Part shown: positions 1-64,000 of the stretch, piece by piece
Numbering within the stretch: position 1 is the first letter of the stretch
Layout: the number at the start of each line of letters is the position of its first letter
Source: a virus
Strand: one strand, 5' to 3'
DNA: 64,000 bases
Virus record (IMG/VR): IMGVR_UViG_3300045972_000807
Location: 107,757-171,756 of that record
The notes under the pieces: model-generated
What the model was told of the DNA's origin: nothing
The model's database searches: none
The model's input: only the letters and a program-made list of their open reading frames with translations
Translations under genes and position numbers: made by a program

Positions 1-1
1 G

Positions 2-394
2 GCGCAGTACGAGTGGGATAAAATCCAGATTGCCAAAGGCTTTGCCGAGGCCCGCAACAAGCTGTTACGCATTCCCTTATACCGGGATGCCCTGTGGGAA
101 GCACCTCGTTTTAGGGGTAACCTTAAGAGTCTCTTGGACGAAATACGCTCTCCGGTATCCTCAGCTAGGGGAGCTACGATAAGTGCCGTTGTGGGTGGTA
201 CCGGCGGAGGCGGTGGTGGTGCCGCACAAAAGCTACCAATGGGCCAACTTCCCACAAAGTACATGCGCCGAAGTGCGACACAAGCGGAGAGGCCTGAGCT
301 TACACCTACTCAAGTTTGGGAACTGTCAGTGGACAATCCTAACTCTTCGGTATCAAAATTCCTCAGAGTGTTCGGTAAACATCATGGCACTTGA
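2..394 (+). CDS. C-terminal part of an unrecognised phage protein
   Basis: The frame is open from the first bases of the window to a TGA at 392-394, giving the last 130 residues of a protein whose start lies upstream. The visible part is polar and basic and contains a run of glycines (GGTGGGGGGAA) that looks like a flexible linker. No catalytic motif is visible. The end overlaps the start of the helicase gene by 11 nt, so the two are probably translationally coupled and in one operon. Function unknown. Confidence 0.6.
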   Translation, partial: AQYEWDKIQIAKGFAEARNKLLRIPLYRDALWEAPRFRGNLKSLLDEIRSPVSSARGATISAVVGGTGGGGGGAAQKLPMGQLPTKYMRRSATQAERPELTPTQVWELSVDNPNSSVSKFLRVFGKHHGT

Positions 395-2075
395 TCTAGA
401 TGACGTAGTACCTCCGGTTAACAAGGCAAAGAAGAAACCGGAGGGAGTCTCATTTAACTTTGATTTGCCTGCAGCACCAACAGCAGCTTCTATAATCGCA
501 GGTACCAATACGCAAGGTCTGCCCAAGATCATTCAGGCTCTCTACTCAGGCACATCTGTAAACCCCTTGCCCAAGAAGCTTACCGAGGATGCTTGGGCTG
601 ACCTAATAGACGCCTTTAGTCACCCTAAGGAAAACCTTAGTGTCATTCAGAAAGTTCTGAGTGCTAACCTTACCAAGGGTCAAAGAGCCGCGTTTAACTA
701 CATGGCTGACTTTGTGCTGGACAGAAGCCCCAACAGGTTCTTTAGTCTTCAAGGTTACGCGGGTACAGGTAAGAGCTACATCGTACGCAGGTTAGTTATG
801 TTCTGCGACTTGGTAGGCGTTGAATGGCTATTGACTGCCCCGACCAATAAAGCCACAAAAGTCCTAACCTCGTCTATTCCTGGGATAGATAAAGGCAAGT
901 GCAAGACGATCTACTCAGCACTCAAGCTGACAATGAGCACGGACGAGGATCAACAGGTCCTCGTAGACATGGCTCAGGACAACTACTCCTCTCTGGACAT
1001 TCGCAGCGGTTCACTGCTGTGTATTGACGAGGCCAGCATGCTTAACGGCATGGTAACCCAGAAGGTTAAGCAGTGTGCACAAGACTTGAACCTACGCGTT
1101 CTTTTGATTGGTGACCCCGACCAGTTGAGGCCTGTCGGCGAGGCTAGAAGTTCAGCGTGGGACCTCTCAATTGTCGAGACACGCATCGACAATGCCCAAC
1201 AGAACCTTGTTAGGCACGTTAAGCTCCTTGAGGTTAAGCGTTTTGAGAACGAGCTACTAGACTTAAGCGTCCGTATTCGTGCTTGTATCCGGAAAGGCAA
1301 ACTTCCTCCAGGTGGGCCATCTGACTTGTTCCTGCATGTACCTGAAGAGGTCGAGGTATTCAAAGACAAAGCCACATTTGAGGCGCACATCCTACAATTG
1401 AAGACCCCTGAGGACTTCAAGGACGTTAAGGTAATTGCTTGGCGAAACCGAACGGTAGAACACTACAACGATATAATCCGTAAGAACATTGGGTTCAACG
1501 ATGAGTATAACGTGGGTGACCTTCTTATGCTTGCCCAGCCTAAGCTCCAGAAGGTTAACTACCGAAGGAGCGTAATCATTGCCAACATCGACGAAGAGGT
1601 TGTGGTGCAGGTAGTGGCACAAAAGAGCATGAAGCCTCAGTCCATGTTCTTCCCCAACCTGCCTATGATCGACTATTGGGAACTGACTACACAGACAACG
1701 GACTTTCAAGACAAGCCTACCCAGATAGTTGTCAACATGCCTCTATTGGAAGATCATGGCCTTGAAGATGCTTTACAGCAAATGGCTACAGCGGCCAAGC
1801 GGGTTAAGCAGCAGAGCTTCAGCGACAAGGCCAACTCAAGGCGCTTAAGGGAAGAAGCGTCTCAACGGTGGAAAGAGTATTGGTCTCTCCGTGAGGAGTT
1901 TACGCTAGTACGGTTCGCCTATGCTTTCACGGCGCACAGGGCGCAAGGTAGCAGTATCAACAAGGTTTACGTTGACGTTAGAGACATCTTGGCTAACCCT
2001 GACCCAGACGAAAAGTTGGAATGCCTTTACGTTGCGGATACCCGGGCAAGAACCACTATGAGGGTGCTGATATGA
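384..2075 (+). CDS. Dda/RecD-like SF1 DNA helicase
   Basis: 563-residue superfamily 1 helicase, probably a 5'-3' DNA helicase like T4 Dda acting in phage replication or recombination. Visible motifs in order: Walker A GYAGTGKS at about residues 124-131, Walker B LLCIDEAS at about 211-218, motif III GDPDQLRPVGE at about 243-253, and near the C-terminus FTAHRAQGSS and YVADTRAR, which match motifs V and VI of the RecD/Dda group. The ATG at 384 is chosen over an upstream in-frame start at 183 because it overlaps the previous stop and because the upstream part would lie wholly within the preceding gene. Family membership is clear; the exact role is inferred. Confidence 0.92.
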   Translation: MALDLDDVVPPVNKAKKKPEGVSFNFDLPAAPTAASIIAGTNTQGLPKIIQALYSGTSVNPLPKKLTEDAWADLIDAFSHPKENLSVIQKVLSANLTKGQRAAFNYMADFVLDRSPNRFFSLQGYAGTGKSYIVRRLVMFCDLVGVEWLLTAPTNKATKVLTSSIPGIDKGKCKTIYSALKLTMSTDEDQQVLVDMAQDNYSSLDIRSGSLLCIDEASMLNGMVTQKVKQCAQDLNLRVLLIGDPDQLRPVGEARSSAWDLSIVETRIDNAQQNLVRHVKLLEVKRFENELLDLSVRIRACIRKGKLPPGGPSDLFLHVPEEVEVFKDKATFEAHILQLKTPEDFKDVKVIAWRNRTVEHYNDIIRKNIGFNDEYNVGDLLMLAQPKLQKVNYRRSVIIANIDEEVVVQVVAQKSMKPQSMFFPNLPMIDYWELTTQTTDFQDKPTQIVVNMPLLEDHGLEDALQQMATAAKRVKQQSFSDKANSRRLREEASQRWKEYWSLREEFTLVRFAYAFTAHRAQGSSINKVYVDVRDILANPDPDEKLECLYVADTRARTTMRVLI

Positions 2076-2347
2076 TGTTCGCAAACCCAATGCAAGCGGC
2101 CTATGAAAATATGGGCTGCAAGATCATCGTAACCCAAGATCAACCAAAAATGGTTCTGTCGGATGACTGTCCGGTTACACCAGAGTTCAGAGCGGAGATA
2201 AACTTATGGATGCTTGGGTTCTTTGGTATGTCTAATCTCATAGAAGACGGTCAGGCAAAGAAGGTCGGGAATACTCTTATGATGAATCCTCGAACATACC
2301 TAGCGTTTAAAGAGTCGGTTAAAGCCAGGCTACCAAAGCATTACTAG
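2072..2347 (+). CDS. hypothetical protein, 91 aa
   Basis: Not recognised. The ATG at 2072 overlaps the helicase stop (ATGA arrangement), with an AGGGTG Shine-Dalgarno-like sequence about 6-11 nt upstream, so translation is probably coupled to the helicase. The product is soluble, with a Met/Phe-rich middle segment (MLGFFGM) and a basic end. A second ATG follows directly at 2075. Confidence 0.6.
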   Translation: MMFANPMQAAYENMGCKIIVTQDQPKMVLSDDCPVTPEFRAEINLWMLGFFGMSNLIEDGQAKKVGNTLMMNPRTYLAFKESVKARLPKHY

Positions 2348-2356
2348 GAAACGGCC

Positions 2357-2584
2357 ATGATGAAACCAAGCATGCTAATGAACATGACCGACTCTGAGCT
2401 ACTGGTGGAGCTCGACAACATCAAGCACAAGAGTCCAGTGATCTTTGAACTGTACCTGCGATTAAAGAGTTTTGAGGAACACTTTGACAATGGTGAAGAG
2501 GTTGATTTAACTCCTAAACCAAAAAAGATACGGCACACGCAATGTCCTGTGTGCTTGGCGCATATCGAAATGGAGGAGCAATAA
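2357..2584 (+). CDS. small protein with C-terminal CxxC, 75 aa
   Basis: Not recognised. A helical, acidic N-terminal two thirds is followed by a Lys/Pro linker and TQCPVCLAHIEME at the end, a single CxxC pair that could bind zinc as a dimer. It lies 9 nt after the previous gene and 1 nt before the next ORF, in a run of same-strand small genes. Confidence 0.6.
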   Translation: MMKPSMLMNMTDSELLVELDNIKHKSPVIFELYLRLKSFEEHFDNGEEVDLTPKPKKIRHTQCPVCLAHIEMEEQ

Positions 2585-2585
2585 A

Positions 2586-2729
2586 ATGCTAGTTGAGATA
2601 CTTTCACATCGGCCTTGGTGGGCTCCCTACGCTGTTATGGTCTCAGGATTTGTCTACCTGTTCTGCGTCGTACACCTAGTAATTGACTACTGTAAGGACA
2701 GAAAGGAACAAGCAGATGGCCAATCCTAA
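2586..2729 (+). CDS. small single-span membrane protein, 47 aa
   Basis: Unrecognised short ORF. Residues about 13-34 (AVMVSGFVYLFCVVHLVI) form one hydrophobic span followed by a charged tail (CKDRKEQADGQS). The ATG follows the previous stop after one base and the end overlaps the next gene by 14 nt, so both neighbours support a real coupled gene. Probably inner-membrane; function unknown. Confidence 0.55.
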   Translation: MLVEILSHRPWWAPYAVMVSGFVYLFCVVHLVIDYCKDRKEQADGQS

Positions 2730-2937
2730 ATGGATACACGTTACTGAAGATAACCTTCACATCATAGCTAGTAGATGCGACTTCACCTACCCTCACAGTA
2801 CCGAGGACTCGGCTGGCAAAAAGGATGAAAAGCGGTCTGAAGCTATCGGACACCGTGACGGCGACATCGTGATTACTAGCAAGATGGGTTGGCTTGACAT
2901 GGCTGACTTCCGAGTTATGCTGGATTGGAAAGACTAG
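2716..2937 (+). CDS. hypothetical protein, 73 aa
   Basis: Not recognised. The start at 2716 is chosen because AGGA lies about 9 nt upstream and because the longer form from 2683 would overlap the membrane ORF further. Charged and soluble, with an HRDGDIVI stretch in the C-terminal half. Confidence 0.6.
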   Translation: MANPKWIHVTEDNLHIIASRCDFTYPHSTEDSAGKKDEKRSEAIGHRDGDIVITSKMGWLDMADFRVMLDWKD

Positions 2938-2940
2938 AAC

Positions 2941-3078
2941 ATGCTTGAATTTATTCTAACTTTACCTGCCTGGGCTTTCGGTGTAAGTATCTCAGTCGTA
3001 TCCTTTTGGGTTCTCTCAATTGGGATCCTTATCTACAGTGTGCTAACGGCACCCGATGCGCCCAACGATCAGGAATGA
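2941..3078 (+). CDS. small single-span membrane protein, 45 aa
   Basis: Unrecognised short ORF. It is almost entirely hydrophobic from residue 2 to 37 (Trp, Phe, Val, Ile rich) with an acidic end (APDAPNDQE), so a single transmembrane segment with a short soluble tail is expected. It starts 3 nt after the previous stop and ends 6 nt before the next start, fitting the operon. Confidence 0.5.
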   Translation: MLEFILTLPAWAFGVSISVVSFWVLSIGILIYSVLTAPDAPNDQE

Positions 3079-3084
3079 CCTTGT

Positions 3085-3561
3085 ATGCCTAACTTAGCCA
3101 GCCGAATAAAGGGTCCAGTAGACTGGGCATTTGGTTTAGTTCCTGCTGAAGGATATCCCAGCGACATACTAAAAGACAATACTATCTTTAGGTGCTGTAA
3201 CTGCTGCGGAGAGATTCAAAAAAAGACAGTTTGGTTCTCCTACAGTGGAGTCCGTAAAGACTACTCGCACACCTGCAGAAGTTGCTGTAGTTTTATATCT
3301 CTGCTTAGCCACGAGATGGCTAAAGACGAGGAGGTTAGACCAAAGCGAATCCGAGGGCCCAACAAACTCAAACCTGCTGAAACCTTATGGGAAGCATGGA
3401 ACACCACTTGGTGCCTATACAAGAAAAGAAAACTTAAAGAGGACAACCTAACATGGCTGAAAACACAGAGCAGAAAAAAGAACCTGTCGATGCAGCAGAA
3501 CGCTACGCCAAGCTTGCCGCAGACAATCGGTACCTCACCTTCCTGCTCAAATGCTACGTAG
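3085..3561 (+). CDS. cysteine-rich zinc-binding-type protein, 158 aa
   Basis: Not recognised. The N-terminal half has two paired cysteine clusters, CCNCCG near residue 38 and CRSCC near residue 66, arranged like a zinc ribbon. A basic segment (RPKRIRGPNK) follows. The last 36 codons overlap the start of the next gene by 109 nt, unusually long for this genome, and that tail is low-complexity. The original stop may have been lost, or the overlap may be real. Confidence 0.55.
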   Translation: MPNLASRIKGPVDWAFGLVPAEGYPSDILKDNTIFRCCNCCGEIQKKTVWFSYSGVRKDYSHTCRSCCSFISLLSHEMAKDEEVRPKRIRGPNKLKPAETLWEAWNTTWCLYKKRKLKEDNLTWLKTQSRKKNLSMQQNATPSLPQTIGTSPSCSNAT

Positions 3562-3752
3562 AGCATCATACGGGCGAAATAAAACTTAACAACGATCTTT
3601 TGGGGAGCTTAACGATTAATGCTAAGCACATGGTTGATCTAGGCAAACCAAAAAGCCCTGAATGCCGCCATCAAAAGACTAAGTGGAATATTCAGTTTAC
3701 ATCGGGTACATGCCAAGACTGCGGTAAACATCTTGAAGCCTCTGATTACTAG
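3453..3752 (+). CDS. hypothetical protein with C-terminal zinc-finger-like cysteines, 99 aa
   Basis: Not recognised. Begins with a charged helix (TEQKKEPVDAAERYAKLA). Near the end a Cys/His pattern (ECRHQK ... GTCQDCGKH) resembles a small zinc knuckle. The start has GAGG about 10 nt upstream. It overlaps the 3' end of the preceding cysteine-rich gene in another frame. Confidence 0.6.
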   Translation: MAENTEQKKEPVDAAERYAKLAADNRYLTFLLKCYVEHHTGEIKLNNDLLGSLTINAKHMVDLGKPKSPECRHQKTKWNIQFTSGTCQDCGKHLEASDY

Positions 3753-3765
3753 GGCCTAACCGTAG

Positions 3766-3791
3766 ATAGCAAACAATTTGAATGTTGCTAT
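3766..3791 (+). other. stem-loop in intergenic spacer
   Basis: ATAGCAAACA pairs with TGTTGCTAT across a 7-nt loop with one bulged A. No U-tract follows, so it is more likely an mRNA processing or stability element than an intrinsic terminator. It occupies most of the 63-nt spacer before the next gene. Confidence 0.35.
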
Positions 3792-3815
3792 TCACCCACC
3801 AACCTTAGGAATTTT

Positions 3816-4184
3816 ATGACACAGCAAGGCATTAAGCTAGGAAACAAGTCCATTGAGACTTACGCCAGTAAGCACGGCGCGGTAGACCAAAATGGCAAGG
3901 TTGTGTTTCCCAGCTGGGAAAACCTACGTTCGCTTTACAAAAATCTGGTAACAGACATCGTTAACGATTTCGTCGCTATGTCTGACCAGCAAGACGAGGC
4001 AGCCGATCCCAGTGTCGTAACTGACATCGAACCCAAGCCTTCTACGCCTAGCGACCAATACTACGGCCCTGCAATGGACGCAGCTATCGGTATCCTTCAC
4101 TCGCAGGGATACGAATACCAGATGACCGAAAATGGTCTGGCTTGGGTTGTTACGACGCCCAAAGAAAACACCTTGGTGCAATAG
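3816..4184 (+). CDS. hypothetical protein, 122 aa
   Basis: Not recognised. TAGGA lies 6 nt before the ATG. A basic N-terminal part is followed by an acidic Pro/Ser linker (residues about 60-80) and a small C-terminal domain (GPAMDAAIGILHSQGYEYQM). The stop overlaps a GTG start of the next gene (TAGTG). Confidence 0.6.
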   Translation: MTQQGIKLGNKSIETYASKHGAVDQNGKVVFPSWENLRSLYKNLVTDIVNDFVAMSDQQDEAADPSVVTDIEPKPSTPSDQYYGPAMDAAIGILHSQGYEYQMTENGLAWVVTTPKENTLVQ

Positions 4185-4402
4185 TGCTTACTGAGCAAGA
4201 CTCAGATGACTTAGAGGAACCTCGCATAGATTGGCAAGGCGCTCTAGGTCCAACGTTGATATTCAGCAAAGGTCGTAGGCAAGTGCTTAGTCGAGCAGAA
4301 CAGTTACATATAAAGCTGGGACTAATCGACATTGGGACGCTCGAGGCAAAGTACCGCATGTCTTTATTTGAGCGCGCTAAACTTTTTAATAAGGGTAGTT
4401 AA
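4184..4402 (+). CDS. hypothetical protein, 72 aa
   Basis: Not recognised. The GTG at 4184 is chosen because it overlaps the upstream stop by one base; no good ATG exists in frame. The product is soluble, with an acidic N-terminus and a basic C-terminus (SLFERAKLFNKGS). Confidence 0.5.
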   Translation: MLTEQDSDDLEEPRIDWQGALGPTLIFSKGRRQVLSRAEQLHIKLGLIDIGTLEAKYRMSLFERAKLFNKGS

Positions 4403-4408
4403 CCTATT

Positions 4409-4594
4409 ATGACTGAAGATTTCCGTAATAGCAAGAAATTTGTTAAATGGGAAGAGTTGCAGGAAGAATACGCCAAGCGACAGGAAAGCAAAGAAGCCTT
4501 AAGGAAAAAAGCTATTACCTACATATCGGCGGTATTAGTTTCTACCCTTGTCGCCTTGACCGCAGTTCTTATCTACAACTACACCCTACACTAA
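4409..4594 (+). CDS. small membrane protein with charged N-terminus, 61 aa
   Basis: Not recognised. Residues 1-35 form a highly charged helix (EELQEEYAKRQESKEALRKK) followed by one transmembrane segment (about residues 37-57) and a short tail. The layout suggests a bitopic inner-membrane protein with a cytoplasmic coiled region. Confidence 0.55.
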   Translation: MTEDFRNSKKFVKWEELQEEYAKRQESKEALRKKAITYISAVLVSTLVALTAVLIYNYTLH

Positions 4595-4612
4595 CACAAC
4601 ATAGGAACATAA

Positions 4613-5053
4613 ATGTTAGAAGCAGTACAAACTACCGAAGAAGACTTTGGTAACTCGCTTACCTTCCTTAACGCAACAGGCGACGTTACCATTACCTGGG
4701 ACGCAGAGAACGACGAGAAGATTAAAGCACTTGTCCGAGACAAGATGGCTAAGGGATACGTCTTCTTTACTCTCCGCAAGGTTGTTATCGAAGCCGTAAA
4801 GGTAAAGCGCAAGATCGGCGAAAAAGGCGTAGACACGATTACTAGCCTGGTAATCGAAGACGCCGAGTTTGATAAGCTGGTAAAGGACATGGACGACCGT
4901 GACCTTGCTACGCTTATGAAAGACCGTACGGCCCAGTTAGCCAAGCGTACAGGCAAGTCAAAAGAGTTCACCTCGATTGGCCGTGCCAAAGACGCCGACG
5001 AGGTTGTTAAGGGTAAGCAGGCACTAGCCGTAAGGCCAGTCGTCGGGGGCTAG
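4613..5053 (+). CDS. hypothetical protein, 146 aa
   Basis: Not recognised. AGGA lies 7 nt before the ATG. Soluble, with strong alternation of acidic and basic residues and a likely helical C-terminal half (DMDDRDLATLMKDRTAQLAK). Its stop is 1 nt before the next start. Confidence 0.65.
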   Translation: MLEAVQTTEEDFGNSLTFLNATGDVTITWDAENDEKIKALVRDKMAKGYVFFTLRKVVIEAVKVKRKIGEKGVDTITSLVIEDAEFDKLVKDMDDRDLATLMKDRTAQLAKRTGKSKEFTSIGRAKDADEVVKGKQALAVRPVVGG

Positions 5054-5054
5054 T

Positions 5055-5843
5055 ATGCCCATAGTGGTGTCGCCTCCGCCTGTACAAGGTACGGGGGCAA
5101 TCTACTGGCCTACTACTGCTACTGCTAACAATACAGGCATGTGGTACACAGGTAGCGGAACTGTGTACACCACACCCTCAACGGTTGGCACATTTTACAT
5201 CCCGCCTCAAATAATAACTACAACCGCGGCGACATCCACGCAGTTCATAAGCCTATGTACGCCAACCGGCACATCGCTTACTAGCTGGATTTACTATCCC
5301 GTAAGCTCAGATTGGACGCCTACACCTGAGCAGTTAGCGTCCGAAGCCAGGTACAAAAGAGAGCAAAAAAGACTTCATGCGATCAAGGTGGAACGTGCCA
5401 AAGGTTCCATCAAGAGAGCACTGAAGCTAATGGACAACGTGGGCTTTGGCAACGAGGTTAAAGTGTTCCTTGGTGGAAGTGCTGTTGAGGTATCACACCC
5501 CGATAGCATGTTCAAATTCCTTTTGTCCAAGAGCCGTTACTCAGGCTTGATTGACAAGACGATAAACATCAGCGGGCACATGATACCGTACAAGCTAGAG
5601 CTCTACACAAAGACAGACGTGCATGTGGCCGACCTTTGCGTCTACATGCAGGACACGCCTATCCTGGATCAGATACTCGCCCTCAGCATGTTTATCAAGT
5701 CTGGCGACGAGGATTATATCCTGGAAAAAGCAAACTGGACAATTAAAGACAAAGACCCCGTGCTAAGGCAGGCGATTCTCTTGGAGAAGCCCTGTCTTAG
5801 CAACAAACTAAAACGAATTCCCTACAACCACCACCGACCTTAA
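5055..5843 (+). CDS. hypothetical protein with Pro/Thr-rich N-terminus, 262 aa
   Basis: Not recognised. The first 95 residues are rich in Thr, Pro, Tyr and Ser (low-complexity, virion- or surface-like). Residues about 100-130 form a basic helix (ARYKREQKRLHAIKVERAKG), and the rest is a globular domain. A GGGGG stretch 5-9 nt upstream serves as the ribosome site. Spacing to the upstream gene is 1 nt. The two-part composition suggests a structural or binding role, but there is no family match. Confidence 0.6.
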   Translation: MPIVVSPPPVQGTGAIYWPTTATANNTGMWYTGSGTVYTTPSTVGTFYIPPQIITTTAATSTQFISLCTPTGTSLTSWIYYPVSSDWTPTPEQLASEARYKREQKRLHAIKVERAKGSIKRALKLMDNVGFGNEVKVFLGGSAVEVSHPDSMFKFLLSKSRYSGLIDKTINISGHMIPYKLELYTKTDVHVADLCVYMQDTPILDQILALSMFIKSGDEDYILEKANWTIKDKDPVLRQAILLEKPCLSNKLKRIPYNHHRP

Positions 5844-5863
5844 CTTTTCACTAGGAGCCTCCC

Positions 5864-6355
5864 ATGAACGATACCAACAGCGCAGCAAACTATACGCCCA
5901 TCCATAGCCTGGATTCCACCCCAGCCACTCTGGACGATTTCAAAGCCATCCCGTTGGCCGAGTACAACCAGTTCGTAAACGGCTACGCTCAGCAAGTTCT
6001 GGCCTTCATGGCCCTGGCCGACCAAGTGTCTGACAGCCAGTTCTCTGACAGCAACATTCCATCGCACGTCCGCATCGTTGTTCCTTCCCTCAACATCGAC
6101 CTGCACCTGCCGCTCAAGCTGGAAATCAATACCGTTGCAGACACCATCACCAGCTCCATTATGACCGCCAAGGTGTCGGCCGCCACGGTGCGCCTTTCCA
6201 CCGCAATCTCAGCGGCTATTCAAGCTGCCAAATCCGCAATTGACGCGGCCAATGACGCTGCGGCTTCTGAAGCGCGAAGCGTTGCCGAAGCCCAAGAAGC
6301 CGCGCCGTTACCCACGATTGCCGAGCAAATCTCGGACACAACTTCCGCAGTATAA
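5864..6355 (+). CDS. hypothetical protein with Ala-rich C-terminus, 163 aa
   Basis: Not recognised. AGGAG lies 6 nt before the ATG. The C-terminal third (from about residue 105) is an Ala/Ser-rich helix with Glu and Arg spaced as in coiled coils. Third codon positions are richer in C and G than in its neighbours, as in the capsid genes, which may reflect high expression. Confidence 0.6.
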   Translation: MNDTNSAANYTPIHSLDSTPATLDDFKAIPLAEYNQFVNGYAQQVLAFMALADQVSDSQFSDSNIPSHVRIVVPSLNIDLHLPLKLEINTVADTITSSIMTAKVSAATVRLSTAISAAIQAAKSAIDAANDAAASEARSVAEAQEAAPLPTIAEQISDTTSAV

Positions 6356-6362
6356 CTAAAGG

Positions 6363-6387
6363 ACAGGGTGGTCAGGAGCCACCCTGT
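6363..6387 (+). promoter_or_regulatory. stem-loop carrying the SD of the acyl carrier protein gene
   Basis: ACAGGGTGG pairs with CCACCCTGT (9 bp) around a short loop that contains AGGAG (6374-6378). This is the only Shine-Dalgarno-like sequence before the ATG at 6393 and it is 14 nt away, farther than usual. The fold may control translation of the next gene or act as a weak attenuator. Confidence 0.55.
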
Positions 6388-6392
6388 TTACT

Positions 6393-6650
6393 ATGACCAC
6401 AACACGCACACCCAAAACACAAGCTGAGATCCAAGAGTATCTTTTCAAATACGTTAAGGACAACATAGGTTTCTCTGGCGAGATCGACATTAACGCCCCG
6501 CTGGCAGACCAAGGCTTCGATAGCCTCGACAGCATCGAGCTGGTCATGGACCTTGAGGACGTGTACCTGATTGAAATAGCCGACGAGGTAGCCGAGAAAT
6601 GGACTACCTTGGCCGACGTTATTCTGTCTGTAGTAGCCTTGACAAAATAA
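6393..6650 (+). CDS. acpP-like: phage acyl carrier protein
   Basis: 85-residue acidic four-helix carrier protein. The sequence GFDSLDSIELVMDLED at residues 41-56 matches the conserved site at which a host phosphopantetheinyl transferase attaches 4'-phosphopantetheine, with Ser44 as the modified residue. Length and charge fit bacterial AcpP. No phage ketosynthase or acyltransferase is visible nearby, so it may be charged by host enzymes and divert fatty-acid or lipid intermediates, or bind host ACP partners. That role is inference. It follows an SD-containing hairpin and precedes a 136-residue unknown. Confidence 0.88.
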   Translation: MTTTRTPKTQAEIQEYLFKYVKDNIGFSGEIDINAPLADQGFDSLDSIELVMDLEDVYLIEIADEVAEKWTTLADVILSVVALTK

Positions 6651-6659
6651 GGAACAACA

Positions 6660-7070
6660 ATGTCTGACGAATCCTCCCAAGAACAAGAAGTTCTTTCTGA
6701 AGAACAGGAAAGTTCAAACGTGCTACCTACAGCTACGCCTTTTGCATCTGTCCGTGTGGACATGCTGGCCGATAGCCGAAGGCTGGAGAAGATTGCCAAG
6801 GTTGGCGAACAAACTGTATTCCCGCAGGACGTTGTCCGCATAGGTGAGTGGAAAGACTTGCCTAGCGAGTGGCCTGTCATACCGCATATCGTTCGAGGCC
6901 CAGCCCACTTCTGCGGCCCTAACCTCGTGGCTGTGCGCTTTGAGGACTCGGAAGGCTTTGTCTACTTCCCAATCCCTTCGGTAGTGGCAAACCTCTTGGG
7001 CGCAGCTTACGAAAAAGGCTCACGCACCGCGTTAGCTAACGCGCGTAAAGCGCTCGGACTCCGCCACTAG
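6660..7070 (+). CDS. hypothetical protein, 136 aa
   Basis: Not recognised. AAGGAA lies 7 nt before the ATG, 9 nt after the acyl carrier gene, so the two are co-transcribed. An acidic Glu/Ser/Gln N-terminal tail of about 22 residues precedes a globular domain with several Pro and aromatic residues (GPAHFCGPNLVAVRFED). It could be a partner of the carrier protein by position only. Confidence 0.6.
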   Translation: MSDESSQEQEVLSEEQESSNVLPTATPFASVRVDMLADSRRLEKIAKVGEQTVFPQDVVRIGEWKDLPSEWPVIPHIVRGPAHFCGPNLVAVRFEDSEGFVYFPIPSVVANLLGAAYEKGSRTALANARKALGLRH

Positions 7071-7080
7071 GACTTGAATC

Positions 7081-7488
7081 ATGCTTATCCACGGATACAC
7101 AGTCACACCTACTAACTGGAAACTGATATGGCCAGAGCCTGAAGTTACTCCGGAAGTCAATAAGGTTGAAGCCACCCCGGTTGCTACTGGGTTTTTATCC
7201 ACGTTCCTAAACCTGTTCCGTACCACACGAATGGGTGAAGTAGTTCCAGAGCAACCGCCTATACTACCTCAATTGGACTTGAACTCTGTGACCATCCAAT
7301 GCAGCGGTCTAGAGTTTGACACCATTGGAAAGCTGTACGACGTTATCGTCGAGGGTCACGCCTTCATCGGCATTTGGGCTATGTCTAAGAGTCCTGTGGA
7401 TTGGACTACCGGCCTTATGACCGTGGTGTGCAAGTGCTCTGACTACTTTGAGCTGTCTGAAGAAGAGCTGGAGCGAGTTTTGCCATGA
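7081..7488 (+). CDS. hypothetical protein, 135 aa
   Basis: Not recognised. A variable Pro-rich region (about residues 18-65) separates an N-terminal beta-like strand from a C-terminal domain rich in aromatic and acidic residues (DYFELSEEELERVLP). It overlaps the next start by 4 nt (ATGA). Confidence 0.55.
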   Translation: MLIHGYTVTPTNWKLIWPEPEVTPEVNKVEATPVATGFLSTFLNLFRTTRMGEVVPEQPPILPQLDLNSVTIQCSGLEFDTIGKLYDVIVEGHAFIGIWAMSKSPVDWTTGLMTVVCKCSDYFELSEEELERVLP

Positions 7489-7826
7489 ACACTGAACTCT
7501 TAGTATCCGTAGTCACCGCAGTGTCCATAATCTGTAGCTCACTGTTAACGGTTCTTGTGACCGTGTGGGCTACGCGCAGAGCCCGAAAAGACCACGCGCT
7601 CAAGATGTCCTTGATCCAAGCCTACAAGGACATACAAGCGTTTTACGCACTGGAGCAAGCGTACTGCGTAAGCATTGGTAACTCTCGAAACATAACGCCC
7701 GACGCCGTTAAACGTTACACTCGAAAGAAGTTACGCTTCAGCGGTAAGCCGAGTCCTTCCGAATCATCCACCCCTTCCCGCTTAGAACAAGCACTCTCCC
7801 GCCTCCTGCAAGAAACCAAGGACTAA
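7485..7826 (+). CDS. N-terminally anchored membrane protein, 113 aa
   Basis: Not recognised. Residues about 5-28 (LVSVVTAVSIICSSLLTVLVTV) form one transmembrane helix. A basic cytoplasmic-type stretch (ATRRARKDHALK) and a Ser/Pro-rich tail follow. It is translationally coupled to the upstream gene. The size resembles small phage membrane proteins, but there is no spanin lipobox or holin pattern. Confidence 0.55.
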   Translation: MNTELLVSVVTAVSIICSSLLTVLVTVWATRRARKDHALKMSLIQAYKDIQAFYALEQAYCVSIGNSRNITPDAVKRYTRKKLRFSGKPSPSESSTPSRLEQALSRLLQETKD

Positions 7827-7830
7827 CTAA

Positions 7831-8280
7831 ATGCCCACAATCAAAAGTGTTGAACTCCGTACCAACGGTTCCCTTCAACTTATCACCGACGGTGAAGCCC
7901 TTATCGACATCGCTCCCCGTATTTTGCTGGATGAGGCTCTCACCTATATCCCGCCCGTCGAAGTGGCTGGTGGACCCAACAACGCGGACCTCACCAACGC
8001 AGCACTTCTCAACTTTTGCGCTGATCTGACCGACCGTATCACTCACCAAGAAGCCCGCCTGGCTGAACTGGTGAACTTCATTCGGCAATTGGCTTCTGCA
8101 TTGCCCAAGCCTGAGACCGCTTCCTCAGCTACTCAACCAGACCCGGCTGCGGTGTCGCCCACCGAAGTGTCTACTGCGGTCAAGCCGGAGCCTGAGGCGG
8201 TCAATCCGGAACAGGTCAACTCCGAACCGGACTACAGCGCGCCGCGTATCGTGCAGGTAACAAGCCTGACTCCTAAGTGA
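7831..8280 (+). CDS. hypothetical protein with Pro/Glu/Val-rich tail, 149 aa
   Basis: Not recognised. A globular first 90 residues is followed by a disordered tail of Pro, Glu, Ala and Val repeats (KPEPEAVNPEQVNSEPD). Last gene before the strong terminator at about 8,297, so it closes the first operon. Confidence 0.6.
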   Translation: MPTIKSVELRTNGSLQLITDGEALIDIAPRILLDEALTYIPPVEVAGGPNNADLTNAALLNFCADLTDRITHQEARLAELVNFIRQLASALPKPETASSATQPDPAAVSPTEVSTAVKPEPEAVNPEQVNSEPDYSAPRIVQVTSLTPK

Positions 8281-8296
8281 CCTGAAAAACCACCCC

Positions 8297-8336
8297 AAAA
8301 AGCCCCGTAGTGCTCACTGTACTACGGGGCTTTTTT
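8297..8336 (+). terminator. strong bidirectional intrinsic terminator
   Basis: AGCCCCGTAGT pairs with ACTACGGGGCT around a 9-nt loop, flanked by A-run and T-run (TTTTTT at 8331-8336). The A/T symmetry allows termination in both directions. It separates the first operon from the promoter at about 8,425. Confidence 0.92.
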
Positions 8337-8401
8337 ACGGCCATCTTTGTCAGAAACGTGTTAAATCCACTGCTTTTCCTGTGCTTTTCCTGATTATTCT
8401 G

Positions 8402-8451
8402 TTGTTTTTTCACACTAGACGTGTTATAATAAGGTGCAGGCACACGCCTGT
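8402..8451 (+). promoter_or_regulatory. sigma70-type extended -10 promoter with 5' hairpin
   Basis: TATAAT at 8425-8430 is preceded by TG at the extended -10 position, and TTGTTT at 8402-8407 lies 17 bp upstream as a partial -35. Transcription would start near 8437, at a short hairpin (CAGGC-acac-GCCTG, 8437-8450). The same extended -10 form recurs at about 44,340 and 62,295. Confidence 0.75.
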
Positions 8452-8456
8452 GGCAG

Positions 8457-8476
8457 TAAACGATATACACAGTTTA
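8457..8476 (+). promoter_or_regulatory. 20-bp palindromic operator-like site in leader
   Basis: TAAACGATATACACAGTTTA is an imperfect dyad with TAAAC/GTTTA arms. Its reverse complement differs by one base from one copy and by one base from the other copy at 62107 and 62138. Here it lies between the promoter and the AGGAG of the next gene, so a bound protein could block elongation or, as RNA, the arms could fold near the ribosome site. Confidence 0.6.
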
Positions 8477-8486
8477 GGAGTATGAG

Positions 8487-8801
8487 ATGAAGAAAACGAT
8501 ACAAACAGTTTTACCGTACGTTACGGAGTACAACGCTGAGCACTACAATGCTCAGACGCCGATGACAAAGAAAGAGTTCCTGAAGTTGCAACCCGGAACA
8601 TGGCTTGAAATTAGGTGGTTGGACGGGCCTAACAGCGTTGTCCTGCTTCTTGAAAAGCCTAAGCGCAACGCAGGTGACATTACGTTTACTTGCTGGTCGC
8701 CTACACCGACAATTCAAGGCACTACGCTTGAGTCCTCGCAGGTTATCAGGGTACAGGGCAAAGTTAAAGTGCCTGAGATTATTTGTGGGAACTGCGGCTA
8801 G
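8487..8801 (+). CDS. small protein, paralogue of the one at 46,015
   Basis: 104 residues, not in a family I recognise. The core (PGTWLEIRW ... VLLLEK ... GDITF ... VKVPE) aligns along its length with the product at 46015-46281 (PGTWVTVMW ... ILLLER ... GDITL ... VTVPE), so the two are paralogues with a probable small beta-barrel fold. The C-terminus reads ICGNCG and then a TAG; eight further in-frame codons (SYCECEEE) follow before a TAA. First gene after the promoter and operator, suggesting early expression. Confidence 0.7.
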   Translation: MKKTIQTVLPYVTEYNAEHYNAQTPMTKKEFLKLQPGTWLEIRWLDGPNSVVLLLEKPKRNAGDITFTCWSPTPTIQGTTLESSQVIRVQGKVKVPEIICGNCG

Positions 8802-8836
8802 TCCTACTGCGAGTGCGAAGAAGAGTAAGTGATAGA

Positions 8837-8870
8837 CGGTGGGTAAGGAATTCAAGAGCTTTACCCACCG
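8837..8870 (+). other. intergenic stem-loop
   Basis: CGGTGGGTAA pairs with TTACCCACCG (10 bp) across a 14-nt loop. No T-tract follows, so an mRNA processing or stabilising role is more likely than termination. It fills the gap upstream of the gene starting at 8898. Confidence 0.5.
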
Positions 8871-8897
8871 GTTAACAAACCTAATTGGAGAATGAAA

Positions 8898-9377
8898 ATG
8901 GCAAAGATTGAACACAACAAAATAGTTTATGCAGACCACTCTGTAGTTTGTGATCTGGAAGTTTACACACCAGATTACATGCAGGCAGTGCTCGAGCTGC
9001 TTTCAGAAGATGGTTCTGCGGAAGACCATACGGACGAGCTGGACGCAAATAACAACGATGGGTCCTGGACCATCGAAGTGTCAGTTTTAACTAAAAATCA
9101 GATCAAGCTGATAAAACAAAAAGCTATAGCAGCTTCAGGAATGGTGGGTACCAACGTAGCCATTCAGCCAGTAGATTGGGGTGCTTACAACTGCTTCAAA
9201 GCCCCTGCGTATTCCATTCATTTTTGCGCTGACTTGGGTGAAACAGCCGGCGAGGTATTCGCTAACTATTTGACTAAGTATCAAATAGAGTTTACCCTTA
9301 TTCATCAGTATCACGCACTGTTGGTACTGCCCATAGATAGCTGGATTAAGTTTCTGGCTTTCACTGACGGCCTATAG
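8898..9377 (+). CDS. hypothetical protein, 159 aa
   Basis: Not recognised. The ATG at 8898 is preferred over the one at 8892 because TTGGAG then sits 7 nt upstream rather than 1. Soluble, acidic, with aromatic-rich C-terminal half. Its TAG overlaps the GTG start of the next gene. Confidence 0.6.
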   Translation: MAKIEHNKIVYADHSVVCDLEVYTPDYMQAVLELLSEDGSAEDHTDELDANNNDGSWTIEVSVLTKNQIKLIKQKAIAASGMVGTNVAIQPVDWGAYNCFKAPAYSIHFCADLGETAGEVFANYLTKYQIEFTLIHQYHALLVLPIDSWIKFLAFTDGL

Positions 9378-9562
9378 TGAACAAAAAGGTTTACTTTAGC
9401 TTTATGGATGTCTTCTGGTCTTGTACCGAAGAGCAAATGCAGAAGCTTGAGGACGAGCTCTACAAGGGTGAAGGTGTTGACCCTGAAGAGCTCGGATGCA
9501 GGCAACTAAAAGGTCGGCCGCCAGTGCCGATCTACCAGGTTCGTCAGATCAATGATCGTTAA
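9377..9562 (+). CDS. hypothetical protein, 61 aa
   Basis: Not recognised. GTG start overlapping the previous stop by one base (TAGTG). Acidic helical middle (EEQMQKLEDELYKGEG), basic end. Confidence 0.5.
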   Translation: MNKKVYFSFMDVFWSCTEEQMQKLEDELYKGEGVDPEELGCRQLKGRPPVPIYQVRQINDR

Positions 9563-9577
9563 AACGGGAGTAACAAA

Positions 9578-9865
9578 ATGAGCACAGAGAAACTTATTGA
9601 GGCCCTAAAGGCTGTAGAGGTTGACGCTTCGGTTGAAGCAAAAACATGGCTGACTGACGATGAAGGCGGGACACTTCCCAAGTCTATTGCAACTGCTTTG
9701 CAACTGGCTGACGAAGAGCTTATCGACAGTAAAGGCGGCTGCAACTTTCCCGCTCACCGCACTCTTGAAGCAGCAGGTTTTCCTGTTAGCTGCGGTGAGC
9801 GTGATTCGTTCGGCTGGCTTACCGGCGTTATTCGTACCCGCAAGGGCAACATTGTTTACGGTTAA
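9578..9865 (+). CDS. hypothetical protein, 95 aa
   Basis: Not recognised. GGGAG lies 7 nt before the ATG. A helical N-terminal half is followed by a Gly/Cys-containing beta-like C-terminal half (SCGERDSFGWLTGVI). Confidence 0.6.
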   Translation: MSTEKLIEALKAVEVDASVEAKTWLTDDEGGTLPKSIATALQLADEELIDSKGGCNFPAHRTLEAAGFPVSCGERDSFGWLTGVIRTRKGNIVYG

Positions 9866-9878
9866 AAGGAGAACAGAC

Positions 9879-10064
9879 ATGCTCTACACAAAACGCAATC
9901 TGGTTATTCTTATTTCAGCAATCGTGCTTCTGATGCTTAACGTGGCTATCACGTTTGGGCTTTTCGAGCTGGGCGTTCCGGTTGTCGTAACAAGCCTCAT
10001 ACTGGTTGTGCTGGACATAGCGGCAGCCAAGTTCCTTTCATTCAAACTTAACGGGAGAGCCTAA
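9879..10064 (+). CDS. two-span small membrane protein, 61 aa
   Basis: Not recognised. Two hydrophobic helices, residues about 8-29 and 33-53, separated by a short loop, with basic residues at both ends. AGGAG upstream fixes the ATG at 9879. Size and topology resemble small holin-like proteins, but it sits in an accessory block away from the lytic enzymes, so no lysis role is assigned. Confidence 0.55.
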   Translation: MLYTKRNLVILISAIVLLMLNVAITFGLFELGVPVVVTSLILVVLDIAAAKFLSFKLNGRA

Positions 10065-10065
10065 C

Positions 10066-10362
10066 ATGGGCGCACGTATCATTATAGAGTTGCAGGGACT
10101 CTTGAATAACCCTGATGTGCATATCACCTTTGCCTGCGAGGTCCTTAAAGGCCAAGACGATACCGAAAAGGATTCGGTTAACCAACGCGCTAAAGTTAAC
10201 TTCTTGTCCAACGAGAAAATTCACTGGTTCGATGTTGTGAGCTACAACAGTAAGGTCAGCCTGGAAGCTGACTTCAACTTCTTCCGTAACGAAGACGGCC
10301 ACAAGTGGCTCATGCGCTGCCTGTTTGAGGCAAGCGTTCCCTTCACAGTTATCCCAGGCTAA
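10066..10362 (+). CDS. hypothetical protein, 98 aa
   Basis: Not recognised. It starts 1 nt after the previous stop with GGGAG as ribosome site. Soluble, mixed charge, aromatic-rich C-terminal half. Confidence 0.6.
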   Translation: MGARIIIELQGLLNNPDVHITFACEVLKGQDDTEKDSVNQRAKVNFLSNEKIHWFDVVSYNSKVSLEADFNFFRNEDGHKWLMRCLFEASVPFTVIPG

Positions 10363-10373
10363 GGGTGAGTCCA

Positions 10374-10541
10374 ATGAAAAGAAGATTACTTTTTGCAGCC
10401 GGGTTCTTAGCCATATTCTGGGTAGGCTTTTCAGCAGGGCTAACCTTCGGTGAAGATAGAACTGTTAAGAACTGCGAAAGACACGGTGAAGCTACTTTTG
10501 CCAATGGCAGTATTCGGTGCCTACCTACTTCAAGGGACTAG
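10374..10541 (+). CDS. small membrane-anchored or secreted protein with a Cys pair, 55 aa
   Basis: MKRRLL start, hydrophobic helix (about residues 5-24) and a short polar domain with two cysteines (NCERHGEATFANGSIRCL) that could form a disulfide in the periplasm. The same plan, N-terminal helix plus C-x-x-x-G...C hairpin, is seen in the protein at 56629. Function unknown. Confidence 0.55.
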   Translation: MKRRLLFAAGFLAIFWVGFSAGLTFGEDRTVKNCERHGEATFANGSIRCLPTSRD

Positions 10542-10544
10542 ATC

Positions 10545-11126
10545 ATGCGAAGCCATAAACGACTTATGATGGACGCGGCGAAGATTCGCCCCATTCAGAA
10601 AAGGCTCCTAGAGCATTCAGACAACGGCTGGGTGTTTGAAGCTGTTAGCGACTCTAAGGGTTTTGCAACTTACAAGAACCGCGAGGTTGCCTACGCCTTG
10701 TGGGTAGACGATAACTTAGAGGTCCATGTCCTTGTTAACGGCAAGGACCTGGGCGTTGTCACAAGCCGCAGCACAGTGTCGCACCTTATCTGGTGCTACA
10801 TGAAGGACACTCAAATGTCTAAAAATGTGCCTAAGGTCATACGCGGAAAAGACTATGGGCTGTGCCCCAAGCTCAAGACGATGGTCCTGAAACGCTTGCA
10901 TCACGATCTCTGCGAGGTGCGTTTTGTAAAGGCCGATGACACTATACGGATTATGCTTTGCACGCTGTTGCCCACGTTTATGCCTGACGAAGACTACGAC
11001 GGCATCAGCTATGAGACAATGAAGAAGCGTGAAAACAACCCATACCTTGTTACGGTGTGGGACGTGGAAAAGATGGCGTTCCGTTCCTTCACGCTGGAAC
11101 GCTTTTTGAGACTGACGGTTATTTAA
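10545..11126 (+). CDS. hypothetical protein, 193 aa
   Basis: Not recognised. Basic N-terminus, several His/Cys and a C-terminal region with Trp and aromatic residues. It starts 3 nt after the previous stop and is followed by another small gene 14 nt later. No catalytic signature seen. Confidence 0.65.
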   Translation: MRSHKRLMMDAAKIRPIQKRLLEHSDNGWVFEAVSDSKGFATYKNREVAYALWVDDNLEVHVLVNGKDLGVVTSRSTVSHLIWCYMKDTQMSKNVPKVIRGKDYGLCPKLKTMVLKRLHHDLCEVRFVKADDTIRIMLCTLLPTFMPDEDYDGISYETMKKRENNPYLVTVWDVEKMAFRSFTLERFLRLTVI

Positions 11127-11140
11127 CGAAAGGAAAACTT

Positions 11141-11434
11141 ATGGAAGAAATTCCCTTTAAAGAGGTTACAGTTACCCTGCAACTCAAGCAATGGGTTCTG
11201 TTGCTGAATCAGCTTGAGAGCGCTACAACGCTTAGAAAGCTGACATTGGACACTAGCAACCTGGCATCCAGGTCTCCAGAGGACTTGGAAGACTTAGCTG
11301 CTGAGGTCAAGTGTCTAGCTGACATTAGCTACTGCCTTGTCCTGATAGATCAGCAAGGCGACCTAGGTAAATCCAGACGTCAATATCTGGAAGAAGCGTT
11401 TCCTGGAATCAACAAACTCACTAACGGAGAATAG
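11141..11434 (+). CDS. helical hypothetical protein, 97 aa
   Basis: Not recognised. AAAGGAAAA lies before the ATG at 11141. Leu-rich amphipathic helices (LQLKQWVLLLNQLESA; EDLEDLAAEVKCLADI) suggest a helical bundle or coiled-coil dimer. Confidence 0.55.
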   Translation: MEEIPFKEVTVTLQLKQWVLLLNQLESATTLRKLTLDTSNLASRSPEDLEDLAAEVKCLADISYCLVLIDQQGDLGKSRRQYLEEAFPGINKLTNGE

Positions 11435-11435
11435 C

Positions 11436-11585
11436 ATGAAAATTAAGATATACGACGTTACCGTTTCCTACGGTTCTTGGGTTCACAAGTACCCCATGTG
11501 CGCCTGCAGCAGTTGTGGCGCCATTATCAAAGCAATGGACTTTTATGGAGAGCATGTGCGGATTAGCGCAAAGCCCCGTAAGTAA
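11436..11585 (+). CDS. short CACSSCG protein, 49 aa
   Basis: Unrecognised short ORF with GGAG 5 nt upstream of its ATG, 1 nt after the previous stop. It carries MCACSSCGAII, a compact cysteine cluster that may bind zinc. Last gene of the block before the convergent terminator. Confidence 0.5.
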   Translation: MKIKIYDVTVSYGSWVHKYPMCACSSCGAIIKAMDFYGEHVRISAKPRK

Positions 11586-11597
11586 GCACCAGCGAAA

Positions 11598-11636
11598 AGC
11601 CCGCGTAGCACAAGATGCTACGCGGGCTTTTTTTTT
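11598..11636 (+). terminator. bidirectional terminator between convergent blocks
   Basis: AGCCCGCGTAGC pairs perfectly with GCTACGCGGGCT around a 7-nt loop, followed by a run of nine T on the + strand and preceded by AAAA, giving U-runs on both strands. It serves the + strand operon ending at 11,585 and the - strand virion operon ending at 11,650. Confidence 0.93.
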
Positions 11637-11649
11637 GCTTCAGCGTTTA

Positions 11650-13482
11650 CTAGAACGCTTGCCCACTGTTCTGGGCATAGCCGTCTAGAAACTTTTCAGC
11701 CAGGCGCTTTGTAACCGGCCCACCTTCACGGTCAATATGGTTACCCTCATCGTCAATGAGGTCGTCTTTGTCTCTGGGCTTAACGGTGTCCGGAGCCTTT
11801 GTAGGATCAGTGGGCGTATGCTCGCTTTCCGCGACTATAACGGCGCTCTGAATAGAGTTGTCCGTCCGCATCATCTTCTCTAAGTATGCAGGCACAGGCA
11901 AACCAAAGAACTCAAAGAACTGAACCTGTGAGGCAAAGTCGATGTAGTTCTTCAGAGAGGTCATAGGCTGCGTAGAGATGTTGCCTTGTGCATCAGTCTT
12001 TATGTGACCCAGCTTTTTGCCCACCATCGTGGCAATCTTCAAAACCATCTCAACGGCCTTCTTCTCGTCTACCTTCTTCCCAGCCATAGTCTCTTGGATT
12101 TTCTGGGCTTCGATGTTAAACAAGCCGGTGCCGGCCACGGTACGGAGTTTGTGGATGTTAGCCCCACCGGTCAAACTCTTGAAGTAAGACGTTACTGCCC
12201 CGTAGCGAACAGGCTTCCAGGTACCGTTTAGCTTTTCAATAGAGAACACAGGGTCTTTAGGACCTTTGCCCTCTACTAACTTTGCCATTACTTCGCAGAT
12301 GATCTTGTCTTTGGCGTTGCCAGGCTTCAATACAAACTTGAATTGGACAGCGTCCTTGCCTCGATAAGAGATCAGTACGCTGTGGTCAGGTCGCACAGTA
12401 ACGTGCTTGGCCAAGATGGAGCACATCCCGAAGCCTTGAGAACCCTCATTACCACCAGCAACGGAACCAGCACGGTCACTGCTAAGATACAGCAGTTCAA
12501 TAACAACCGAAGCGACCGCATTAACGTCACCATACTGAAACGGGCTCTTGACGTTCTGGAGCCACTTCTTGCGGTACTTTTCAATATTCTTGATAAGAGC
12601 ATTAGCTACCTCGTATTTGTGATTCCAGCTATTTTCAGAATGCTCTTTGGAATAGACGTAGGCGTATTCACCGTTAGGCTTATTGGCCTTGCAAATCCAG
12701 TCTGCGGTTCCGTCAGCTTTGGTCTTCATCGTAACCGTGGTGTACACGGGATACTTAGGAACGTTACCAAGCATTTTGCCGTCGTTGGTGTACCAGTTGC
12801 CTTCAGCATCAATAAGGCCAGTGAAGCCAGTAGGGATAGAGTGCTGAATGCCTAACTGGGCCAAATGGTCCAGCGCCTGCTGGCAAGGAACTGTTTTCTT
12901 TCCCGACTCTTTGACGTAGTTGCTAAGCTCATTCTTCCAGGACATGGAGTGAGCACGGCGCAACGCAAGGTACTGCTTATACAGATCAGGATCCTGCGTC
13001 TTAGCTTCCATTGCTTCATCCGGTGTTAGCACCGTCTTGCCTTTGAAGCCCATCTTGGCACAAAGGCTCTTAAGGTCTTTCTGGACCAACGTTTGGTCCG
13101 GAGCATCTTCCGTTATCATAGAACGGATGTAGGAAGACTCGCAACGGCTTGATATTTTTGCCAAGTATTTGTGGGAGCTACTGCTTTGATTCTTAAACCA
13201 CTTAGCAAACTGCTCAACCACATCAGCGAAAGAAGCCTTCGCATGAGGCTTCTTAGCGTACTCGTCAATCATCTCCTTCAGGGAGATAGACAGTGCCAAC
13301 AGGTCAACGCTTTCACCGCGGCTCATTGCCTGGATAACATCGTCCAGGTATGGCGTCATTGTGAGGAGCTCAGCTGACTTTGTGTGGGCTTCTTTGATGA
13401 TCGTAATACCCTCTTTAGAGGGCCTAGCGTTTCCTGAGATATGGTAAATCAGGATTACGTAGAGTAGTTCGACAAAATTCAT
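11650..13482 (-). CDS. type IB (eukaryotic/poxvirus-type) DNA topoisomerase
   Basis: 610-residue enzyme expected to relax supercoils by a 3'-phosphotyrosyl intermediate. The C-terminal half aligns with the poxvirus topoisomerase core. The five catalytic positions are all present: Arg in SSDRAGS (about 337), Lys in RGKDAVQ (about 376), Arg in HKLRT (about 447), His in LGHIKT (about 493) and the nucleophile Tyr in SLKNYID (about 513). A long N-terminal region of about 300 residues is unassigned, and a polar tail follows the Tyr. AAGGA lies 9 nt before the ATG. It is the last gene of the virion module and overlaps the preceding gene by 4 nt. Confidence 0.88.
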   Translation of the reverse strand: MNFVELLYVILIYHISGNARPSKEGITIIKEAHTKSAELLTMTPYLDDVIQAMSRGESVDLLALSISLKEMIDEYAKKPHAKASFADVVEQFAKWFKNQSSSSHKYLAKISSRCESSYIRSMITEDAPDQTLVQKDLKSLCAKMGFKGKTVLTPDEAMEAKTQDPDLYKQYLALRRAHSMSWKNELSNYVKESGKKTVPCQQALDHLAQLGIQHSIPTGFTGLIDAEGNWYTNDGKMLGNVPKYPVYTTVTMKTKADGTADWICKANKPNGEYAYVYSKEHSENSWNHKYEVANALIKNIEKYRKKWLQNVKSPFQYGDVNAVASVVIELLYLSSDRAGSVAGGNEGSQGFGMCSILAKHVTVRPDHSVLISYRGKDAVQFKFVLKPGNAKDKIICEVMAKLVEGKGPKDPVFSIEKLNGTWKPVRYGAVTSYFKSLTGGANIHKLRTVAGTGLFNIEAQKIQETMAGKKVDEKKAVEMVLKIATMVGKKLGHIKTDAQGNISTQPMTSLKNYIDFASQVQFFEFFGLPVPAYLEKMMRTDNSIQSAVIVAESEHTPTDPTKAPDTVKPRDKDDLIDDEGNHIDREGGPVTKRLAEKFLDGYAQNSGQAF

Positions 13483-13826
13483 AGCTCAATATCCTTCTGC
13501 ACTGTGGTGCCTATAGTCAGCACGCCCACTGCTGCGTTGTAATTGACAAACGTCTTTTCGCCCGTAGGCTCAATCAGCATACCGCCGGCACAAAAGGCAA
13601 CGGGACGATCTACGGTGACGAAGTCGATGTTACCTAGCAGCTTAACTACTTCCTTATGCTTTCCGATCTTGCAGCCCACAACCGAAAAGGCCCACTTACC
13701 TGAGGAAGGGTGCTTCAAAGGCGCTCCGAAAGGTCCCAGCACAGCCTTGAGTTCAGAGATAAGCTGCGCCACTAAAGCACGAGGATCTAGTGGCGCATTT
13801 TTGGAAGTTAGGCGTTTTATGGACAT
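13479..13826 (-). CDS. hypothetical protein, 115 aa
   Basis: Not recognised. The basic N-terminus is followed by a compact alpha/beta-like domain. Its stop overlaps the topoisomerase start by 4 nt, implying coupled translation and perhaps a partner role. No good Shine-Dalgarno is visible before its ATG. Confidence 0.6.
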   Translation of the reverse strand: MSIKRLTSKNAPLDPRALVAQLISELKAVLGPFGAPLKHPSSGKWAFSVVGCKIGKHKEVVKLLGNIDFVTVDRPVAFCAGGMLIEPTGEKTFVNYNAAVGVLTIGTTVQKDIEL

Positions 13827-13843
13827 GATGCTATTAAATTGAT

Positions 13844-14869
13844 CTATCCAAAGAACTTCTTGTACTTGTTAGAACGCACGGTCATTACGCTGTAGACGTG
13901 CTCTCGGTTTATGTCGCAGGCACTACGGTTGCCGTAGATAGGTTGGGTAGACTTGCTGCACGACTTCTCTACATTGCCGAACCACACCTTAGGGTTGCAC
14001 GTAGAAATCAGCTGGCACTTGCGTCTATCTTGTGACAGCCCACCGTAGCCACCGTTGTAGGAAGCGTCCGTGAAGGCCAGTTTGTCTTTGTCAAGAGCAT
14101 CAGGTACTACACGAAGGACACTGGTATAGCTATCGTGTTCCTGAAGTACCATAGCACGCAGCTGTAGATCAGGGCGGGTATAAACGGTATCCCAGGTAAG
14201 GCCTGAAAGCTGTACCGGGTACTTGGAAGTCATTCCCTTGAGTGCGTCCATCCGTGTGTTGCCATTGGCATCATAGGCCCGCGTGATCTGTCCCAGACCT
14301 GCACCTTCCTCGCGAGAAGTCTTGAGTTGCGATTTTGGATTCCAGCACGACTTGTACGTTAAAGAGACACACGACTCCTGCTCTACAAGGCCACCCAGCA
14401 AATACGGCATGGTATGATCCGCCCAGTAGAGCTTTTGTTGCTTCACAAGGGTGGGCGCGTACACGTTAGCATTCTCGGGTATGTACGTCTGAACGTCTAT
14501 CCTAACCGCTGCATGTGCTTTACTGCCAAACATCAGCAGCAAAGCTGCCATCACTATAGCAATAGCTATCAAAGCCATGCCTGAGCCTTCAGGAGACTCT
14601 TGAGACTTTCGGAACATACGCTGAAGGTTCATCTCAGGGAAGTCAAACATAGACTTCCAGATCAGGTGGGTAACGCCTACTGCAAGCATACCGCTTGCAA
14701 TACCCAGCACGATCATCAGAGTGCTGGCACCTTTGTCGGGGTCTGTGAAGTACAGCACTGCGATGAGGATGAGGATGAGAACAAACAGCGCAACCGTATG
14801 GTGCTTGCGGTACTTCTTTTCCACTTCTTTGATCTCGTCATCGAGGCCGTCTTTAAGATTAATGTTCAT
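13844..14869 (-). CDS. membrane-anchored lytic transglycosylase
   Basis: 341 residues. Three hydrophobic segments (about 25-42, 50-70, 97-118) precede a lysozyme-like SLT domain with LVEQESC at about 161-167 (catalytic Glu expected at about 165), GAGLGQI at about 189-195 and an ASYNGGYGGL motif further on. It should cleave the MurNAc-GlcNAc bond of peptidoglycan, with the domain placed in the periplasm by the anchors. Six or more cysteines in the enzyme domain suggest disulfides. It could be a lysis enzyme or a superinfection/envelope factor; position just after the tail fibres fits either. AGGAG precedes the ATG. Confidence 0.78.
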   Translation of the reverse strand: MNINLKDGLDDEIKEVEKKYRKHHTVALFVLILILIAVLYFTDPDKGASTLMIVLGIASGMLAVGVTHLIWKSMFDFPEMNLQRMFRKSQESPEGSGMALIAIAIVMAALLLMFGSKAHAAVRIDVQTYIPENANVYAPTLVKQQKLYWADHTMPYLLGGLVEQESCVSLTYKSCWNPKSQLKTSREEGAGLGQITRAYDANGNTRMDALKGMTSKYPVQLSGLTWDTVYTRPDLQLRAMVLQEHDSYTSVLRVVPDALDKDKLAFTDASYNGGYGGLSQDRRKCQLISTCNPKVWFGNVEKSCSKSTQPIYGNRSACDINREHVYSVMTVRSNKYKKFFG

Positions 14870-14888
14870 AGCTATATGCTCCTGTGGT

Positions 14889-15305
14889 TTAGGCCGTTGT
14901 ATTAGGTGGAGGGGGAGTTCCCGAAGGTAAATCCCTAGCAGGTAGGTCGTCAGGAATGCTCCACTTATTCAGGGGGCAATCTGAACCCTTAAAGGACGCT
15001 TTAAACAATACAAAGCACTTGCACTTTCCGCATTGATCGAAACCCGCAAAGGTGGTTAGCTCGGGGCACGCTTTACATATAGCCAAGCGCTCCTTTTTTG
15101 TAAGAGCATCTGTTCTGCGCTCCGGGGGAGTTTGCTCAACCCGTTCGTCCATGTGTGCCTGGGTCAGTTCCATGTCTGGGGCGTAACCAACTCGTTCAAC
15201 GATAACAGCTTCAGGAACAAACAAGGTAGCCTCAATTGTGTTAACCCTGTTGGGTATAACGTGGACTAAGTCCGTACTCGATACGTTTACAATTTCTTCA
15301 GTCAT
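14889..15305 (-). CDS. cysteine-rich zinc-binding protein next to tail fibres, 138 aa
   Basis: The C-terminal half has the pattern AICKACPELTTFAGFDQCGK-C-x-C...DCPLNKW, a four-or-more-cysteine zinc-binding module that recurs in phage proteins encoded beside tail-fibre genes. The first 70 residues are variable and the last 25 are Pro-rich. Possibly a fibre assembly factor; that is inference from position. Confidence 0.65.
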   Translation of the reverse strand: MTEEIVNVSSTDLVHVIPNRVNTIEATLFVPEAVIVERVGYAPDMELTQAHMDERVEQTPPERRTDALTKKERLAICKACPELTTFAGFDQCGKCKCFVLFKASFKGSDCPLNKWSIPDDLPARDLPSGTPPPPNTTA

Positions 15306-15324
15306 TTATTTTGCTCCTTCAGTT

Positions 15325-17289
15325 TTACCATTGAAGCTGTACGAATCCAGCTCCACCATACCCGTTAGGGTCATCTCGGCGTTCGTCACCAGCACCGCCA
15401 CCGCCACCTCCAAGTGTACCTGGGTATCCGTCATGCGGCTGGTAAGGAGAGCCTACCCCTCCTTGACCACCTGCACCGTACGACGCGCCACCGCCGCCAC
15501 CACCACCCGAGTAGTATCCAGAAGCACCTCCCGGACCGCCCAGTGCGTATCTAGTATTGCTTCCAGCATGACCTGGGCCACAGCCGTAGTCGTTACCGCC
15601 ACCACCCGCGGCACCTGCAGTAAGTATAGGTAACAACAGTCCTAAGCTAGACACTATACCACCTCCGGCTCCGCCGGCTGTATTTCCTTGCGCGCCACCG
15701 CCACCGCCGCCCAGGTACACGTCAACAGTTCCATACCCGTTAGTAATGCGAGTAGCACCACCCGCACCACCCGCACCACCGTTGCTGCCAGATGGACATC
15801 CACCGCCACCTCCACCAACAACTATAGTAAGAGTATCACCGGGGACAACCTTAAATCCACCCGAAGCTACTGCACCGCCACCGCCACCGCCTCCTCCCCA
15901 ACCAGAGCACGAAGTGTCGCAACAGTTTCCAGCACCACCCCCTCCGCCCCCACCGGAGGCAAGCAGAACTACGTTACGCATTTCTACAGGAACAGTTATG
16001 TAGTAGGTACCCGGAGTGTTTTGGTACCAGTATCCGCTAAGCTGTGTGCTGATCGTGTAGTCACCAGTTCTAGGGACTACAAGCACACCGTAAGGGTCAA
16101 TTGTGAGGCATGCTCTGCCTTGGTACCTGAATACAAGGTTGGCCCCTTCCTGAGTAACTGTCCAGTCTACGGTTCCTAGTGTCTTTAATGCTTGCTGAAC
16201 CGCAGTAACTGCGGCTTGAGCAGCAGCAATCTGATTAGTTACCTGCAAGTTCATGTCAGCCAGCGCTCTGTTCATATCGAACTTGGCCTGAGCCAACTGC
16301 TGATTGATTAAAGCCTCTTCATCGGTTAAGCTTTGATTCAAAAGATTCATCTCGTCAGCCAACGTCTGCGTCAACAAACTAATAGCCGAATTTAGCGCGT
16401 CTGTTTGCGCCTTATCTTTTTGTTCTATGACTGTCTCAAGGAACACATAGTCTGACAATGTGGTCTCACGAGCTAGCAACATCACCGTGGCACCTGCCGC
16501 CAAGCCTGTTATGGGGTACGTAAGGTTAGCCACACCTGGGCTGCCTGAAGCTATAACGCGAACGTTACCCAGCATATCCTGCATCAGGAAGTCACCTGGT
16601 AAGAACGCCGCGTCCATAAGATTAAACGCTGGGCCGTTAAGGGTAACGCCGTCATTTTCTACAGAAGCCAAGATTCCAGAGTCAACTTGAAGGTAGTTGG
16701 CTACGTTCCACTGCATTCCGTTAGACGCGGTAAGGAACAAGCTGTTGTTACCGTTAACCGCTTCCATAACGATAAGGGCGTCAGGCTGGCCTGGGAGAAA
16801 TCGCTGACCAGTTACGTTGTTGGTTGAGCCCACAACCTCAATTACGCCGGGTGTTCCCGTGATAACCTGAATAACCGAAGGCGACATTCCGATGTTCAGA
16901 ACACAATGAAAGGTAAGGGCGTTAGCAACACCCGAGGCAGCACTCGCCTTTGTCTGGAGTGCTCCGAAAGCTGCCAAGGCGAATAGTGTGCCGTCGCTGA
17001 GGTACAGTGCTATCTCACCAAACGTAAACGGGCCAGCGGTAGCCGGGACAATACAGACAATGTCCCTAGTTATTTCGCTAAGCATGTTCCAGCTTGAAGG
17101 AGCATCCGAGTATACCTCAGTGCCGTGAATGATCGTGTCATTCAACCCCGGAGTATAGTTGTACCCAGTACCCAAGGTGAACCTAGTAATGGATATAGAT
17201 AAGCCTTGACCTTGTGCCAGCATGGCTGCGTTGAGGCCAGCCTGCGTTATCGTAAACGCTGACGGTGCTATTGTGCTTGATGTAGCCAT
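15325..17289 (-). CDS. tail fibre with glycine-rich receptor-binding tip
   Basis: 654 residues. Residues 1-135 resemble the N-terminal attachment domain of P2-type tail-collar fibres (FTITQAGLNAAMLAQGQGLS; FGEIALYLSDGTLFALAAFG). Residues about 275-370 form a heptad-rich coiled coil (ALNSAISLLTQTLADEMNLL). The last 200 residues are stacked glycine-rich loops (GGGGGGG, GGAGGAGG) ending in GFVQLQW, as in phage adhesins that fold into polyglycine-II lattices and bind surface receptors. It lies directly downstream of the second fibre, and the two tips look related. Confidence 0.82.
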   Translation of the reverse strand: MATSSTIAPSAFTITQAGLNAAMLAQGQGLSISITRFTLGTGYNYTPGLNDTIIHGTEVYSDAPSSWNMLSEITRDIVCIVPATAGPFTFGEIALYLSDGTLFALAAFGALQTKASAASGVANALTFHCVLNIGMSPSVIQVITGTPGVIEVVGSTNNVTGQRFLPGQPDALIVMEAVNGNNSLFLTASNGMQWNVANYLQVDSGILASVENDGVTLNGPAFNLMDAAFLPGDFLMQDMLGNVRVIASGSPGVANLTYPITGLAAGATVMLLARETTLSDYVFLETVIEQKDKAQTDALNSAISLLTQTLADEMNLLNQSLTDEEALINQQLAQAKFDMNRALADMNLQVTNQIAAAQAAVTAVQQALKTLGTVDWTVTQEGANLVFRYQGRACLTIDPYGVLVVPRTGDYTISTQLSGYWYQNTPGTYYITVPVEMRNVVLLASGGGGGGGAGNCCDTSCSGWGGGGGGGGAVASGGFKVVPGDTLTIVVGGGGGGCPSGSNGGAGGAGGATRITNGYGTVDVYLGGGGGGAQGNTAGGAGGGIVSSLGLLLPILTAGAAGGGGNDYGCGPGHAGSNTRYALGGPGGASGYYSGGGGGGGASYGAGGQGGVGSPYQPHDGYPGTLGGGGGGAGDERRDDPNGYGGAGFVQLQW

Positions 17290-17316
17290 TTTATGTTTCC
17301 TGTTGTTCCACTTAAA

Positions 17317-19785
17317 TTAACTGATAGTGCATACGCCGTACACGCGGGAGGTATCGTTATTAACAAACGTAACGCCTACTCCCGGTGAGGACTTCCATGT
17401 TACTGCACCGCCACCGCCACCGCCGTGGACTGTGGTGTTACCGCCGGGTTTACCCCAGCCGCCTCCGCCGCCTCCGCCGCCACCTGAGGTAGACGAAGGA
17501 TCACCGCCGGCGGTGTTACCGGTTCCGCCAGCTCCAGCTGTAATGGTTTGACCCGACCAGGCTATGTAAAGAGCCCCCGGTGTTCCGCCAGAGCCTGGGA
17601 ATTGCCGTCCACCACCGCCCCCGCCTGCACCGTATATCCCGCCGCCTCCGCCTGCTCCACCACCCTTACCGGGTGACGCTAGTGCTCCTGAGGTCATGCC
17701 GGTTCCGCCCGGGCTGCCTATTGATCCACCTGCACCACCCTTTTGCTGTACCTTGATAATGGCATTGCTAATATCGTAGCTACCAGTCCCGCCAAGTCCT
17801 CCGCCTGCTCCGCCACCGCCACCGCCTTGGTCAGCCCAGACGATAGCTGCGCCGCCCCCACCACCCCCACCGATATACGCATTTGGATCGGTGTTGTCGA
17901 TAACCAGAGCTACGTTTGTGAATATAGCTGTGCCGCCGTTCTGCCCGATACCGTACCCGTTAAGGGCAAAGCCTAGCTGAGTGTTGCTTCCTCCTTGCCC
18001 ACCCTTTCCAGCTATAAAGCCGTGGTTGATAAGCTTTACCGTAGACCCGGGTGCAAACCTGTCTATGTATAGAGCAAATAGTTGAGGATTCTCTGAGTAC
18101 ACCCAAATACCAGGGGCCACGGTTACCGTAACAGAGCAAGCCGCAGTACCTACGCCTGTGCCATACTTTATAGCTAAGTTCTGGACTACACTGTAGTTCA
18201 TAGAGTGCTGAGAGATCGTTATCTCGTAAGCTGGCGCTGTTACTACCCCTATGCCTGTTGTGGATGCCGTTGGATACAAAGCTGTAGCTGCCTGAGTAGC
18301 TGTGATTACCGCACTACCCATCCCCACCACAGTGATCGTATTACCTGACACTGAAAGAATCGAGGAGTTGCTACTGCTGTACGACCATGCTCCGCCAGAA
18401 CTTGTGGTAGGCGGAACTATGGTAAACGGTGAATCACCAACCAACTTGGGAGGTATAACCAAAGGTCCCAGGTTGTTTGGTGGCTGGGTAACTGAGAACA
18501 CAGCCGATACAGTAAACAAACCGTAGCAGGCATCAGCCGCCTGCCTAGCCGTTATCGTGCAGCTCCCCACACCTACGACAGTACAGGTGCTACCTGAAAT
18601 TGATGCTACATTGGTATTACTGGACGTATAAGTCCACGCGCCCGACCCAGAAGAATCTGGCTGTGTTACTGGGAACGGTGCGGCCGTCAAGAGCTTACTA
18701 GGCACAGAGAAGGTAGTTGACGCGCCCAGAGTATTTATCTTGGCTACGACGTTTACTGTGGCACTAACAGCGTTGCCTGCAAATAGAGCAGTAGCTGCCT
18801 GAGTAGCTGTTATCGTGCAGGTGCCCAATTTCCCCAGAATAGAAACAATGTTCCCAGATACAGAAAGTATCGTAGTATCGCTACTGGTGTAAGTCCACGC
18901 GCCATCGCTGTTAGACACAGGCTGTGTTATCGTAAAGTCTGGGCTACAGAAGTACAGCGTAGGGTTAATAGAAAGAGCCCCTACGCTAGCTGCCTGGGTA
19001 GCCACGGTAAACGTAGCAACAGCGGAAGCAGGCCCGTAACAAGGGTCTCCCGACTTGGTAGCAGTTATGACGCACTGACCTGAAGCTATAGCGTTAACCG
19101 TATTGTTGCTTATGGTTGCTACATTGAGGTTGCTTGACGCATACGCCCAAGTGCCGCCACTTTGGGAAGTCGGCGGGGTTAGGGTCTGCGATGTGCCTGC
19201 GACCAGGTTAGGCACAGTGAAAGGTCCTAGCGAGTCTGTTTGGGTAGTTACCGTTACGTTAGCAGTTATTATTCCCGCACCCACAGTTGCTGTGGCTGCC
19301 TGGGTAGCACTAATTACGCATGATCCCAGACCCGTGGGAGTAGCAACATTCCCGTTTATAGAAATAACTATCGGGTTGCTACTGGTGTAAGTCCATGCTC
19401 CAGTGCTGTTGGACGTAGGTGTAGGTAGAGTAAACGGTACACTGCAAAGGTACTTGTTCCCAATCACAAAATTGCTTACGTGGTCAGGAAGTATCTGAGT
19501 AACCGTAACAAACGCGGTGGCTTTACCTGCGGAGAATCCTGTATGCGCTACCTGCATAGCACTTATGGTAACCGAACCGGCCACTAAAGCAGTAGCTGTG
19601 TTACCCACTATCTTTACGATGTAGGGGTCACTACTGACGTACGTCCAGGGAGCCGGGCTGTTACTCCTGGGGGGCGTCAGCGTTACAGGTCCTCCTCCAG
19701 CTTTTAAGGCGGGCAATATAAGCGGACCAAGCAAATTCGGAATGCCAGTTACCTTTACTCTGGGAGCTATTTGTATTGTTACCAT
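17317..19785 (-). CDS. tail fibre with six Ig-like repeats and glycine-rich tip
   Basis: 822 residues. Six consecutive units of about 82-86 residues share GAWTYTSSN...ISG...VVG.GSCTITATQAA...V and resemble bacterial Ig-like (Big_2-type) domains. A beta-rich linker follows, then a C-terminal region of about 250 residues with glycine-rich loops (IGGGGGGGAA, GKGGGAGGGGG) ending in YGVCTIS. The repeats should form a rod carrying the adhesive tip. There is no coiled coil. It follows the I-like baseplate gene by 4 nt, consistent with attachment to it. Confidence 0.8.
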   Translation of the reverse strand: MVTIQIAPRVKVTGIPNLLGPLILPALKAGGGPVTLTPPRSNSPAPWTYVSSDPYIVKIVGNTATALVAGSVTISAMQVAHTGFSAGKATAFVTVTQILPDHVSNFVIGNKYLCSVPFTLPTPTSNSTGAWTYTSSNPIVISINGNVATPTGLGSCVISATQAATATVGAGIITANVTVTTQTDSLGPFTVPNLVAGTSQTLTPPTSQSGGTWAYASSNLNVATISNNTVNAIASGQCVITATKSGDPCYGPASAVATFTVATQAASVGALSINPTLYFCSPDFTITQPVSNSDGAWTYTSSDTTILSVSGNIVSILGKLGTCTITATQAATALFAGNAVSATVNVVAKINTLGASTTFSVPSKLLTAAPFPVTQPDSSGSGAWTYTSSNTNVASISGSTCTVVGVGSCTITARQAADACYGLFTVSAVFSVTQPPNNLGPLVIPPKLVGDSPFTIVPPTTSSGGAWSYSSSNSSILSVSGNTITVVGMGSAVITATQAATALYPTASTTGIGVVTAPAYEITISQHSMNYSVVQNLAIKYGTGVGTAACSVTVTVAPGIWVYSENPQLFALYIDRFAPGSTVKLINHGFIAGKGGQGGSNTQLGFALNGYGIGQNGGTAIFTNVALVIDNTDPNAYIGGGGGGGAAIVWADQGGGGGGAGGGLGGTGSYDISNAIIKVQQKGGAGGSIGSPGGTGMTSGALASPGKGGGAGGGGGIYGAGGGGGGRQFPGSGGTPGALYIAWSGQTITAGAGGTGNTAGGDPSSTSGGGGGGGGGWGKPGGNTTVHGGGGGGAVTWKSSPGVGVTFVNNDTSRVYGVCTIS
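18230..19765 (-). repeat. six tandem Ig-like coding repeats
   Basis: About 250 bp per unit, most alike around the codons for AWTYTSSN and ITATQAA. Such in-frame repeats can expand or contract by recombination and so alter fibre length. Confidence 0.7.
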
Positions 19786-19789
19786 CTCA

Positions 19790-20542
19790 CTATACCCCGG
19801 TAGGATAAATAACGTTTTCGTAAAACAGACCCATGCTGATTAGGTTCTGCTGATCGGGCTGCCCGATCTTCAAAGTGTTTTCGTCTGTGATCTCGTACAG
19901 CACTAGGTTGTAGTTAAACACATCGTTAAAGAACTGTAGGAACTCATCTGCTGTGGCGTTCTTGAAAGCAGGAGACGCGCCCAATGCCATGCTAACGTGC
20001 GTAGTCGGGTAGTAGGTATTGTTGGGGTCGGGGTTGGGGTCTGTGATCTTGTTGTTAAGCAACAAGGGATTCTCAATCATTGCCCCGCTAGTCGAATCCA
20101 GAATTAACTCGGGGATGAAGTGCTGATAGTCGTGTGTCCACAAATTTATCATGGTCAGCGAAGCACCCATGGTAAAGTTTATGAAATCCACTACCTTACC
20201 TGTTCCCTTGCTGTACCAGTAAGCCCCTAGGTTACGGAACAGCATCAACGCCTGGGTGGAGTTGAGGTACGTTGGATTGTTTAGAGGCAGGCCGTTAAAG
20301 GTAAGCTGCTTCAGAAGAGTCTGAAGGTCTTGCTGATACTGTGCGTTGCTTGTATCGAACATTGTCCCAGACGTTATGGCATCTTGAATCTGAGGACCAA
20401 CTACGTAGGGGTTACGCACCCCCTGAAGTTGCGTGGTAGCTGTGCTTGTATCTAGGAACAGCTTATCCAGCGCCGCGGTTAATTCAGTCCACGTGCTGGT
20501 GTTCAAATACGGTGGGAGTAGAATGCTTCTGTTGTATGCCAT
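19790..20542 (-). CDS. baseplate protein, P2 gpI-like position
   Basis: 250 residues from the ATG at 20542, chosen because a GGGAAA stretch precedes it; a start seven codons earlier overlaps the upstream gene. The sequence is rich in Asn, Thr and aromatic residues (AYWYSKGTGKVVDFINFTMG), as in tail protein I family members. It lies between the J-like wedge and the fibres, where gpI sits in P2-type baseplates and links fibres to the wedge. Assignment rests mainly on order. Confidence 0.6.
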   Translation of the reverse strand: MAYNRSILLPPYLNTSTWTELTAALDKLFLDTSTATTQLQGVRNPYVVGPQIQDAITSGTMFDTSNAQYQQDLQTLLKQLTFNGLPLNNPTYLNSTQALMLFRNLGAYWYSKGTGKVVDFINFTMGASLTMINLWTHDYQHFIPELILDSTSGAMIENPLLLNNKITDPNPDPNNTYYPTTHVSMALGASPAFKNATADEFLQFFNDVFNYNLVLYEITDENTLKIGQPDQQNLISMGLFYENVIYPTGV

Positions 20543-20547
20543 GATAT

Positions 20548-20838
20548 TTACGCTTTTTCCCATTTGCCGTTACGAATGAATCCGTGATCACCGCAAGCCC
20601 TGCACGCTAGGCTAGGCGCCAAGGTCACAGGATTATCCGATACGAGCTCCCAGCTATGTTCCAGGAGTTTAGACTTAAACTCTAGAGCCCACGCATGATC
20701 CCTGAAAGGTATCGAGGACTCACACAGCTTTCCTTCAGGCGTAAGGTGCGTGACGATAGCCCCAGACCTATTGTCACCCTTGTAGCTTGTAAACTCAATC
20801 GTGTGGTTGTCGCCTAAATCAATTGGTAGTAAGCTCAT
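20548..20838 (-). CDS. small CxxC protein between baseplate genes, 96 aa
   Basis: Ends with LACRACGDHGFIRNGKWEKA, a CxxC followed by a His and an aromatic/basic segment that recurs in small phage proteins found in tail regions. The rest is a compact beta-like domain. Function unknown; it overlaps neither neighbour but lies 5 nt downstream of the J-like gene. Confidence 0.6.
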   Translation of the reverse strand: MSLLPIDLGDNHTIEFTSYKGDNRSGAIVTHLTPEGKLCESSIPFRDHAWALEFKSKLLEHSWELVSDNPVTLAPSLACRACGDHGFIRNGKWEKA

Positions 20839-20843
20839 ATCGT

Positions 20844-22820
20844 TTAGCCTTGTGAGCTGCCGCTACGTTGTGTGTAATACGTCTTAACCGTGAGGTTGCC
20901 CAGCTTATTGTAGGCAACCACGTTGTAGGGCAACGTGGCTGAATTGGTGGACGTTGGCACTGGCACAACGCTTCCGTCATCAATGTAGACTGGATTGGCT
21001 GTGTTAGCAGGAACCGTAGCAATAAGCCCCCAAGTGCTGCCAATGCCTCCTCGGCCGTAAATAAGGTATTGCGTAGCAGAGGCAACCGCAGGCCATGTGA
21101 GCGTAACTCCGCTATTGCCCGCGGTTAGAACCAAGTACGCTAGATTCTTTCCAGCAACTGTAGCGCCTGTATTCGATATATAGCCAACTGCATACGTTAC
21201 CGACCCAGCATGCAATGAACCAGCTTGGCTATTCTGCACTAGAGCGGGTGACGGGATCCACGGTGTGGACACAATAGCATCTTTAGCAGGTGTAACTATG
21301 TCTACGTAGTCGATACCTGAGTAAGAAGCCAAGATCGCTTGGCTTATGTCCGTCAGCATAATGTCGTAGTTCAACCCGGCGTTAGTAAACAAACCAGTTA
21401 TGGCCGCGGTGGCTGAGGAGTTGCCCAGGTCAAGGTTGGCCCACGACTTACAGTAAACGATAACGTTTACGTCCACTATGCTAGGAACTGGTGGCACAAT
21501 GTTGTAGCGCCCTGAGTACAGCGAATTGGTGTGCAGGTATTCGATGAAGTTAGTAACGTCCACCGAATTCCAGGTAACCCCCGCCTTAAGCAGATATGTG
21601 ATCTGCATGTAGTTCATTAGCTTGGGATTGGACTGGTACACCTCACGCTCTGAGAAAGTAACCGCATCCGATATACCTGGGTACTCCAAGATGGTGGTAA
21701 GGAACTGGCTCTTGTTTACCGCACTACCGAACGTACCGAAGGAATACGCTGCAATATTCTTGTACCGCAGTGCGCCGGTTTCGTCAGCACCGCCCGAGGG
21801 GTTACCCAGTGCGTTGATTAGCAAATTCTGGTAGGCCGTAGTAGTTATGCTTTTATTCATGGCGTTAAGCGAATTAGCCGCCGACCCTGAGGTAACCACA
21901 TAAACAAAGTTAACGGTATCGCTGATAAGAGGCATTGAACCGTAAGCGCCATCCCCAAACTCTACGACGAACTCGCCTGTAGCCAAAGTCTTGTCAACAA
22001 AGCCGCCGCCGGTTTTAGAAGTCCAAAGCCCCGTAGTCAACTTGGCAATAGACGTGCCGTTTACGGCAACAAAGGTGTCGGTGTCTGAGACAGTGAAACC
22101 AGACTCAGGCGAAGCCCATGCTTGGTAAGGTGTACCGAGTCCGTTGGTTGCCATAGACTTTACCATGCCTTGGAACAAGCTGAATGCTGACACAACCTGC
22201 CCAGGCTCTATTGTGATAAAGTCCCTATTGAACCAGTAGGTATTGGCTCCGGAGAACTGGGTGTACGGCGGAATAGTTATTTGCTGTGCGTTGTTGTTGG
22301 TTATAGCAACGGGCATGTTAGCCGGCAGCTTGCGGTTTAGGCGTACGCCCTGCATCGTTGCACCTGCGTAGATTGCCGAATCAGAAACGGCTGTAGCAGG
22401 GAACGTGTCTTGCAGAGACCGCAAGATGTTTTGTTGGGCGCTTGAGTGAACTGTGCTGATAAGGGAGATAAGCGCGTCGCCTGTCTCTGTGGGCAGTATT
22501 GCCTTCCACGGCGCACTAGAAGAGCCCAGCATAGACTGCAACTGAGTCTTACCCGAGTTGTAATCCACAGACAGCGTAGACAAGGTAACGTTACTTCCAG
22601 CAGTGTGGGCGTTACCTTCTTGCAGAGCTACTTCTACAATAGCCCCAGCGGGAACCTCAATAGCGGCCAGGTTGTAGTAAGAGACGTTGTTAACAAGGTA
22701 CGTGGTGAACGCTGGGACAGACATGGACACCTCACTACCATTGACAAATACTGCCTGCATGGATGGAGGATTACCGCCTAGCTGAAAGGTTATAGCAATA
22801 GTGTGAGTTGTCGTAGCCAT
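20844..22820 (-). CDS. baseplate wedge protein, gpJ/gp6-like, with C-terminal FN3-like domain
   Basis: 658 residues. The central part matches baseplate J-like proteins (GVRLNRKLPANMPVAITN; PYTQFSGANTYWFNRD; FGDGAYGSMP; SAANSLNAMNKSITTTAYQN; GGADETGALRYKNIAAYSFG; LNYDIMLTDISQAILASYSG). It would form the wedge ring between gp25 and the fibre connector. Residues about 545-640 add a fibronectin-III-like unit (VTLTWPAVASATQYLIYGRG) that has a close counterpart inside the sheath protein. Order after gp25 supports the call. Confidence 0.85.
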   Translation of the reverse strand: MATTTHTIAITFQLGGNPPSMQAVFVNGSEVSMSVPAFTTYLVNNVSYYNLAAIEVPAGAIVEVALQEGNAHTAGSNVTLSTLSVDYNSGKTQLQSMLGSSSAPWKAILPTETGDALISLISTVHSSAQQNILRSLQDTFPATAVSDSAIYAGATMQGVRLNRKLPANMPVAITNNNAQQITIPPYTQFSGANTYWFNRDFITIEPGQVVSAFSLFQGMVKSMATNGLGTPYQAWASPESGFTVSDTDTFVAVNGTSIAKLTTGLWTSKTGGGFVDKTLATGEFVVEFGDGAYGSMPLISDTVNFVYVVTSGSAANSLNAMNKSITTTAYQNLLINALGNPSGGADETGALRYKNIAAYSFGTFGSAVNKSQFLTTILEYPGISDAVTFSEREVYQSNPKLMNYMQITYLLKAGVTWNSVDVTNFIEYLHTNSLYSGRYNIVPPVPSIVDVNVIVYCKSWANLDLGNSSATAAITGLFTNAGLNYDIMLTDISQAILASYSGIDYVDIVTPAKDAIVSTPWIPSPALVQNSQAGSLHAGSVTYAVGYISNTGATVAGKNLAYLVLTAGNSGVTLTWPAVASATQYLIYGRGGIGSTWGLIATVPANTANPVYIDDGSVVPVPTSTNSATLPYNVVAYNKLGNLTVKTYYTQRSGSSQG

Positions 22821-22832
22821 TGTTGTTCCTGA

Positions 22833-23279
22833 TTACACGGGTAAAGAATAGGATGCCGAGAATTGCTGATTGGCAGCTGAGATCAGCTGACCGTAAACAG
22901 TGATAGCGTATCCCGGGATAGAAGTATCGGCAACCACGCTGACAGACACGTTTGTAATCCGAGGCTCCCAATTGCGTACAGCCGTCTTTGCGGCCATCGC
23001 GATAAGGTCAGCCGTCTGAGAGTCAAAAGGCTCCTGAAGCAACTGGTAGAGGCCGCTCCAGTAATCCTCTTGGAAGATGCGGCTACGAGTTCCCTGTGCG
23101 CTAACAAACAGGTTAGCCAGAGAACCGTGAACTATTGCATAGGTGTCCAGTAAGATCAGGGAAGGGCTGGTGTGCGGGTCGAACGTAGGGTTTATGTCTA
23201 TGTACGACGCGCCTTGAACCTGCAGACCCGGGTTCAAGATATCGCTTGGGGTTATTACGTCTGCTACTTTGGTTGCCAT
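22833..23279 (-). CDS. baseplate wedge protein, T4 gp25 / P2 gpW family
   Basis: 148 residues. The segment QGTRSRIFQEDYWSGLYQLL followed by EPFDSQT corresponds to the conserved gp25/gpW core (gt...R....fG..l..llfep), and WEPRITNVSVSVV to its second strand region. gp25 nucleates sheath contraction from the wedge. It lies between spike and J-like genes, the usual order. AAGGA precedes the ATG. Confidence 0.85.
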   Translation of the reverse strand: MATKVADVITPSDILNPGLQVQGASYIDINPTFDPHTSPSLILLDTYAIVHGSLANLFVSAQGTRSRIFQEDYWSGLYQLLQEPFDSQTADLIAMAAKTAVRNWEPRITNVSVSVVADTSIPGYAITVYGQLISAANQQFSASYSLPV

Positions 23280-23290
23280 GATACGAATCC

Positions 23291-24049
23291 TTAGATTGGC
23301 TGCGAAGTACCGCCGCCTCGCGAGTCGATGTGCGTATGGCCTTCCAGGCTCTTGCCGCCAACCACGCCTGTGGGTGAAGATATGGAACCCATAGAGGCTG
23401 CTCCTGAAACACTAGAATTGCCACCAACGGTTTCGTTACCACCCACAGCGTTGTTTCCACCAATTGTGCTGTTACCTGACAGGTCGTAGTTACCAGATTG
23501 CGTGGTGTTTCCTTCTTGTTTCAAATTGCCTACGTGGTGTATGTCGCCTGTTATGTCCAGGTTAGAAATAATCGTAATCATCTTGCCAGCAGGTTCAAAG
23601 GTTACAATGGACCCTGCAAAGTGGTTAACCGTCATCTCCCCTGTGGTTACGTCTGTGTAGACAACCGTGCCCATAGGATCAATGTAGCCAACCCTATTAG
23701 GGTAGTTGGTCTTTAGTGCCGCGGGAAGGTTCTTAGCAAACTGGCTGGTAGGCACGTAACCTACGTACATACCGTGATGAACATCCCCGCCTTGGAACTT
23801 AACGACCACCAACGAACCTACAAGCGGAACCCGCACCACGCCATAGTTTTCATTCATCCCAAATTCGCTTGGGTGCATAGGCCCTACCCAGGGCAGGCTC
23901 TCTGTGTCTTGGTCATCCAAGAACCCGGGCACAGTGACCTTGATACGCTGAAGCATCTGAGGGTCATTGTTGTGAACTACCTTACCTATGTGAAGAGCAT
24001 CCTCAATGGGAATGCCTCCGCCTTCTGAGTTGGCTAAGCTGTCAAACAT
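23291..24049 (-). CDS. baseplate central spike (gpV/gp5-like OB fold)
   Basis: 252 residues. Residues about 20-100 match the spike OB-fold (GKVVHNNDPQMLQRIKVTVP; LPWVGPMHP; GSLVVVKFQGGD). A repetitive NxTxxGN beta-helix-like stretch follows (about 190-225), and the tip ends GHTHIDSRGGGTSQPI, the HxH iron-binding motif of gpV-type tips. The trimer pierces the outer membrane. No lysozyme domain is inserted; wall enzymes are separate here. Confidence 0.87.
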   Translation of the reverse strand: MFDSLANSEGGGIPIEDALHIGKVVHNNDPQMLQRIKVTVPGFLDDQDTESLPWVGPMHPSEFGMNENYGVVRVPLVGSLVVVKFQGGDVHHGMYVGYVPTSQFAKNLPAALKTNYPNRVGYIDPMGTVVYTDVTTGEMTVNHFAGSIVTFEPAGKMITIISNLDITGDIHHVGNLKQEGNTTQSGNYDLSGNSTIGGNNAVGGNETVGGNSSVSGAASMGSISSPTGVVGGKSLEGHTHIDSRGGGTSQPI

Positions 24050-24051
24050 AA

Positions 24052-25260
24052 TTAGGAGTCTTGGTATAGTGGCGTAGAGATAGGTTCAAACTTGACGTTA
24101 TCAGAAGCTTTCTTGCTCTGATCGGATGCAGCACTCCGACGGGTCAATTCAAACTTTTCATGGTACTGGGAGTTGGTTATAGATATAGCGTGGCTAACCA
24201 CGATATAGGAGCCGTTAAGCTCAGACTGTTCAGCGGGAGCTGTGATGTTGATGGTGTCAAAGACACTAACCTTAGGGTTCTCGATGGCTGGCATATTTAT
24301 CAGGATATCCAACCCTACATTAAAAAGTGCTGTGCCTCGAATGTTCTGGTATCTTGACCTGTTATAGTTATCATGGACGTTGCCATAGTCTATAGCATAG
24401 CACTGGTGAGCACCTGACTCTACAAGGTCTCGAACGTCTTGGTTCATGTTGAACTCGCCACCTTCATTGATATCTGCGGCAATGTTGGTGTGCGTCCTAT
24501 AAGGCGTGTCTCGTACTACGCTGTACTCGGTGGCCGTCTTCTTGTAACCTGCTTTACGGTTAGCGGAGCCACCCGAGTTCTTAGGCTGGTGGGATACAAC
24601 CGTAATGTAACCTTGACGGATGTCGCTTATAAGCATCTTGGCTACAGGCTCGTTAACGTCCAGCTTTGAGATGTCCTTATACCGCATAGTGCCGTCAAAG
24701 CACACGGCTAACTTCATGCAACTGGTATCGCTGCTGAACCCATGGTTAGCTATCTCGTTACAGAACGCATGGATTCTTTTTGCACCACCGTGCCAGGTTT
24801 GTTGGTCAGAGGTAACATCACCGTCGTAGGTAAGACCAGACTGCGTAGCCAACTGCTTCAACAAATCTCCACTGGTAAGGCTCTTGTACACGGCGTTGGT
24901 TGTCTGTATCCAGTACCTGGGAAAATCTAGGTAACCGTCAATGTCTACAACGTCACCCATCTTAGACGGGGAGACATGAAGGGAGTTTACTCTAAACTTG
25001 TAGGTAGCCGAAGCTACTTCTCGTGCAAGCAATGCTATTTCTATCTGCGAAGCCTCAACCAACAACCCTGGATTGTTCTTGAAGAACTGGATACCGTCCG
25101 TAAACTGTAACCGTATCATGGGAATTTCAAGCTTGCTACTCTCAGACATATGCAGAATAGCTATGTGGGATTCCTTAGTGAACGGAAACTCCACGCCTGA
25201 GAAGTATAAAGAGACTCGGAATACGCCAGCTAGGGCGTATGGGCTGTTACCTATGGGCAT
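24052..25260 (-). CDS. baseplate hub protein (gpD/gp27-like)
   Basis: 402 residues. Position directly upstream of the spike and downstream of a LysM protein matches the P2 gpX-gpD order. Features such as SLTSGDLLKQLATQSGLTYD and HAFCNEIANHGF resemble gpD-type hub proteins, which form the trimeric platform for the spike. The match is by pattern and order rather than a strong motif. Confidence 0.75.
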   Translation of the reverse strand: MPIGNSPYALAGVFRVSLYFSGVEFPFTKESHIAILHMSESSKLEIPMIRLQFTDGIQFFKNNPGLLVEASQIEIALLAREVASATYKFRVNSLHVSPSKMGDVVDIDGYLDFPRYWIQTTNAVYKSLTSGDLLKQLATQSGLTYDGDVTSDQQTWHGGAKRIHAFCNEIANHGFSSDTSCMKLAVCFDGTMRYKDISKLDVNEPVAKMLISDIRQGYITVVSHQPKNSGGSANRKAGYKKTATEYSVVRDTPYRTHTNIAADINEGGEFNMNQDVRDLVESGAHQCYAIDYGNVHDNYNRSRYQNIRGTALFNVGLDILINMPAIENPKVSVFDTINITAPAEQSELNGSYIVVSHAISITNSQYHEKFELTRRSAASDQSKKASDNVKFEPISTPLYQDS

Positions 25261-25261
25261 A

Positions 25262-25618
25262 TCAAATCACAATCAAATTGCCTGCACCGGAGGCGCCACT
25301 ACCTGAGGAACCGTTCTTAAGGGCGTTAAGAAGCGGGTCTAGTTTAGGAATACGCAAGGTCATTCCAACCTTAACGTCGTTAACCGAATCGTAGAGGCCG
25401 TTGTAGTGCAGCAGCGCGTACCACAAGAAGCGTGAACCCAGATACTTGGCCGCGATGCCCGGGAGATTAGCCTCGTCACCCGCCTGGACAGTTATGGTGC
25501 GCTCTGCAGGCACGGTGAAGCGTATGTTATTAACCGAGCATTTCAGGATGTCCCAACGTCCCGAATCCTGAGCGCATACTGTGGCGTAATTTTCGTAGTC
25601 GTGTGTGCTATTGGGCAT
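25262..25618 (-). CDS. LysM-containing baseplate protein (gp53/gpX-like)
   Basis: 118 residues. Residues about 45-95 form a LysM-like unit (AGDEANLPGIAAKYLG; LWYALLHYNGLYDSVNDVKV; GMTLRIP). Small LysM proteins sit between the tube-end and hub genes in contractile tails and are thought to bind the hub or peptidoglycan. A Gly/Ser-rich tail follows. Confidence 0.78.
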   Translation of the reverse strand: MPNSTHDYENYATVCAQDSGRWDILKCSVNNIRFTVPAERTITVQAGDEANLPGIAAKYLGSRFLWYALLHYNGLYDSVNDVKVGMTLRIPKLDPLLNALKNGSSGSGASGAGNLIVI

Positions 25619-25624
25619 GGTACT

Positions 25625-26710
25625 TTATCCTATTAGCTTATTGTAGAGCGCTGCGGTTTGTGGAGCATTGCCGTTACCCATAGGCATAAGCATCTTCATA
25701 ATGTCACGCTGGGTAAGCGTATAGAACGTTTCAAACACCACGTCCACTTTGATCATCGCGTTGATACCGCTAGACATTCCCGGCCCCAAACCGATCGGTG
25801 AAATGCGTTGGGTTTGATTAACCGATTTTATGACCACGTTATCCAGATAAAACCCACCGCCTATCTGGACACTAATGCTTTGGTCTACGTGGTCCTTAAT
25901 CATCTTGGAAACAGCCGCGGCAGCTTGGTCAGCAACCTTGCTACCAGCGGCTACAGCGCTGGAACCTAGAGACGCAACCTTCTCGGCAGCGCCTGTTAGT
26001 ATGCCAGTGGCTTGCCCCAGCAGGCTATTATCTGTAGACGTCATAGGCACTGAGGTTTGTGTTTGGGTATTGGGAACCATTGTGCTACTTGGGCTAGTAG
26101 CCATAACCTTGTCAGCAGACTGACCTCCTGAGCCCTGCGCTTGCATGTTGAACCTGGGGCCTGGGCTAGATAGAAATCCACCTGCCAAAGATTCCTTGGG
26201 CATAGACAGATACATCAGCTGCATTAGGGGCATCATTACCTCTACGTCAGCGTCTTTTTCAACCTGGAAGATCAAAGGTAGACTAAGGGTTGTAGAGCCG
26301 GCACCATTCCAGACTTTAGCTGTCAACGCTTGAGTAAACGCTTTAGTACCGCCCAGCTTAGCCAGCTTGTTTATGCTTTGCGCCGCTGCTCTAAGTCTGT
26401 CTGGTACCGCGTTCATTAGAGTTTCTTCAACCATGTTCTGGTAAGGGGAGTCGTAATCAACGGCTGTGTCGAAGGCAAACTCAGCTGGGCAGTCTGCTAT
26501 GATGCTGATAACTCCAGCGTTTTCGGTCTGCGCTTGAATCTTTACCTTGTAAAAGGAGTTTCCATCCGTAGCTGGGTTTCCACCAGATGAAGCATTGGGC
26601 TTTGCTCCCCCAAGTCCCCCCATCTGTGTCATACCCGCGGTTTTAGCCATGTCAACTAGGCTAGAAGCGTTAGTATTGCTAACGCTAAAGTTGTCAAATA
26701 GTCCTGCCAT
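25625..26710 (-). CDS. baseplate-associated structural protein, 361 aa
   Basis: No family recognised. A flexible N-terminus (about 50 residues, Asn/Ser/Gly-rich) and a central low-complexity Ser/Thr/Ala segment (about 190-255) separate two beta-rich domains. The C-terminal one (SVQIGGGFYLDNVVIKSVNQ; VVFETFYTLTQRDIMKML) looks like a tube- or hub-type strand pattern. Gene order between transglycosylase and LysM protein suggests a baseplate hub component. Confidence 0.6.
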   Translation of the reverse strand: MAGLFDNFSVSNTNASSLVDMAKTAGMTQMGGLGGAKPNASSGGNPATDGNSFYKVKIQAQTENAGVISIIADCPAEFAFDTAVDYDSPYQNMVEETLMNAVPDRLRAAAQSINKLAKLGGTKAFTQALTAKVWNGAGSTTLSLPLIFQVEKDADVEVMMPLMQLMYLSMPKESLAGGFLSSPGPRFNMQAQGSGGQSADKVMATSPSSTMVPNTQTQTSVPMTSTDNSLLGQATGILTGAAEKVASLGSSAVAAGSKVADQAAAAVSKMIKDHVDQSISVQIGGGFYLDNVVIKSVNQTQRISPIGLGPGMSSGINAMIKVDVVFETFYTLTQRDIMKMLMPMGNGNAPQTAALYNKLIG

Positions 26711-26726
26711 GTCTTACTCCAATGTC

Positions 26727-28067
26727 CTATACCGATGCCATCTGACCGTTAGGTAATCTAAAAGGCTCTTCTGTTCTAGCTGATGCTTGCGGGTCTACTC
26801 TACGCTTGGGACCGCCACCACTGCCCCCTTCGCCACCACCCTCAGCCGAAGCTACTTGGGTGGGAGCAGCTTTAACCTTGGTGGACGTTGAGGTAGACGC
26901 TGTTACCTTTGGGGGCTCTATAGAAGCTAGCTGAATAGGCTCAGGAGTTCTTTGTGACGCTGCTAACTGCTGCGGCCTTTGACTACTCATAACCCCTATA
27001 CTCTTAGCTACTGCTACCTTCTGACCGCTAACGTCTACATTGGCGGCAGCGTAATGAATCTTCATTGACGCTTCAGCGTTCCTGAGGTAGTTACCTAAAC
27101 CGCCTTGCGTCAATTCAGATGCCTGGTTAGCCACAAAGCGTTTTGTTTGCTCGTCCCACTTTGTAGAATCTTTCTCAGAAAGCATCTTGTTTACAGTACC
27201 AGCGCCCAGGTTATGGGCCGCGTAGAGCAAGCCTAGCGTTGTCTCTTTGTATCCCGCAGCAGCAACCGCCGATGCGATACGCTTTCTGTTTATCACCATA
27301 AGCTTAGCAGTAGCAAGAGCATTGAGATAAGGATCATACCTGGGATCATCTGAACCGCCTGTTAAAGCTGGGAGTTTTAGACCCGAACTTTTTATGTCCT
27401 CCCAAGCTGATTTACCAATTTGGCCCAACCCTAGATACTGGGTGCTACGAGCTCTGGGGTCACCACCCGACTCTAAATGAATCATAGCCCTAAGCCACGT
27501 AACATTTTCCCCTACCGCCTTAGCTGCTCTTGCTATAGCACTGTCCACTGACTCACTGTTATCTTTTGATAACATTGTTTCGGACTTCCCAGACATGGGC
27601 GTCGTCCTAGGCGCAGTGGAGGATGCCGAGGCGGGTCCTTTCTCTACTTTAGGGGTTGCAACTTCATCTGCAATACTCTTGTTGATCTCGTCTAGCTGCG
27701 GATCAGCATCATCTACATCCGCTCTTGACGTACCTGGGTACGCCCCAGAGCTACCCGCGGTTGACGCGCTTTCTGCTGTACTTGCCATAGCCTTTTTACC
27801 AGCAAGCAACGCGGCTATACCCCCGAGGGTTAGCATAACGCCCTTAAGCGATATCTTAGACAAGATACTTTTCTTGTTCTTAAGAGACTCTTTACCGCCT
27901 TCGTTCTTACTTGCCTCCTCGTTCTTTTTCTTTTGACCTAGTAGAACGCTAACGGTATTCCGCAGGGTAAGGATAACCTGACTATCATCGTTAGCCGGCT
28001 TTTCGTCTGGAAGATGCTTAACCTCAGGGGGCTTAACTAAGCCAAGTGCTTCCTTGTCTATTTTCAT
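26727..28067 (-). CDS. tail-associated lytic transglycosylase (SLT)
   Basis: 446 residues. The SLT domain is clear: LRAMIHLESGGDP (catalytic Glu at about 199), YLGLGQIGKSAW at about 211-222, and AAHNLGAGTV. A short hydrophobic stretch at about 75-90 and long Ser/Thr/Ala-rich linkers flank it. It should cut glycan strands during genome entry. Start codon overlaps the tape-measure stop by 4 nt, consistent with a virion enzyme delivered by the tail. Confidence 0.85.
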   Translation of the reverse strand: MKIDKEALGLVKPPEVKHLPDEKPANDDSQVILTLRNTVSVLLGQKKKNEEASKNEGGKESLKNKKSILSKISLKGVMLTLGGIAALLAGKKAMASTAESASTAGSSGAYPGTSRADVDDADPQLDEINKSIADEVATPKVEKGPASASSTAPRTTPMSGKSETMLSKDNSESVDSAIARAAKAVGENVTWLRAMIHLESGGDPRARSTQYLGLGQIGKSAWEDIKSSGLKLPALTGGSDDPRYDPYLNALATAKLMVINRKRIASAVAAAGYKETTLGLLYAAHNLGAGTVNKMLSEKDSTKWDEQTKRFVANQASELTQGGLGNYLRNAEASMKIHYAAANVDVSGQKVAVAKSIGVMSSQRPQQLAASQRTPEPIQLASIEPPKVTASTSTSTKVKAAPTQVASAEGGGEGGSGGGPKRRVDPQASARTEEPFRLPNGQMASV

Positions 28068-30730
28068 GCCATTGCCTGCACGTTAGTAGCGTAGAACGCC
28101 GGGTCGTTAAACATAAAGGTTGGGACACTAGCCACAGATATAGCTGAACCCCGGTTAGCTCCGCCACCACCGCCTCCTCGCCCGGCGCCGGCGCCTACGT
28201 TAGAAGGACCTTCTACCGAAGTTACAGACGAATTGTCATCTGAGGAAGCCACGGAGATCTGTCCGTTTTTAGTATTGGAGTTACCTGCGGATTTTGTAGG
28301 AGCGTCGACCGTCGACTCGCCTGCACTCTTTGTGCTAACCGGGCCAGCCCCAATGGCGTCGCCTGAGACTAAACTACCACTGCCCGATATAGCGTTCTGT
28401 GCTCCGGCTAATTGCAAGTGCTGGCGTTCCCGAGGACCTGAGATTCTCTCAAAGCCGTTCTTGGCTATGAGTCCCATGCGATCCATCTCGTCTACTTGGG
28501 AAGGATCAGCGTCCACAGCTAACCCTACCTCGTGCAAGCTACTACCTGGGGGATTAGCTGGGTTAGCTCCAGGTTTACCAGCCTTGTAGTCGGCGTAAAG
28601 CTGAGCCTGTTTTTCTCTAGACCTAAACCCGGAGTTTATCTTTAGCTTTTTACCAGTGGCTGAGTTGTAGTCAGAAGCCAAGGAGGTAAGGTTGCTAGTG
28701 GCCTGAGGCGTTAGGTCGCTTAGGTCTACGTTGCCTGTGGTGGTTACTAGGTTCTGTAATTTCTCCGAACCCGGGCCGCTTACAGACGTAGCCTTGCCGT
28801 CACTGCCGCCGTTACTGGCAATTGAAGACATTTGGGCTTGGCCGTTACCGCGTCCGCTACCAGCCGCACTAGAAGCCGCAGAAGAAGGGGCTGCTGAGCC
28901 TGACGATGCGCCTGCCTTGGACGCAGAGGCTGCTACCGAGGCGGAGTCTTTAGCCATCGCTGAAACCTGGGCTTGGCCGTTACCGCGCCCACCGCCCGCG
29001 CCAGTAGACGGTAAAGGAGCGCCAGATGTAGCCCCAGGCTTCTTAATGTTCTGTGGCGGTACTTCTAAACCAAGATTCTTCTTGAGGACTGCGGCTTCCT
29101 CAGGAGAGAACGTGGCACCGGATTCAAACTGCCACTGGTACTTCTTGATTAGTGCTTTCTTCTTTGTGCCAAACAGATCAGACGAGATACCCAAGGTTGA
29201 AGCAAACGTCGTATCCGCATTTAACCGCTCTACGCGGCTCATGTCCTGTTGAGGTTTAAGTCCCTGACCTCCAAGTGCTTTCTGGGCGCTGTTAAGCACT
29301 TTACCAGTGCCAGTCATGTTGCCTTTTTTGTCCCTAATGGACGCTGTCTCAGCCCACTTGGTAACGCCGTACATTACGGCCAAGGGCGCAACAGCCAGTG
29401 CTACTGTGCCGAGGATTCCAACAATGCTAGATATCCCCGCGCCTATGCTGGAAACCTTACTCAGCAGATCCATTGGCAAGCTATTACCGCTACCGCTGCT
29501 TGAACCTCCCCCTAATCCGTCTTTGGCCAGCTTAGCCAAAGACTTGTTTATACCCTTTAGCTCGTCGGTCTCGGCCTTAGCGTCTTCTTCAGCCCGCATC
29601 CGGTAAATGTCGTCTCCACCCGGCTCGCCTTGTGGCCTTGCTGACTCTTTAAGGTCACTAAATGGGTTGGACTTATTATTCCCAAACATCTCAGGATGCT
29701 CTTCTTTTAGGTCAGCCAGGTCATTGGCCTTCTTAGCAGCATCCTCGTTCTTTTTGTATCGGTCAGCTATGCTGATGTTATTCATTGCCCGACGGTTAGC
29801 ATTAAGGTCGTTTATAGTCCGACCTTCCCCAAAGCCCAACTTGCCCACCGTGGCTTTTGCAAAGTTGGTTAGGGTAAGAGCGTCTTTAGCGTCCTTAATA
29901 CTGTCGAGTTTACGGTTAATGAACCCCCGCTTCTCAGCAAGCTTCTCAGCAGTCTTAAACGCGGCTTGCGTGGACTCGTCTGACGCCTCAAGCTTCTTAT
30001 CTATTCTCTTCTGGATTGCCTCAAAGTCAGCTACGTTATTCTTGCGAGCGTTATCAAGCTGAAAAGCCAACAGCTTGCGAAGCTCAGCATCTCCCGTGGC
30101 CGAGGCTATCTTCATCTTTGCTTGCAAAGCATTTATAGTTTCGCGGCGATTCTTTAGGAAGTCAGCTTCCTTGCCCTTGTACTCTTCACGCCGTTCCTTC
30201 AGCTGCTCTTTCGCTATCTGTTTACCTATGCGGGTACCCAGAAGGTTAGCAGCCGCAGCATCAGCTTTTTTGGCCGCCTCTAATGAGGCCAACACCTTGT
30301 TGGCTTTTTCAGCAAACGAACCTTTGACTTCCTCTAGCTCATCTGAAAGAGCTTCTATTGCTTCAAGGTTGTCTTGGGTTTGCTGCTTCTGGTTCTTTTC
30401 AACCAATGCCCCTAGCTTCTTCTGCAGGGCGGCGACCTTCTTGGCTTCATCCCGTTCGATCTCCGCAGCCTTGCTAAAGCCCTCTATGGCAGCAAGCATT
30501 ACTTCAGCACTGGACTTTTTGTTCTCGATGGCGTCCTTCATCATAGCCTTTACCTGGGCTGCGCTCTTTTTAGAAGCGCCTGCCTTGGCGTTAGCGGCTC
30601 GGACGTGTTCCCCGGCAATGGAATTTTCAAGGTCGGCTTCGTGCTTAGCATAAGCCTCAGCATGCTTGGCATGTTGCTGCTGTACTTGCTTAGCCTTGTT
30701 GTTTCCCTTGCCTTTACCTTTGGTAGCCAT
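28064..30730 (-). CDS. tape measure protein with C-terminal M15 peptidase domain
   Basis: 888 residues from the ATG at 30730, chosen because AGGA lies 8 nt upstream; a TTG start 5 codons earlier is less likely. Residues 1-380 are Lys/Glu/Ala-rich helix typical of tape measures. A hydrophobic stretch (about 425-455) follows, then Gly/Ser-rich linkers, then a peptidase M15 domain (about 665-780) with SGFRSREKQAQLY, GSSLHEVGLAVDAD and ERQHLQL, the zinc-binding HxxxxxxD...H arrangement of D-Ala-D-Ala peptidases. At roughly 1.5 A per residue the tail would be about 130 nm. Confidence 0.82.
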   Translation of the reverse strand: MATKGKGKGNNKAKQVQQQHAKHAEAYAKHEADLENSIAGEHVRAANAKAGASKKSAAQVKAMMKDAIENKKSSAEVMLAAIEGFSKAAEIERDEAKKVAALQKKLGALVEKNQKQQTQDNLEAIEALSDELEEVKGSFAEKANKVLASLEAAKKADAAAANLLGTRIGKQIAKEQLKERREEYKGKEADFLKNRRETINALQAKMKIASATGDAELRKLLAFQLDNARKNNVADFEAIQKRIDKKLEASDESTQAAFKTAEKLAEKRGFINRKLDSIKDAKDALTLTNFAKATVGKLGFGEGRTINDLNANRRAMNNISIADRYKKNEDAAKKANDLADLKEEHPEMFGNNKSNPFSDLKESARPQGEPGGDDIYRMRAEEDAKAETDELKGINKSLAKLAKDGLGGGSSSGSGNSLPMDLLSKVSSIGAGISSIVGILGTVALAVAPLAVMYGVTKWAETASIRDKKGNMTGTGKVLNSAQKALGGQGLKPQQDMSRVERLNADTTFASTLGISSDLFGTKKKALIKKYQWQFESGATFSPEEAAVLKKNLGLEVPPQNIKKPGATSGAPLPSTGAGGGRGNGQAQVSAMAKDSASVAASASKAGASSGSAAPSSAASSAAGSGRGNGQAQMSSIASNGGSDGKATSVSGPGSEKLQNLVTTTGNVDLSDLTPQATSNLTSLASDYNSATGKKLKINSGFRSREKQAQLYADYKAGKPGANPANPPGSSLHEVGLAVDADPSQVDEMDRMGLIAKNGFERISGPRERQHLQLAGAQNAISGSGSLVSGDAIGAGPVSTKSAGESTVDAPTKSAGNSNTKNGQISVASSDDNSSVTSVEGPSNVGAGAGRGGGGGGANRGSAISVASVPTFMFNDPAFYATNVQAMA

Positions 30731-30745
30731 CGTGTGTATCCTCAA

Positions 30746-30970
30746 TTAACCGTTGCGTGACTTACGGCTGCTGTTTCGTGCTTGCGCTGCAAGCTTCTTC
30801 TGTTCAACCATAGCATTAGCTGTCTTTACGAATGCCATTATCGTGTGCATTGGAAGATTAAGTGTGTCGATGAACACACCCATTTCCCGTGCTACAAGAA
30901 TGGCCCCGTCGTCCAGATAAGAGGCTGTAAAGAAGTCGAAGAACTTATAGAAAATCGCGCACAGAGATCG
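30746..30970 (-). CDS. frameshifted C-terminal extension of the preceding gene (probable)
   Basis: 74 open codons without a good start. The frame overlaps the last 26 nt of the gene ending at 30945 and is +1 relative to it; at the overlap the upstream frame reads TTT CTA TAA, where a slip on TTT before the CTA and stop would enter this frame. It encodes YKFFDFFTASYLDDGAIL onwards and ends in a basic tail just before the tape measure. The only in-frame ATG (30883) lacks a well-spaced Shine-Dalgarno. This is the usual place of frameshifted tail assembly chaperones, so a fusion product is inferred. Confidence 0.55.
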   Translation of the reverse strand, partial: RSLCAIFYKFFDFFTASYLDDGAILVAREMGVFIDTLNLPMHTIMAFVKTANAMVEQKKLAAQARNSSRKSRNG

Positions 30971-31871
30971 TTACATCGGTAACATTCTCTGCGCCACACT
31001 CCTTGCAAATAGATTTAAGGGCGGCGGTTACGCCGTGATTTTGTGCCACGGCCCTATAGGCCTCAAGGCACTTGAACTGGGCGACGCTCATGTCGCGAAC
31101 CTTTTCAGCGCGCTCTTCGAGGGTACCTCCTTTAAGGTAGGCAGCCAGATCGTAGATGAAGACGTCTTCTTCGTTATCGCTGCGGTCAGCATAATTCTCT
31201 TCCCACTCAATGGCATCCCGCATCGTATAGACGCCCAGGTCGTAGCCACTTAACGGAGTGAGGTCCAAGGCTTTCAAGGCCTCAGGATTGAATATGATTT
31301 CCTTGAGGGTAGGACGGTCATACGTCATAATGTAGTTCAGGGAAGCCTCAGGCATCTCACCGTCGTCTACCTTATGGTTGTGCTCGGGGTTGCGACACTC
31401 TACTGCTGTGCGGCGCGGGCTAGCCGGATAAGAGAGCAACAGAATGAAATGCAATAGCCATTTGAAGTCGTAGGCGGTAAGGTCGAGTGCTGATATGCCG
31501 TCGCCTAGCAGAAAGCTAACGCCCTCAACCAAGTAGCGAGCATTGCCTTCGGCTCCGGCTCGGGTGAACTTGGCTTGGACTCTTCCTGTAACCTTCTTCA
31601 CGCTGAGTGCTTTGAAGTCGTAGAAGAAGAAGTCACTGGGGAGCTTTACCGAGTAAAAGTCGGCATCCTTTTCAGCGTCAGGCTTGCCTACTTGTTCCAG
31701 TCCCCAGGCGTCTGACGGAGACTCTTTTTTGATTACGCGTTGCTCCGGCGTGAGAATAGACTGAGGCTGAGCCTTAGGTTCCTCAACGGCTGCTCCAGGG
31801 AAGCCCCACTGTTGGGTGGCTCCTGGGTTTTGCGGCTTTAGGTTAAGCTGCTTGGTGGGGTGTGCGATCAT
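30945..31871 (-). CDS. T4 gp26-like baseplate/tail assembly protein
   Basis: 308 residues. A variable Pro/Gln-rich N-terminus (about 60 residues) precedes a domain ending with CKECGAENVTDVTISVRDFL, a CxxC followed by hydrophobic strand and Phe near the end, the pattern of T4-type baseplate hub assembly (gp26-family) proteins. CRNPEHNHK in the middle may add metal ligands. Immediately upstream of the tape measure, it also fits a tail assembly chaperone, and its 3' end appears to contain a +1 frameshift site. AGGAG precedes the ATG. Confidence 0.6.
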   Translation of the reverse strand: MIAHPTKQLNLKPQNPGATQQWGFPGAAVEEPKAQPQSILTPEQRVIKKESPSDAWGLEQVGKPDAEKDADFYSVKLPSDFFFYDFKALSVKKVTGRVQAKFTRAGAEGNARYLVEGVSFLLGDGISALDLTAYDFKWLLHFILLLSYPASPRRTAVECRNPEHNHKVDDGEMPEASLNYIMTYDRPTLKEIIFNPEALKALDLTPLSGYDLGVYTMRDAIEWEENYADRSDNEEDVFIYDLAAYLKGGTLEERAEKVRDMSVAQFKCLEAYRAVAQNHGVTAALKSICKECGAENVTDVTISVRDFL

Positions 31872-31893
31872 AATTATGTGCTCCTGACGTTAA

Positions 31894-32826
31894 CTAAAAT
31901 TTCAAGGCTGAGTTTATTCTACCTTGTACCGAATTTATTGTGTCTTGTGCGCTCTTAACGGCGCCCTGAAACTGACTTAACTGTGCTGGGATTTTAGGTA
32001 TACCTACGTTACTTGTATCTCCGGTTGATGCTGTTACTGCCGCGATGCTTTGTATAACGGCATCCTTGCTAGAGTCGTAGTTCATTTTGAAATCGTCTAC
32101 GCTAAGCGTTAACGAGGACTCCAATGCAGCAGCCGCCCCAGACGTTAGCTGATAGTCTCCCCAGGCTGTAGGCCAGCAACCTAGCAGTTGTATGTCGATC
32201 ACCACCTTTCTCGTAGGGTCCAAGATAAACACAAAGATGTCTTTCTTGTAAGCCACGGGTGGCTGGTAAAAGTTGTCATCTCTGTACACCGAACGTATCC
32301 AGTTATTACAGAAATTAAAAGCAAGGCCAGACACGTCCGAATATATCTTTACCGTGCAGGTTCCTAGTGTAAACCACTCGGCATACTTCTTTTCCTTACC
32401 GGCCACAAACTTTTGGGAGGCCCCAAAGTTAGGCGCCGGTACTGTGATCTCATCTATGTAATACCAAGGCAAGGTATCGTTTGTCCCAGGGCTCTTGTTA
32501 ACCACGATGGCCATCCACTCGAAGTTAGTAACCGGGTCCAGACGTTTTAACAGATCGCTCTTAACGTCCCTCGCAGCAAAAGCCGCGCCTGTTGTGCGTG
32601 TGGGGCTGTTAGCGTTTTGGGTTCCACCGAACAGACTAGATATCTGCCCACTGGACGCTGACTTAAGCATCGCCGTAGGATTAACCTGCGCTATGTTTGT
32701 ACCCAGTGTGCTGTTGACCTTGGACACAAAGGAGTTTAACGGCGTGGACTTAGCGTTCAGTCCGCCGCCCATGCCTTCTACGGCGTTTCCACCTATCTTC
32801 TGGCCTAAAGCTGTAAAATCAACCAT
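31894..32826 (-). CDS. tail-tube-like structural protein, possible tube initiator
   Basis: 310 residues. Residues about 95-250 have the strand pattern of tube proteins (FEWMAIVVNKSPGTNDTLPW; YAEWFTLGTCTVKIYSDVSG; RKVVIDIQLLGCWPTAWGDY; SLTLSVDDFKMNY). The N-terminal 90 residues and C-terminal 40 are low-complexity. It lies downstream of the tube and upstream of the tape measure, where T4-like phages encode gp48/gp54 tube-baseplate junction proteins. The specific identity is uncertain. Confidence 0.6.
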   Translation of the reverse strand: MVDFTALGQKIGGNAVEGMGGGLNAKSTPLNSFVSKVNSTLGTNIAQVNPTAMLKSASSGQISSLFGGTQNANSPTRTTGAAFAARDVKSDLLKRLDPVTNFEWMAIVVNKSPGTNDTLPWYYIDEITVPAPNFGASQKFVAGKEKKYAEWFTLGTCTVKIYSDVSGLAFNFCNNWIRSVYRDDNFYQPPVAYKKDIFVFILDPTRKVVIDIQLLGCWPTAWGDYQLTSGAAAALESSLTLSVDDFKMNYDSSKDAVIQSIAAVTASTGDTSNVGIPKIPAQLSQFQGAVKSAQDTINSVQGRINSALKF

Positions 32827-33076
32827 TCAAAACTCCAAGGGTAAAGCGTTAAGTCTAATGCACCTAGCGTAGGTCAGACAGGTGCTAAAATGGCAGATGT
32901 GGATAACGGTGCACAAGAGCCAAAATGGGCGTTCTCGGTGGGATAATTAGGTTTTTGGATTGAGTGCTCCACAGAACGTAGAAACACCTATTACCTAGGA
33001 ACGCCGCCGAATTGGACGCTTGGTAAATGTGGGCGCCGATGACCGGCGAGGCGCCCTTTGATTCCCGGTACTACTT
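32827..33076 (-). other. 250-nt intergenic gap inside the virion operon
   Basis: The only large gap in this module apart from the frameshift ORF. It holds a GC-rich hairpin (GGGCGCC at 33031-33037 with GGCGCCC at 33050-33056, loop with a nested GCCG/CGGC option) close after the upstream stop, with no clear T-tract. On the + strand an 18-codon ORF (32891-32947) with AGGTG 6 nt upstream is present. No recognisable RNA or promoter could be assigned; a transcript end and restart is possible. Confidence 0.35.
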
Positions 33077-33367
33077 TTAAGACTGGTAGGCCTTGCGTAG
33101 GAAGTTCATGTCCGCTTTGTCCAAAATGTCAACAGTGGCATGCTTTGCGTTTCTAACACTTGGAAGTATCAGACTGATTAGCCCGCCGTCCTCCTCAGAG
33201 GTTTTAGGATTTTCAGCCATAGAAGTTAAAGCAGTTTCTAACTCCTTTAGCTGAGCTAGCTTTTCCTTTAGCAACTTTTGCAGAGCCGGACTCGGCTCTG
33301 CTGGGCGATTGGCTGCGATTACCTTGGTGCGGGATGCGATAGCCTTGATGTGTTGTTCGTTAATCAT
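33077..33367 (-). CDS. virion-module protein with N-terminal IKAIA motif, 96 aa
   Basis: Not recognised. It begins MINEQHIKAIASRTKVIAA, which resembles the first 20 residues of the next upstream protein and parts of two others nearby. The middle is a charged coiled-coil-like helix (LQKLLKEKLAQLKELETALT). Located between tail tube and tube-initiator genes. Confidence 0.62.
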   Translation of the reverse strand: MINEQHIKAIASRTKVIAANRPAEPSPALQKLLKEKLAQLKELETALTSMAENPKTSEEDGGLISLILPSVRNAKHATVDILDKADMNFLRKAYQS

Positions 33368-33394
33368 TTTGATTCCCGGTATGCTGATTAGCAG

Positions 33395-33736
33395 TTAGAA
33401 CAGCGTTTGCTCTGTGCTAAACTTCTTCTTAGCAAGTTCGTAGACTACCCTATACGTGTAGACTACCCAATCAGTTTTATCCCCAGCGTCTTCTGGGCTA
33501 AACCCAATTTGGTAGGTTCCATCTCTGAGCTCACCTGCCTCAAAGGAAACGCCTGGGTAATCTTTTTTCAAAGCCTTAACGGTGGCTCGGGCCAAGTCAT
33601 TAAGCTTCTTACCACTTTGTGCGACAGCAGCGTTTTCAAAGTTGTCTTTAACCGCGCTAACAAAAGCCGCGTCAGCCTTAGCGGTTACTTTGCTACGCTC
33701 AGCTATAACCTTGACGTGTTGTGTGTTGATGCTCAT
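33395..33736 (-). CDS. virion-module protein with N-terminal VKVIA motif, 113 aa
   Basis: Not recognised. It starts MSINTQHVKVIAERSKVTAK, aligning with the product at 33077; the remainder is unrelated (helix, then beta-like DGTYQIGFSPEDAGDKTDWV). The ATG at 33736 has GGGG about 6 nt upstream; an in-frame ATG lies 4 codons earlier. Sits directly downstream of the tube gene. Confidence 0.6.
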   Translation of the reverse strand: MSINTQHVKVIAERSKVTAKADAAFVSAVKDNFENAAVAQSGKKLNDLARATVKALKKDYPGVSFEAGELRDGTYQIGFSPEDAGDKTDWVVYTYRVVYELAKKKFSTEQTLF

Positions 33737-33750
33737 TACGTGCCCCATGT

Positions 33751-34266
33751 TTAACCAACGATCTCTGAAGTACGATCCATGCTGAATTTGCAGGTGTACG
33801 TCAAGAGACCTGAGGTGTTATCGAGCGTAGCTGTGCCCAGCTCCAATGGATAGAACTGTTCGATCTTGATGCGCTTGGTAATGTTGCCAGGAGCATCGTA
33901 CAGGTTCAGTTCGGCATCCACGGCGTAGTTGGCTTTGTAGTTGCCAGTGTTCGCCTTAATGTCACGGACGAAATCCATCCAGGCCAGCATCAGGTTGCGG
34001 GTAGTTTGGTCACGGGTCTCGTACACTGTGAAGTCAATGTCTGCTGCCCAAGTGCGGCGGCCAGGGTAGTTGAAGCCCAAACCGTGAGCCTCAACCTTGA
34101 AGGCTTCCTGGGTGACCGCAGGGATGGTGGTACCTGTGCAACGGAACGTAAAGTCCCGTGTAGAGTACGAACCACCTGGCACTGACGGCAACCAGATGGC
34201 CCAGTCGAAGGAACTTTGAGCATCAACCACTTGGGCCATGTCTTGTAGGGATACGCGTGCTGGCAT
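33751..34266 (-). CDS. tail tube protein (gp19-like)
   Basis: 171 residues, the normal tube length. Residues include FDWAIWLPSVPGGSYSTRDF, DIDFTVYETRDQTTRNLMLAW and KIEQFYPLELGTATLDNTSG, the strand-helix-strand pattern of T4 gp19-type tubes. Codons are C/G-ending, as in other abundant virion genes, and TAAGGA lies before the ATG. Forms the rigid inner tube inside the sheath. Confidence 0.82.
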   Translation of the reverse strand: MPARVSLQDMAQVVDAQSSFDWAIWLPSVPGGSYSTRDFTFRCTGTTIPAVTQEAFKVEAHGLGFNYPGRRTWAADIDFTVYETRDQTTRNLMLAWMDFVRDIKANTGNYKANYAVDAELNLYDAPGNITKRIKIEQFYPLELGTATLDNTSGLLTYTCKFSMDRTSEIVG

Positions 34267-34298
34267 GTTAATGTTTCCTTAAATCAATTGGGGGATTT

Positions 34299-34994
34299 TT
34301 AACGCCCACGCTGAGCATCGAAACTCAATGAAGCGCTGTAACGATTGTCTGAAGCCATACCGCCATAGCTGCTAGACGTACTAAGAATCCAAGGACCTTT
34401 GATAAACGTAGAGCCTCCACCCATGGTGGAGCCATCAGCATTACCGAAGGGCTCGTATTCGCCTTTTTTGAATCCTAGAGCCATAGCTCGTCTTTGGACT
34501 TCCGCCAAAGCCTTGCTACCGGCGTAGCCTCCGCGCTTAGACCAGTAAGCTACGTTGCCTCGAAACTCTGCGCCAGACGGCAAGATTTCTTTAGCCATCT
34601 TTTTAAGCATTGCGGAGAAAGCTTCATCGATACCCTCGAATACTGTATCGTCCTTTGACAAGGTCAACCAGGTCATCTCGGAACCTTGCTCAACGGTTAA
34701 CGGCCACTTGCCGTTCTTCAGAAACTTCCAGTTCAGAGTACCATCGGCACTAAAGCGGTTACTAGCACGACGTTCAACCAGTGCCCACCCTAGCTTCTCC
34801 AGAGACAGGGCTATAGCATCGCCTTGCTTGCCTTCAAAGATTAAGGTGAAGGCGTCCATGAACTGCGGCTTCTCTCCCTTGTAGAGCAAGGCATCCATTT
34901 TGCGTAGCTGGTCCAGAAACCTAACGGCTTCTCCGTTCGAGATTGGGGCGGCCGTAATCCCCAATCTCGAAGCTATGGCCTTTATTGCGGTCAT
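34299..34994 (-). CDS. virion-module protein with N-terminal IKAIA motif, 231 aa
   Basis: Not recognised. MTAIKAIASRLGITAA at the start resembles the motif at 33077. The body is an alpha/beta domain with many Lys and Trp (LEKLGWALVERRASN; KFLKNGKWPLTVEQGSEMTW), and the C-terminus is Ser/Gly-rich. AAGGA precedes the ATG. Between tube and homing endonuclease; probably a virion or morphogenesis protein. Confidence 0.62.
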   Translation of the reverse strand: MTAIKAIASRLGITAAPISNGEAVRFLDQLRKMDALLYKGEKPQFMDAFTLIFEGKQGDAIALSLEKLGWALVERRASNRFSADGTLNWKFLKNGKWPLTVEQGSEMTWLTLSKDDTVFEGIDEAFSAMLKKMAKEILPSGAEFRGNVAYWSKRGGYAGSKALAEVQRRAMALGFKKGEYEPFGNADGSTMGGGSTFIKGPWILSTSSSYGGMASDNRYSASLSFDAQRGR

Positions 34995-35012
34995 TACGTC
35001 TTCCTTAAGCGC

Positions 35013-35180
35013 TCATCGACGCGTAACTGGTGAATCCACAGAGCTAGCTTTTTCTTTAGCTAACTCTAACCTTTTGGCAATCTCAGCAATTGCCTTAACT
35101 GAAGTTTTAGCAACAACCTCACTGTCTACCTTGGGTAACAGGAAATCGTCGTCTGAATCTCTAGTGTACGTCTTAATCAT
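35013..35180 (-). CDS. small virion-module protein with VKAIA motif, 55 aa
   Basis: Unrecognised short ORF in the gap between the 231-residue gene and the homing endonuclease. An acidic start (RDSDDDFLLPKVDSEVV) precedes SVKAIAEIAKRLELAKEKAS, which again carries the V/I-K-A-I-A pattern seen in its neighbours. Its stop lies 19 nt before the next start. Confidence 0.55.
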   Translation of the reverse strand: MIKTYTRDSDDDFLLPKVDSEVVAKTSVKAIAEIAKRLELAKEKASSVDSPVTRR

Positions 35181-35187
35181 TTAAGCC

Positions 35188-36429
35188 TCATACGGTTTCG
35201 TCAAACCTTTCGGGGAACTTCTGATGTAAAATTGTTTCAAGCTTTTTGTACGTAGGACTTTTTACGACTCTAACGGTTTCTTTGTCGTGTATTGCTAGCA
35301 TGAACCTAATACCGTTAGCTCTACATACCTTATTGGCTGCGTCAAACTTTGGCTTGTTACGCTTGTACTCGTTCTCCCGAAAGAACAAACCGTCGTACTG
35401 CTTAGCCTCAACCATGTACCCTTCACCACCCCAGACAATAAAAGCGTCTGGCTGATACAGAGACTGCTTGCCTTTTAAGGGGTTAATGTAGAACACTTCG
35501 GGCATATCTCCAAAGTCAGTAGAAACTACAATAGCACCAGCATCTTCTAGCGCGCTAAGAACTTGGGGCTCGCATCCTCGGCATTCATGCACATTACCGA
35601 ACTGGTCTGTCCATTCCTTAGCGTTCCGCTGAGAGTGCGTTACCTTTTTGGCTATTTCCGGGTTATGCATCTGATGCGCGTAACCTGTGCGCTCTAGCAT
35701 GCTAGCTTCACGGCGAGCTTGAACCTCACGTAGTAGGCACGCGTGTTTAACCCCGTGTCTTCGCATAGAATTTTCTATTTTCTTTGCGGTCATTCCTGGG
35801 ATACAGCTTGGGTTTACAACTCCTTTACCGTACCGCGACTCTAGCGCAGCTATTTGTCTTTGCTGGACCTCTAAGCTACACGACGGACTGTTTCCACCGT
35901 ATCTTATATTATTCGTACGCTTGAATTTTTCTAAAACGTTTTTGTTCTGCAGGGCGTGGTCTACTCCGCACCGCCTACGCATAGTTTTTATAATCTTATT
36001 CTTTACCTCGGGAAGCTGCATGGAGCATTTAACTCCATAGTTTTCCTGAAAGTAAGCTAAGCGTTTGCTGGCTTGTTCTTTGTAAAAACCTGACTCAGTG
36101 TGACCAACTTTACAGCACTCGTTGCTGCAAAACTTTAAAGGACCTTCAGTGAACCATAAGCAGGGTTTACCGCAAACGTCACACTTATTCTCCCGCATAA
36201 AGCGTATTGTACGCTCTATTATTGACACGGGAGTACTGGGGCAAAGAACTTGAAGCTGGTCTAAGAGCTTTGGGAATTTCTTGCTTAGTCGAACGAACCG
36301 TCCGTTACCTCTAGCTTGGCACTTGTCATCTAAACATGCTTTCCGCAAGGAAGCAAATAGCGTAGGCTTAACTGACTCAAGGCGACGGAGTGTTTTGTAT
36401 ATTTCAGAATTGGGTTGACGGCTGGCCAT
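35188..36429 (-). CDS. freestanding homing endonuclease-like protein
   Basis: 413 residues from the ATG at 36429 (a GGA-containing site lies upstream). A zinc-finger-like cluster (CDVCGKPC...KFCSNEC, about 83-105) is followed by five or six repeats of about 30 residues (ENYGVKCSMQLPEVKNK; RCGVDHALQNKNVLEKFK; RHGVKHACLLREVQARR) of the type seen in phage homing endonucleases. A PD-(D/E)xK nuclease site follows: QPDAF at about 326-330 and VEAK at about 340-343. It lies between sheath and tube genes, unrelated to virion assembly, so it is probably a mobile gene that cuts a related phage at this locus. Confidence 0.78.
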   Translation of the reverse strand: MASRQPNSEIYKTLRRLESVKPTLFASLRKACLDDKCQARGNGRFVRLSKKFPKLLDQLQVLCPSTPVSIIERTIRFMRENKCDVCGKPCLWFTEGPLKFCSNECCKVGHTESGFYKEQASKRLAYFQENYGVKCSMQLPEVKNKIIKTMRRRCGVDHALQNKNVLEKFKRTNNIRYGGNSPSCSLEVQQRQIAALESRYGKGVVNPSCIPGMTAKKIENSMRRHGVKHACLLREVQARREASMLERTGYAHQMHNPEIAKKVTHSQRNAKEWTDQFGNVHECRGCEPQVLSALEDAGAIVVSTDFGDMPEVFYINPLKGKQSLYQPDAFIVWGGEGYMVEAKQYDGLFFRENEYKRNKPKFDAANKVCRANGIRFMLAIHDKETVRVVKSPTYKKLETILHQKFPERFDETV

Positions 36430-36533
36430 GATGTTCCACAGGTAGTTATGAAATCCTGTAAGGTCTCGGCTATCTTGACTACCCAAGAGCGCGGTTAATT
36501 ACTCCGCTTCACCGAGACCAACAGAAACTAGAA

Positions 36534-38489
36534 TTAAGCTGACATGCTTGCAATCGTATTTTCCGATATGGTCAAACCTTGCTTGCTAATGCCCAGGGTG
36601 AGGGCAATAACGCGCGTAGCCAGGATAGGTGTAATCAGAATCGTGATAGCCAAAATGCCGCTGTTAGCCAGCACATCCGGGTTGTTGGTCTTGTCACAGA
36701 TGACCTTGAAGGAACTGATGCCGCGACCGGATTGAACGCCACCGAGGTAGCTATTCAGGCCAGTGGTCAGTTGCATCTTCAGGATGTCATCCAGAGGTTC
36801 TTGCAGACCGTACAGCAGGTAAGCGTAAGAGGCGCGCTTGATGATGTTGCACAGGAAGCGAACGTTCAGGAACTGGAGTGCGCTGCTCTGTGAAGCCAAG
36901 GTAGCCTGTTCCCACAAGGCAATGCCTTGACCCGGGAACTTCCGCATGTAGTTAACCTGCGCCTGATACAGAGGACTGAAGTCGCCGTCTTCGTAGGTGT
37001 AGCGAACATCCAGAACCTGCGACAGCAGACCGCGGTTCAAGCCTGCGAAGGAGTACCAAGGCTGACCGACGTTGGTCGTATTGGCATACAGACCAGCCAT
37101 CATGCCCGACGGAGGAACAAACAACAGCTTGCCGCTGGTGGGATCAGACTCCAGCAAATCAGGAGTGAACAGCGCGGAGTACGAGCTATTCAGGTTCAGC
37201 GTGATGTTGCGATAGTCAATCGAGTCGGGACGAGATTGCTGACCGCTAGGCACGTCGAGGAACGCCACGCATTCAGCACGTTGCTGTGCGATAGCATCCA
37301 TGTGATCCTGGATGATCGGAGTAGCGCGACCTGCGTTAATCATCGTGTCGATCACATACAGCTGCTTATTGCTAAACACGCTCCATGCTTTGTTGATCGT
37401 AGCCGCAGTAGGCGCTGAGCCTGAAGTGCCGCCGGTCATAACGACGCTAGCCTGTACTGAGTTCAACACAGGGTACGTGCTGAGATGAGCCAGGTTCGAC
37501 ATAACCCGAATGTATTGGCTATACGGGTTGATGCGCTGAGTGGTTTCGCTTTGTGTGCCCAGATCGTCAGTGAAGTCGTTGAGGGTACAGGTAAACACTT
37601 CCACAGGAGTAGAGTTGCTGAGGCTCAGCTTGTAGACGCTCAGGGTGAAGCCTGTGCTGATTGTCAGCTGGGCTGTGCTGATAATCGGGCCGAGTGCTTG
37701 ATTGGGCACATTCAGTCCGTCATCGACCCAGGTATTGGAAGCCGTACCCACTTGGGCCAAAAGGCCCATGTTCTGGATAGCTTGTGTGCGACCGTATATC
37801 TTGTAACCGATGGAACCTGCAACAGGCGCCCAGGTAATGGTCACGCTTGACTGCGTAGGCGATGCGGAGATGATAACCGTAGCTGGAGTTGACACCAACG
37901 ACTCAGCACCGCTGCTATTGATACTCGACACCGCGTAGGTGTAAGTACCGGAACCCATCGAACCGCCGGACGTAGTGCCTGTGGAGATGATGGTGTCGGG
38001 AGTGGCTGGGTTCTGTGCTTGAACGCTAACCGCGTAGTCGCCGTTAGCGTAGCTACCAGGACCGTCAGCGGGATAGAACACGTAGACGGGAGTCTCACCG
38101 GAGCCCACGTAGTTCACCCAGTTGGGGTATTGCAGTTCGGTAAGGGACAGGCCGCCTGGGATAGAGCGCAAGGCGGTCATGCCGTTCACGTCTTGCAGCA
38201 TAACCATTGCAGCGTACTTGGCATCGTTCTCCACGCAACGGTTAGCCCAGAGAGCTTGGCCGAACTTGAAGTAATCGAGGCCCATGTACTGGTCAAAGGA
38301 AACCGCAGCGTTCGGATTGCCGTAGGCGTCCAAATAGCTTTGTGCGTCAGTCCACAAACGGGGGCCCAAAGGACCTTTGCCGGACACAACAACCTGTGAT
38401 GCAACAGCATTGGCAACTTGTGTCAATGTCTGCGACAGGTTAACTTCTTTGATATAGACGTCAGACGCCTTGGATGCGAGATTGCTCAT
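36534..38489 (-). CDS. tail sheath protein with inserted FN3-like domain
   Basis: 651 residues. N-terminal YIKEVNLSQTLTQVANAVAS and C-terminal ELMISSFK-type strand pattern (GRGISSFKVICDKTNNPDVL) fit contractile sheath proteins; the length equals T4 gp18. Residues about 165-265 form an inserted fibronectin-III-like unit (SGTYTYAVSSINSSGAES; VTITWAPVAGSIGYKIYGRT) resembling the C-terminal domain of the J-like wedge protein. The insert would decorate the outside of the sheath. Codons are C/G-rich and AGGAAA precedes the ATG. Confidence 0.87.
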   Translation of the reverse strand: MSNLASKASDVYIKEVNLSQTLTQVANAVASQVVVSGKGPLGPRLWTDAQSYLDAYGNPNAAVSFDQYMGLDYFKFGQALWANRCVENDAKYAAMVMLQDVNGMTALRSIPGGLSLTELQYPNWVNYVGSGETPVYVFYPADGPGSYANGDYAVSVQAQNPATPDTIISTGTTSGGSMGSGTYTYAVSSINSSGAESLVSTPATVIISASPTQSSVTITWAPVAGSIGYKIYGRTQAIQNMGLLAQVGTASNTWVDDGLNVPNQALGPIISTAQLTISTGFTLSVYKLSLSNSTPVEVFTCTLNDFTDDLGTQSETTQRINPYSQYIRVMSNLAHLSTYPVLNSVQASVVMTGGTSGSAPTAATINKAWSVFSNKQLYVIDTMINAGRATPIIQDHMDAIAQQRAECVAFLDVPSGQQSRPDSIDYRNITLNLNSSYSALFTPDLLESDPTSGKLLFVPPSGMMAGLYANTTNVGQPWYSFAGLNRGLLSQVLDVRYTYEDGDFSPLYQAQVNYMRKFPGQGIALWEQATLASQSSALQFLNVRFLCNIIKRASYAYLLYGLQEPLDDILKMQLTTGLNSYLGGVQSGRGISSFKVICDKTNNPDVLANSGILAITILITPILATRVIALTLGISKQGLTISENTIASMSA

Positions 38490-38509
38490 TGGTTCGTTTC
38501 CTATCCTGT

Positions 38510-38824
38510 TTAGTTGTTTGCCTTGGTAACCTGCAGTGCTGGGTTACGCGAAGAGAAAACTGGATCCACGGTGTAGCCGGCCAGCAGTTTAGGCTTACCG
38601 CCATGCTGGACAAACACGACGTCGGTCTCGCCAGTAGCCTTGTTGATGATCGGAACAGACAAGGTAGCACCGGAGGCATTGAACAGTTGGACACGAACCG
38701 GCATGGCTTGAGCCATCTTTACCGAGGCGTGCGGCGCAGCAGCGTGAACGGGCGCTGCGGGAGCAGCTTCGTTGGTGGCTCCCGTTGAGGTGGCCGAATT
38801 GGTGGAAGTTTGCTTGTCAGACAT
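38510..38824 (-). CDS. small virion-module protein, 104 aa
   Basis: Not recognised. The first 35 residues are a disordered Ser/Thr/Ala/Pro tail; the rest is a beta-rich domain (AMPVRVQLFNASGATLSVPI; GGKPKLLAGYTVDP). AAGGA precedes the ATG. Lies just upstream of the sheath; a neck or decoration role is possible by position only. Confidence 0.6.
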   Translation of the reverse strand: MSDKQTSTNSATSTGATNEAAPAAPVHAAAPHASVKMAQAMPVRVQLFNASGATLSVPIINKATGETDVVFVQHGGKPKLLAGYTVDPVFSSRNPALQVTKANN

Positions 38825-38830
38825 TGGGGA

Positions 38831-39205
38831 TTATCCTTGCGTTATGGCTACAGACACTACGGAGGATCCTTGATTTTGGAACGTCATTACGCTAACGTTA
38901 TCGTCAAGGATCATAAACTGGCTGATGTTCATCAGTATGGTCTCGGGAACTGTGCGAACACCAACTACTTCAGCTAATGTAACATTGGCCTTAATGGGGC
39001 CGCCTGTAACGCGAACCATTGTCACGCCTGTAGGCTTAATAGGAGGCTGCCAGGTAAAGCCGCTTCCCGGTTCTACGTCCAGCTCTGCCTTAGAGATATT
39101 GGAAGCCGCGTTAGCGTAGTTTAAGCTGTACGCGCCTTTTGAGCGCTTAACGCTAGCGTGAGCTTCAAAGACTCCAACGTTAAGAACCAATGCCTTGACT
39201 ACCAT
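38831..39205 (-). CDS. neck/tail-region protein, 124 aa
   Basis: Not recognised. Beta-rich, few cysteines, with VSVMTFQNQGSSVVSVAITQ at the end. GGAG precedes the ATG, which overlaps neither neighbour. Located between a probable tail terminator and the sheath. Confidence 0.6.
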   Translation of the reverse strand: MVVKALVLNVGVFEAHASVKRSKGAYSLNYANAASNISKAELDVEPGSGFTWQPPIKPTGVTMVRVTGGPIKANVTLAEVVGVRTVPETILMNISQFMILDDNVSVMTFQNQGSSVVSVAITQG

Positions 39206-39206
39206 G

Positions 39207-39911
39207 TTAGAAGCTCCATTGCGTAACTGTTGACCCGTCGGGACTTAGCACATTGTTGACCTGTACGGTGTCTACGATCTGTTGCTCTTGTAGCACACCG
39301 AACGACATGTAACCCTGCAGCACAAGGTTGCTGGTTACCGTGTACTCTTGGACGTTGTTAAGGTCAGAGTCCCTTTGCGGTATGGTTACGCTTGCATCCA
39401 AGTCAGCCTTAGCTGAGAACACCGAGTCACCGTAGCGCACATTGAAGCTCAGCCACCCGTTAACCCTAGCAAACATCCAGGTGTTGGCATACCGCAGGAC
39501 GTCTTGAAAGCTGTTGGTGCAGTATTCAACGGATACCGCAAAGTCGATGGGGAGAATCTTTACCCGGAAGGTACGCTTCTCATCGTCGTCCATGCTAATG
39601 GCGGCTTGGAGGCCTTTCATTAGCTGAGACTTGTTGTTACCACGCGTCTCACTCTGTGTAAATGAGCCCAGCGTGAACACCATGTACGGGTACTGGACGT
39701 TTACGTCGCTATTGCCCGATGCCTGCGTACCGAACAATTTTTGAAGCAACTTCGTTTTGTCTGTGCTAGTAGCCCAGATAGACTTTGCTTCAAAAACTTC
39801 TAACGCACGCTCCTGCAACCCGCTGAAGATAAACTTCTCAACAGGGTCTAGCTTCAGGTTAATGCCTGACTTAGCTGCAGTTGTTTGGTTAGATTGGTTA
39901 GAGGTTGCCAT
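39207..39911 (-). CDS. neck or tail-completion protein, 234 aa
   Basis: ATG at 39911; a TTG two codons upstream is in frame. The C-terminal two thirds (YPYMVFTLGSFTQSETRGNN; RVKILPIDFAVSVEYCTNSF; GWLSFNVRYGDSVFSAKADL) looks like a beta-barrel with two helices, as in tail terminator/completion proteins, and the gene order (capsid to neck to sheath) agrees. No Shine-Dalgarno is visible after the upstream terminator hairpin, which is odd for a structural gene. Confidence 0.55.
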   Translation of the reverse strand: MATSNQSNQTTAAKSGINLKLDPVEKFIFSGLQERALEVFEAKSIWATSTDKTKLLQKLFGTQASGNSDVNVQYPYMVFTLGSFTQSETRGNNKSQLMKGLQAAISMDDDEKRTFRVKILPIDFAVSVEYCTNSFQDVLRYANTWMFARVNGWLSFNVRYGDSVFSAKADLDASVTIPQRDSDLNNVQEYTVTSNLVLQGYMSFGVLQEQQIVDTVQVNNVLSPDGSTVTQWSF

Positions 39912-39923
39912 GTTCAATCTTTA

Positions 39924-39953
39924 AAAAGACGCGCAAGTTAATGCGCGTCTTTT
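39924..39953 (-). terminator. bidirectional intrinsic terminator
   Basis: AAAAGACGCGC pairs with GCGCGTCTTTT (11 bp) around an 8-nt loop, so a U-run follows on either strand. It separates the capsid genes from the neck and tail genes, allowing different expression levels. Confidence 0.85.
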
Positions 39954-39976
39954 AGTTGCTTACAGCTAACTACTGC

Positions 39977-40573
39977 TTACTTCTGGCGGGCAGCCAGGTT
40001 ACGCAGAGCGCGAGCGAAAGAAGCTGTGCTCTTAGCCGAGATGGCCGGGCCACCTTCGGGAACATCAACCTTTAGGTCACCGCCGGGAGCGTCATCAGCT
40101 TCGTCGAAGGGCACTTCGGGGGAGGTGATACCTTCGGCTTCGGCCAATGCCTTGCGAGCCTTGGCGACCTTTTGGGCCTTAGCCAGGGCAGCCTTAGCAG
40201 CCACAACGCCGGCGTCTTCCTTTTCGTCTTCACCGAAAGCGGCTTCTTCCTCTTCGCCTTCTTCAGCACCGGCTTCGGCCAATGCTGCTTCCAGATCGTC
40301 AGGCAATTCGGTTTCGCAGGTTTCAGCTTCGTCTTCGTCCAGGCCGAGTTCAGCAAACACCTTTTGTGCAGCTGTCATTTCAGTCGAAGCCTTGGCCTTT
40401 TTCTTCTTGGCGGCAGGCTTCTTCTTGTTGGCGGCGAAAATCGCTTCGATAGCGGCTGAAGCAGAGACTTCAGCAGCAGCTTCGTGCATGAACTTTGCAG
40501 CACGAACAGGCATGTTGATCTGGGTTGCGGCCAGACTCATTGCCATCAGATCAAGGGCACGGTTGTATCCCAT
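39977..40573 (-). CDS. acidic/basic head-region protein, 198 aa
   Basis: Not recognised. A 45-residue N-terminal helix is followed by a Lys-rich run (ANKKKPAAKKKKAKAS), a very acidic run (EEGEEEEAAFGEDEKEDAG), an Ala/Lys helix (AKAALAKAQKVAKARKALAE) and a basic end. Such composition is common in scaffold or internal head proteins. It follows the major capsid gene. Codons are C/G-ending, suggesting high expression. Confidence 0.62.
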   Translation of the reverse strand: MGYNRALDLMAMSLAATQINMPVRAAKFMHEAAAEVSASAAIEAIFAANKKKPAAKKKKAKASTEMTAAQKVFAELGLDEDEAETCETELPDDLEAALAEAGAEEGEEEEAAFGEDEKEDAGVVAAKAALAKAQKVAKARKALAEAEGITSPEVPFDEADDAPGGDLKVDVPEGGPAISAKSTASFARALRNLAARQK

Positions 40574-40609
40574 TTTGATATTTCCTTAAAGATTGGTTGG
40601 TTAAAGATC

Positions 40610-40636
40610 GGGGCTTAGCTGTTAGGCTAAAACCCC
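40610..40636 (-). other. hairpin after the major capsid gene
   Basis: On the - strand GGGG-TT-TTAGC pairs with GCTAA-G-CCCC around a 6-nt loop, 9 nt after the capsid stop. Only a short T stretch follows at a distance, so it may be an attenuator or 3' end stabiliser rather than a full terminator. Confidence 0.45.
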
Positions 40637-40644
40637 TATCAAAA

Positions 40645-41700
40645 TCAGATGCGCTTGGCCCAAGCGATCGAGCGGCTGTTGGCCACGGCGAAGGCGATGG
40701 ATTCAGACAGCAACCAGCCGCGACCTGCGATCTTTTCAGTCACGCCGTCGATAGGCACGCTGTCAACACCGCCACGGTCAGAGTAGGCACCGTGTGTCAG
40801 GGGATCGGACACCACAGCGAATTCGCCGACAGACAGAACCTTGTGTTCCGGATGGCGATATGCTTCGGAGATCAGAGTCATGCCGTACAGCACGCCCAGT
40901 TGGCCGGTCATCACCAGTTCGTGGCGTGCAACGGGTTCAATCGCTTGAATGAAGGTTGCGTCGCCGACGATGTCGATGAACAGGTCGGAAGCCATCAGGC
41001 AGTAAGCTGCCTTCATGCCCCACTGAGCCACTTGCTGACGAACGCTCATGAGTGACAGGGGATTCAGCGTACCGGAGATCAGGGAGAAGTTGTTGTCCAC
41101 GCCGATCGTCATCTTGGACAGGTTGTACCAGTAGCGATCTTCGCCGACCATCACTGCTTCCAGCGCTTCAACGTACTTTTCTTCCAGCACGTCGGAGGGG
41201 CTTTGGTTGATTTCGACTTGCGGCACGAAGGGGCGAGCACGAATTTCAACTTCAGCAGGCAGCAGCCATTTGTCCGTCACCACTTCGGTCTCAACCTTGC
41301 TGGGGCCGGTGGTCAGGAACGCGGTCACGTTTTTCTTGCGAACCGGGAAACGTGGGATGTCGCCTTGTTTCAGTTCCATGCGGTTCAGGAAACGACGAGC
41401 GAAGCCCTTGCGATTGGCGGTCATGTAGATTTCGTCGGCCATGCGTTCGCCCAGAACGCGATGTGCTTCACCGTCACGGAACGCGGCAGTCACCAGTTCC
41501 TTGTTGGTGGAAGCCTGGATCAGCTTTTCTTCGGTGCTAACTTCGCCGTTGGCGGAAGCTTGCATCAGAGCGTGAGCGTTACGCAGAGCGTCCACGCGGG
41601 ACGACGAGTTGATTTCACCGTTTTGACCGATAGCGCGTTCTTGGCGCTTGCCGATGCGGTAGTCCGAAGCAACAACGGGGTGCTTTGCTTTGAGTGTCAT
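40645..41700 (-). CDS. probable major capsid protein (HK97-type)
   Basis: 351 residues. It has the helical N-terminal arm, the spine-like region (LEEKYVEALEAVMVGEDRYW) and the A-domain-like strands (GVLYGMTLISEAYRHPEHKV; GEFAVVSDPLTHGAYSDRGG) expected of HK97-fold capsid proteins. The gene is strongly C/G-biased at third positions, the mark of the most highly expressed genes here. Flanked by head-type genes on both sides. AAGGA lies before the ATG. The identity is inferred from position, composition and pattern. Confidence 0.7.
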   Translation of the reverse strand: MTLKAKHPVVASDYRIGKRQERAIGQNGEINSSSRVDALRNAHALMQASANGEVSTEEKLIQASTNKELVTAAFRDGEAHRVLGERMADEIYMTANRKGFARRFLNRMELKQGDIPRFPVRKKNVTAFLTTGPSKVETEVVTDKWLLPAEVEIRARPFVPQVEINQSPSDVLEEKYVEALEAVMVGEDRYWYNLSKMTIGVDNNFSLISGTLNPLSLMSVRQQVAQWGMKAAYCLMASDLFIDIVGDATFIQAIEPVARHELVMTGQLGVLYGMTLISEAYRHPEHKVLSVGEFAVVSDPLTHGAYSDRGGVDSVPIDGVTEKIAGRGWLLSESIAFAVANSRSIAWAKRI

Positions 41701-41752
41701 GGTTGAATATCCTTAAAAGGTTATGAATGGATTTGCAGGTCTTCGCAGGATA

Positions 41753-42424
41753 TTAAACCGCGTTGAACTCAAGGCCGAGGAAGGGAATGTCCTGGTTGGG
41801 TGTAGCAACGATGATCGCGCTGATAGCCACGCCGGAACCCGTTTGGTCGGTCAACATGCCGTTGGCGCCCAGCTTCACGGCTGTAGCGGCGGCCCAGTTC
41901 TTCGAGGAGTCGAATTGGCTGGTGTAGATCTTGCCGCCTTGTGAGCAGCCAACCGAACCCAGCAGCGAACCTGCGTAGCCGGAGGGGATTGCATTGCCCA
42001 TCAGGCCAATGGCAGCTTGCACGCTCAGGGCGTAGGTGTACGTCACGGTCACAGCGTCGCCGGCGGTCAGGCCAGTGATGGTGTTGCCCACAACGGTGGG
42101 GCTAGCCACGGCAGCACCAGTGGTGTCATCGTGCACAGCAGTAGCCGAAGCCAAAGGAGCAAACGCCAGAGTCACAACACCGGATGCGGGAACGATTTGC
42201 TTCTCGACCTTCACCGCGTGCGATTCCAGGAACGGAGCAGCGGAAGTCTGGGCCAGCACAAAGCCGACAAACACTTCGCCAGCAGCGCCCATCGAGGGAG
42301 CTACGCCGAACTGTCCATTAACATTTGTGGCGACGAGAGCCTGACCATCGGCGCTGAGAGTAGCGCCTGCAGCCAGAGGGTATTCCGTGGAACGGATGTG
42401 TTGCGAGAGGGGATGGTAGATCAT
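41753..42424 (-). CDS. capsid accessory/decoration-type protein, 223 aa
   Basis: Not in a family I can name. A beta-rich Ala/Val/Thr/Gly protein without cysteine clusters (one Cys), with an Ig-like stretch (VVGNTITGLTAGDAVTVTYT). It is transcribed just before the major capsid gene and shares its codon bias, which fits a decoration or stabilisation protein. TAAGGA precedes the ATG. Confidence 0.55.
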   Translation of the reverse strand: MIYHPLSQHIRSTEYPLAAGATLSADGQALVATNVNGQFGVAPSMGAAGEVFVGFVLAQTSAAPFLESHAVKVEKQIVPASGVVTLAFAPLASATAVHDDTTGAAVASPTVVGNTITGLTAGDAVTVTYTYALSVQAAIGLMGNAIPSGYAGSLLGSVGCSQGGKIYTSQFDSSKNWAAATAVKLGANGMLTDQTGSGVAISAIIVATPNQDIPFLGLEFNAV

Positions 42425-42500
42425 GAGAGTATCCTTACCTAGGTTGAAATAGCCCTAGTTGCCTAGAGCCGTGGGAACTAACGGAACTAATAGTTGCCTA

Positions 42501-44087
42501 TTAGAAATTGAAACGCAAAGGCGCGGAACCTGCGAGGATAGCGCTAGCATTGCTGCCGACGTTAGCCTTACGGGCACCCGATGCCGTTACACCTTGCTTG
42601 GGACGCAGCAGAACTGCTGTGGTCGTAAGACGCGATTGAATGCTATCCAGGTCCTCGGATGTGTCGGTCACATCTTCGTCGCCGAACTCAGCACCTTCTT
42701 CGTTCATGGGCATTTCATCTGCGCTAGCACGCAGTTCAATGCTCGCACCGTCCTCAACCAGGTCAAGCATCTCAGCATATTCCTTGCGGACTTGCTCAGT
42801 CATACCCGACAGCTTGTTAGCCAGTTGAATCAGGGATTTTGCGTAGTCCATTCCGTTGTCGGCCATGATGCGACTAGCTGTAACCTTAGCAGTGCGTGCG
42901 CCTTGCGAGGTAGACAGATGTGCTTCCACTGCCGAACGGATAGGATCCTTGAAGTCTTTGAAGATGCCCTTTGCCATGCCAACCGAAGCGATAGCCAGAG
43001 AGTCAGCGAAGATCTTATCCTTCTTCGACGCTTCTTCAGCAAACTTCAAACGGGCTTGGGCAACGGCCTTAGCACCTGCCTTCACATCGGTGGGCTTCAC
43101 GCGAATGTGTTGGAAGCCCATGCGGGCCAGTGCTTTGCGAGTACCGCGCTGCTGGGCAGTGATTACCACAGCCTGGGCGAACTCCGGGGAGTGCAGGATA
43201 TCTGCGTTGGTACCTACGTCGCGCTCGCGAGCGAAGGCCACAACGTGAGCGCCCTTCATTGCGAGGAGCACACCTGCTTTGGACATGAACTCCAGGCCGT
43301 CCGGCGTGTCATTCAGTTCCATAGCGTCGATCAAGGGCTCTCCCGAGCCTTCGGTATCGACTACGTCTTGCAAAAACAGTTCTTCTTCATTGCCAGGTTC
43401 TTCCGCGCCCATGTCGCTAAAGTTAGGCATTTCGCCAGCTTCAGCACCAAAGTCGGGTTCACCCATTGCAATCGTGGGGTCTTCAGACCCGTCATCTTCC
43501 ATAGTGGACTCCTCAGTGTACGAATCATCGTCTTCGGCTTCCGCTTCCGGATCGCTATCGTCAGCAGCTGCTTCGGCAGGGAAGTCATCTTCGCCTTCCA
43601 AATCAGCACTGCCGCCACCCGCTGGGGTAGCTTCCGGTTGAGGTTCGCCGTCCGCAGTTTCCTCCGCTTTAGGAGATTCCTCGTCTTCAGCAACTGCCAG
43701 CTCGCCACCGCAGGTAACGCAGTGCATACAGCCGGCCGCGGCCTTAACAGCCTTGAGGGGCATAACATTTTCTGTGGCGCAAGCACCGCAGGTAATGCTA
43801 GCCAGCTCGTCGTCGGACACAAACGCAGCGGTTTCGGGAACCGTGCGGTTGGATTCGATGACGCGATCTGAACCGCACGTAACGCAGTATGGTTCAGGTG
43901 ATGCCGAGGCTACAACGTGTTGTTGGCTGCCGCAGTCCGAGCACTCGAAGGAAGAGGTTTCCATCTTGTTAAGTGTCTTATGGGCATGGGTAGCCGCCAA
44001 GACTGGGTCTTTGCTCGAAGCAGCATACACAAACACGGTACCGCCTCTAACTGCCGAAGCAATCAGTTTTGCTTTTTCCGATGCCAT
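42501..44087 (-). CDS. head-module protein with N-terminal zinc ribbons and acidic linker, 528 aa
   Basis: First gene of the virion operon. Residues 45-130 carry CxxC pairs at about 49/52, 68/71, 100/103 and 120/123/126, as in tandem zinc ribbons. Residues about 130-255 are extremely acidic (EGEDDFPAEAAADDSDPEAE) and resemble scaffold linkers. The C-terminal half is helical and basic. It could be a prohead core or scaffold protein; a protease is not evident. Start ATG with AAAGG about 10 nt upstream. Confidence 0.6.
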   Translation of the reverse strand: MASEKAKLIASAVRGGTVFVYAASSKDPVLAATHAHKTLNKMETSSFECSDCGSQQHVVASASPEPYCVTCGSDRVIESNRTVPETAAFVSDDELASITCGACATENVMPLKAVKAAAGCMHCVTCGGELAVAEDEESPKAEETADGEPQPEATPAGGGSADLEGEDDFPAEAAADDSDPEAEAEDDDSYTEESTMEDDGSEDPTIAMGEPDFGAEAGEMPNFSDMGAEEPGNEEELFLQDVVDTEGSGEPLIDAMELNDTPDGLEFMSKAGVLLAMKGAHVVAFARERDVGTNADILHSPEFAQAVVITAQQRGTRKALARMGFQHIRVKPTDVKAGAKAVAQARLKFAEEASKKDKIFADSLAIASVGMAKGIFKDFKDPIRSAVEAHLSTSQGARTAKVTASRIMADNGMDYAKSLIQLANKLSGMTEQVRKEYAEMLDLVEDGASIELRASADEMPMNEEGAEFGDEDVTDTSEDLDSIQSRLTTTAVLLRPKQGVTASGARKANVGSNASAILAGSAPLRFNF

Positions 44088-44400
44088 GTATGAATACCTT
44101 TCTTAGTTAAACAATGACGCAGTGAAGCGCCTCTTAAAGCGAAGGCCTTACTCAGCGGATTTAACACCACCTCCTAAGGCTGTAATTAAATTGTGTCATC
44201 TGCGTGACGGGCAACGTCTACAGTGAGAACATTAGAAATTAGATTAAATTGACCTAAAAACCACCTAAAATCTCAACATCTTTCGTGTTTCTGACAGGAA
44301 AATAGTGCTAAAAAGGTAGTATTCTGAGGCATTACGTGCTACAATGAAGGCGTAGGGCAAACGCTCTGCGGAAATTACCCCCAACTAACAGGAGTTTGAG
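44088..44400. promoter_or_regulatory. divergent intergenic region between virion and second accessory block
   Basis: 313 nt, AT-rich. On the - strand an orphan Shine-Dalgarno-like TAGGAGGTG (44168-44176) sits about 80 nt before the head-module gene without a well-spaced start. The middle (about 44220-44300) is AT-rich and probably holds the - strand promoter, but no convincing -35/-10 pair was found. The + strand promoter lies at 44337-44345. Confidence 0.5.
44337..44370 (+). promoter_or_regulatory. extended -10 promoter with 5' hairpin
   Basis: TGCTACAAT (extended -10, TACAAT at 44340-44345) followed by GAAGGCGTAGGG. The same 12-base downstream sequence follows the promoter at about 62,295. 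Transcription would begin near 44352, at an 8-bp hairpin (CGTAGGGC / GCTCTGCG, loop AAAC). No good -35 is visible, as expected for extended -10 promoters. Confidence 0.65.
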
Positions 44401-44628
44401 ATGGCAAAGATTCGGATGTACGCACTGTTCAACTTCAAGAAGCAAATTTTGGTCGACCCACTTGGAATCTTTTTCCAAGGTTTGCCGAAACATGGAGCTT
44501 CGGTGTTCTGCTTCCCTACCGAAGCAGCTGCTACTAGGGCAGCCAAACGCTACGTTAAGCCCAGGTTTGAGGTCAGGGCCCTGGACGTTGGTTCTAAACG
44601 CGGCAAACCGTTTCCTGTCCGCGCCTAA
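44401..44628 (+). CDS. small basic protein, 75 aa
   Basis: Not recognised. AGGAG lies 8 nt upstream of the ATG. Basic with many aromatic residues (MYALFNFKKQILVDPLGIFF). First gene after the promoter at about 44,340, so likely expressed early. Confidence 0.65.
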   Translation: MAKIRMYALFNFKKQILVDPLGIFFQGLPKHGASVFCFPTEAAATRAAKRYVKPRFEVRALDVGSKRGKPFPVRA

Positions 44629-44703
44629 GTTTTTGTTTCCGGTTTAGTAGGGACGCCTTTAAGTTCCCTGCATTGTTAGTTCTCTGTAAATTAGGAGTTT
44701 CAA

Positions 44704-44964
44704 ATGTCTTCAATCACACGTAACGTTCTTATCGCCCGCGGTGTTTCTGCTAACGTCAAGTTCCTGGATCAGCGCAAGACGCATGATCGCGTTATCGCCA
44801 AGTGCCCGAGCATTAGCTCTTCGGATATCACGATCACGCTGGATCGTGAACACGGTTTCTTCGTAGGTACCCTCGACGGCGAGATCATCAGCAAGTCCCG
44901 TGAACCGCAAGTCGCATTCCGCCGCGCTGTTCGCAAGACTTGGCGCAAGGCCGCTGCTCACTAA
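44704..44964 (+). CDS. small basic protein, 86 aa
   Basis: Not recognised. TTAGGAG lies 7 nt before the ATG. Compact mixed alpha/beta sequence ending in a strongly basic helix (FRRAVRKTWRKAAAH), so nucleic-acid binding is possible. C/G-ending codons suggest high expression. Confidence 0.65.
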   Translation: MSSITRNVLIARGVSANVKFLDQRKTHDRVIAKCPSISSSDITITLDREHGFFVGTLDGEIISKSREPQVAFRRAVRKTWRKAAAH

Positions 44965-44987
44965 TTAGTGGGTAGATCATGTTGCCC

Positions 44988-45018
44988 GCAAAAGGCTCGA
45001 CTAGGTCGGGCCGTTTGC
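44988..45018 (+). terminator. long stem-loop, possible terminator or processing site
   Basis: A 14-bp stem (GCAAAAGGCTCGAC with GTCGGGCCGTTTGC, one A-G mismatch and one G-U pair) with a 3-nt loop TAG. Only ATTT follows, so termination would be weak. It follows the highly expressed 86-residue gene. Confidence 0.55.
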
Positions 45019-45048
45019 ATTTCTAATACTTAACGCTAGGATTCAAAA

Positions 45049-45177
45049 ATGAGAGAACTCGACGAGTTAACGAAAGACGGCATGGCAATGGGCATGCTAA
45101 GAAATGGTACGGCAGGAAGCGCTCTGCTCTGCCGTGCTGTGTACGCAATCCTGTTGTACTTGATTGCTTCAAAATGA
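45049..45177 (+). CDS. short hydrophobic-tailed protein, 42 aa
   Basis: Unrecognised short ORF with TAGGA 8 nt before its ATG. The C-terminal half (SALLCRAVYAILLYLIASK) is hydrophobic enough for a membrane segment. Overlaps the next start by 4 nt (ATGA). Confidence 0.5.
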   Translation: MRELDELTKDGMAMGMLRNGTAGSALLCRAVYAILLYLIASK

Positions 45178-45545
45178 AAGTCCCTTACAGATTTGACAGC
45201 GCGCGGGTGGTAGGAACTTTAACCGTTCAAGAAGTAACCCTGCGCCAGCACTACGAGACGGCAGCTTGGTTTCGAGACCACAAGGTAAAACCCGGAGAGT
45301 ACCCGGTGTTTGCCAAGCCTAACGGTAGCTATAATCAGCTAATGTACGGCGTTGTTTTGGACACAGTTATTACCGCAGCTTGTTTCCAATCCCTGTTCGG
45401 TGGGGTTGGCTACGGAGAAGACAAAGCAGGCCAGCGTGAGGTAGGTAAAGAGTCTACCTATACCATCGTTGAAGGCGAAAGCTACCAGCAAGGCGGGATC
45501 ACCCCGTTTGAAGGTTGGACAGATTTTAGTTACAAACCTTTTTGA
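45174..45545 (+). CDS. hypothetical protein, 123 aa
   Basis: Not recognised. Coupled to the preceding short ORF by ATGA. Soluble, aromatic-rich, with a Gly-rich segment (FGGVGYGEDKAGQREVG). Confidence 0.6.
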   Translation: MKVPYRFDSARVVGTLTVQEVTLRQHYETAAWFRDHKVKPGEYPVFAKPNGSYNQLMYGVVLDTVITAACFQSLFGGVGYGEDKAGQREVGKESTYTIVEGESYQQGGITPFEGWTDFSYKPF

Positions 45546-45552
45546 GCACATT

Positions 45553-45798
45553 ATGAACCAACAAAAATTGGATATGCTGGACGGTGAAGTTAAGGGGGCT
45601 ATGCAGCAGTACGTTAGCGGTATGCTGGGTATTACTGAATTTTGCGACTTCATGGCCCTGATCCGCAGCCGGGTAGGCAGCGATACGAAACTGTGCGGTC
45701 TCCTTGATCCCAATACGGGCTTGCGCTACCCTACGCTGAAGGAGATGTCAATCCAAGCTGCTCAGCACCGGCAGTCCCAGGAAAACCTGGCATCATAG
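45553..45798 (+). CDS. helical hypothetical protein, 81 aa
   Basis: Not recognised. ATG 7 nt after the previous stop; a GAGCA site is weak. Mostly helical with two cysteines. Confidence 0.55.
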   Translation: MNQQKLDMLDGEVKGAMQQYVSGMLGITEFCDFMALIRSRVGSDTKLCGLLDPNTGLRYPTLKEMSIQAAQHRQSQENLAS

Positions 45799-45805
45799 AT
45801 TTACT

Positions 45806-45991
45806 ATGGCACGCAGAATAATAGCTGCTACTAGCAGCAAAACGTACAAGGCTGTAATGCTAACGCCTGCATGGGCGGGCTTTCAGGTTTTGGCAGTGAG
45901 GGTAGGACAGGATTGCTATTCCTACGTAGAGATAGAGTGGGCCCCGGTGTCATATTGGCGTTGGAAGCTCAGCAACTGGATTTCGTTTTAA
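45806..45991 (+). CDS. small aromatic-rich protein, 61 aa
   Basis: Not recognised. Basic start (MARRIIAATSSKTYK), Trp/Tyr-rich end (EWAPVSYWRWKLSNWISF) that may associate with membranes. No clear Shine-Dalgarno, so the start is uncertain. Confidence 0.45.
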   Translation: MARRIIAATSSKTYKAVMLTPAWAGFQVLAVRVGQDCYSYVEIEWAPVSYWRWKLSNWISF

Positions 45992-46014
45992 TTCCTTAAA
46001 ATCAGGAGAAACAA

Positions 46015-46281
46015 ATGGCACGCTTTACAAAAGCTGAGCTGGGCAGAATCAAACCCGGCACATGGGTAACAGTTATGTGGAAAGATACCGACATGGCCCA
46101 GGCTATCCTCTTGCTCGAAAGGATCAACGTTAAAGAGCATGGTGACATTACGCTAAAGTATTTTGATCCAGCGCATAACTGCATTAAAACCTTGGCAGTG
46201 CATAAACAGATCGTAGGGGTAGGCGATCGTGTTACGGTCCCTGAAGCACAAGTTCAATCCAATTGTGAAGGAGACACCTAA
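46015..46281 (+). CDS. small protein, paralogue of the one at 8,487
   Basis: 88 residues. IKPGTWVTVMWKD, AILLLERINV, HGDITLKYFD and DRVTVPE align with the 104-residue product at 8487, so this is a second copy of a small probable beta-barrel domain. It lacks the longer N-terminus and cysteine tail of that copy. AGGAG 6 nt before the ATG. Function unknown. Confidence 0.7.
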   Translation: MARFTKAELGRIKPGTWVTVMWKDTDMAQAILLLERINVKEHGDITLKYFDPAHNCIKTLAVHKQIVGVGDRVTVPEAQVQSNCEGDT

Positions 46282-46282
46282 A

Positions 46283-46603
46283 GTGCCTACAACAGTTAAC
46301 AGCATCATAGACTCTGAAAAACTAAGGAGAACCCTTAGAGAGTTAAAATCAACAGAAGAACGCGATGCCTATGTACAAGGTTTAGTTGAAGGCTTAGACA
46401 TGGGCATAAGGATCTTCAGAGCCAGCTTAGCAAAGGTTCTTAGCACACTACCTTCAAAGACTGAGGCTGAGGTTACCGCAGCCCTTAAGGAACACGAACA
46501 TCTAATGTTAGGAGATCGTGTGCCTGAACGTTCTGAGCTAAACCTATCAGAAAATCTCAAAGAACTTTTCAGTAAACTTCGCAACCCACACAAAGGAAAA
46601 TGA
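46283..46603 (+). CDS. helical hypothetical protein, 106 aa
   Basis: Not recognised. GTG start at 46283, chosen because GAAGGAG lies 9 nt upstream and it follows the previous stop by 1 nt. Entirely helical and charged (SEKLRRTLRELKSTEERDAY), probably a coiled-coil. Confidence 0.55.
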   Translation: MPTTVNSIIDSEKLRRTLRELKSTEERDAYVQGLVEGLDMGIRIFRASLAKVLSTLPSKTEAEVTAALKEHEHLMLGDRVPERSELNLSENLKELFSKLRNPHKGK

Positions 46604-46605
46604 AA

Positions 46606-46926
46606 ATGGCACACAAGTATGGAAAAGGAACATTCCTTGCCAAGCTGGCAGACGATTTGGAAGCACACGGCATGCTGCCTAATCAGGCAGAGGACGTTAT
46701 GTCTATCTTTGTTGCAGGTGAGCGTGACAGTTCGATGTCTAGCCGCTGGATGGATGACCCTGACGGTTACCCTCCGGTTCTCTACAATCTTGTGTGGGGC
46801 ATTTTGTGTACTTACGCCCTTTCGTACATAGACAAGATTTGCCCACAGGCGTGGTTCCGTCCTGTCTTTCTTTCGCCCTCTGAGCAAGAAGCGTGGCTCA
46901 AAGAAAACGGCGTTAAACGGCGCTAA
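46606..46926 (+). CDS. hypothetical protein, 106 aa
   Basis: Not recognised. The ATG at 46606 is preferred over the one at 46600 because AAGGA is then well spaced. An N-terminal helical part, then MDDPDGYPPVLYNLVWGILC and a Trp-containing end. Probably soluble despite a hydrophobic middle. Confidence 0.6.
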   Translation: MAHKYGKGTFLAKLADDLEAHGMLPNQAEDVMSIFVAGERDSSMSSRWMDDPDGYPPVLYNLVWGILCTYALSYIDKICPQAWFRPVFLSPSEQEAWLKENGVKRR

Positions 46927-46949
46927 GTCTTACTAACTGGATAAGTACC

Positions 46950-47135
46950 ATGGAAATAATGATTAAGAATCCTGCAAACAAGAACGAGGCTGTTGCCTTG
47001 TCCAAGGAACAGTTCGCTGTAGTTCACGATTACATCGTAGGCTGCATGAACACCCAGAAGAAGGCAAAGGACGCGGTTGTGGTGGACATGCTGATTGCCG
47101 CCAACCTCCCCATTGTTTTCAAAACCAAACCGTAG
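46950..47135 (+). CDS. hypothetical protein, 61 aa
   Basis: Not recognised. A weak ribosome site precedes the ATG. Two Met codons (46950 and 46959) are possible starts. Helical, basic. Confidence 0.5.
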   Translation: MEIMIKNPANKNEAVALSKEQFAVVHDYIVGCMNTQKKAKDAVVVDMLIAANLPIVFKTKP

Positions 47136-47144
47136 GAGCCTGCT

Positions 47145-47486
47145 ATGGCAGTAATTTACAGTGCCCATTGGAGAGCTTGGAGCAGAGTGCTAAGCGACAA
47201 GGATGGGGTCTACGTGGAACTAAACCTATCCCATATAAACGGGATGTGGGACAAAGTAAAAGAGGAGACTATCCGGGAACACCGTACCACTCGGTCTCCT
47301 AAAGACGTAGAGCAAGAGAACCTTCCTGTTGCTGTGAAGCAGGCAATGGTTGCTGTGCTAGGCGCTAAGTTTGTAGAGCGTCTTCTCACTTACGACTACT
47401 TGTCCGAGGTAGATTGGGCCAAGTACAAAAAGATAGCTAACGGCGGCGCAGCATTTAACCAAATAAGGAAACTTGAATATGTCTAG
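47145..47486 (+). CDS. hypothetical protein, 113 aa
   Basis: Not recognised. TAGGAG lies 7 nt before the ATG. Trp- and Lys-rich, mixed alpha/beta. Its end overlaps the next start by 8 nt. Confidence 0.6.
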   Translation: MAVIYSAHWRAWSRVLSDKDGVYVELNLSHINGMWDKVKEETIREHRTTRSPKDVEQENLPVAVKQAMVAVLGAKFVERLLTYDYLSEVDWAKYKKIANGGAAFNQIRKLEYV

Positions 47487-47859
47487 CATAACAGACGAAC
47501 GTTTTGTACGGGCATTGAAGTCCTACCATTCTGACAGGATGCTGGAGTCGGCTTTAAAAGACGTTAGCGCTCGCTTTCTCGAAAGCACTGGGCGTACGTC
47601 GGTAACAGGTATTCGTTACACCACTTTTTGTCTCTTGGTGGCACAAGCGTTGGAAAATATGCTTGCAGGGTACGGCGGTCATCAAACCGTCGACTCCCGC
47701 TACCTTTCAGAAGCCATTGGGTACCAGTTAGGAGGCGCCCAGGTTGAGCCCTTAGGGGTCGAGCGTTACCAGCAACTGGTTGATACCGTATACGAATTGC
47801 AGACCAAATTTTCGGTTTTCGGTGGACTGCTTGACTCCCTGGCCAAGTTTGCTACCTAA
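47479..47859 (+). CDS. helical hypothetical protein, 126 aa
   Basis: Not recognised. The ATG at 47479 lies within the end of the previous gene, with AAGGAA upstream. Predominantly helical, with a Gly-rich turn (AGYGGHQTVDSRYLSEA). Confidence 0.58.
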   Translation: MSSITDERFVRALKSYHSDRMLESALKDVSARFLESTGRTSVTGIRYTTFCLLVAQALENMLAGYGGHQTVDSRYLSEAIGYQLGGAQVEPLGVERYQQLVDTVYELQTKFSVFGGLLDSLAKFAT

Positions 47860-47870
47860 AGGAAAACAGT

Positions 47871-48137
47871 ATGTCTAACTGGGAAATAAAAGCACCGGAT
47901 TGCTATATGTCATTCAGCAACGGAGCGTACAGAGTCATTCACAAGGGCATGCCTATCAGCGACGGCAAGAAGACTATGGTGGAGGCAGCCGCAGTGGCTA
48001 TGCAATTCAAGCTCACCATGTCCTCGATATCGTGGAACGGCGATATGGGCTTGTGGGTTGCAGCTAGCACGCTGGGTACGAGTAACGAACTGCATGTACC
48101 TGGCAGCCTTTCGCGCTACTCTATAGAAGTGGAATAG
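47871..48137 (+). CDS. hypothetical protein, 88 aa
   Basis: Not recognised. AAAGGAAAA precedes the ATG. Compact domain with several Trp and Met; no motif. Confidence 0.6.
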   Translation: MSNWEIKAPDCYMSFSNGAYRVIHKGMPISDGKKTMVEAAAVAMQFKLTMSSISWNGDMGLWVAASTLGTSNELHVPGSLSRYSIEVE

Positions 48138-48170
48138 TATTTTTAATGTGTGGCACACAGGAGAAATACT
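48136..48170 (+). promoter_or_regulatory. hairpin enclosing the SD of the next gene
   Basis: AGTATTT pairs with AAATACT directly before the ATG at 48171. An inner GTGTG/CACAC pairing is possible, and AGGAG (48159-48163) lies between the two stems. When folded, the ribosome site would be partly hidden, so translation of the following gene may be structure-controlled. Confidence 0.45.
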
Positions 48171-48368
48171 ATGGCTACGGGATTTGAAAGGGGAAAACAG
48201 GCAGCCATAAAGCTGCTTGAAGGTACTGCGGAGGACTTTGAGGAAATAGCGGCTAGGTTCGATACCCCCAATCGAACTCCGCTAGAGTTCAGGCAACAGC
48301 AGTTATTCCTTGAAAAGGCAACTTTGTTGCGCGGACAGATAACGCAAATTCAACAATTGAAAGAGTGA
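48171..48368 (+). CDS. small helical protein before the ligase, 65 aa
   Basis: Not recognised. AGGAG 7 nt before the ATG, within a hairpin. Charged helices (TAEDFEEIAARFD; FLEKATLLRGQITQIQQLKE). One nucleotide separates its stop from the ligase start, so they are coupled. Confidence 0.6.
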   Translation: MATGFERGKQAAIKLLEGTAEDFEEIAARFDTPNRTPLEFRQQQLFLEKATLLRGQITQIQQLKE

Positions 48369-48369
48369 A

Positions 48370-50250
48370 ATGAAAACCTTGACCAATAAAACCTTGGCTG
48401 AGAAGAAAGAAATGTACTTACGGGCAAAAGACGAATACTACAACTCTGAAGATGGTAAATCGTTTTTGACAGACGCCCAGTTTGATAAGCTCGAAGACGC
48501 GATTCGAGCTGAGGCCCCTAAGTGGAGTGGCCTCAAGAAAACAGGCATCCTTGGCAAGAAGAAACCCATCAGGCTTCTTGTACCCATGCCCAGCCTTACC
48601 AAGTGTAAGGCGCACGACGGTGTTGCTGCAAAGCACATTGCTCGTCTCAATAAGTTTGATCCAGCCCCTAAGGCTATCATGGAAAAGCTCGACGGTGCTT
48701 CTGTGATATCGCACTACGAAGGCGGCAAACTACAACTCCTCGCCACGCGCGGCGACGGCATAATAGGCCAGGAAATTACCTTCCTCGCGCCCTACTGCAA
48801 AACACTCCCCAAGACAATCAAGCGCAAAGCGCCTACGACAATCCGTATGGAAGCCGTGCTTACTAAATCCGATTACAAGCGGTATTACAAGGACGAAGCT
48901 GACAGCGCTCGGGCTGGCGTTAGCGGTGCATTGAACCGCACTGAGGCGTCCCCAATGCTGAATCACATTCACTTTGTGGCTCTCCGGATGCTTGAAGAGG
49001 ATGTGTCTATCAACCTAGGTCTTCTGATGCTGGCCGACCTGGGCTTCATTACTGTCCGTGGCCGATCCTTGAAAGACTGCACCGACGAGACGCTCACAAC
49101 CGTTCTAGAGCACTACCGTGAGACTTCCATGTACGAGTGTGACGGCATTGTGGTTCACGCTAACAAGGCTCCGCTTCCGGTCGACGATAAGAAGCCGAAG
49201 TTTGCCTTCGCCTACAAGCTGGATGAGGAAACAGAGAACGCGCCCATCACTAAGATCGTAGACATTTTTTGGAAGAAGAGCGCGTTCAATGTCCTGGTGC
49301 CTAAGGCTATTATTGAGCCCGTGGACTTCGATGGTGTCACCGTTAAGCGCGCAGCACTTCATAACTATGAATGGGCACGTTCTCGCGGATGTGGCATAGG
49401 TGCTGAGGTTCGAGTTATCCGAAGCGGAGACATTATCCCCAAGATCGTGAAGGTTGAAAAGGCTGCCCCGATGAGCAAGCCCCCTAAGTCCAAGTTTGGG
49501 GATTACACGTTCGATGGCACTAACCTGGTCTGCGTGGACAAGACGGATAACCACAAGGCTTTGTTACAACGATTCTTCCAGCATACTGGCCTTGACGGCT
49601 TTGGGCCGGCTTTAGCGGAGGAATTTGCTTCGGTTAGCATGCCTACCTGGGCAGTGTGCCGAATGACTGAACCGAAGCACTGGGGAGACTACGTGGCAAG
49701 CGAAAAAATGGGGATTAAACTGGCCCGGGAGGTAGTTGCCCTGCAAGAACGAATTACCTTAGACGTAGCTATGGCGGCGTCAGGCGTGTTTGAAAAGGGC
49801 GTGGGTAGCACTCGTATTCGGTCTTTGTTGAAAGCGTACCCGCTGGCTTTTGCGTACCTTACTACACCGTACTCTGAAGGTAACCTCAACTCGTTGATGA
49901 GCAAGGCTCAGATTACTGCAGGTTGTGGCCCTGCATTTTCTAACCTGCTGAGCAAGGGCTACAAGGAGTGGTGTACTTGGTACAAGAAGTCCAAACTGGA
50001 TATCCAACCGCCAGTAACTCCTAAGGTCCAGGTCAAGGTTAAGACTGGCAAGTACGCAGGCAAGACCTTTAGCTGGACAGGCTATCGTAGCAAGGAAGAG
50101 GAAGCGGCTGTGGTAGCCGGCGGCGGTGAGGTTATTAAGCTGGGCAGCAAGACCAACGTGCTGTTCTACAACCCTAACGGCAAGTTCATGTCCAAGGTCG
50201 ACAAGGCTGCGGGTCAAGGCGTTACTGTTGTTCTGTTCGTTAACTACTAG
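48370..50250 (+). CDS. ligA-like: NAD-dependent DNA ligase, lacking the zinc-finger cysteines
   Basis: 626 residues. Adenylation domain with MEKLDGAS (nucleotidyl Lys about 106) and TRGDGIIGQ, typical of LigA, followed by OB-fold, HhH-like and a C-terminal BRCT-like region (KTFSWTGYRSKEEEAAVVAG). It should seal nicks using NAD+. Between OB and HhH regions the usual four-Cys zinc finger is replaced by a segment with a single Cys (FDGTNLVCVDKTDNHK). N-terminal domain Ia is short. First position in a run of small genes; coupled to the preceding 65-residue gene. Confidence 0.9.
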   Translation: MKTLTNKTLAEKKEMYLRAKDEYYNSEDGKSFLTDAQFDKLEDAIRAEAPKWSGLKKTGILGKKKPIRLLVPMPSLTKCKAHDGVAAKHIARLNKFDPAPKAIMEKLDGASVISHYEGGKLQLLATRGDGIIGQEITFLAPYCKTLPKTIKRKAPTTIRMEAVLTKSDYKRYYKDEADSARAGVSGALNRTEASPMLNHIHFVALRMLEEDVSINLGLLMLADLGFITVRGRSLKDCTDETLTTVLEHYRETSMYECDGIVVHANKAPLPVDDKKPKFAFAYKLDEETENAPITKIVDIFWKKSAFNVLVPKAIIEPVDFDGVTVKRAALHNYEWARSRGCGIGAEVRVIRSGDIIPKIVKVEKAAPMSKPPKSKFGDYTFDGTNLVCVDKTDNHKALLQRFFQHTGLDGFGPALAEEFASVSMPTWAVCRMTEPKHWGDYVASEKMGIKLAREVVALQERITLDVAMAASGVFEKGVGSTRIRSLLKAYPLAFAYLTTPYSEGNLNSLMSKAQITAGCGPAFSNLLSKGYKEWCTWYKKSKLDIQPPVTPKVQVKVKTGKYAGKTFSWTGYRSKEEEAAVVAGGGEVIKLGSKTNVLFYNPNGKFMSKVDKAAGQGVTVVLFVNY

Positions 50251-50261
50251 GGGGAATAAAA

Positions 50262-50516
50262 ATGGGAATTCAACAACCTAAACCTACACAGCGAGACCAT
50301 ACTATGCTCTCGGCGTTCCAGAAAAACGTGGAGCTCGGAAAGTCTGTAGCTAGGCTCTACATTGCCGCTCAGGGTGTAAGCCTGGAAGCAAGCAACAAAG
50401 CCTGCGAACTTATGGATAACTCAACCGCAGCAATGCGATGGGGCTTCGACGCTGAAATGGCGCTATCCCCGTACAACGTTAGGTCCGCTAAGATTGGAGA
50501 ATCAAATGGCAACTAA
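50262..50516 (+). CDS. hypothetical protein, 84 aa
   Basis: Not recognised. GGGGGAA lies before the ATG. Helical, with KSVARLYIAAQGVSLEASNK in the middle. Overlaps the next start by 11 nt. Confidence 0.58.
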   Translation: MGIQQPKPTQRDHTMLSAFQKNVELGKSVARLYIAAQGVSLEASNKACELMDNSTAAMRWGFDAEMALSPYNVRSAKIGESNGN

Positions 50517-50946
50517 AGCTAAACAAAATCCTTTGATGCAGGTAATCTTGAATTACGCAAAGGCTACTGCAAACAAAATGTGGGACGACGATCAGGGAAG
50601 CCGAGACGCAGTAGCCAAGTCCGAAGCAGAGTACAACATAGCTTTTCACAACCTACAACGGGCTTTGGCACGTAAACCCAACGTGGTATCCTTCGCTATT
50701 GGCGACGTGGTTAAGGTTCGTTCTACAATACGCGAGATACCATCAGGTTTAAAACGCAAGCGTGGCGAAGACCTGATAATAACCAATGCTGATATTTCAG
50801 GGGATGGGACTATGATCTACGGCGTTAACGGAAGTGCTTGGCACAGACACGACACTCTAACTCTGGTTAGTAGGGCAATTCCAGCTACGCTACGCAAAGC
50901 CCTTTCACTTGGGCGTGATGACGAGGAAGAGGACGAGGAGTGCTAA
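50506..50946 (+). CDS. hypothetical protein with acidic tail, 146 aa
   Basis: Not recognised. The ATG at 50506 has TTGGAG about 7 nt upstream. A helical N-terminal half is followed by a beta-like segment (VSFAIGDVVKVRSTIREIPS) and an acidic tail (GRDDEEEDEEC). The beta part resembles SH3-like modules in general pattern only. Confidence 0.6.
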   Translation: MATKAKQNPLMQVILNYAKATANKMWDDDQGSRDAVAKSEAEYNIAFHNLQRALARKPNVVSFAIGDVVKVRSTIREIPSGLKRKRGEDLIITNADISGDGTMIYGVNGSAWHRHDTLTLVSRAIPATLRKALSLGRDDEEEDEEC

Positions 50947-51300
50947 ATGACCAAAACTAAAAAGTCTAACCTGACGTTCCATCCCATTCCTATGGACAAG
51001 CGTAAGCGGGACAACGATAACGTGTGTCCTGATAGCGTAGAGGTTGAGGTGGTTCGCTGGAAGAATAGGCCATTCCTGCGAATCGTGGAGAGTGAGGACT
51101 TCGACCCTGAAGATCCTCACAAGAGTCCTGAGGTTGAAAGGTTTTTCATCCAGTCTCTGCAAGAAGGCCACCTGCGTTATTTTCATGGGTACGCCGTTAC
51201 CTTGCAGGAAGCCAAAGACAAGTGTGAGGTAATAGCTAGGGACTTTGAGAAGTTCCTTAACGAATGGCATAACGCCAAATCACTACAAAAAGGAAATTAA
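50947..51300 (+). CDS. hypothetical protein, 117 aa
   Basis: Not recognised. Starts directly at the previous stop with GAGGAG upstream. Basic N-terminus, acidic middle, helical end. Confidence 0.6.
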   Translation: MTKTKKSNLTFHPIPMDKRKRDNDNVCPDSVEVEVVRWKNRPFLRIVESEDFDPEDPHKSPEVERFFIQSLQEGHLRYFHGYAVTLQEAKDKCEVIARDFEKFLNEWHNAKSLQKGN

Positions 51301-51302
51301 AG

Positions 51303-51512
51303 ATGCACGCTACAGTTGAATTTCAATTCGAGGAACGTGAGGTTCCAGTAGCCGCTAAAGCTGGCGGCAGTGTCGTCTTTGGGGGAGGCCAGCACATGCG
51401 TACCGTCCGCATACTCCAGCAGCTCTGGGTTAACGACGAGCACGAACTTTTCAAAACTGAATGGCGCGATGTGCCAGTAGTAAGGAAACAAGATGACAAA
51501 CAAACTGCATAG
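51303..51512 (+). CDS. hypothetical protein, 69 aa
   Basis: Not recognised. AAAGGAAA precedes the ATG. Beta-like with a Gly-rich turn (AGGSVVFGGGQH). Its end overlaps the next gene by 20 nt. Confidence 0.5.
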   Translation: MHATVEFQFEEREVPVAAKAGGSVVFGGGQHMRTVRILQQLWVNDEHELFKTEWRDVPVVRKQDDKQTA

Positions 51513-52041
51513 TAAGAAACTGTCTAACGGTCACCTGGCTACTCTGTTCAGCGTAGCCAACGATACTTACGATACGGCCTTTGCGTCCTACCTCGACTTC
51601 CTTGTAAAGTTTGATATTGTGCGGCTAACGGGAATACAACCTAATGGAAATCGCAGGTACGCGGTTACCCCAAAGGGTAACGCTCTTATAGAGCAGATTC
51701 GCATACGCACCACGGAATACGAAGTACCTGAGCAGCCTAAGAGCGTTCATGCTCAGGAATGTGTTGTGTGCGGTGCCTGTTACCAGCCTTGCGATTGCTA
51801 TCCAAAAGAGTCACCCCTACAACCAGAGGCTGGGGCTGGGTACTCGCGCGACAGCCCTGCCCTCTCGATAGAGTGGCTTATGGCTAAGTACAAGAGGCAC
51901 GGCGAGCTTGAAGACTTATGGGCCGCTGAGAACATCCGCGATCTACTGGCTGACGCAGAGTACGGACGTGGCGTACGAGAGCGAAGAGAAAAAGCACTGG
52001 CTAACGGTTTTGGCCGATCACCCTTACGGAGTAAAAAATGA
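51493..52041 (+). CDS. protein with winged-helix-like N-terminus and Cys cluster, 182 aa
   Basis: Residues about 10-75 look like a winged helix-turn-helix (YLDFLVKFDIVRLTGI ... RRYAVTPKGNALIEQIRI), where RYAVTPKG is a common wing. Then CVVCGACYQPCDC, a cluster fit for zinc. A Pro linker and a helical end follow. A regulator is possible; no target site is known. Confidence 0.6.
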   Translation: MTNKLHSKKLSNGHLATLFSVANDTYDTAFASYLDFLVKFDIVRLTGIQPNGNRRYAVTPKGNALIEQIRIRTTEYEVPEQPKSVHAQECVVCGACYQPCDCYPKESPLQPEAGAGYSRDSPALSIEWLMAKYKRHGELEDLWAAENIRDLLADAEYGRGVRERREKALANGFGRSPLRSKK

Positions 52042-52373
52042 GTAATTCAAGAATGCTATTTGCCGCAGCACGTGGTGCGCGGATTCACGGATGGGATGCA
52101 TCTTGGGTTAGCCCAACCGATAGCATTTCCAAGATGATGGAAGCCCCGGACCACTACATCGTCAACCCAGACGACGCGCATTTACAGTATGGGTCGATTA
52201 GCAAGGCACTGATCTACATGGTAGTATCTGGCGAGTACTGCGCTGCTTACGTTGAAGCTTGGGAGTATTGCAAGATCCGCTTCCCCGAAGTCTTGGGGAC
52301 TGCGAAGCTTCCCAGAGAGTCAAGGCTCTTGCGTTTGATTTTGGCAGAATTTCTTGCTGACGAGGGACTTTGA
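52038..52373 (+). CDS. hypothetical protein, 111 aa, paralogue of 52,788
   Basis: Not recognised. MLFAAARGARI, HLQYGSISKAL, AWEYCKIRFPE and LILAEFLADEGL align with the product at 52788, including the identical C-terminal ADEGL. It overlaps the previous gene by 4 nt (ATGA). The codons for the last residues (GAC GAG GGA CTT) also provide the ribosome site of the next gene. Tandem duplicate, function unknown. Confidence 0.65.
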   Translation: MSNSRMLFAAARGARIHGWDASWVSPTDSISKMMEAPDHYIVNPDDAHLQYGSISKALIYMVVSGEYCAAYVEAWEYCKIRFPEVLGTAKLPRESRLLRLILAEFLADEGL

Positions 52374-52374
52374 T

Positions 52375-52785
52375 ATGGCTAAGGCACAACTTTTCGACTG
52401 CGGTGAATGCGCTACCGGCTGCTATGGTAGATGTATGCGAGCTATCATCTCCGAGATGCAACCTGTAGGCAAACCTAATACTACTCTTGAAGTCAGGGTT
52501 AGTTCCGGAAGAGAAATTTCTTTGCGGTCTGTCCGAGATGATTTACTAAAGGTGCGAAACCGTCTCTACGCGGACTGTAACGCAAATACACCCGAAGGTC
52601 AATACGCAGCTGTTTTAGGACCGTATACCTTGGACTTACTAGCACAAGTTGACGTTCTATTGCAGGATAAGAAACCTACCTTTCACCTGCTCGGTGAAAT
52701 GCGGGAAGGAGGCGTGGTGTGGTTTAACCAGAACCCACATGCCCATCCTGTGGGCACAAAGTTCTACGCTGACAAGAAGGTGTAA
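52375..52785 (+). CDS. Cys-rich hypothetical protein, 136 aa
   Basis: Not recognised. It begins with a dense cysteine cluster, CGECATGCYGRC at about residues 9-20, possibly metal-binding. Lies between the two paralogues, with the ribosome site inside the upstream gene. Confidence 0.6.
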   Translation: MAKAQLFDCGECATGCYGRCMRAIISEMQPVGKPNTTLEVRVSSGREISLRSVRDDLLKVRNRLYADCNANTPEGQYAAVLGPYTLDLLAQVDVLLQDKKPTFHLLGEMREGGVVWFNQNPHAHPVGTKFYADKKV

Positions 52786-52787
52786 AA

Positions 52788-53147
52788 ATGAACCGGATTC
52801 TATTAGCAGCGTCTCGTGGCGCTATTATCGAGCGTAGGCATACTAACTACCGAATGTATAAGTACGCCTACTGGGAAGATACCGATCATGTAGCTATTAA
52901 CTTAGGCGCCGCTCCTGACGACTGCTACGATTACCAGATTAACTCTGAGGACAAACACCTACAGTACGGTCCAATCAGCACAGCCCTACGGGAGCGCGTT
53001 ATGGTCGGCCCGTTCAAGGCAAAAGACTTTGACCTAGCCTGGCAGTATTTCAAGGCTAGGTTTAACGACTACTACAAGATACCAGACGAGGACTTGTTGA
53101 TGACTCTTCTTATTGTGGCAGAATTATTTGCCGACGAGGGACTATGA
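52788..53147 (+). CDS. hypothetical protein, 119 aa, paralogue of 52,038
   Basis: Not recognised. Pairs with the product at 52038 (ILLAASRGAII, HLQYGPISTAL, AWQYFKARFND, VAELFADEGL), differing by a longer middle. The two share the C-terminal codons that supply the next Shine-Dalgarno. Probable duplication with the 136-residue gene between. Confidence 0.65.
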   Translation: MNRILLAASRGAIIERRHTNYRMYKYAYWEDTDHVAINLGAAPDDCYDYQINSEDKHLQYGPISTALRERVMVGPFKAKDFDLAWQYFKARFNDYYKIPDEDLLMTLLIVAELFADEGL

Positions 53148-53148
53148 A

Positions 53149-53340
53149 ATGACTGTAAAAGACGTTGAGCTAATCGAGAAGCTAATCGAAGACTATTTTC
53201 ACTTGCAGCGCAGGGCTGTAGAAAATAGTGGGAGCATTACGCCGTCGTACTATACCAAAGAGAACGACAGAGTACAGCAAGAGTACCACGAGGCATCTTG
53301 CGCTATGGAACGCATCAAACGGAAACTAGGAGTTGAATAA
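53149..53340 (+). CDS. helical small protein, 63 aa
   Basis: Not recognised. GAGGGA lies about 7 nt before the ATG. A long charged helix (VELIEKLIEDYFHLQRRAVE) dominates. Confidence 0.58.
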   Translation: MTVKDVELIEKLIEDYFHLQRRAVENSGSITPSYYTKENDRVQQEYHEASCAMERIKRKLGVE

Positions 53341-53341
53341 C

Positions 53342-53668
53342 ATGATTACCGAATATGACCCCAACATTCACTGGGCACGCCACACGATTGAGCTAACCTT
53401 CATGCAGTGGAACTACTGCATCAAGATTCAGACTGAGATTCTTGGTAACGTAACTGGGGCCGATCTGTTTGAAGGCGCGGTGCGTAACTGCTTCGACAAG
53501 CTGTACGACCAGACCGTAGGAGATTACGCACAAATCATTTTGAAGCGTGCGGGCCCAGGCCCTGAATACGCTGAAGACGAGCTGGAAGTGTCTCTAGACG
53601 AAGACGATCTAATGCAAATATGCGTAGGCGTCTGTATCATCAAGCACGAGGCGGAGGAACGGAAATGA
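53342..53668 (+). CDS. hypothetical protein, 108 aa
   Basis: Not recognised. Acidic, with a helical N-terminal half and a strongly acidic segment (EYAEDELEVSLDEDDLMQ). AGGAG precedes the ATG. Overlaps the next start by 4 nt. Confidence 0.6.
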   Translation: MITEYDPNIHWARHTIELTFMQWNYCIKIQTEILGNVTGADLFEGAVRNCFDKLYDQTVGDYAQIILKRAGPGPEYAEDELEVSLDEDDLMQICVGVCIIKHEAEERK

Positions 53669-54246
53669 CAACCCAGCTTATCGAAAAGATGGTTAGTAGT
53701 CTTCTTGACTATCAGTCTAGCCAAGAAGGCGAACATGGCACTGGCAGGAGCAACGAAGAGCTAGAAGCTGAGGGTTTAACCAACCCAGTAATAACCGAAG
53801 CCTTGGCCTATCTGGAAGTCTATAAAACCGTACCGGTTAACGATCAAGCCGCAGAGATCGTTAGGCTAAGAGCAGAGCTGGCGGAGGCTAAACGGGACAC
53901 TATGCTTATCAGCAGTTGCTCTGACAAGCTCCGAGTTATGCACAGCCAAGAGATCAGAATTTTGAATGAGCTTCACCGGAAAGAACTTGCTGGCGAGGCT
54001 CCCCGGATTCCCGTTACAGTGAATCGAAGAGTAAAAGATTTATACAAAAGGGCTAGGAGGCTTAAGATAAGCCCAGATGACTTTGTGCTTGAAGAATGGG
54101 AAATTAGGTTCGCAGATCTTCTTATACGCGAGTGCGCTGTGATACCTGACTGGGCTATCGAGACTGGTAGAGACCAGCTAGTTGAAACCTGCATGGCACA
54201 ACGCGCTTCCAAAGCTATTCTTGATAACTTTGGGTTAACGCCATGA
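53665..54246 (+). CDS. conserved-type phage protein, 193 aa
   Basis: Not named. The C-terminal part (FADLLIRECAVIPDWAIETG) resembles the motif FA.LIv.eCa.lc found in many phage proteins and in its neighbour at 54243. The central region is coiled-coil (AAEIVRLRAELAEAKRDTML). GGAGG lies before the ATG. Coupled by 4 nt to the next gene. The two neighbours may be distant relatives. Confidence 0.6.
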   Translation: MTTQLIEKMVSSLLDYQSSQEGEHGTGRSNEELEAEGLTNPVITEALAYLEVYKTVPVNDQAAEIVRLRAELAEAKRDTMLISSCSDKLRVMHSQEIRILNELHRKELAGEAPRIPVTVNRRVKDLYKRARRLKISPDDFVLEEWEIRFADLLIRECAVIPDWAIETGRDQLVETCMAQRASKAILDNFGLTP

Positions 54247-54896
54247 CCTTTGAACCAAAATCAAAACCCAATGAGGTACTTAGTCGATTAGCAGACCAGT
54301 GCTGGGAACCTAGGCAATATGGGCCTACTTGGTTCAACCACATGAAGTTTGCAAAGTTGATCGTACAGGGGTGTGTAGAACTCTGCGAGAAAGACTTGTG
54401 TAACCGCAAGGATGATCCTCCGGCTAACTACTTTGATGGTGGGCTCCGCCACTGCGCCAATTCTATAAAAGAAAACTTTGGCGTCTATGAGGGTGGTACT
54501 GCTATCAATAGCGACTATGCGGAGCCTAAAGGATGCTTGCGCTGCAACACTCCGAAGAAGTGTGCTGTTCACGGGTGCTCCCCGATGACTTGGCCTTCAG
54601 AGGCACCCTCAGAACCTGTAGTGTTTCGGCATGAGGATATCTATGGGAACGAAGTTGGACCCCCAACTTTGCTCTACGCACATCGACAACAGCCTGGTCA
54701 GGACCCAGTGACTTTGAATCCCATGCTGCTCCGTGACGTAGCCGATATTACTGGTACCAGCGTACCAGAGGTGCAGGAAGCACTACGGAACCTTGGACTT
54801 AACTTCAACCGAAGTACCAATATGGCGCTGCCCCCTAACGAGGTAGTAGCTGCTTGCAAGTACCTACTAAACGCAAAAGCACAAAAGGGGGCGTGA
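54243..54896 (+). CDS. hypothetical phage protein, 217 aa
   Basis: Residues about 35-80 (FAKLIVQGCVELCEKDLCNR ... CANSIKENFGVYE) follow a pattern seen in many phage proteins of unknown function. A second Cys-rich stretch (CLRCNTPKKCAVHGC) and a C-terminal HTH-like segment (LLRDVADITGTSVPEVQEAL) follow. No catalytic motif. The ATG overlaps the previous gene. Confidence 0.6.
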   Translation: MTFEPKSKPNEVLSRLADQCWEPRQYGPTWFNHMKFAKLIVQGCVELCEKDLCNRKDDPPANYFDGGLRHCANSIKENFGVYEGGTAINSDYAEPKGCLRCNTPKKCAVHGCSPMTWPSEAPSEPVVFRHEDIYGNEVGPPTLLYAHRQQPGQDPVTLNPMLLRDVADITGTSVPEVQEALRNLGLNFNRSTNMALPPNEVVAACKYLLNAKAQKGA

Positions 54897-54897
54897 A

Positions 54898-55143
54898 GTG
54901 CGTGAGAATAAACCTAATGTTGTTAGCGCACTATACGGTATCGCGGCGCCTCTTCCTCTAAGCTCATTACAGCGGTGTACGCATGACGCTATAGTGGTAC
55001 ACTTTGATAAGTCCTCGGCCATGACGCTTACCAGCCTTGCCATACGATCTAGGTGGCCTAGGTTTACAGGTAGGTGTCCACAATGCGGTGCCTCAGTTAT
55101 TAAGTACGCCTCTTTTGAACACTACACTATGGGAGATTGGTGA
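54898..55143 (+). CDS. zinc-finger-type small protein, 81 aa
   Basis: Not recognised. GTG start with GGGGG upstream. The C-terminal half holds FTGRCPQCGASVIKYASFEH, a CxxC/His pattern for zinc. Its stop overlaps the next ATG (TGATG). Confidence 0.52.
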   Translation: MRENKPNVVSALYGIAAPLPLSSLQRCTHDAIVVHFDKSSAMTLTSLAIRSRWPRFTGRCPQCGASVIKYASFEHYTMGDW

Positions 55144-55355
55144 TGAACATAATCAAGATTATCCGGGACTGGCGTAGGCGCACCGACGATCCGGTAAAGC
55201 ATTGCATGGTTTACAAGTCGGTAGGGTGTATGCACGTTGACAGCATGATCTGCAACATGAAAACGTGCGACGTTAAAGTTAGCCTAGACATAACGCCCAA
55301 CTACTGCCAAGAGGTTGACCGTAGTGGCCGATACGAAATGGGTAATGTGCCATGA
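55143..55355 (+). CDS. Cys-rich basic protein, 70 aa
   Basis: Not recognised. Basic N-terminal helix (IIKIIRDWRRR), then several cysteines (CMVYKSVGCMHVDSMICNMK). May bind metal or form disulfides. Overlaps both neighbours by 1-4 nt. Confidence 0.5.
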   Translation: MNIIKIIRDWRRRTDDPVKHCMVYKSVGCMHVDSMICNMKTCDVKVSLDITPNYCQEVDRSGRYEMGNVP

Positions 55356-55528
55356 GCAAGTTTAAAGCTATGATGGCACTGGCCTCTATGTTTTCTGTTA
55401 TGCCGAACATAGGTGCGCCAGCAGATTACTACAAGGACAGGCAAAAGACTGAGCAGCAAAAGGCGCTGGAAAAGAAGCAGCGGGTCCGTGAACAAATCCG
55501 AGCCCGTCGAGAACAGAAAGGTAGATGA
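55352..55528 (+). CDS. short protein with charged helical tail, 58 aa
   Basis: Unrecognised. A hydrophobic Met/Ala-rich start (MMALASMFSVMPNIGA) is followed by a highly basic helix (KALEKKQRVREQIRARREQK). It overlaps the previous gene by ATGA and lies 1 nt before the next. Confidence 0.5.
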   Translation: MSKFKAMMALASMFSVMPNIGAPADYYKDRQKTEQQKALEKKQRVREQIRARREQKGR

Positions 55529-55529
55529 A

Positions 55530-55706
55530 ATGACCACAGTGCGAACGCTAACAGTAGCCGTGACGCAGGAACACCTAAGCCAGCAACTCATGGACGAACT
55601 ACGCGAAGTAGTCAAGCAAGACAAGTATGACTACCTACACGACAGCGCCTTGGTCGGGGTGCTGGAAATGCTTAAATGGGAATACATTCAACGGAATAGG
55701 GAGTAG
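55530..55706 (+). CDS. helical small protein, 58 aa
   Basis: Not recognised. AAAGGTAG precedes the ATG at 55530. Charged helices (HLSQQLMDELREVVKQDKYD). Confidence 0.52.
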   Translation: MTTVRTLTVAVTQEHLSQQLMDELREVVKQDKYDYLHDSALVGVLEMLKWEYIQRNRE

Positions 55707-55710
55707 CACT

Positions 55711-55911
55711 ATGACTACAGAAAAAGTGATCCAATTTGTAATAGGCAAACGGTACAACTGGAAGCATCAGCCCGAAAGGTTGGTTTACCTTGGCTACAAC
55801 TTCAGCGGTAACGGCAAGTGGCATCAGTTTGCAAAGATAGAAAAGCCTGAAGTCGTTTGGTGCGAGATTCTACCCTCGGATCTTGACATGCTGGAAGAAA
55901 CTAAACCATGA
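55711..55911 (+). CDS. hypothetical protein, 66 aa
   Basis: Not recognised. GGGAG lies before the ATG. Aromatic-rich beta-like sequence (RLVYLGYNFSGNGKWHQFAK). Overlaps the papain-like gene by 4 nt. Confidence 0.55.
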   Translation: MTTEKVIQFVIGKRYNWKHQPERLVYLGYNFSGNGKWHQFAKIEKPEVVWCEILPSDLDMLEETKP

Positions 55912-56351
55912 CACCTGTTAAGCAAGAGTTCATACACGACCCGTCTAACGGTGTGTACGGTGACTGCCAACGCGCAGTGATAGCTTCATTGCTTGATCTG
56001 CCGTTGTCCGAGGTTCCGCACTTCCTTGGAATCGCTAAGAACAATTCTGTCTTGTACTGGTCAGCTATCCAAAGTTTTCTTAGGGAACGTGGGTATGCGT
56101 GGCTGGTAGTTCCTGCTAGATCGGGTGCCGCGTTCTTCGGGTCAGACGAGGGTTCTAAGATATACTACGAGTTATCAGGGCCATCCCCTAGGGGCTTGGG
56201 CGTTACGCATGCTGTTATCGGCTGCGATGGGGAGATTGTATTCGACCCTCACCCGTCTAATGCTGGATTACTGGGCGACCCGGCTGACTGGGAATGCGCT
56301 TTCTTAGTTAAAACCTGTGAAGGAGCCTACGATGCCAATCGAGATAGCTGA
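55908..56351 (+). CDS. papain-like cysteine peptidase-type phage protein
   Basis: 147 residues. A Cys-His-Asp set is visible: YGDCQRAVIASLLD (Cys20), VTHAVIGCDGEIVFD (His101) and FDPHPSN (Asp113), as in papain-like or C39/transglutaminase-fold phage proteins. It may cleave or modify a host peptide, or be an inactive relative; the substrate is unknown. ATG overlaps the previous gene and a strong AAGGAG at its 3' end drives the next gene. Confidence 0.65.
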   Translation: MTPVKQEFIHDPSNGVYGDCQRAVIASLLDLPLSEVPHFLGIAKNNSVLYWSAIQSFLRERGYAWLVVPARSGAAFFGSDEGSKIYYELSGPSPRGLGVTHAVIGCDGEIVFDPHPSNAGLLGDPADWECAFLVKTCEGAYDANRDS

Positions 56352-56619
56352 CAATAACCACATAGGAGTGGTGTGCCATAAAGTCAGTAAGCAGGACCTA
56401 GTCTGCATAAGGAAGAACTGGCTTATGTGGCATACACTGTTAGAGTGGAAAGGTGCGGTGCAGGACGGGGGCTACCAAGACCACGACTGCGATGGAGTGT
56501 GGGCGTGCCTTTTTGAAAATGAAAGGTACGCTTCATCAATAGGCGTAAGGGCGGAGGATGCAGAAGACACATCCAAAATACCAACTTGGGCCACCCACGT
56601 AATGTGGTCCTCAAAATAG
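56332..56619 (+). CDS. hypothetical protein, 95 aa
   Basis: Not recognised. AAGGAG lies 7 nt before the ATG at 56332, so the start is inside the end of the upstream gene. Trp/His/Cys-containing beta-like sequence. Confidence 0.6.
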   Translation: MPIEIADNNHIGVVCHKVSKQDLVCIRKNWLMWHTLLEWKGAVQDGGYQDHDCDGVWACLFENERYASSIGVRAEDAEDTSKIPTWATHVMWSSK

Positions 56620-56628
56620 GGAACGGTA

Positions 56629-56844
56629 ATGAACGTGAACGTTAAACATTTTTTGGTAGGCGCTGCTATAGGCACGGTACTGTTTGGGCTGCCTAGCCTC
56701 TGGCTATTCAACAAGGCAGAAAATTCCAAGCATGAAGTTGCTGCTTGGAAAACAGATTGTGGCGCACAAGGTGGCACGCTTCTGGTAACCTCAGGCGGGT
56801 ACGTGTGTGCCCGAGTAAGCGGTATCATCTTTGAAGTAAAGTGA
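56629..56844 (+). CDS. small membrane-anchored protein with a Cys pair, 71 aa
   Basis: Residues about 5-28 (VKHFLVGAAIGTVLFGLPSL) are a membrane helix and the periplasmic-side part has DCGAQGGTLLVTSGGYVCA, two cysteines around a Gly-rich beta turn. This resembles the layout at 10374. Probable inner-membrane anchor with a disulfide hairpin. Function unknown. Confidence 0.55.
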   Translation: MNVNVKHFLVGAAIGTVLFGLPSLWLFNKAENSKHEVAAWKTDCGAQGGTLLVTSGGYVCARVSGIIFEVK

Positions 56845-56851
56845 GCATACT

Positions 56852-57226
56852 ATGACAACAAAATCAGATGCACTCGGCGAGATTATCAAGGCGGCGCTTG
56901 CAGCACGCCAGAATACAGCAACGGTGGAGATCGTTAGCTTCATGCGGAAGCAGGGTCTAAAACCTACATTCAAGAATATAAAGCCATACGCTGTTACGCT
57001 AATCAAGATGCTGGTGACAGCTGGATACGACGACGCGCGTATCCGAAGTATTTGGCAAGTTAACGAATGGGGTCGCAACGATTTCATGCAGGTTACCTTT
57101 TCTGTTAATGAACCACCCGTACAGGAATACGTCCCACCGAGGGGCTGTGAAGCCAAATGGAGGAGACTCCAGCAGTACACAAACCAGGTAGCGGCCCACC
57201 CCACAGCCAACAACCTGCTTCACTAA
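56852..57226 (+). CDS. hypothetical protein, 124 aa
   Basis: Not recognised. Mixed helical N-terminal half (LGEIIKAALAARQNTATVEI) that could be a DNA-binding fold, then a Pro-rich end. A weak GTGAG site precedes the ATG. Confidence 0.55.
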   Translation: MTTKSDALGEIIKAALAARQNTATVEIVSFMRKQGLKPTFKNIKPYAVTLIKMLVTAGYDDARIRSIWQVNEWGRNDFMQVTFSVNEPPVQEYVPPRGCEAKWRRLQQYTNQVAAHPTANNLLH

Positions 57227-57244
57227 CTAACTTACCTATTGCTT

Positions 57245-57589
57245 ATGATTTCCGTTAGAGACAAGATACGAGCAGCGCTTGGTACCAGCCGGCTAAGCGT
57301 AGCTGACGTAGTAAGGGTTACAGGCTTGTCTCAATTAGTTGTCTCAACCCAGCTAAGTGCTATGAAGACCCGCACTAACGAAGTCCTCTACTTTAAGGAA
57401 ACCGGTAAGTACGGAAAATACGAACTAAAGAGTCCCCCAAAGTACAGTGGAAACATGAAGCAACTGGAGTTAAAGCTGTCGCAGCTTAGCGCCCACAGAG
57501 AAAGGATACGCTCAGTAGGCGTATCCTTGATCGACGAAATTATCTCAGACTTTGAATTCTTCAAGTCTGAATTTGGAACCAAATCTTAA
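57245..57589 (+). CDS. helix-turn-helix-like protein, 114 aa
   Basis: Residues about 15-45 (SRLSVADVVRVTGLSQLVVS followed by TQLSAMKTRTNEV) look like a winged helix-turn-helix. A helical tail (QLELKLSQLSAHRERIRSVG) may dimerise. No strong ribosome site is seen. A regulator is plausible; the target is unknown, and the 20-bp palindromes in this window are one candidate. Confidence 0.55.
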   Translation: MISVRDKIRAALGTSRLSVADVVRVTGLSQLVVSTQLSAMKTRTNEVLYFKETGKYGKYELKSPPKYSGNMKQLELKLSQLSAHRERIRSVGVSLIDEIISDFEFFKSEFGTKS

Positions 57590-57603
57590 CCAAGGAGTAT
57601 TTT

Positions 57604-58053
57604 ATGCCCATAGTAACCATCACAGTCGATTCCAAGCCCGTCAAGGTGGATGTAGGCCGCTACCTTCTTAACGACACAATGCGTAAGCAGTACGAAAAGT
57701 TCACCGTCATTGGCAAAAACGTATTCGTCGATACGGCGTCTATGAAACCAGAACGCCGCTTGGCCGAAGTAGACCAAATAATCTACAGGTCGCTGGTGCG
57801 TAATCAGAACGTTTTGCTGTGCAACGTTGAAGCAGATCTACGCACGTACACCACCAGCACAAAGGTGAAGGCTTCTCCTGAAGAACTGATCGAGTACAAG
57901 AAGTACCGTGAAGCATTAGAGAAGCTGGCGCACAAAGCACACACCAAGAAGCTCAGCCATGATCTCAACATGATTCGGCAGGGCATCCAGAATGCTAAGA
58001 ACAGCATTGCCCGTAGCACCAAGTTCCTGGAAAAGTACAAAGACTTCAAATAG
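57604..58053 (+). CDS. coiled-coil hypothetical protein, 149 aa
   Basis: Not recognised. AAGGAG lies 7 nt before the ATG. A beta-like N-terminal part (VTITVDSKPVKVDVGRYLL) and a C-terminal coiled coil (YKKYREALEKLAHKAHTKKL). C/G-ending codons in part. Confidence 0.6.
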   Translation: MPIVTITVDSKPVKVDVGRYLLNDTMRKQYEKFTVIGKNVFVDTASMKPERRLAEVDQIIYRSLVRNQNVLLCNVEADLRTYTTSTKVKASPEELIEYKKYREALEKLAHKAHTKKLSHDLNMIRQGIQNAKNSIARSTKFLEKYKDFK

Positions 58054-58106
58054 CCTTATTTTCGGTGTATTTTTAATAACGGGTACATTAACCAAGGATA
58101 AACAGC

Positions 58107-58412
58107 ATGTCTGCAGGATTCGATTCATTTACGGTAGGTGACACGGTTGAGGACACGGACACAGGAAGCCAAGGCGTTATCCTAAAGGTCGAGGTCAACG
58201 TTGACCGAGAGCGCGTGGAATACTTTATCCACGGCGACGACTTTGACGATACGCACCCGTACACCGAAGGACAACTCTCCTTGGTTGTCCCAGCTTCAAA
58301 CGATTCCATTCGGGGCCTTATCGACTCGATCAATGGCCTGGACGTCAGCGAAGAAGAGGACGACGACGATTCTGAGGACGACGAAGAAAACGACGAAGAT
58401 GGAGAAGACTAA
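58107..58412 (+). CDS. protein with acidic tail, 101 aa
   Basis: Not recognised. Beta-rich first 75 residues (FTVGDTVEDTDTGSQGVILK) of SH3-like pattern, then an almost wholly Asp/Glu tail (EEEDDDDSEDDEENDEDGED). Such acidic tails often mimic DNA. AAGGA precedes the ATG and its stop overlaps the next start. Confidence 0.6.
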   Translation: MSAGFDSFTVGDTVEDTDTGSQGVILKVEVNVDRERVEYFIHGDDFDDTHPYTEGQLSLVVPASNDSIRGLIDSINGLDVSEEEDDDDSEDDEENDEDGED

Positions 58413-58822
58413 TGGGACGCATAACTTCCAAGATCGAGTCTATAAACGACTTACAGTTAGAACCTATCCCCGCTAGGCGTCCTATAGCCGTAGTAAAGGC
58501 AGTTACTGCGGGGTACGCTGTAGTTTTGTTAGGCGCTGATAACAAAGTTTACAGTAACAAGGTTAGCAAATCGCGTTACTACCTGGCCGGTGACAGAGAC
58601 ATCTACGACACGCTTGACGGCTGCGTTAAACTGGGAGTGCTTAGCGCAGATGCGGTAAAGCAGTTTAAGCTAGACCGGGAGACTGAGCAAAAACAGCGTA
58701 GTAAGCGCTATGCGGCTCAAAATATGCTAGACAACGCTAAAGAGGCTGGCTTGACTCTGACTAAGGCGCAGGAAGAGAAGCTTAGAAGCCTAGCTAAGGA
58801 GACCGTAAATGAGTATTGCTAA
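58412..58822 (+). CDS. hypothetical protein, 136 aa
   Basis: Not recognised. ATG overlaps the previous stop by one base; the end overlaps the glycosyltransferase start by 14 nt. A beta-like first half and a basic helical end (TKAQEEKLRSLAKETVNEYC). Confidence 0.6.
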   Translation: MGRITSKIESINDLQLEPIPARRPIAVVKAVTAGYAVVLLGADNKVYSNKVSKSRYYLAGDRDIYDTLDGCVKLGVLSADAVKQFKLDRETEQKQRSKRYAAQNMLDNAKEAGLTLTKAQEEKLRSLAKETVNEYC

Positions 58823-60044
58823 CAAAAAAGTAGCGGTCGTAATGATCGTGAAGAACGAGGAAGCGGTTATAGCACGCTGCCTCAAGTCTGTATTCCCCAT
58901 TGCCGATATGTTTATCATCTCGGATACAGGCAGCACCGACAACACTAGCCTTGTGCTAATGAACCTCTTCAATCAGCCAGAGTGGGCTGGAAAGACCCGG
59001 TATTTCTACTCTGATCCTTGGGTCAACTTTGAGCACAACCGAAACGCTGCGCTTAACCATTTCAAGGAGCTAAGCGAAAAGCTGGACATGTCTGAATGGC
59101 TTGTACTCAGCATGGACGCAGACGACCAATTGATCTTCAATGCCGCAGAGTTTTTGAATGACCACTCGCCTGAGTCTCTGGCTAGTACGGTTACAGTAAC
59201 TCCGGCCGGTGCCAACGTTATTAGCGTTCAATACAGCTTGAAGACGTTGTCGTACATGCGCCCCAGCCTTGTGGGCGATCCCATGAACTGGGGCTGGGAA
59301 GGCGCCGTTCACGAGTACCTAGCGTACAAGGGCGACAAGCGTTCTTTATCCTTCGGCAACCTTGAGGGGGCCTACGTTCTGGCCTCCGCGTCTGAGGGCG
59401 CCCGGTCAAAGGACAACGACAAGTACCTGAAGGATGCTGAACTCCTTGAGGCAGAGCTGGAAAAAGACCCAACCAATACCCGAAACCAGTTCTACCTGGC
59501 TCGCAGCTACCACGACCACTTCCGTATGCTTCATGCCAACGGCGACAAGGGTACCCTGGAGTTCTTTGCTAAGGCTCAGTCGGCCTACAGCCGAAGAGCC
59601 AAAAAGGTCGCAGGTAAGGCGGATGTCTTTGAAGAAGAACGCTGGTACGCTGCCTACCAGGCCGCTGTGCTGGGTCGACACCTTAACGACCTTATCGACG
59701 TGGTGTCCCAGCGTCCTTGGCGTGCCGAGGCAGCATTAGACTGCTCTGCGCTTGCAGAAGCGCAAGGTCAAGTAGGCACCGCGTTTACCTATGCCCTGTT
59801 GGCCTCTTTGGCTCACGAAGAAACAAATCAAGACATCTTGTTTGTAGACAAGTCTGCGTATGGATTAAAGGCTGTCGACCGCCTGGGCACAATTGCCTAC
59901 TACGCACAGTTCTACCGGGTGGGGCTTGAAGCCTGCAATACCTGCCTAGAAGATTTTGCAAGTCAGCTGTCGGAAGCTGATGCAGTCCGTATCGAAAACA
60001 ACCGGGCTTTCTACGCGGTTAAACTTGGGAAAGGTCCAGTCTAA
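58809..60044 (+). CDS. family 2 glycosyltransferase with TPR-like C-terminal region
   Basis: 411 residues. GT-A fold: VAVVMIVKNEEAVIARCL at the N-terminus, SDTGSTDNT at about 38-46 and the metal-binding MDADD at about 102-106. The C-terminal 180 residues are helical repeats (LEAELEKDPTNTRNQFYLAR) of TPR-like type, as in glycosyltransferases that modify proteins or DNA. It could glycosylate phage or host components; acceptor unknown. AAGGAG precedes the ATG. Confidence 0.85.
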   Translation: MSIANKKVAVVMIVKNEEAVIARCLKSVFPIADMFIISDTGSTDNTSLVLMNLFNQPEWAGKTRYFYSDPWVNFEHNRNAALNHFKELSEKLDMSEWLVLSMDADDQLIFNAAEFLNDHSPESLASTVTVTPAGANVISVQYSLKTLSYMRPSLVGDPMNWGWEGAVHEYLAYKGDKRSLSFGNLEGAYVLASASEGARSKDNDKYLKDAELLEAELEKDPTNTRNQFYLARSYHDHFRMLHANGDKGTLEFFAKAQSAYSRRAKKVAGKADVFEEERWYAAYQAAVLGRHLNDLIDVVSQRPWRAEAALDCSALAEAQGQVGTAFTYALLASLAHEETNQDILFVDKSAYGLKAVDRLGTIAYYAQFYRVGLEACNTCLEDFASQLSEADAVRIENNRAFYAVKLGKGPV

Positions 60045-60103
60045 CCAAAAGCCTATCCACCCACAATTTGAAGATCCCCTGTGCAACTTACCCGATTTTT
60101 GAA

Positions 60104-60493
60104 ATGAACAATACCCAAAGCCCTCGCCAATCCGACAATGGCGGTTTTCGCAATGCAATGCCATCACCCCGCCGTGATACCTTCACGCATGATACCGGCC
60201 GCGGTAACTACGTCCTTACGGATGCAGAAGCCAGAGTCCCAAAGCTGCCATTTGACTACGTGGCTACTGCGGTGAATTTTATCATCCAGAACATGCACCG
60301 CCCTGAAGCAATGGTGTATGCTTATCAGCAGCACGCACTCGCCTGGTTCGATGTGCATCCCCTTAACGGACACCTTATCACGTATGAAGAATGCAATCGG
60401 TGCCAAGATGAACTGCTGCACTTCCTGCGCGGGCAACTCAAAGCCGCGCCGGTTGCTATCGCAGCTGTGCAAGGGGGACGTAATCGTGCCTGA
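60104..60493 (+). CDS. hypothetical protein before thyX, 129 aa
   Basis: Not recognised. ATG at 60104 chosen over a TTG at 60068; neither has a clear Shine-Dalgarno. Contains PLNGHLITYEECNRCQDELL and an Ala/Val-rich end. Overlaps the thyX start by 8 nt, with GGGGGA near its 3' end serving as the ribosome site of thyX. Confidence 0.58.
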   Translation: MNNTQSPRQSDNGGFRNAMPSPRRDTFTHDTGRGNYVLTDAEARVPKLPFDYVATAVNFIIQNMHRPEAMVYAYQQHALAWFDVHPLNGHLITYEECNRCQDELLHFLRGQLKAAPVAIAAVQGGRNRA

Positions 60494-61307
60494 TACTCCC
60501 AAAGTAACTATGCAGGAAGACTCACAGTTCCATGAGGCTGTAAAAATTCTTGACCACGGGCTGGTGCGCCTTGTGGACCACATGGGTAGTGACCTCAGCA
60601 TTGTGCGATCCGCACGAGTGTCTTACGACGCAGACTGGCGTGCTGGCGAAGATGAGGGAAGCGACCGAAAACTCATCAACTACTTGATGAGAAACCGCCA
60701 CACTACCCCGTTTGAGAGTGTGCAGGTCACCTTCGAGATCAAGGCGCCTATCTTTGTTTTCCGCCAGTGGCATCGTCATCGCACGTTCTCCTACAACGAA
60801 GTGTCTGCCCGCTACACCGCGTTGCCTGCCGAATACTACGTACCTGAAGTGGCCCAAATAACCACCCAGTCTACCAGTAACAAGCAGATGCGTACTGACG
60901 AGCAGCACAGCATGGCTGCTGCAATTCAGGAAGTCATCCGAACCCAGTCCAGGCAAGCTCACGAAGTGTACCATGTCCTGATTAAGAAAGGATGCCCGCG
61001 TGAACTGGCTAGAAGTGTTTTGCCGGTTAACACCTACAGCCATATGTTCTGCAGCGTTAGCCTGCATAACCTTTTCAATTTTCTGCGCCTACGTCTACAC
61101 TCTCACGCTCAATACGAGATTCGCGTGTACGCTGAGGCAATGCTCAATCTGATTGAACCTATTGCCCCCGTGGCTGTCGGAGCCTTCAAGGCTTCGCTGG
61201 AAATGGACAAGCAGATCGAACGCTGGAAGCGTTTCAAAGAATCAGCGGCGTACTCTAAGGCGCTTGCTGAATTTGAAATCGCCCAGGATCCTACACGTAA
61301 CTCTTAA
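60486..61307 (+). CDS. thyX: flavin-dependent thymidylate synthase
   Basis: 273 residues from a GTG with GGGGGA about 7 nt upstream. The ThyX signature RHRTFSYNEVSARY is at about residues 97-110, and HTTPFESVQ at about 72-80 also matches. It should methylate dUMP using methylenetetrahydrofolate and FADH2/NADPH, supplying dTMP for replication. Overlaps the upstream gene by 8 nt. A longer start at 60318 is in frame but lies in the previous gene. Confidence 0.95.
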   Translation: MPDTPKVTMQEDSQFHEAVKILDHGLVRLVDHMGSDLSIVRSARVSYDADWRAGEDEGSDRKLINYLMRNRHTTPFESVQVTFEIKAPIFVFRQWHRHRTFSYNEVSARYTALPAEYYVPEVAQITTQSTSNKQMRTDEQHSMAAAIQEVIRTQSRQAHEVYHVLIKKGCPRELARSVLPVNTYSHMFCSVSLHNLFNFLRLRLHSHAQYEIRVYAEAMLNLIEPIAPVAVGAFKASLEMDKQIERWKRFKESAAYSKALAEFEIAQDPTRNS

Positions 61308-61341
61308 CCCACCATCCCACAACACCACCCAAGGAATCAAA

Positions 61342-62109
61342 ATGGCAAAAATGGCACTGTGTATCAAGCGTAAAGACCTCGTGGACCTGAATCGCATTCT
61401 GCAATACCCTGAACTGCAAGGTATGATGCTGGCCGACGCGCCGGTTGAATTCCTGCGCTTGACAACTTCCCTGGAAGACCGAGCAACCTGCGAAACCGAC
61501 CCGTCACTGCTGCAACTGCTTCCCTACGTGCTGATCCAGCGCGCAGACACCGGCCAGTATTTCACTTACTGCCGCGGCAAGGGCGGCAATGAAGCTCGCC
61601 TGCACGGTAACCTCAGCATTGGCGTTGGCGGTCACGTGGACACGGACCTCCCAGAAGACAACGTTTTTGAGGCTATTGAGGACGATCTCCTCAGTCACCT
61701 GGAAGACACGGCTGTCCGTGAAATCACAGAAGAGATCGGAATTCAATTCCTGGCCGAAGACGAAGACGCAGCTGAAGAGGAATCCCAGGATCTCCTGGAA
61801 GTACCCGCCGGCATGTGGACTGGCGAAATCATTTATGACGACACCAATCCTGTGGGCCAGGTTCACCTGGGACTGCTGTTCCGCTTTATCATCCCAGATG
61901 CGTCCTACCTGGGCGCAACCGAAGTGGGCATTATTGAAGGCTCCGAGTGGCATACGATGGAAGAGCTGTTGGCCCCTGAGACCTTTGACAGGCTGGAAAA
62001 CTGGTCTAAGATCGTCGTGCAAACCATTGGCAACTATGAGGCGGAACTTGCGGCCTCTGAAGACTACGCTGAGGACGACGAGGGCGAGCTCCTAGGCGAA
62101 ACGGTGTAA
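61342..62109 (+). CDS. Nudix-superfamily hydrolase-like protein
   Basis: 255 residues. The Nudix region is visible but expanded: GVGGHVDTDLPEDN at about 94-107 and AVREITEEIGI at about 124-134, with about 18 extra residues between Gly and REITEE halves. Probably hydrolyses a nucleoside diphosphate derivative; the insertion makes substrate prediction unsafe. An acidic tail follows. AAGGA precedes the ATG. The stop TAA is also the first three bases of the first 20-bp palindrome. Confidence 0.78.
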   Translation: MAKMALCIKRKDLVDLNRILQYPELQGMMLADAPVEFLRLTTSLEDRATCETDPSLLQLLPYVLIQRADTGQYFTYCRGKGGNEARLHGNLSIGVGGHVDTDLPEDNVFEAIEDDLLSHLEDTAVREITEEIGIQFLAEDEDAAEEESQDLLEVPAGMWTGEIIYDDTNPVGQVHLGLLFRFIIPDASYLGATEVGIIEGSEWHTMEELLAPETFDRLENWSKIVVQTIGNYEAELAASEDYAEDDEGELLGETV

Positions 62110-62126
62110 ACTGTATATATCGTTTA
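62107..62126 (+). promoter_or_regulatory. 20-bp palindromic operator-like site, copy 1
   Basis: TAAACTGTATATATCGTTTA, imperfect dyad with TAAAC/GTTTA arms. One base (A/G in the centre) separates it from the reverse complement of the copy at 8457. It begins at the stop codon of the Nudix gene and lies 31 bp (three helical turns) from copy 2. Confidence 0.6.
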
Positions 62127-62137
62127 GGTGGTACCGG

Positions 62138-62157
62138 TAAACGGTGTATATCGTTTA
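62138..62157 (+). promoter_or_regulatory. 20-bp palindromic operator-like site, copy 2
   Basis: TAAACGGTGTATATCGTTTA; same arms and centre as copy 1 with two base differences. Two sites in phase on one helix face suggest cooperative binding by a dimeric regulator. Confidence 0.6.
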
Positions 62158-62205
62158 CCGTGTACAGCACTGCAGCGTAACTGAGCAGTGTAGAAATTCA
62201 CTAGA

Positions 62206-62229
62206 ATGCACTGTAAAAGGTGCATTTTT
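62206..62229 (+). terminator. weak intrinsic terminator candidate
   Basis: ATGCAC pairs with GTGCAT around an 8-nt loop, followed by TTTTG. The stem is short, so efficiency is doubtful. It would end the glycosyltransferase-thyX-Nudix transcript before the next promoter. Confidence 0.4.
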
Positions 62230-62291
62230 GTATTGTAATAGCAGGATTCTGACTGTTTTTAATGTATTGTACCGTTAAAGGTGGTTTTTTG

Positions 62292-62325
62292 TGTTACAAT
62301 GAAGGCGTAGGGGCGAGGGTCCCAC
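62292..62325 (+). promoter_or_regulatory. extended -10 promoter of the chromatin-like genes
   Basis: TGTTACAAT (TACAAT at 62295-62300) followed by GAAGGCGTAGGG, identical downstream to the promoter at about 44,340. No consensus -35. The transcript would carry a leader of about 110 nt with a G-rich 5' end able to pair with TCCCAC. Confidence 0.65.
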
Positions 62326-62340
62326 CAGAGAAGGAGTGTG

Positions 62341-62382
62341 TTGCAGGCTAAGGCGCACAGCGCAGCGCAGCACAACAGGTAG
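62341..62382 (+). CDS. possible leader peptide, 13 aa
   Basis: TTG start with AAGGAG 4 nt upstream, encoding an Ala/His/Gln/Lys peptide (LQAKAHSAAQHNR) ending in TAG, in the leader of the next gene. Start codon and size are weak evidence; included because the ribosome site is strong and otherwise unused. Confidence 0.25.
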   Translation: MQAKAHSAAQHNR

Positions 62383-62419
62383 TAGTTTTATGTGTAAGAG
62401 TTAATCAACAGGAGTATTT

Positions 62420-63070
62420 ATGGCTTTCGTAAAAAAGGCAGTAACCGCAACAGGTACCGCTGCAAAGAAGAAACCTGCTGCTAAGGCAGTCGCAGGAGCC
62501 CCGGTCAAGCGCGGTTTTCCCGCTCGCAAACCAGGTGCTGCTGCAGGTCCGGCAAAGCCGCGTCCCCCGAAGGTCACGTTCCAGGCCCCCAGCGACATGA
62601 AGTCGTGTTTTGTGGAATTCATGTTTCGTACCCAGGCTGATGGCCTTATCGGCCCGTCGTTCAAGGCTGTCCGCGTTAAGGGCAACTGGACCAACGAAGC
62701 GGCCAAGCGTTTCGACATGATGGAATACGATGCACCGACGGTTGCAGCGATCATCTCTCGCATCGCGGCTCGCACGTTTGCTACAAACGCAGCACGGCGT
62801 TTGCCTGCTAACACAGCATTCAAGGTTGTCATTCGCGCTGGCCTCCGCAAGGCCGATGACACAATCATCTCCGGCATCAAGAGCATCGCCAAGCAGGTGA
62901 AGCTCAAGTCCGGTAAATCCACGTGGAAGGAACTGGTCGACAAGACTGATCCGGTGTATCGCAAGATCCGTTCTTGCGGCCGTTTCCTGCCAGGCGCCTT
63001 TGTCAACATGCAACTGCCACCGAGCACACGCCGCTCGAAGAAAGGGGATGACGAAGCAGACGAAGAATGA
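62420..63070 (+). CDS. histone H1-like basic protein, 216 aa
   Basis: The first 50 residues are Lys/Ala/Pro-rich (AAKKKPAAKAVAGAPVKRG), the composition of histone H1 tails and bacterial H1-like proteins, and a globular basic domain of about 130 residues follows (no family recognised). The end is KKGDDEADEE. It probably binds DNA or RNA. Codons are C/G-rich and AGGAG lies 7 nt upstream, so strong expression is likely. Whether it is packaged in the virion or acts on the host chromosome is unknown. Confidence 0.65.
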   Translation: MAFVKKAVTATGTAAKKKPAAKAVAGAPVKRGFPARKPGAAAGPAKPRPPKVTFQAPSDMKSCFVEFMFRTQADGLIGPSFKAVRVKGNWTNEAAKRFDMMEYDAPTVAAIISRIAARTFATNAARRLPANTAFKVVIRAGLRKADDTIISGIKSIAKQVKLKSGKSTWKELVDKTDPVYRKIRSCGRFLPGAFVNMQLPPSTRRSKKGDDEADEE

Positions 63071-63184
63071 TCTAATCATCCCAAACAGAACAAACTTTTA
63101 ATGAAAAGCATCTAGCGCTGCATCTGGGCAGTAGCGCAACGGATTCAATGTGTGAGCCCTGTTTTTAACTTAGGAAAATTCCAA

Positions 63185-64000
63185 ATGACATACAACGTCA
63201 AGATTATCGCTGCAAAGGTTGTCCAAGCTCTGTCCTCCAAGCCCATGCCTTTCGGCGGACCTGATAGCGAACTCCGTACAGCCGACGGTGCGGTGTTTCA
63301 CAAGTCAGCAATCATCTACGTGAATGACGACGGCAGCACCCTGGTCAACACCGGCATGGCCGTTACGTTTGAAGCAACCAAAGTCCTGTTCAAAGACGGC
63401 CGCTACAACTTTGTGCTGACCGACGGCACCAAGGCCTCCTTCTACGCTGACCGCGGCGCCGACATCGAAATCGAAGAAGCCGTCGAAGCTGAAGAAGCCG
63501 AGGAAGAGGAAGAAGACGAAGCACCGGCCCCCAAGAAGCGCGGCCGCAAGGCGGCTCCTGTGGAAGACGAGGAAGAGGAAGAAGCCGAAGAAGATGCTGA
63601 AGAAGACGCCGACGAAGAAGACGAAGACGAAGACGACTTTGAAGTTCCTGTGCGCGGCAAAAAGCCGGCGGCCAAGGCCAAGGCGGCTCCCGCTAAACGC
63701 GGCAAAAAGGCAGTAGTCGAGGAAGAGGAAGAAGACGACGCTGACGAAGAGGAAGAAGACGCCGACGAAGAAGACGACGAAGAACTGGAAATCCCAGTGC
63801 GCGGCAAAAAGCCCGCCGCCAAGAAGCCGGCAGCCAAGGCTGCTCCTGCCAAGCGCGGTCGCAAGGTAGTTGGGGAAGAGGAAGAGGAAGACGACGCCGA
63901 GGAAGAAGACGACGCTGACGAAGAGGAAGAAGACGAAGCACCGGCTCCCAAGAAAAAGGCAGCGGCGAAGGGCAAGGCTTCCTCGAAGGTTGACTGGGAC
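63185..64000 (+). CDS. mixed-charge AT-hook-like protein (continues beyond window)
   Basis: 272 codons visible, no stop. Residues 1-95 are a globular domain starting MTYNVKIIAAKVVQAL. Then alternating Glu/Asp runs and basic blocks with AT-hook-like cores (KKRGRK, KRGKK, KRGRK) and a repeated VRGKKPAAK. This looks like a DNA-binding, chromatin-like protein with acid/base segments. TTAGGA precedes the ATG. The partner gene upstream is the H1-like protein. Confidence 0.65.
   Translation, partial: MTYNVKIIAAKVVQALSSKPMPFGGPDSELRTADGAVFHKSAIIYVNDDGSTLVNTGMAVTFEATKVLFKDGRYNFVLTDGTKASFYADRGADIEIEEAVEAEEAEEEEEDEAPAPKKRGRKAAPVEDEEEEEAEEDAEEDADEEDEDEDDFEVPVRGKKPAAKAKAAPAKRGKKAVVEEEEEDDADEEEEDADEEDDEELEIPVRGKKPAAKKPAAKAAPAKRGRKVVGEEEEEDDAEEEDDADEEEEDEAPAPKKKAAAKGKASSKVDWD
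63464..63990 (+). repeat. tandem acidic/basic coding modules
   Basis: Three or more units alternate a 15-30-residue Glu/Asp run with a Lys/Arg/Pro/Ala run containing KRGRK-like cores. The nucleotide sequence repeats GAAGAGGAAGAAGAC and GCGGCAAAAAGCC, so copy number may vary. Confidence 0.65.

What the first reader, a model, noticed from the sequence alone, without database searches (positions are those of the whole stretch)
30746..30970. Probable +1 frameshift producing a gp26-like fusion upstream of the tape measure
A 74-codon ORF without a good start overlaps the 3' end of the preceding gene in the +1 frame. Its overlap reads TTT CTA TAA, a slow Leu codon followed by stop. Tail-assembly-chaperone genes in this position are classically expressed by frameshift. 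The ORF is conserved-looking (YKFFDFFTASYLDDGAIL).
Basis: partly seen in the sequence, partly recalled or inferred. Interest (0 to 1): 0.62.

Follow-up and report, generated by a model that had tools for sequence, protein, structure and literature searches.

The report
Chaperone made by +1 ribosome frameshift
This large phage appears to make two versions of a protein that helps build its tail by having some ribosomes skip one base at a specific UUU-C site near the end of the gene; the site is kept across more than 30 distantly related phages, while other relatives use a backward slip or two separate genes to reach the same result.

Summary
On the minus strand, the gp26-like gene (31871..30945, 308 aa) ends GAT TTT CTA TAA. 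A 74-codon +1-frame ORF (30970..30749) overlaps its end and has no start codon before 30883. The only site in the overlap where the P-site tRNA can re-pair perfectly one base downstream is TTT-C (30953..30950). A +1 slip there gives a 374-residue fusion.

All 33 homologous junctions of this type (Motura, phiRSL1, BcepSauron, PhiXhv, QdP_Psa3, phiXF1, IMG/VR contigs) have UUU-Y there (UUU-C in 32) followed by a homologous extension of about 55-70 aa. In the pairs tested it is under purifying selection in the shifted frame only. Four others have U UUU UUC and a −1 shift. Six phages (PaBG, Lu11, HRDY3, NCTB, Yoloswag, Sen-NF) carry the same domain in one frame as a long gene next to a short one, as T4 does with gp26/gp51.

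Most likely this is a tail-assembly chaperone pair (short TAC-N, long TAC-NC) made by programmed +1 frameshifting. It is a new variant of a known kind. No expression was measured. No stimulatory structure was found, and CUA is not notably rare.

The parts
30945..31871 (-). Gene for the short form (TAC-N, gp26-like), 308 aa, with C-terminal CxxC zinc-ribbon-like motif CKECGA
   Evidence: phrog_13792 E=1.8e-16; AF2 model pLDDT 82 matching phiRSL1, Motura, PaBG and T4-like 'baseplate hub' proteins
30950..30953 (-). +1 slip site UUU_C (P-site UUU re-pairs with UUC)
   Evidence: UUU-Y at the aligned place in all 33 +1-type homologous junctions, UUU-C in 32
30945..30947 (-). Zero-frame stop codon TAA, end of short form
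30746..30970 (-). +1-frame open reading frame; the part from 30949 on is the C-terminal extension (TAC-C) of the long form, stop at 30748-30746
   Evidence: profile E=2e-5 without the window in the profile
30746..31871 (-). Predicted long form (TAC-NC), 307 + 67 = 374 residues, by +1 frameshift
   Evidence: inference
28064..30730 (-). Downstream gene, 888 aa, probable tape measure protein with a VanY-type peptidase domain; ATG at 30730 preceded by GAGG
   Evidence: position, VanY E=6.5e-9; positional counterparts in phiXF1 and NCTB are annotated tape measure and NCTB's hits tape-measure PHROGs
31894..32826 (-). Upstream gene, second gp19-like protein (tube/tube-initiator like)
   Evidence: phrog_45 E=3.6e-18

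Best explanation
The gene at 31871..30945 encodes a tail-assembly chaperone of the T4 gp26/gp51 kind. Most ribosomes stop at the UAA at 30945 and make the short form (TAC-N, 308 aa). A fraction reaching UUU CUA UAA with tRNA-Phe in the P site let it slip one base forward from UUU to UUC, skip C30950, and read UAU AAG UUC... to the stop at 30746, making a 374-aa long form (TAC-NC). By analogy with lambda gpG/gpGT, the short form coats the tape-measure protein made from the next gene and the extension recruits tail-tube subunits. Shown here: ORF geometry, homology, conservation of the slip site, and selection on the shifted frame in relatives. Inferred: that the slip occurs, its efficiency, and the chaperone role.
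For: (1) In the 8-codon overlap the only codon whose tRNA re-pairs perfectly at +1 is UUU-C. (2) All 33 +1-type homologous junctions have UUU-Y (UUU-C in 32, UUU-U in L026) at the aligned Ser/Thr-Phe-Phe/Leu place and a homologous +1 ORF. (3) The slip Phe is UUU in 31/31 aligned rows (27 +1, 4 -1) against 99/258 at other conserved Phe columns (p=2e-12, not corrected for relatedness). (4) pN/pS of the extension is 0.16-0.52 in the shifted frame against 0.9-3.0 in the others for 12 pairs of relatives. (5) The extension is fused in one frame behind the same domain in HRDY3, PaBG, NCTB, Lu11, Yoloswag and Sen-NF (E=4e-15 to 2e-8), each next to a short paralogue that ends at or near the slip position. 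(6) Position between tube-like gene and probable tape measure. (7) phrog_13792, PF12322 in relatives, and the AF2 fold match T4-like hub-assembly chaperones. [quoted passage not shown]
Against: No expression data. No conserved downstream structure (mean z -0.7 over 32 sequences) and no Shine-Dalgarno-like stimulator seen just upstream of the slip, so the efficiency is unknown. The A-site codon is not consistently rare. The window's own extension is the most divergent (3-residue insertion near the junction). HMMER finds no Pfam hit for the window protein itself.
Confidence: 0.88

Rival explanations
1. The downstream ORF is a separate small gene translated from its own start (ATG 30883 here; annotated that way in Motura, BcepSauron and PhiXhv).
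For: GenBank records annotate separate ORFs starting at ATG. Several relatives have an ATG about 8-9 codons after the slip with a weak AGGA in front.
Against: The window has no ATG/GTG/TTG in the shifted frame until codon 22 after the slip and no Shine-Dalgarno motif there. L007, L018, L074 and phiXF1 also lack a start near the junction, and start positions are not shared. The FFP(L) residues just after the slip are conserved in the shifted frame. The same domain is fused in frame in six other phages.
Confidence: 0.06
2. A sequencing or assembly indel has split what is really one continuous gene.
For: The junction contains a short T run (TTTT).
Against: 32 other +1-type junctions have the same +1 break at the same place with different local sequence and different zero-frame stops. 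A single ORF would remove the short form that the two-gene relatives keep separately.
Confidence: 0.01
3. The long form is reached by a -2 ribosomal shift or by RNA-polymerase slippage rather than a +1 ribosomal shift.
For: -2 and +1 lead to the same frame; phage Mu is known to use -2 in its tail-chaperone gene (general knowledge, not tested here).
Against: In the window neither UUU nor CUA can re-pair two bases back. T runs are 3-6 bases, short for polymerase slippage (general knowledge). Conservation of UUU-Y is what a +1 slip of tRNA-Phe predicts.
Confidence: 0.04
4. The overlap ORF is chance and not expressed.
For: About 2% of positions in the +1 frame of known window genes open into 66 or more codons.
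Against: Jackknife profile match E=2e-5 as the only hit in the window; purifying selection in relatives.
Confidence: 0.01

Closest known systems
T4 gp26/gp51 and T4-like tail-assembly chaperones (PF12322, phrog_150; Vladimirov, Gautam & Davidson 2022, cited in PMC12846349; the paper itself was not available)
   Same: Same protein family by profile chain and predicted fold. T4 gp26 matches phrog_150 positions 14-235 and gp51 13-280, i.e. short and long forms.
   Different: T4 uses two genes. Here one gene with a +1 shift. Published T4-like and Vandenendeviridae cases use polyT -1 sites (PMC12846349).
Phage lambda gpG/gpGT tail-assembly chaperones
   Same: Position before the tape measure, short plus frameshifted long form, small C-terminal extension.
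   Different: Lambda shifts -1 (PMC5009743); no detectable sequence or fold relation found here (HK97 chaperone 2OB9 only E=5.7).
Programmed +1 sites UUU_Ynn (Yersinia yopN-tyeA; influenza PA-X UCC_UUU_CGU)
   Same: Same slip tetranucleotide, tRNA-Phe UUU to UUC.
   Different: Those are a type III secretion gene and an animal virus gene. Here it is a conserved phage tail gene, with a short zero-frame tail of 1-12 codons.
Haloarchaeal myovirus HSTV-2 (likely +1 in the tail-chaperone gene, PMC5009743) and SPP1 17.5/17.5* (-1 at UUUUUUC, PMC6316719)
   Same: HSTV-2: +1 direction in the same gene position. SPP1: same heptamer as the -1 relatives found here.

Membership tests
Tail-assembly chaperone pair (TAC-N/TAC-NC) | Gene lies between tail tube and tape measure | tested here: met
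   Sheath 36534, tube 33751, tube-like 31894, this gene, then 888-aa probable tape measure; same order in Motura, PhiXhv, BcepSauron, phiXF1
Tail-assembly chaperone pair (TAC-N/TAC-NC) | Long form with shared N-terminus reachable by a recoding site near the 3' end | tested here: met
   ORF geometry and conserved UUU-Y / U UUU UUC sites
Tail-assembly chaperone pair (TAC-N/TAC-NC) | Both forms produced, absent from the virion, binding tape measure and tube protein | not testable with these tools
   needs expression, proteomics and binding assays
Tail-assembly chaperone pair (TAC-N/TAC-NC) | Fold shared with solved TACs (HK97 gp13, 2OB9) | tested here: inconclusive
   Foldseek E=5.7, prob 0.08, TMt 0.37
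T4 gp26/gp51 family (PF12322 / phrog_150) | Sequence profile match | tested here: met
   Only through intermediates: window and relatives in phrog_13792; PaBG and NCTB long forms above the PF12322 cut-off (26.0 and 32.3 bits vs 24.5), phiRSL1 just below (22.0). The window protein alone has no Pfam hit
T4 gp26/gp51 family (PF12322 / phrog_150) | Fold match | tested here: met
   AF2 model vs BFVD: phiRSL1, PaBG, and T4-like 'baseplate hub assembly' proteins at E=1e-7 to 1e-5, target-normalised TM mostly 0.5-0.6
Programmed +1 frameshifting at UUU_Y | Conserved UUU-Y at the only workable slip position | tested here: met
   33/33 +1-type junctions
Programmed +1 frameshifting at UUU_Y | Selection on the shifted frame after the zero-frame stop | tested here: met
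   12 pairs of relatives, pN/pS 0.16-0.52 vs 0.9-3.0; the window itself was too divergent to pair
Programmed +1 frameshifting at UUU_Y | cis stimulators (structure, Shine-Dalgarno-like, rare A-site codon) | tested here: inconclusive
   no conserved structure, A-site codon not consistently rare; no upstream Shine-Dalgarno-like motif seen by eye
Programmed +1 frameshifting at UUU_Y | Measured frameshift product | not testable with these tools
   needs reporter or mass spectrometry

The most novel reading that the evidence does not exclude
Within one chaperone family the solution to making the short and long forms has been swapped repeatedly at one conserved Phe-Phe/Leu junction: +1 at UUU-Y (window, phiRSL1, Motura, BcepSauron and others), -1 at U UUU UUC (at least two origins nested in the +1 clade), and two side-by-side genes (PaBG, Lu11, HRDY3, NCTB, Yoloswag, Sen-NF). 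The +1 site would work as a bare tetranucleotide without structure, stop or rare codon.
Probability: 0.6. Interest if true: 0.62.

Novelty: new variant of a known kind. Interest (0 to 1): 0.52.

Why it matters
Frameshifted tail chaperones are usually −1, and a published tool paper states that no general motif for +1 shifts has been identified (PMC10885494). This family supplies more than 30 divergent examples of one +1 site, UUU-Y, in a fixed gene position, plus −1 and two-gene relatives as natural controls. It corrects the annotation of phages such as Motura, BcepSauron and PhiXhv, where the extension is listed as a separate hypothetical gene, and links the two-gene arrangement of T4 (gp26/gp51) to frameshifting relatives, so switching between mechanisms can be studied directly.

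Tried and rejected
Near-identical phage DNA: none. Single-sequence scan of viral contigs with the window protein: no relative; alignments were needed. Scan of bacterial genome contigs: none. tblastn with the window's extension alone: only chance hits. Conserved downstream RNA structure: not found. Rare A-site codon as general trigger: shifted A-site codon commoner than the zero-frame one in only 14/28. Solved-structure sequence search: none; PDB fold search: nothing significant. The Vladimirov 2022 paper and the HSTV-2 paper are not held, so whether they already mention this group could not be checked. No held paper pairs phiRSL1 with tail assembly chaperone, and of the two pairing it with frameshift the tail paper's frameshift passage concerns phage G itself (the other was not opened).

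Full report
The window is bases 107757-171756 of a 171,756-base virus record. All genes concerned lie on the minus strand. The order is sheath (38489..36534), a gp19-like tube gene (34266..33751), small genes, a second gp19-like gene (32826..31894), the gene in question (31871..30945), an 888-aa gene with a VanY domain (30730..28064), a transglycosylase gene, a PmgG-like gene, a short gene (25618..25262), a phrog_25710 gene at the usual hub position and a gp5/gpV-like spike gene. This is the usual myophage order in which a tail-assembly chaperone precedes the tape measure.

Observation. The gene ends GAT TTT CTA TAA at 30956-30945. The +1 frame is open for 74 codons, 30970..30749, with its stop at 30748-30746, and its first start codon is ATG at 30883. 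In the eight-codon overlap the only codon whose tRNA can re-pair perfectly one base downstream is TTT (to TTC). A +1 slip there gives ...VRDF|YKFFDFFTASYLDDGAILVAREMGVF..., 374 residues in all.

Homologues. tblastn found the gene in Motura, BcepSauron, BcepSaruman, PhiXhv-12/15/16 and Ep032, then in QdP_Psa3, phiXF1, NCTB, PaBG and HRDY3. Alignment-based scans of IMG/VR gave about 25 more distinct loci, including a 231,255-base contig whose 384-aa protein matches the phiRSL1 entry in size. The junctions fall into three classes.

Class 1, +1 (33 junctions counting the near-identical PhiXhv-12 and Ep032 separately): TTT followed by C in 32, TTT followed by T in L026. The next zero-frame codon is CTT in most, CCC in several, and CTA, CTG, CGC or TCC once each among the 28 tabulated. 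The zero frame then stops after 1 to 12 codons of unrelated sequence, while the +1 frame continues with a homologous extension (FFPLxSxKExMDRHxLIAxEFxxxxxDxMPIYRFQQLSExAxxRRDxRIxAA in the main group).

Class 2, −1 (L033, L045, L049, L050): T TTT TTC, the U UUU UUC heptamer reported for SPP1 17.5 (PMC6316719), with the same extension in the −1 frame. L050 is seen in two separate contigs and three further contigs carry the same arrangement, so this is not a single read error. On a tree of the short domain, starred branches force at least two changes for the −1 state. Several branches are long, so deeper placement is unsure.

Class 3, two genes (PaBG, HRDY3, Lu11, NCTB, Yoloswag, Sen-NF): a short gene that ends at the Phe-Phe position in four of them (...SFFV*...AFFL*...SFFRNI*; less exactly in Yoloswag and Sen-NF), followed by a long gene that carries the extension in the same frame (extension profile E=4e-15 to 2e-8). 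T4 gp26 and gp51 show the same short/long relation to one profile, phrog_150, though the extension profile does not reach T4 gp51.

Tests. A profile of the extensions built without the window finds, among all stop-to-stop fragments of 25 residues or more in the window, only 30970..30749 (E=2e-5; next E=3.9). At the slip position Phe is UUU in 31/31 aligned rows (27 +1, 4 −1) against 99/258 at other conserved Phe columns (Fisher p=2e-12). In L018 and phiXF1 UUU is otherwise used in 1/45 and 3/59 Phe codons. These counts are not corrected for relatedness, and the slip codon was located as a TTT, so the figure is an indication rather than a probability. In 12 pairs of relatives the extension beyond the zero-frame stop has pN/pS 0.16-0.52 in the shifted frame and 0.9-3.0 in the other two. 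Start codons in the shifted frame are at inconsistent places; the window has none before codon 22 after the slip and no Shine-Dalgarno motif. Downstream folding energies are not unusual on average (mean z −0.7). The A-site codon is not consistently rare.

Family. The window protein matches phrog_13792 (E=1.8e-16), as do the two-gene relatives; PaBG and NCTB long proteins pass the PF12322 cut-off. An AlphaFold2 model of the short form (pLDDT 82, pTM 0.75; residues 1-63 disordered) matches Motura, phiRSL1, NCTB, PaBG and a series of 'baseplate hub' and 'baseplate hub assembly' proteins of T4-like phages (E=1e-21 to 1e-5), and nothing solved. T4 gp26 and gp51 are hub-assembly chaperones (PMC3004832) and have been identified as the tail-assembly chaperones of T4-like phages (Vladimirov et al. 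2022, cited in PMC12846349). My recollection of that abstract is that some T4-like groups frameshift and T4 uses genes 26 and 51; the text could not be read here.

Conclusion. The best explanation is a programmed +1 ribosomal frameshift at UUU_C that makes the long form of a gp26/gp51-type tail-assembly chaperone. UUU_Ynn is described as especially +1-prone in bacteria (PMC5009743). +1 shifts in tail-chaperone genes have precedent (HSTV-2, likely), so this is a new variant of a known kind. What appears new is the family-wide UUU-Y +1 site in this jumbo-phage group and the exchange of +1, −1 and two-gene solutions at one junction. No product has been measured.

Noticed in passing
window 35188-36486 (-): 432-aa gene with DUF7487 (E=2e-26) and TnsA-like endonuclease (E=4e-7) domains, sitting between sheath and tube genes; probably a free-standing homing endonuclease.
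   Followed up: partly
window 33077-33367, 33395-33748, 34299-34994, 35013-35180 (-): Small neighbouring genes share a similar motif at or near the N-terminus (e.g. QHIKAIASRTKVIA / QHVKVIAERSKVTA / IKAIASRLGITA), possibly a shared targeting or cleaved propeptide sequence.
   Followed up: no
window 28064-30730 (-): Probable tape-measure gene carries a VanY-type peptidase domain (about residues 670-750 of 888), and the next gene (26727-28067) an SLT transglycosylase domain.
   Followed up: no
L033 4925-4945; L045 3760-3790; L049 3710-3730; L050 3755-3772: Relatives with a -1 heptamer T TTT TTC in place of the +1 site, giving the same extension.
   Followed up: partly
L038, L039, L040, L087, L088, L089: Two-gene short/long chaperone arrangement in NCTB, PaBG, HRDY3, Lu11, Sen-NF and Yoloswag, annotated only as hypothetical proteins.
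   Followed up: partly
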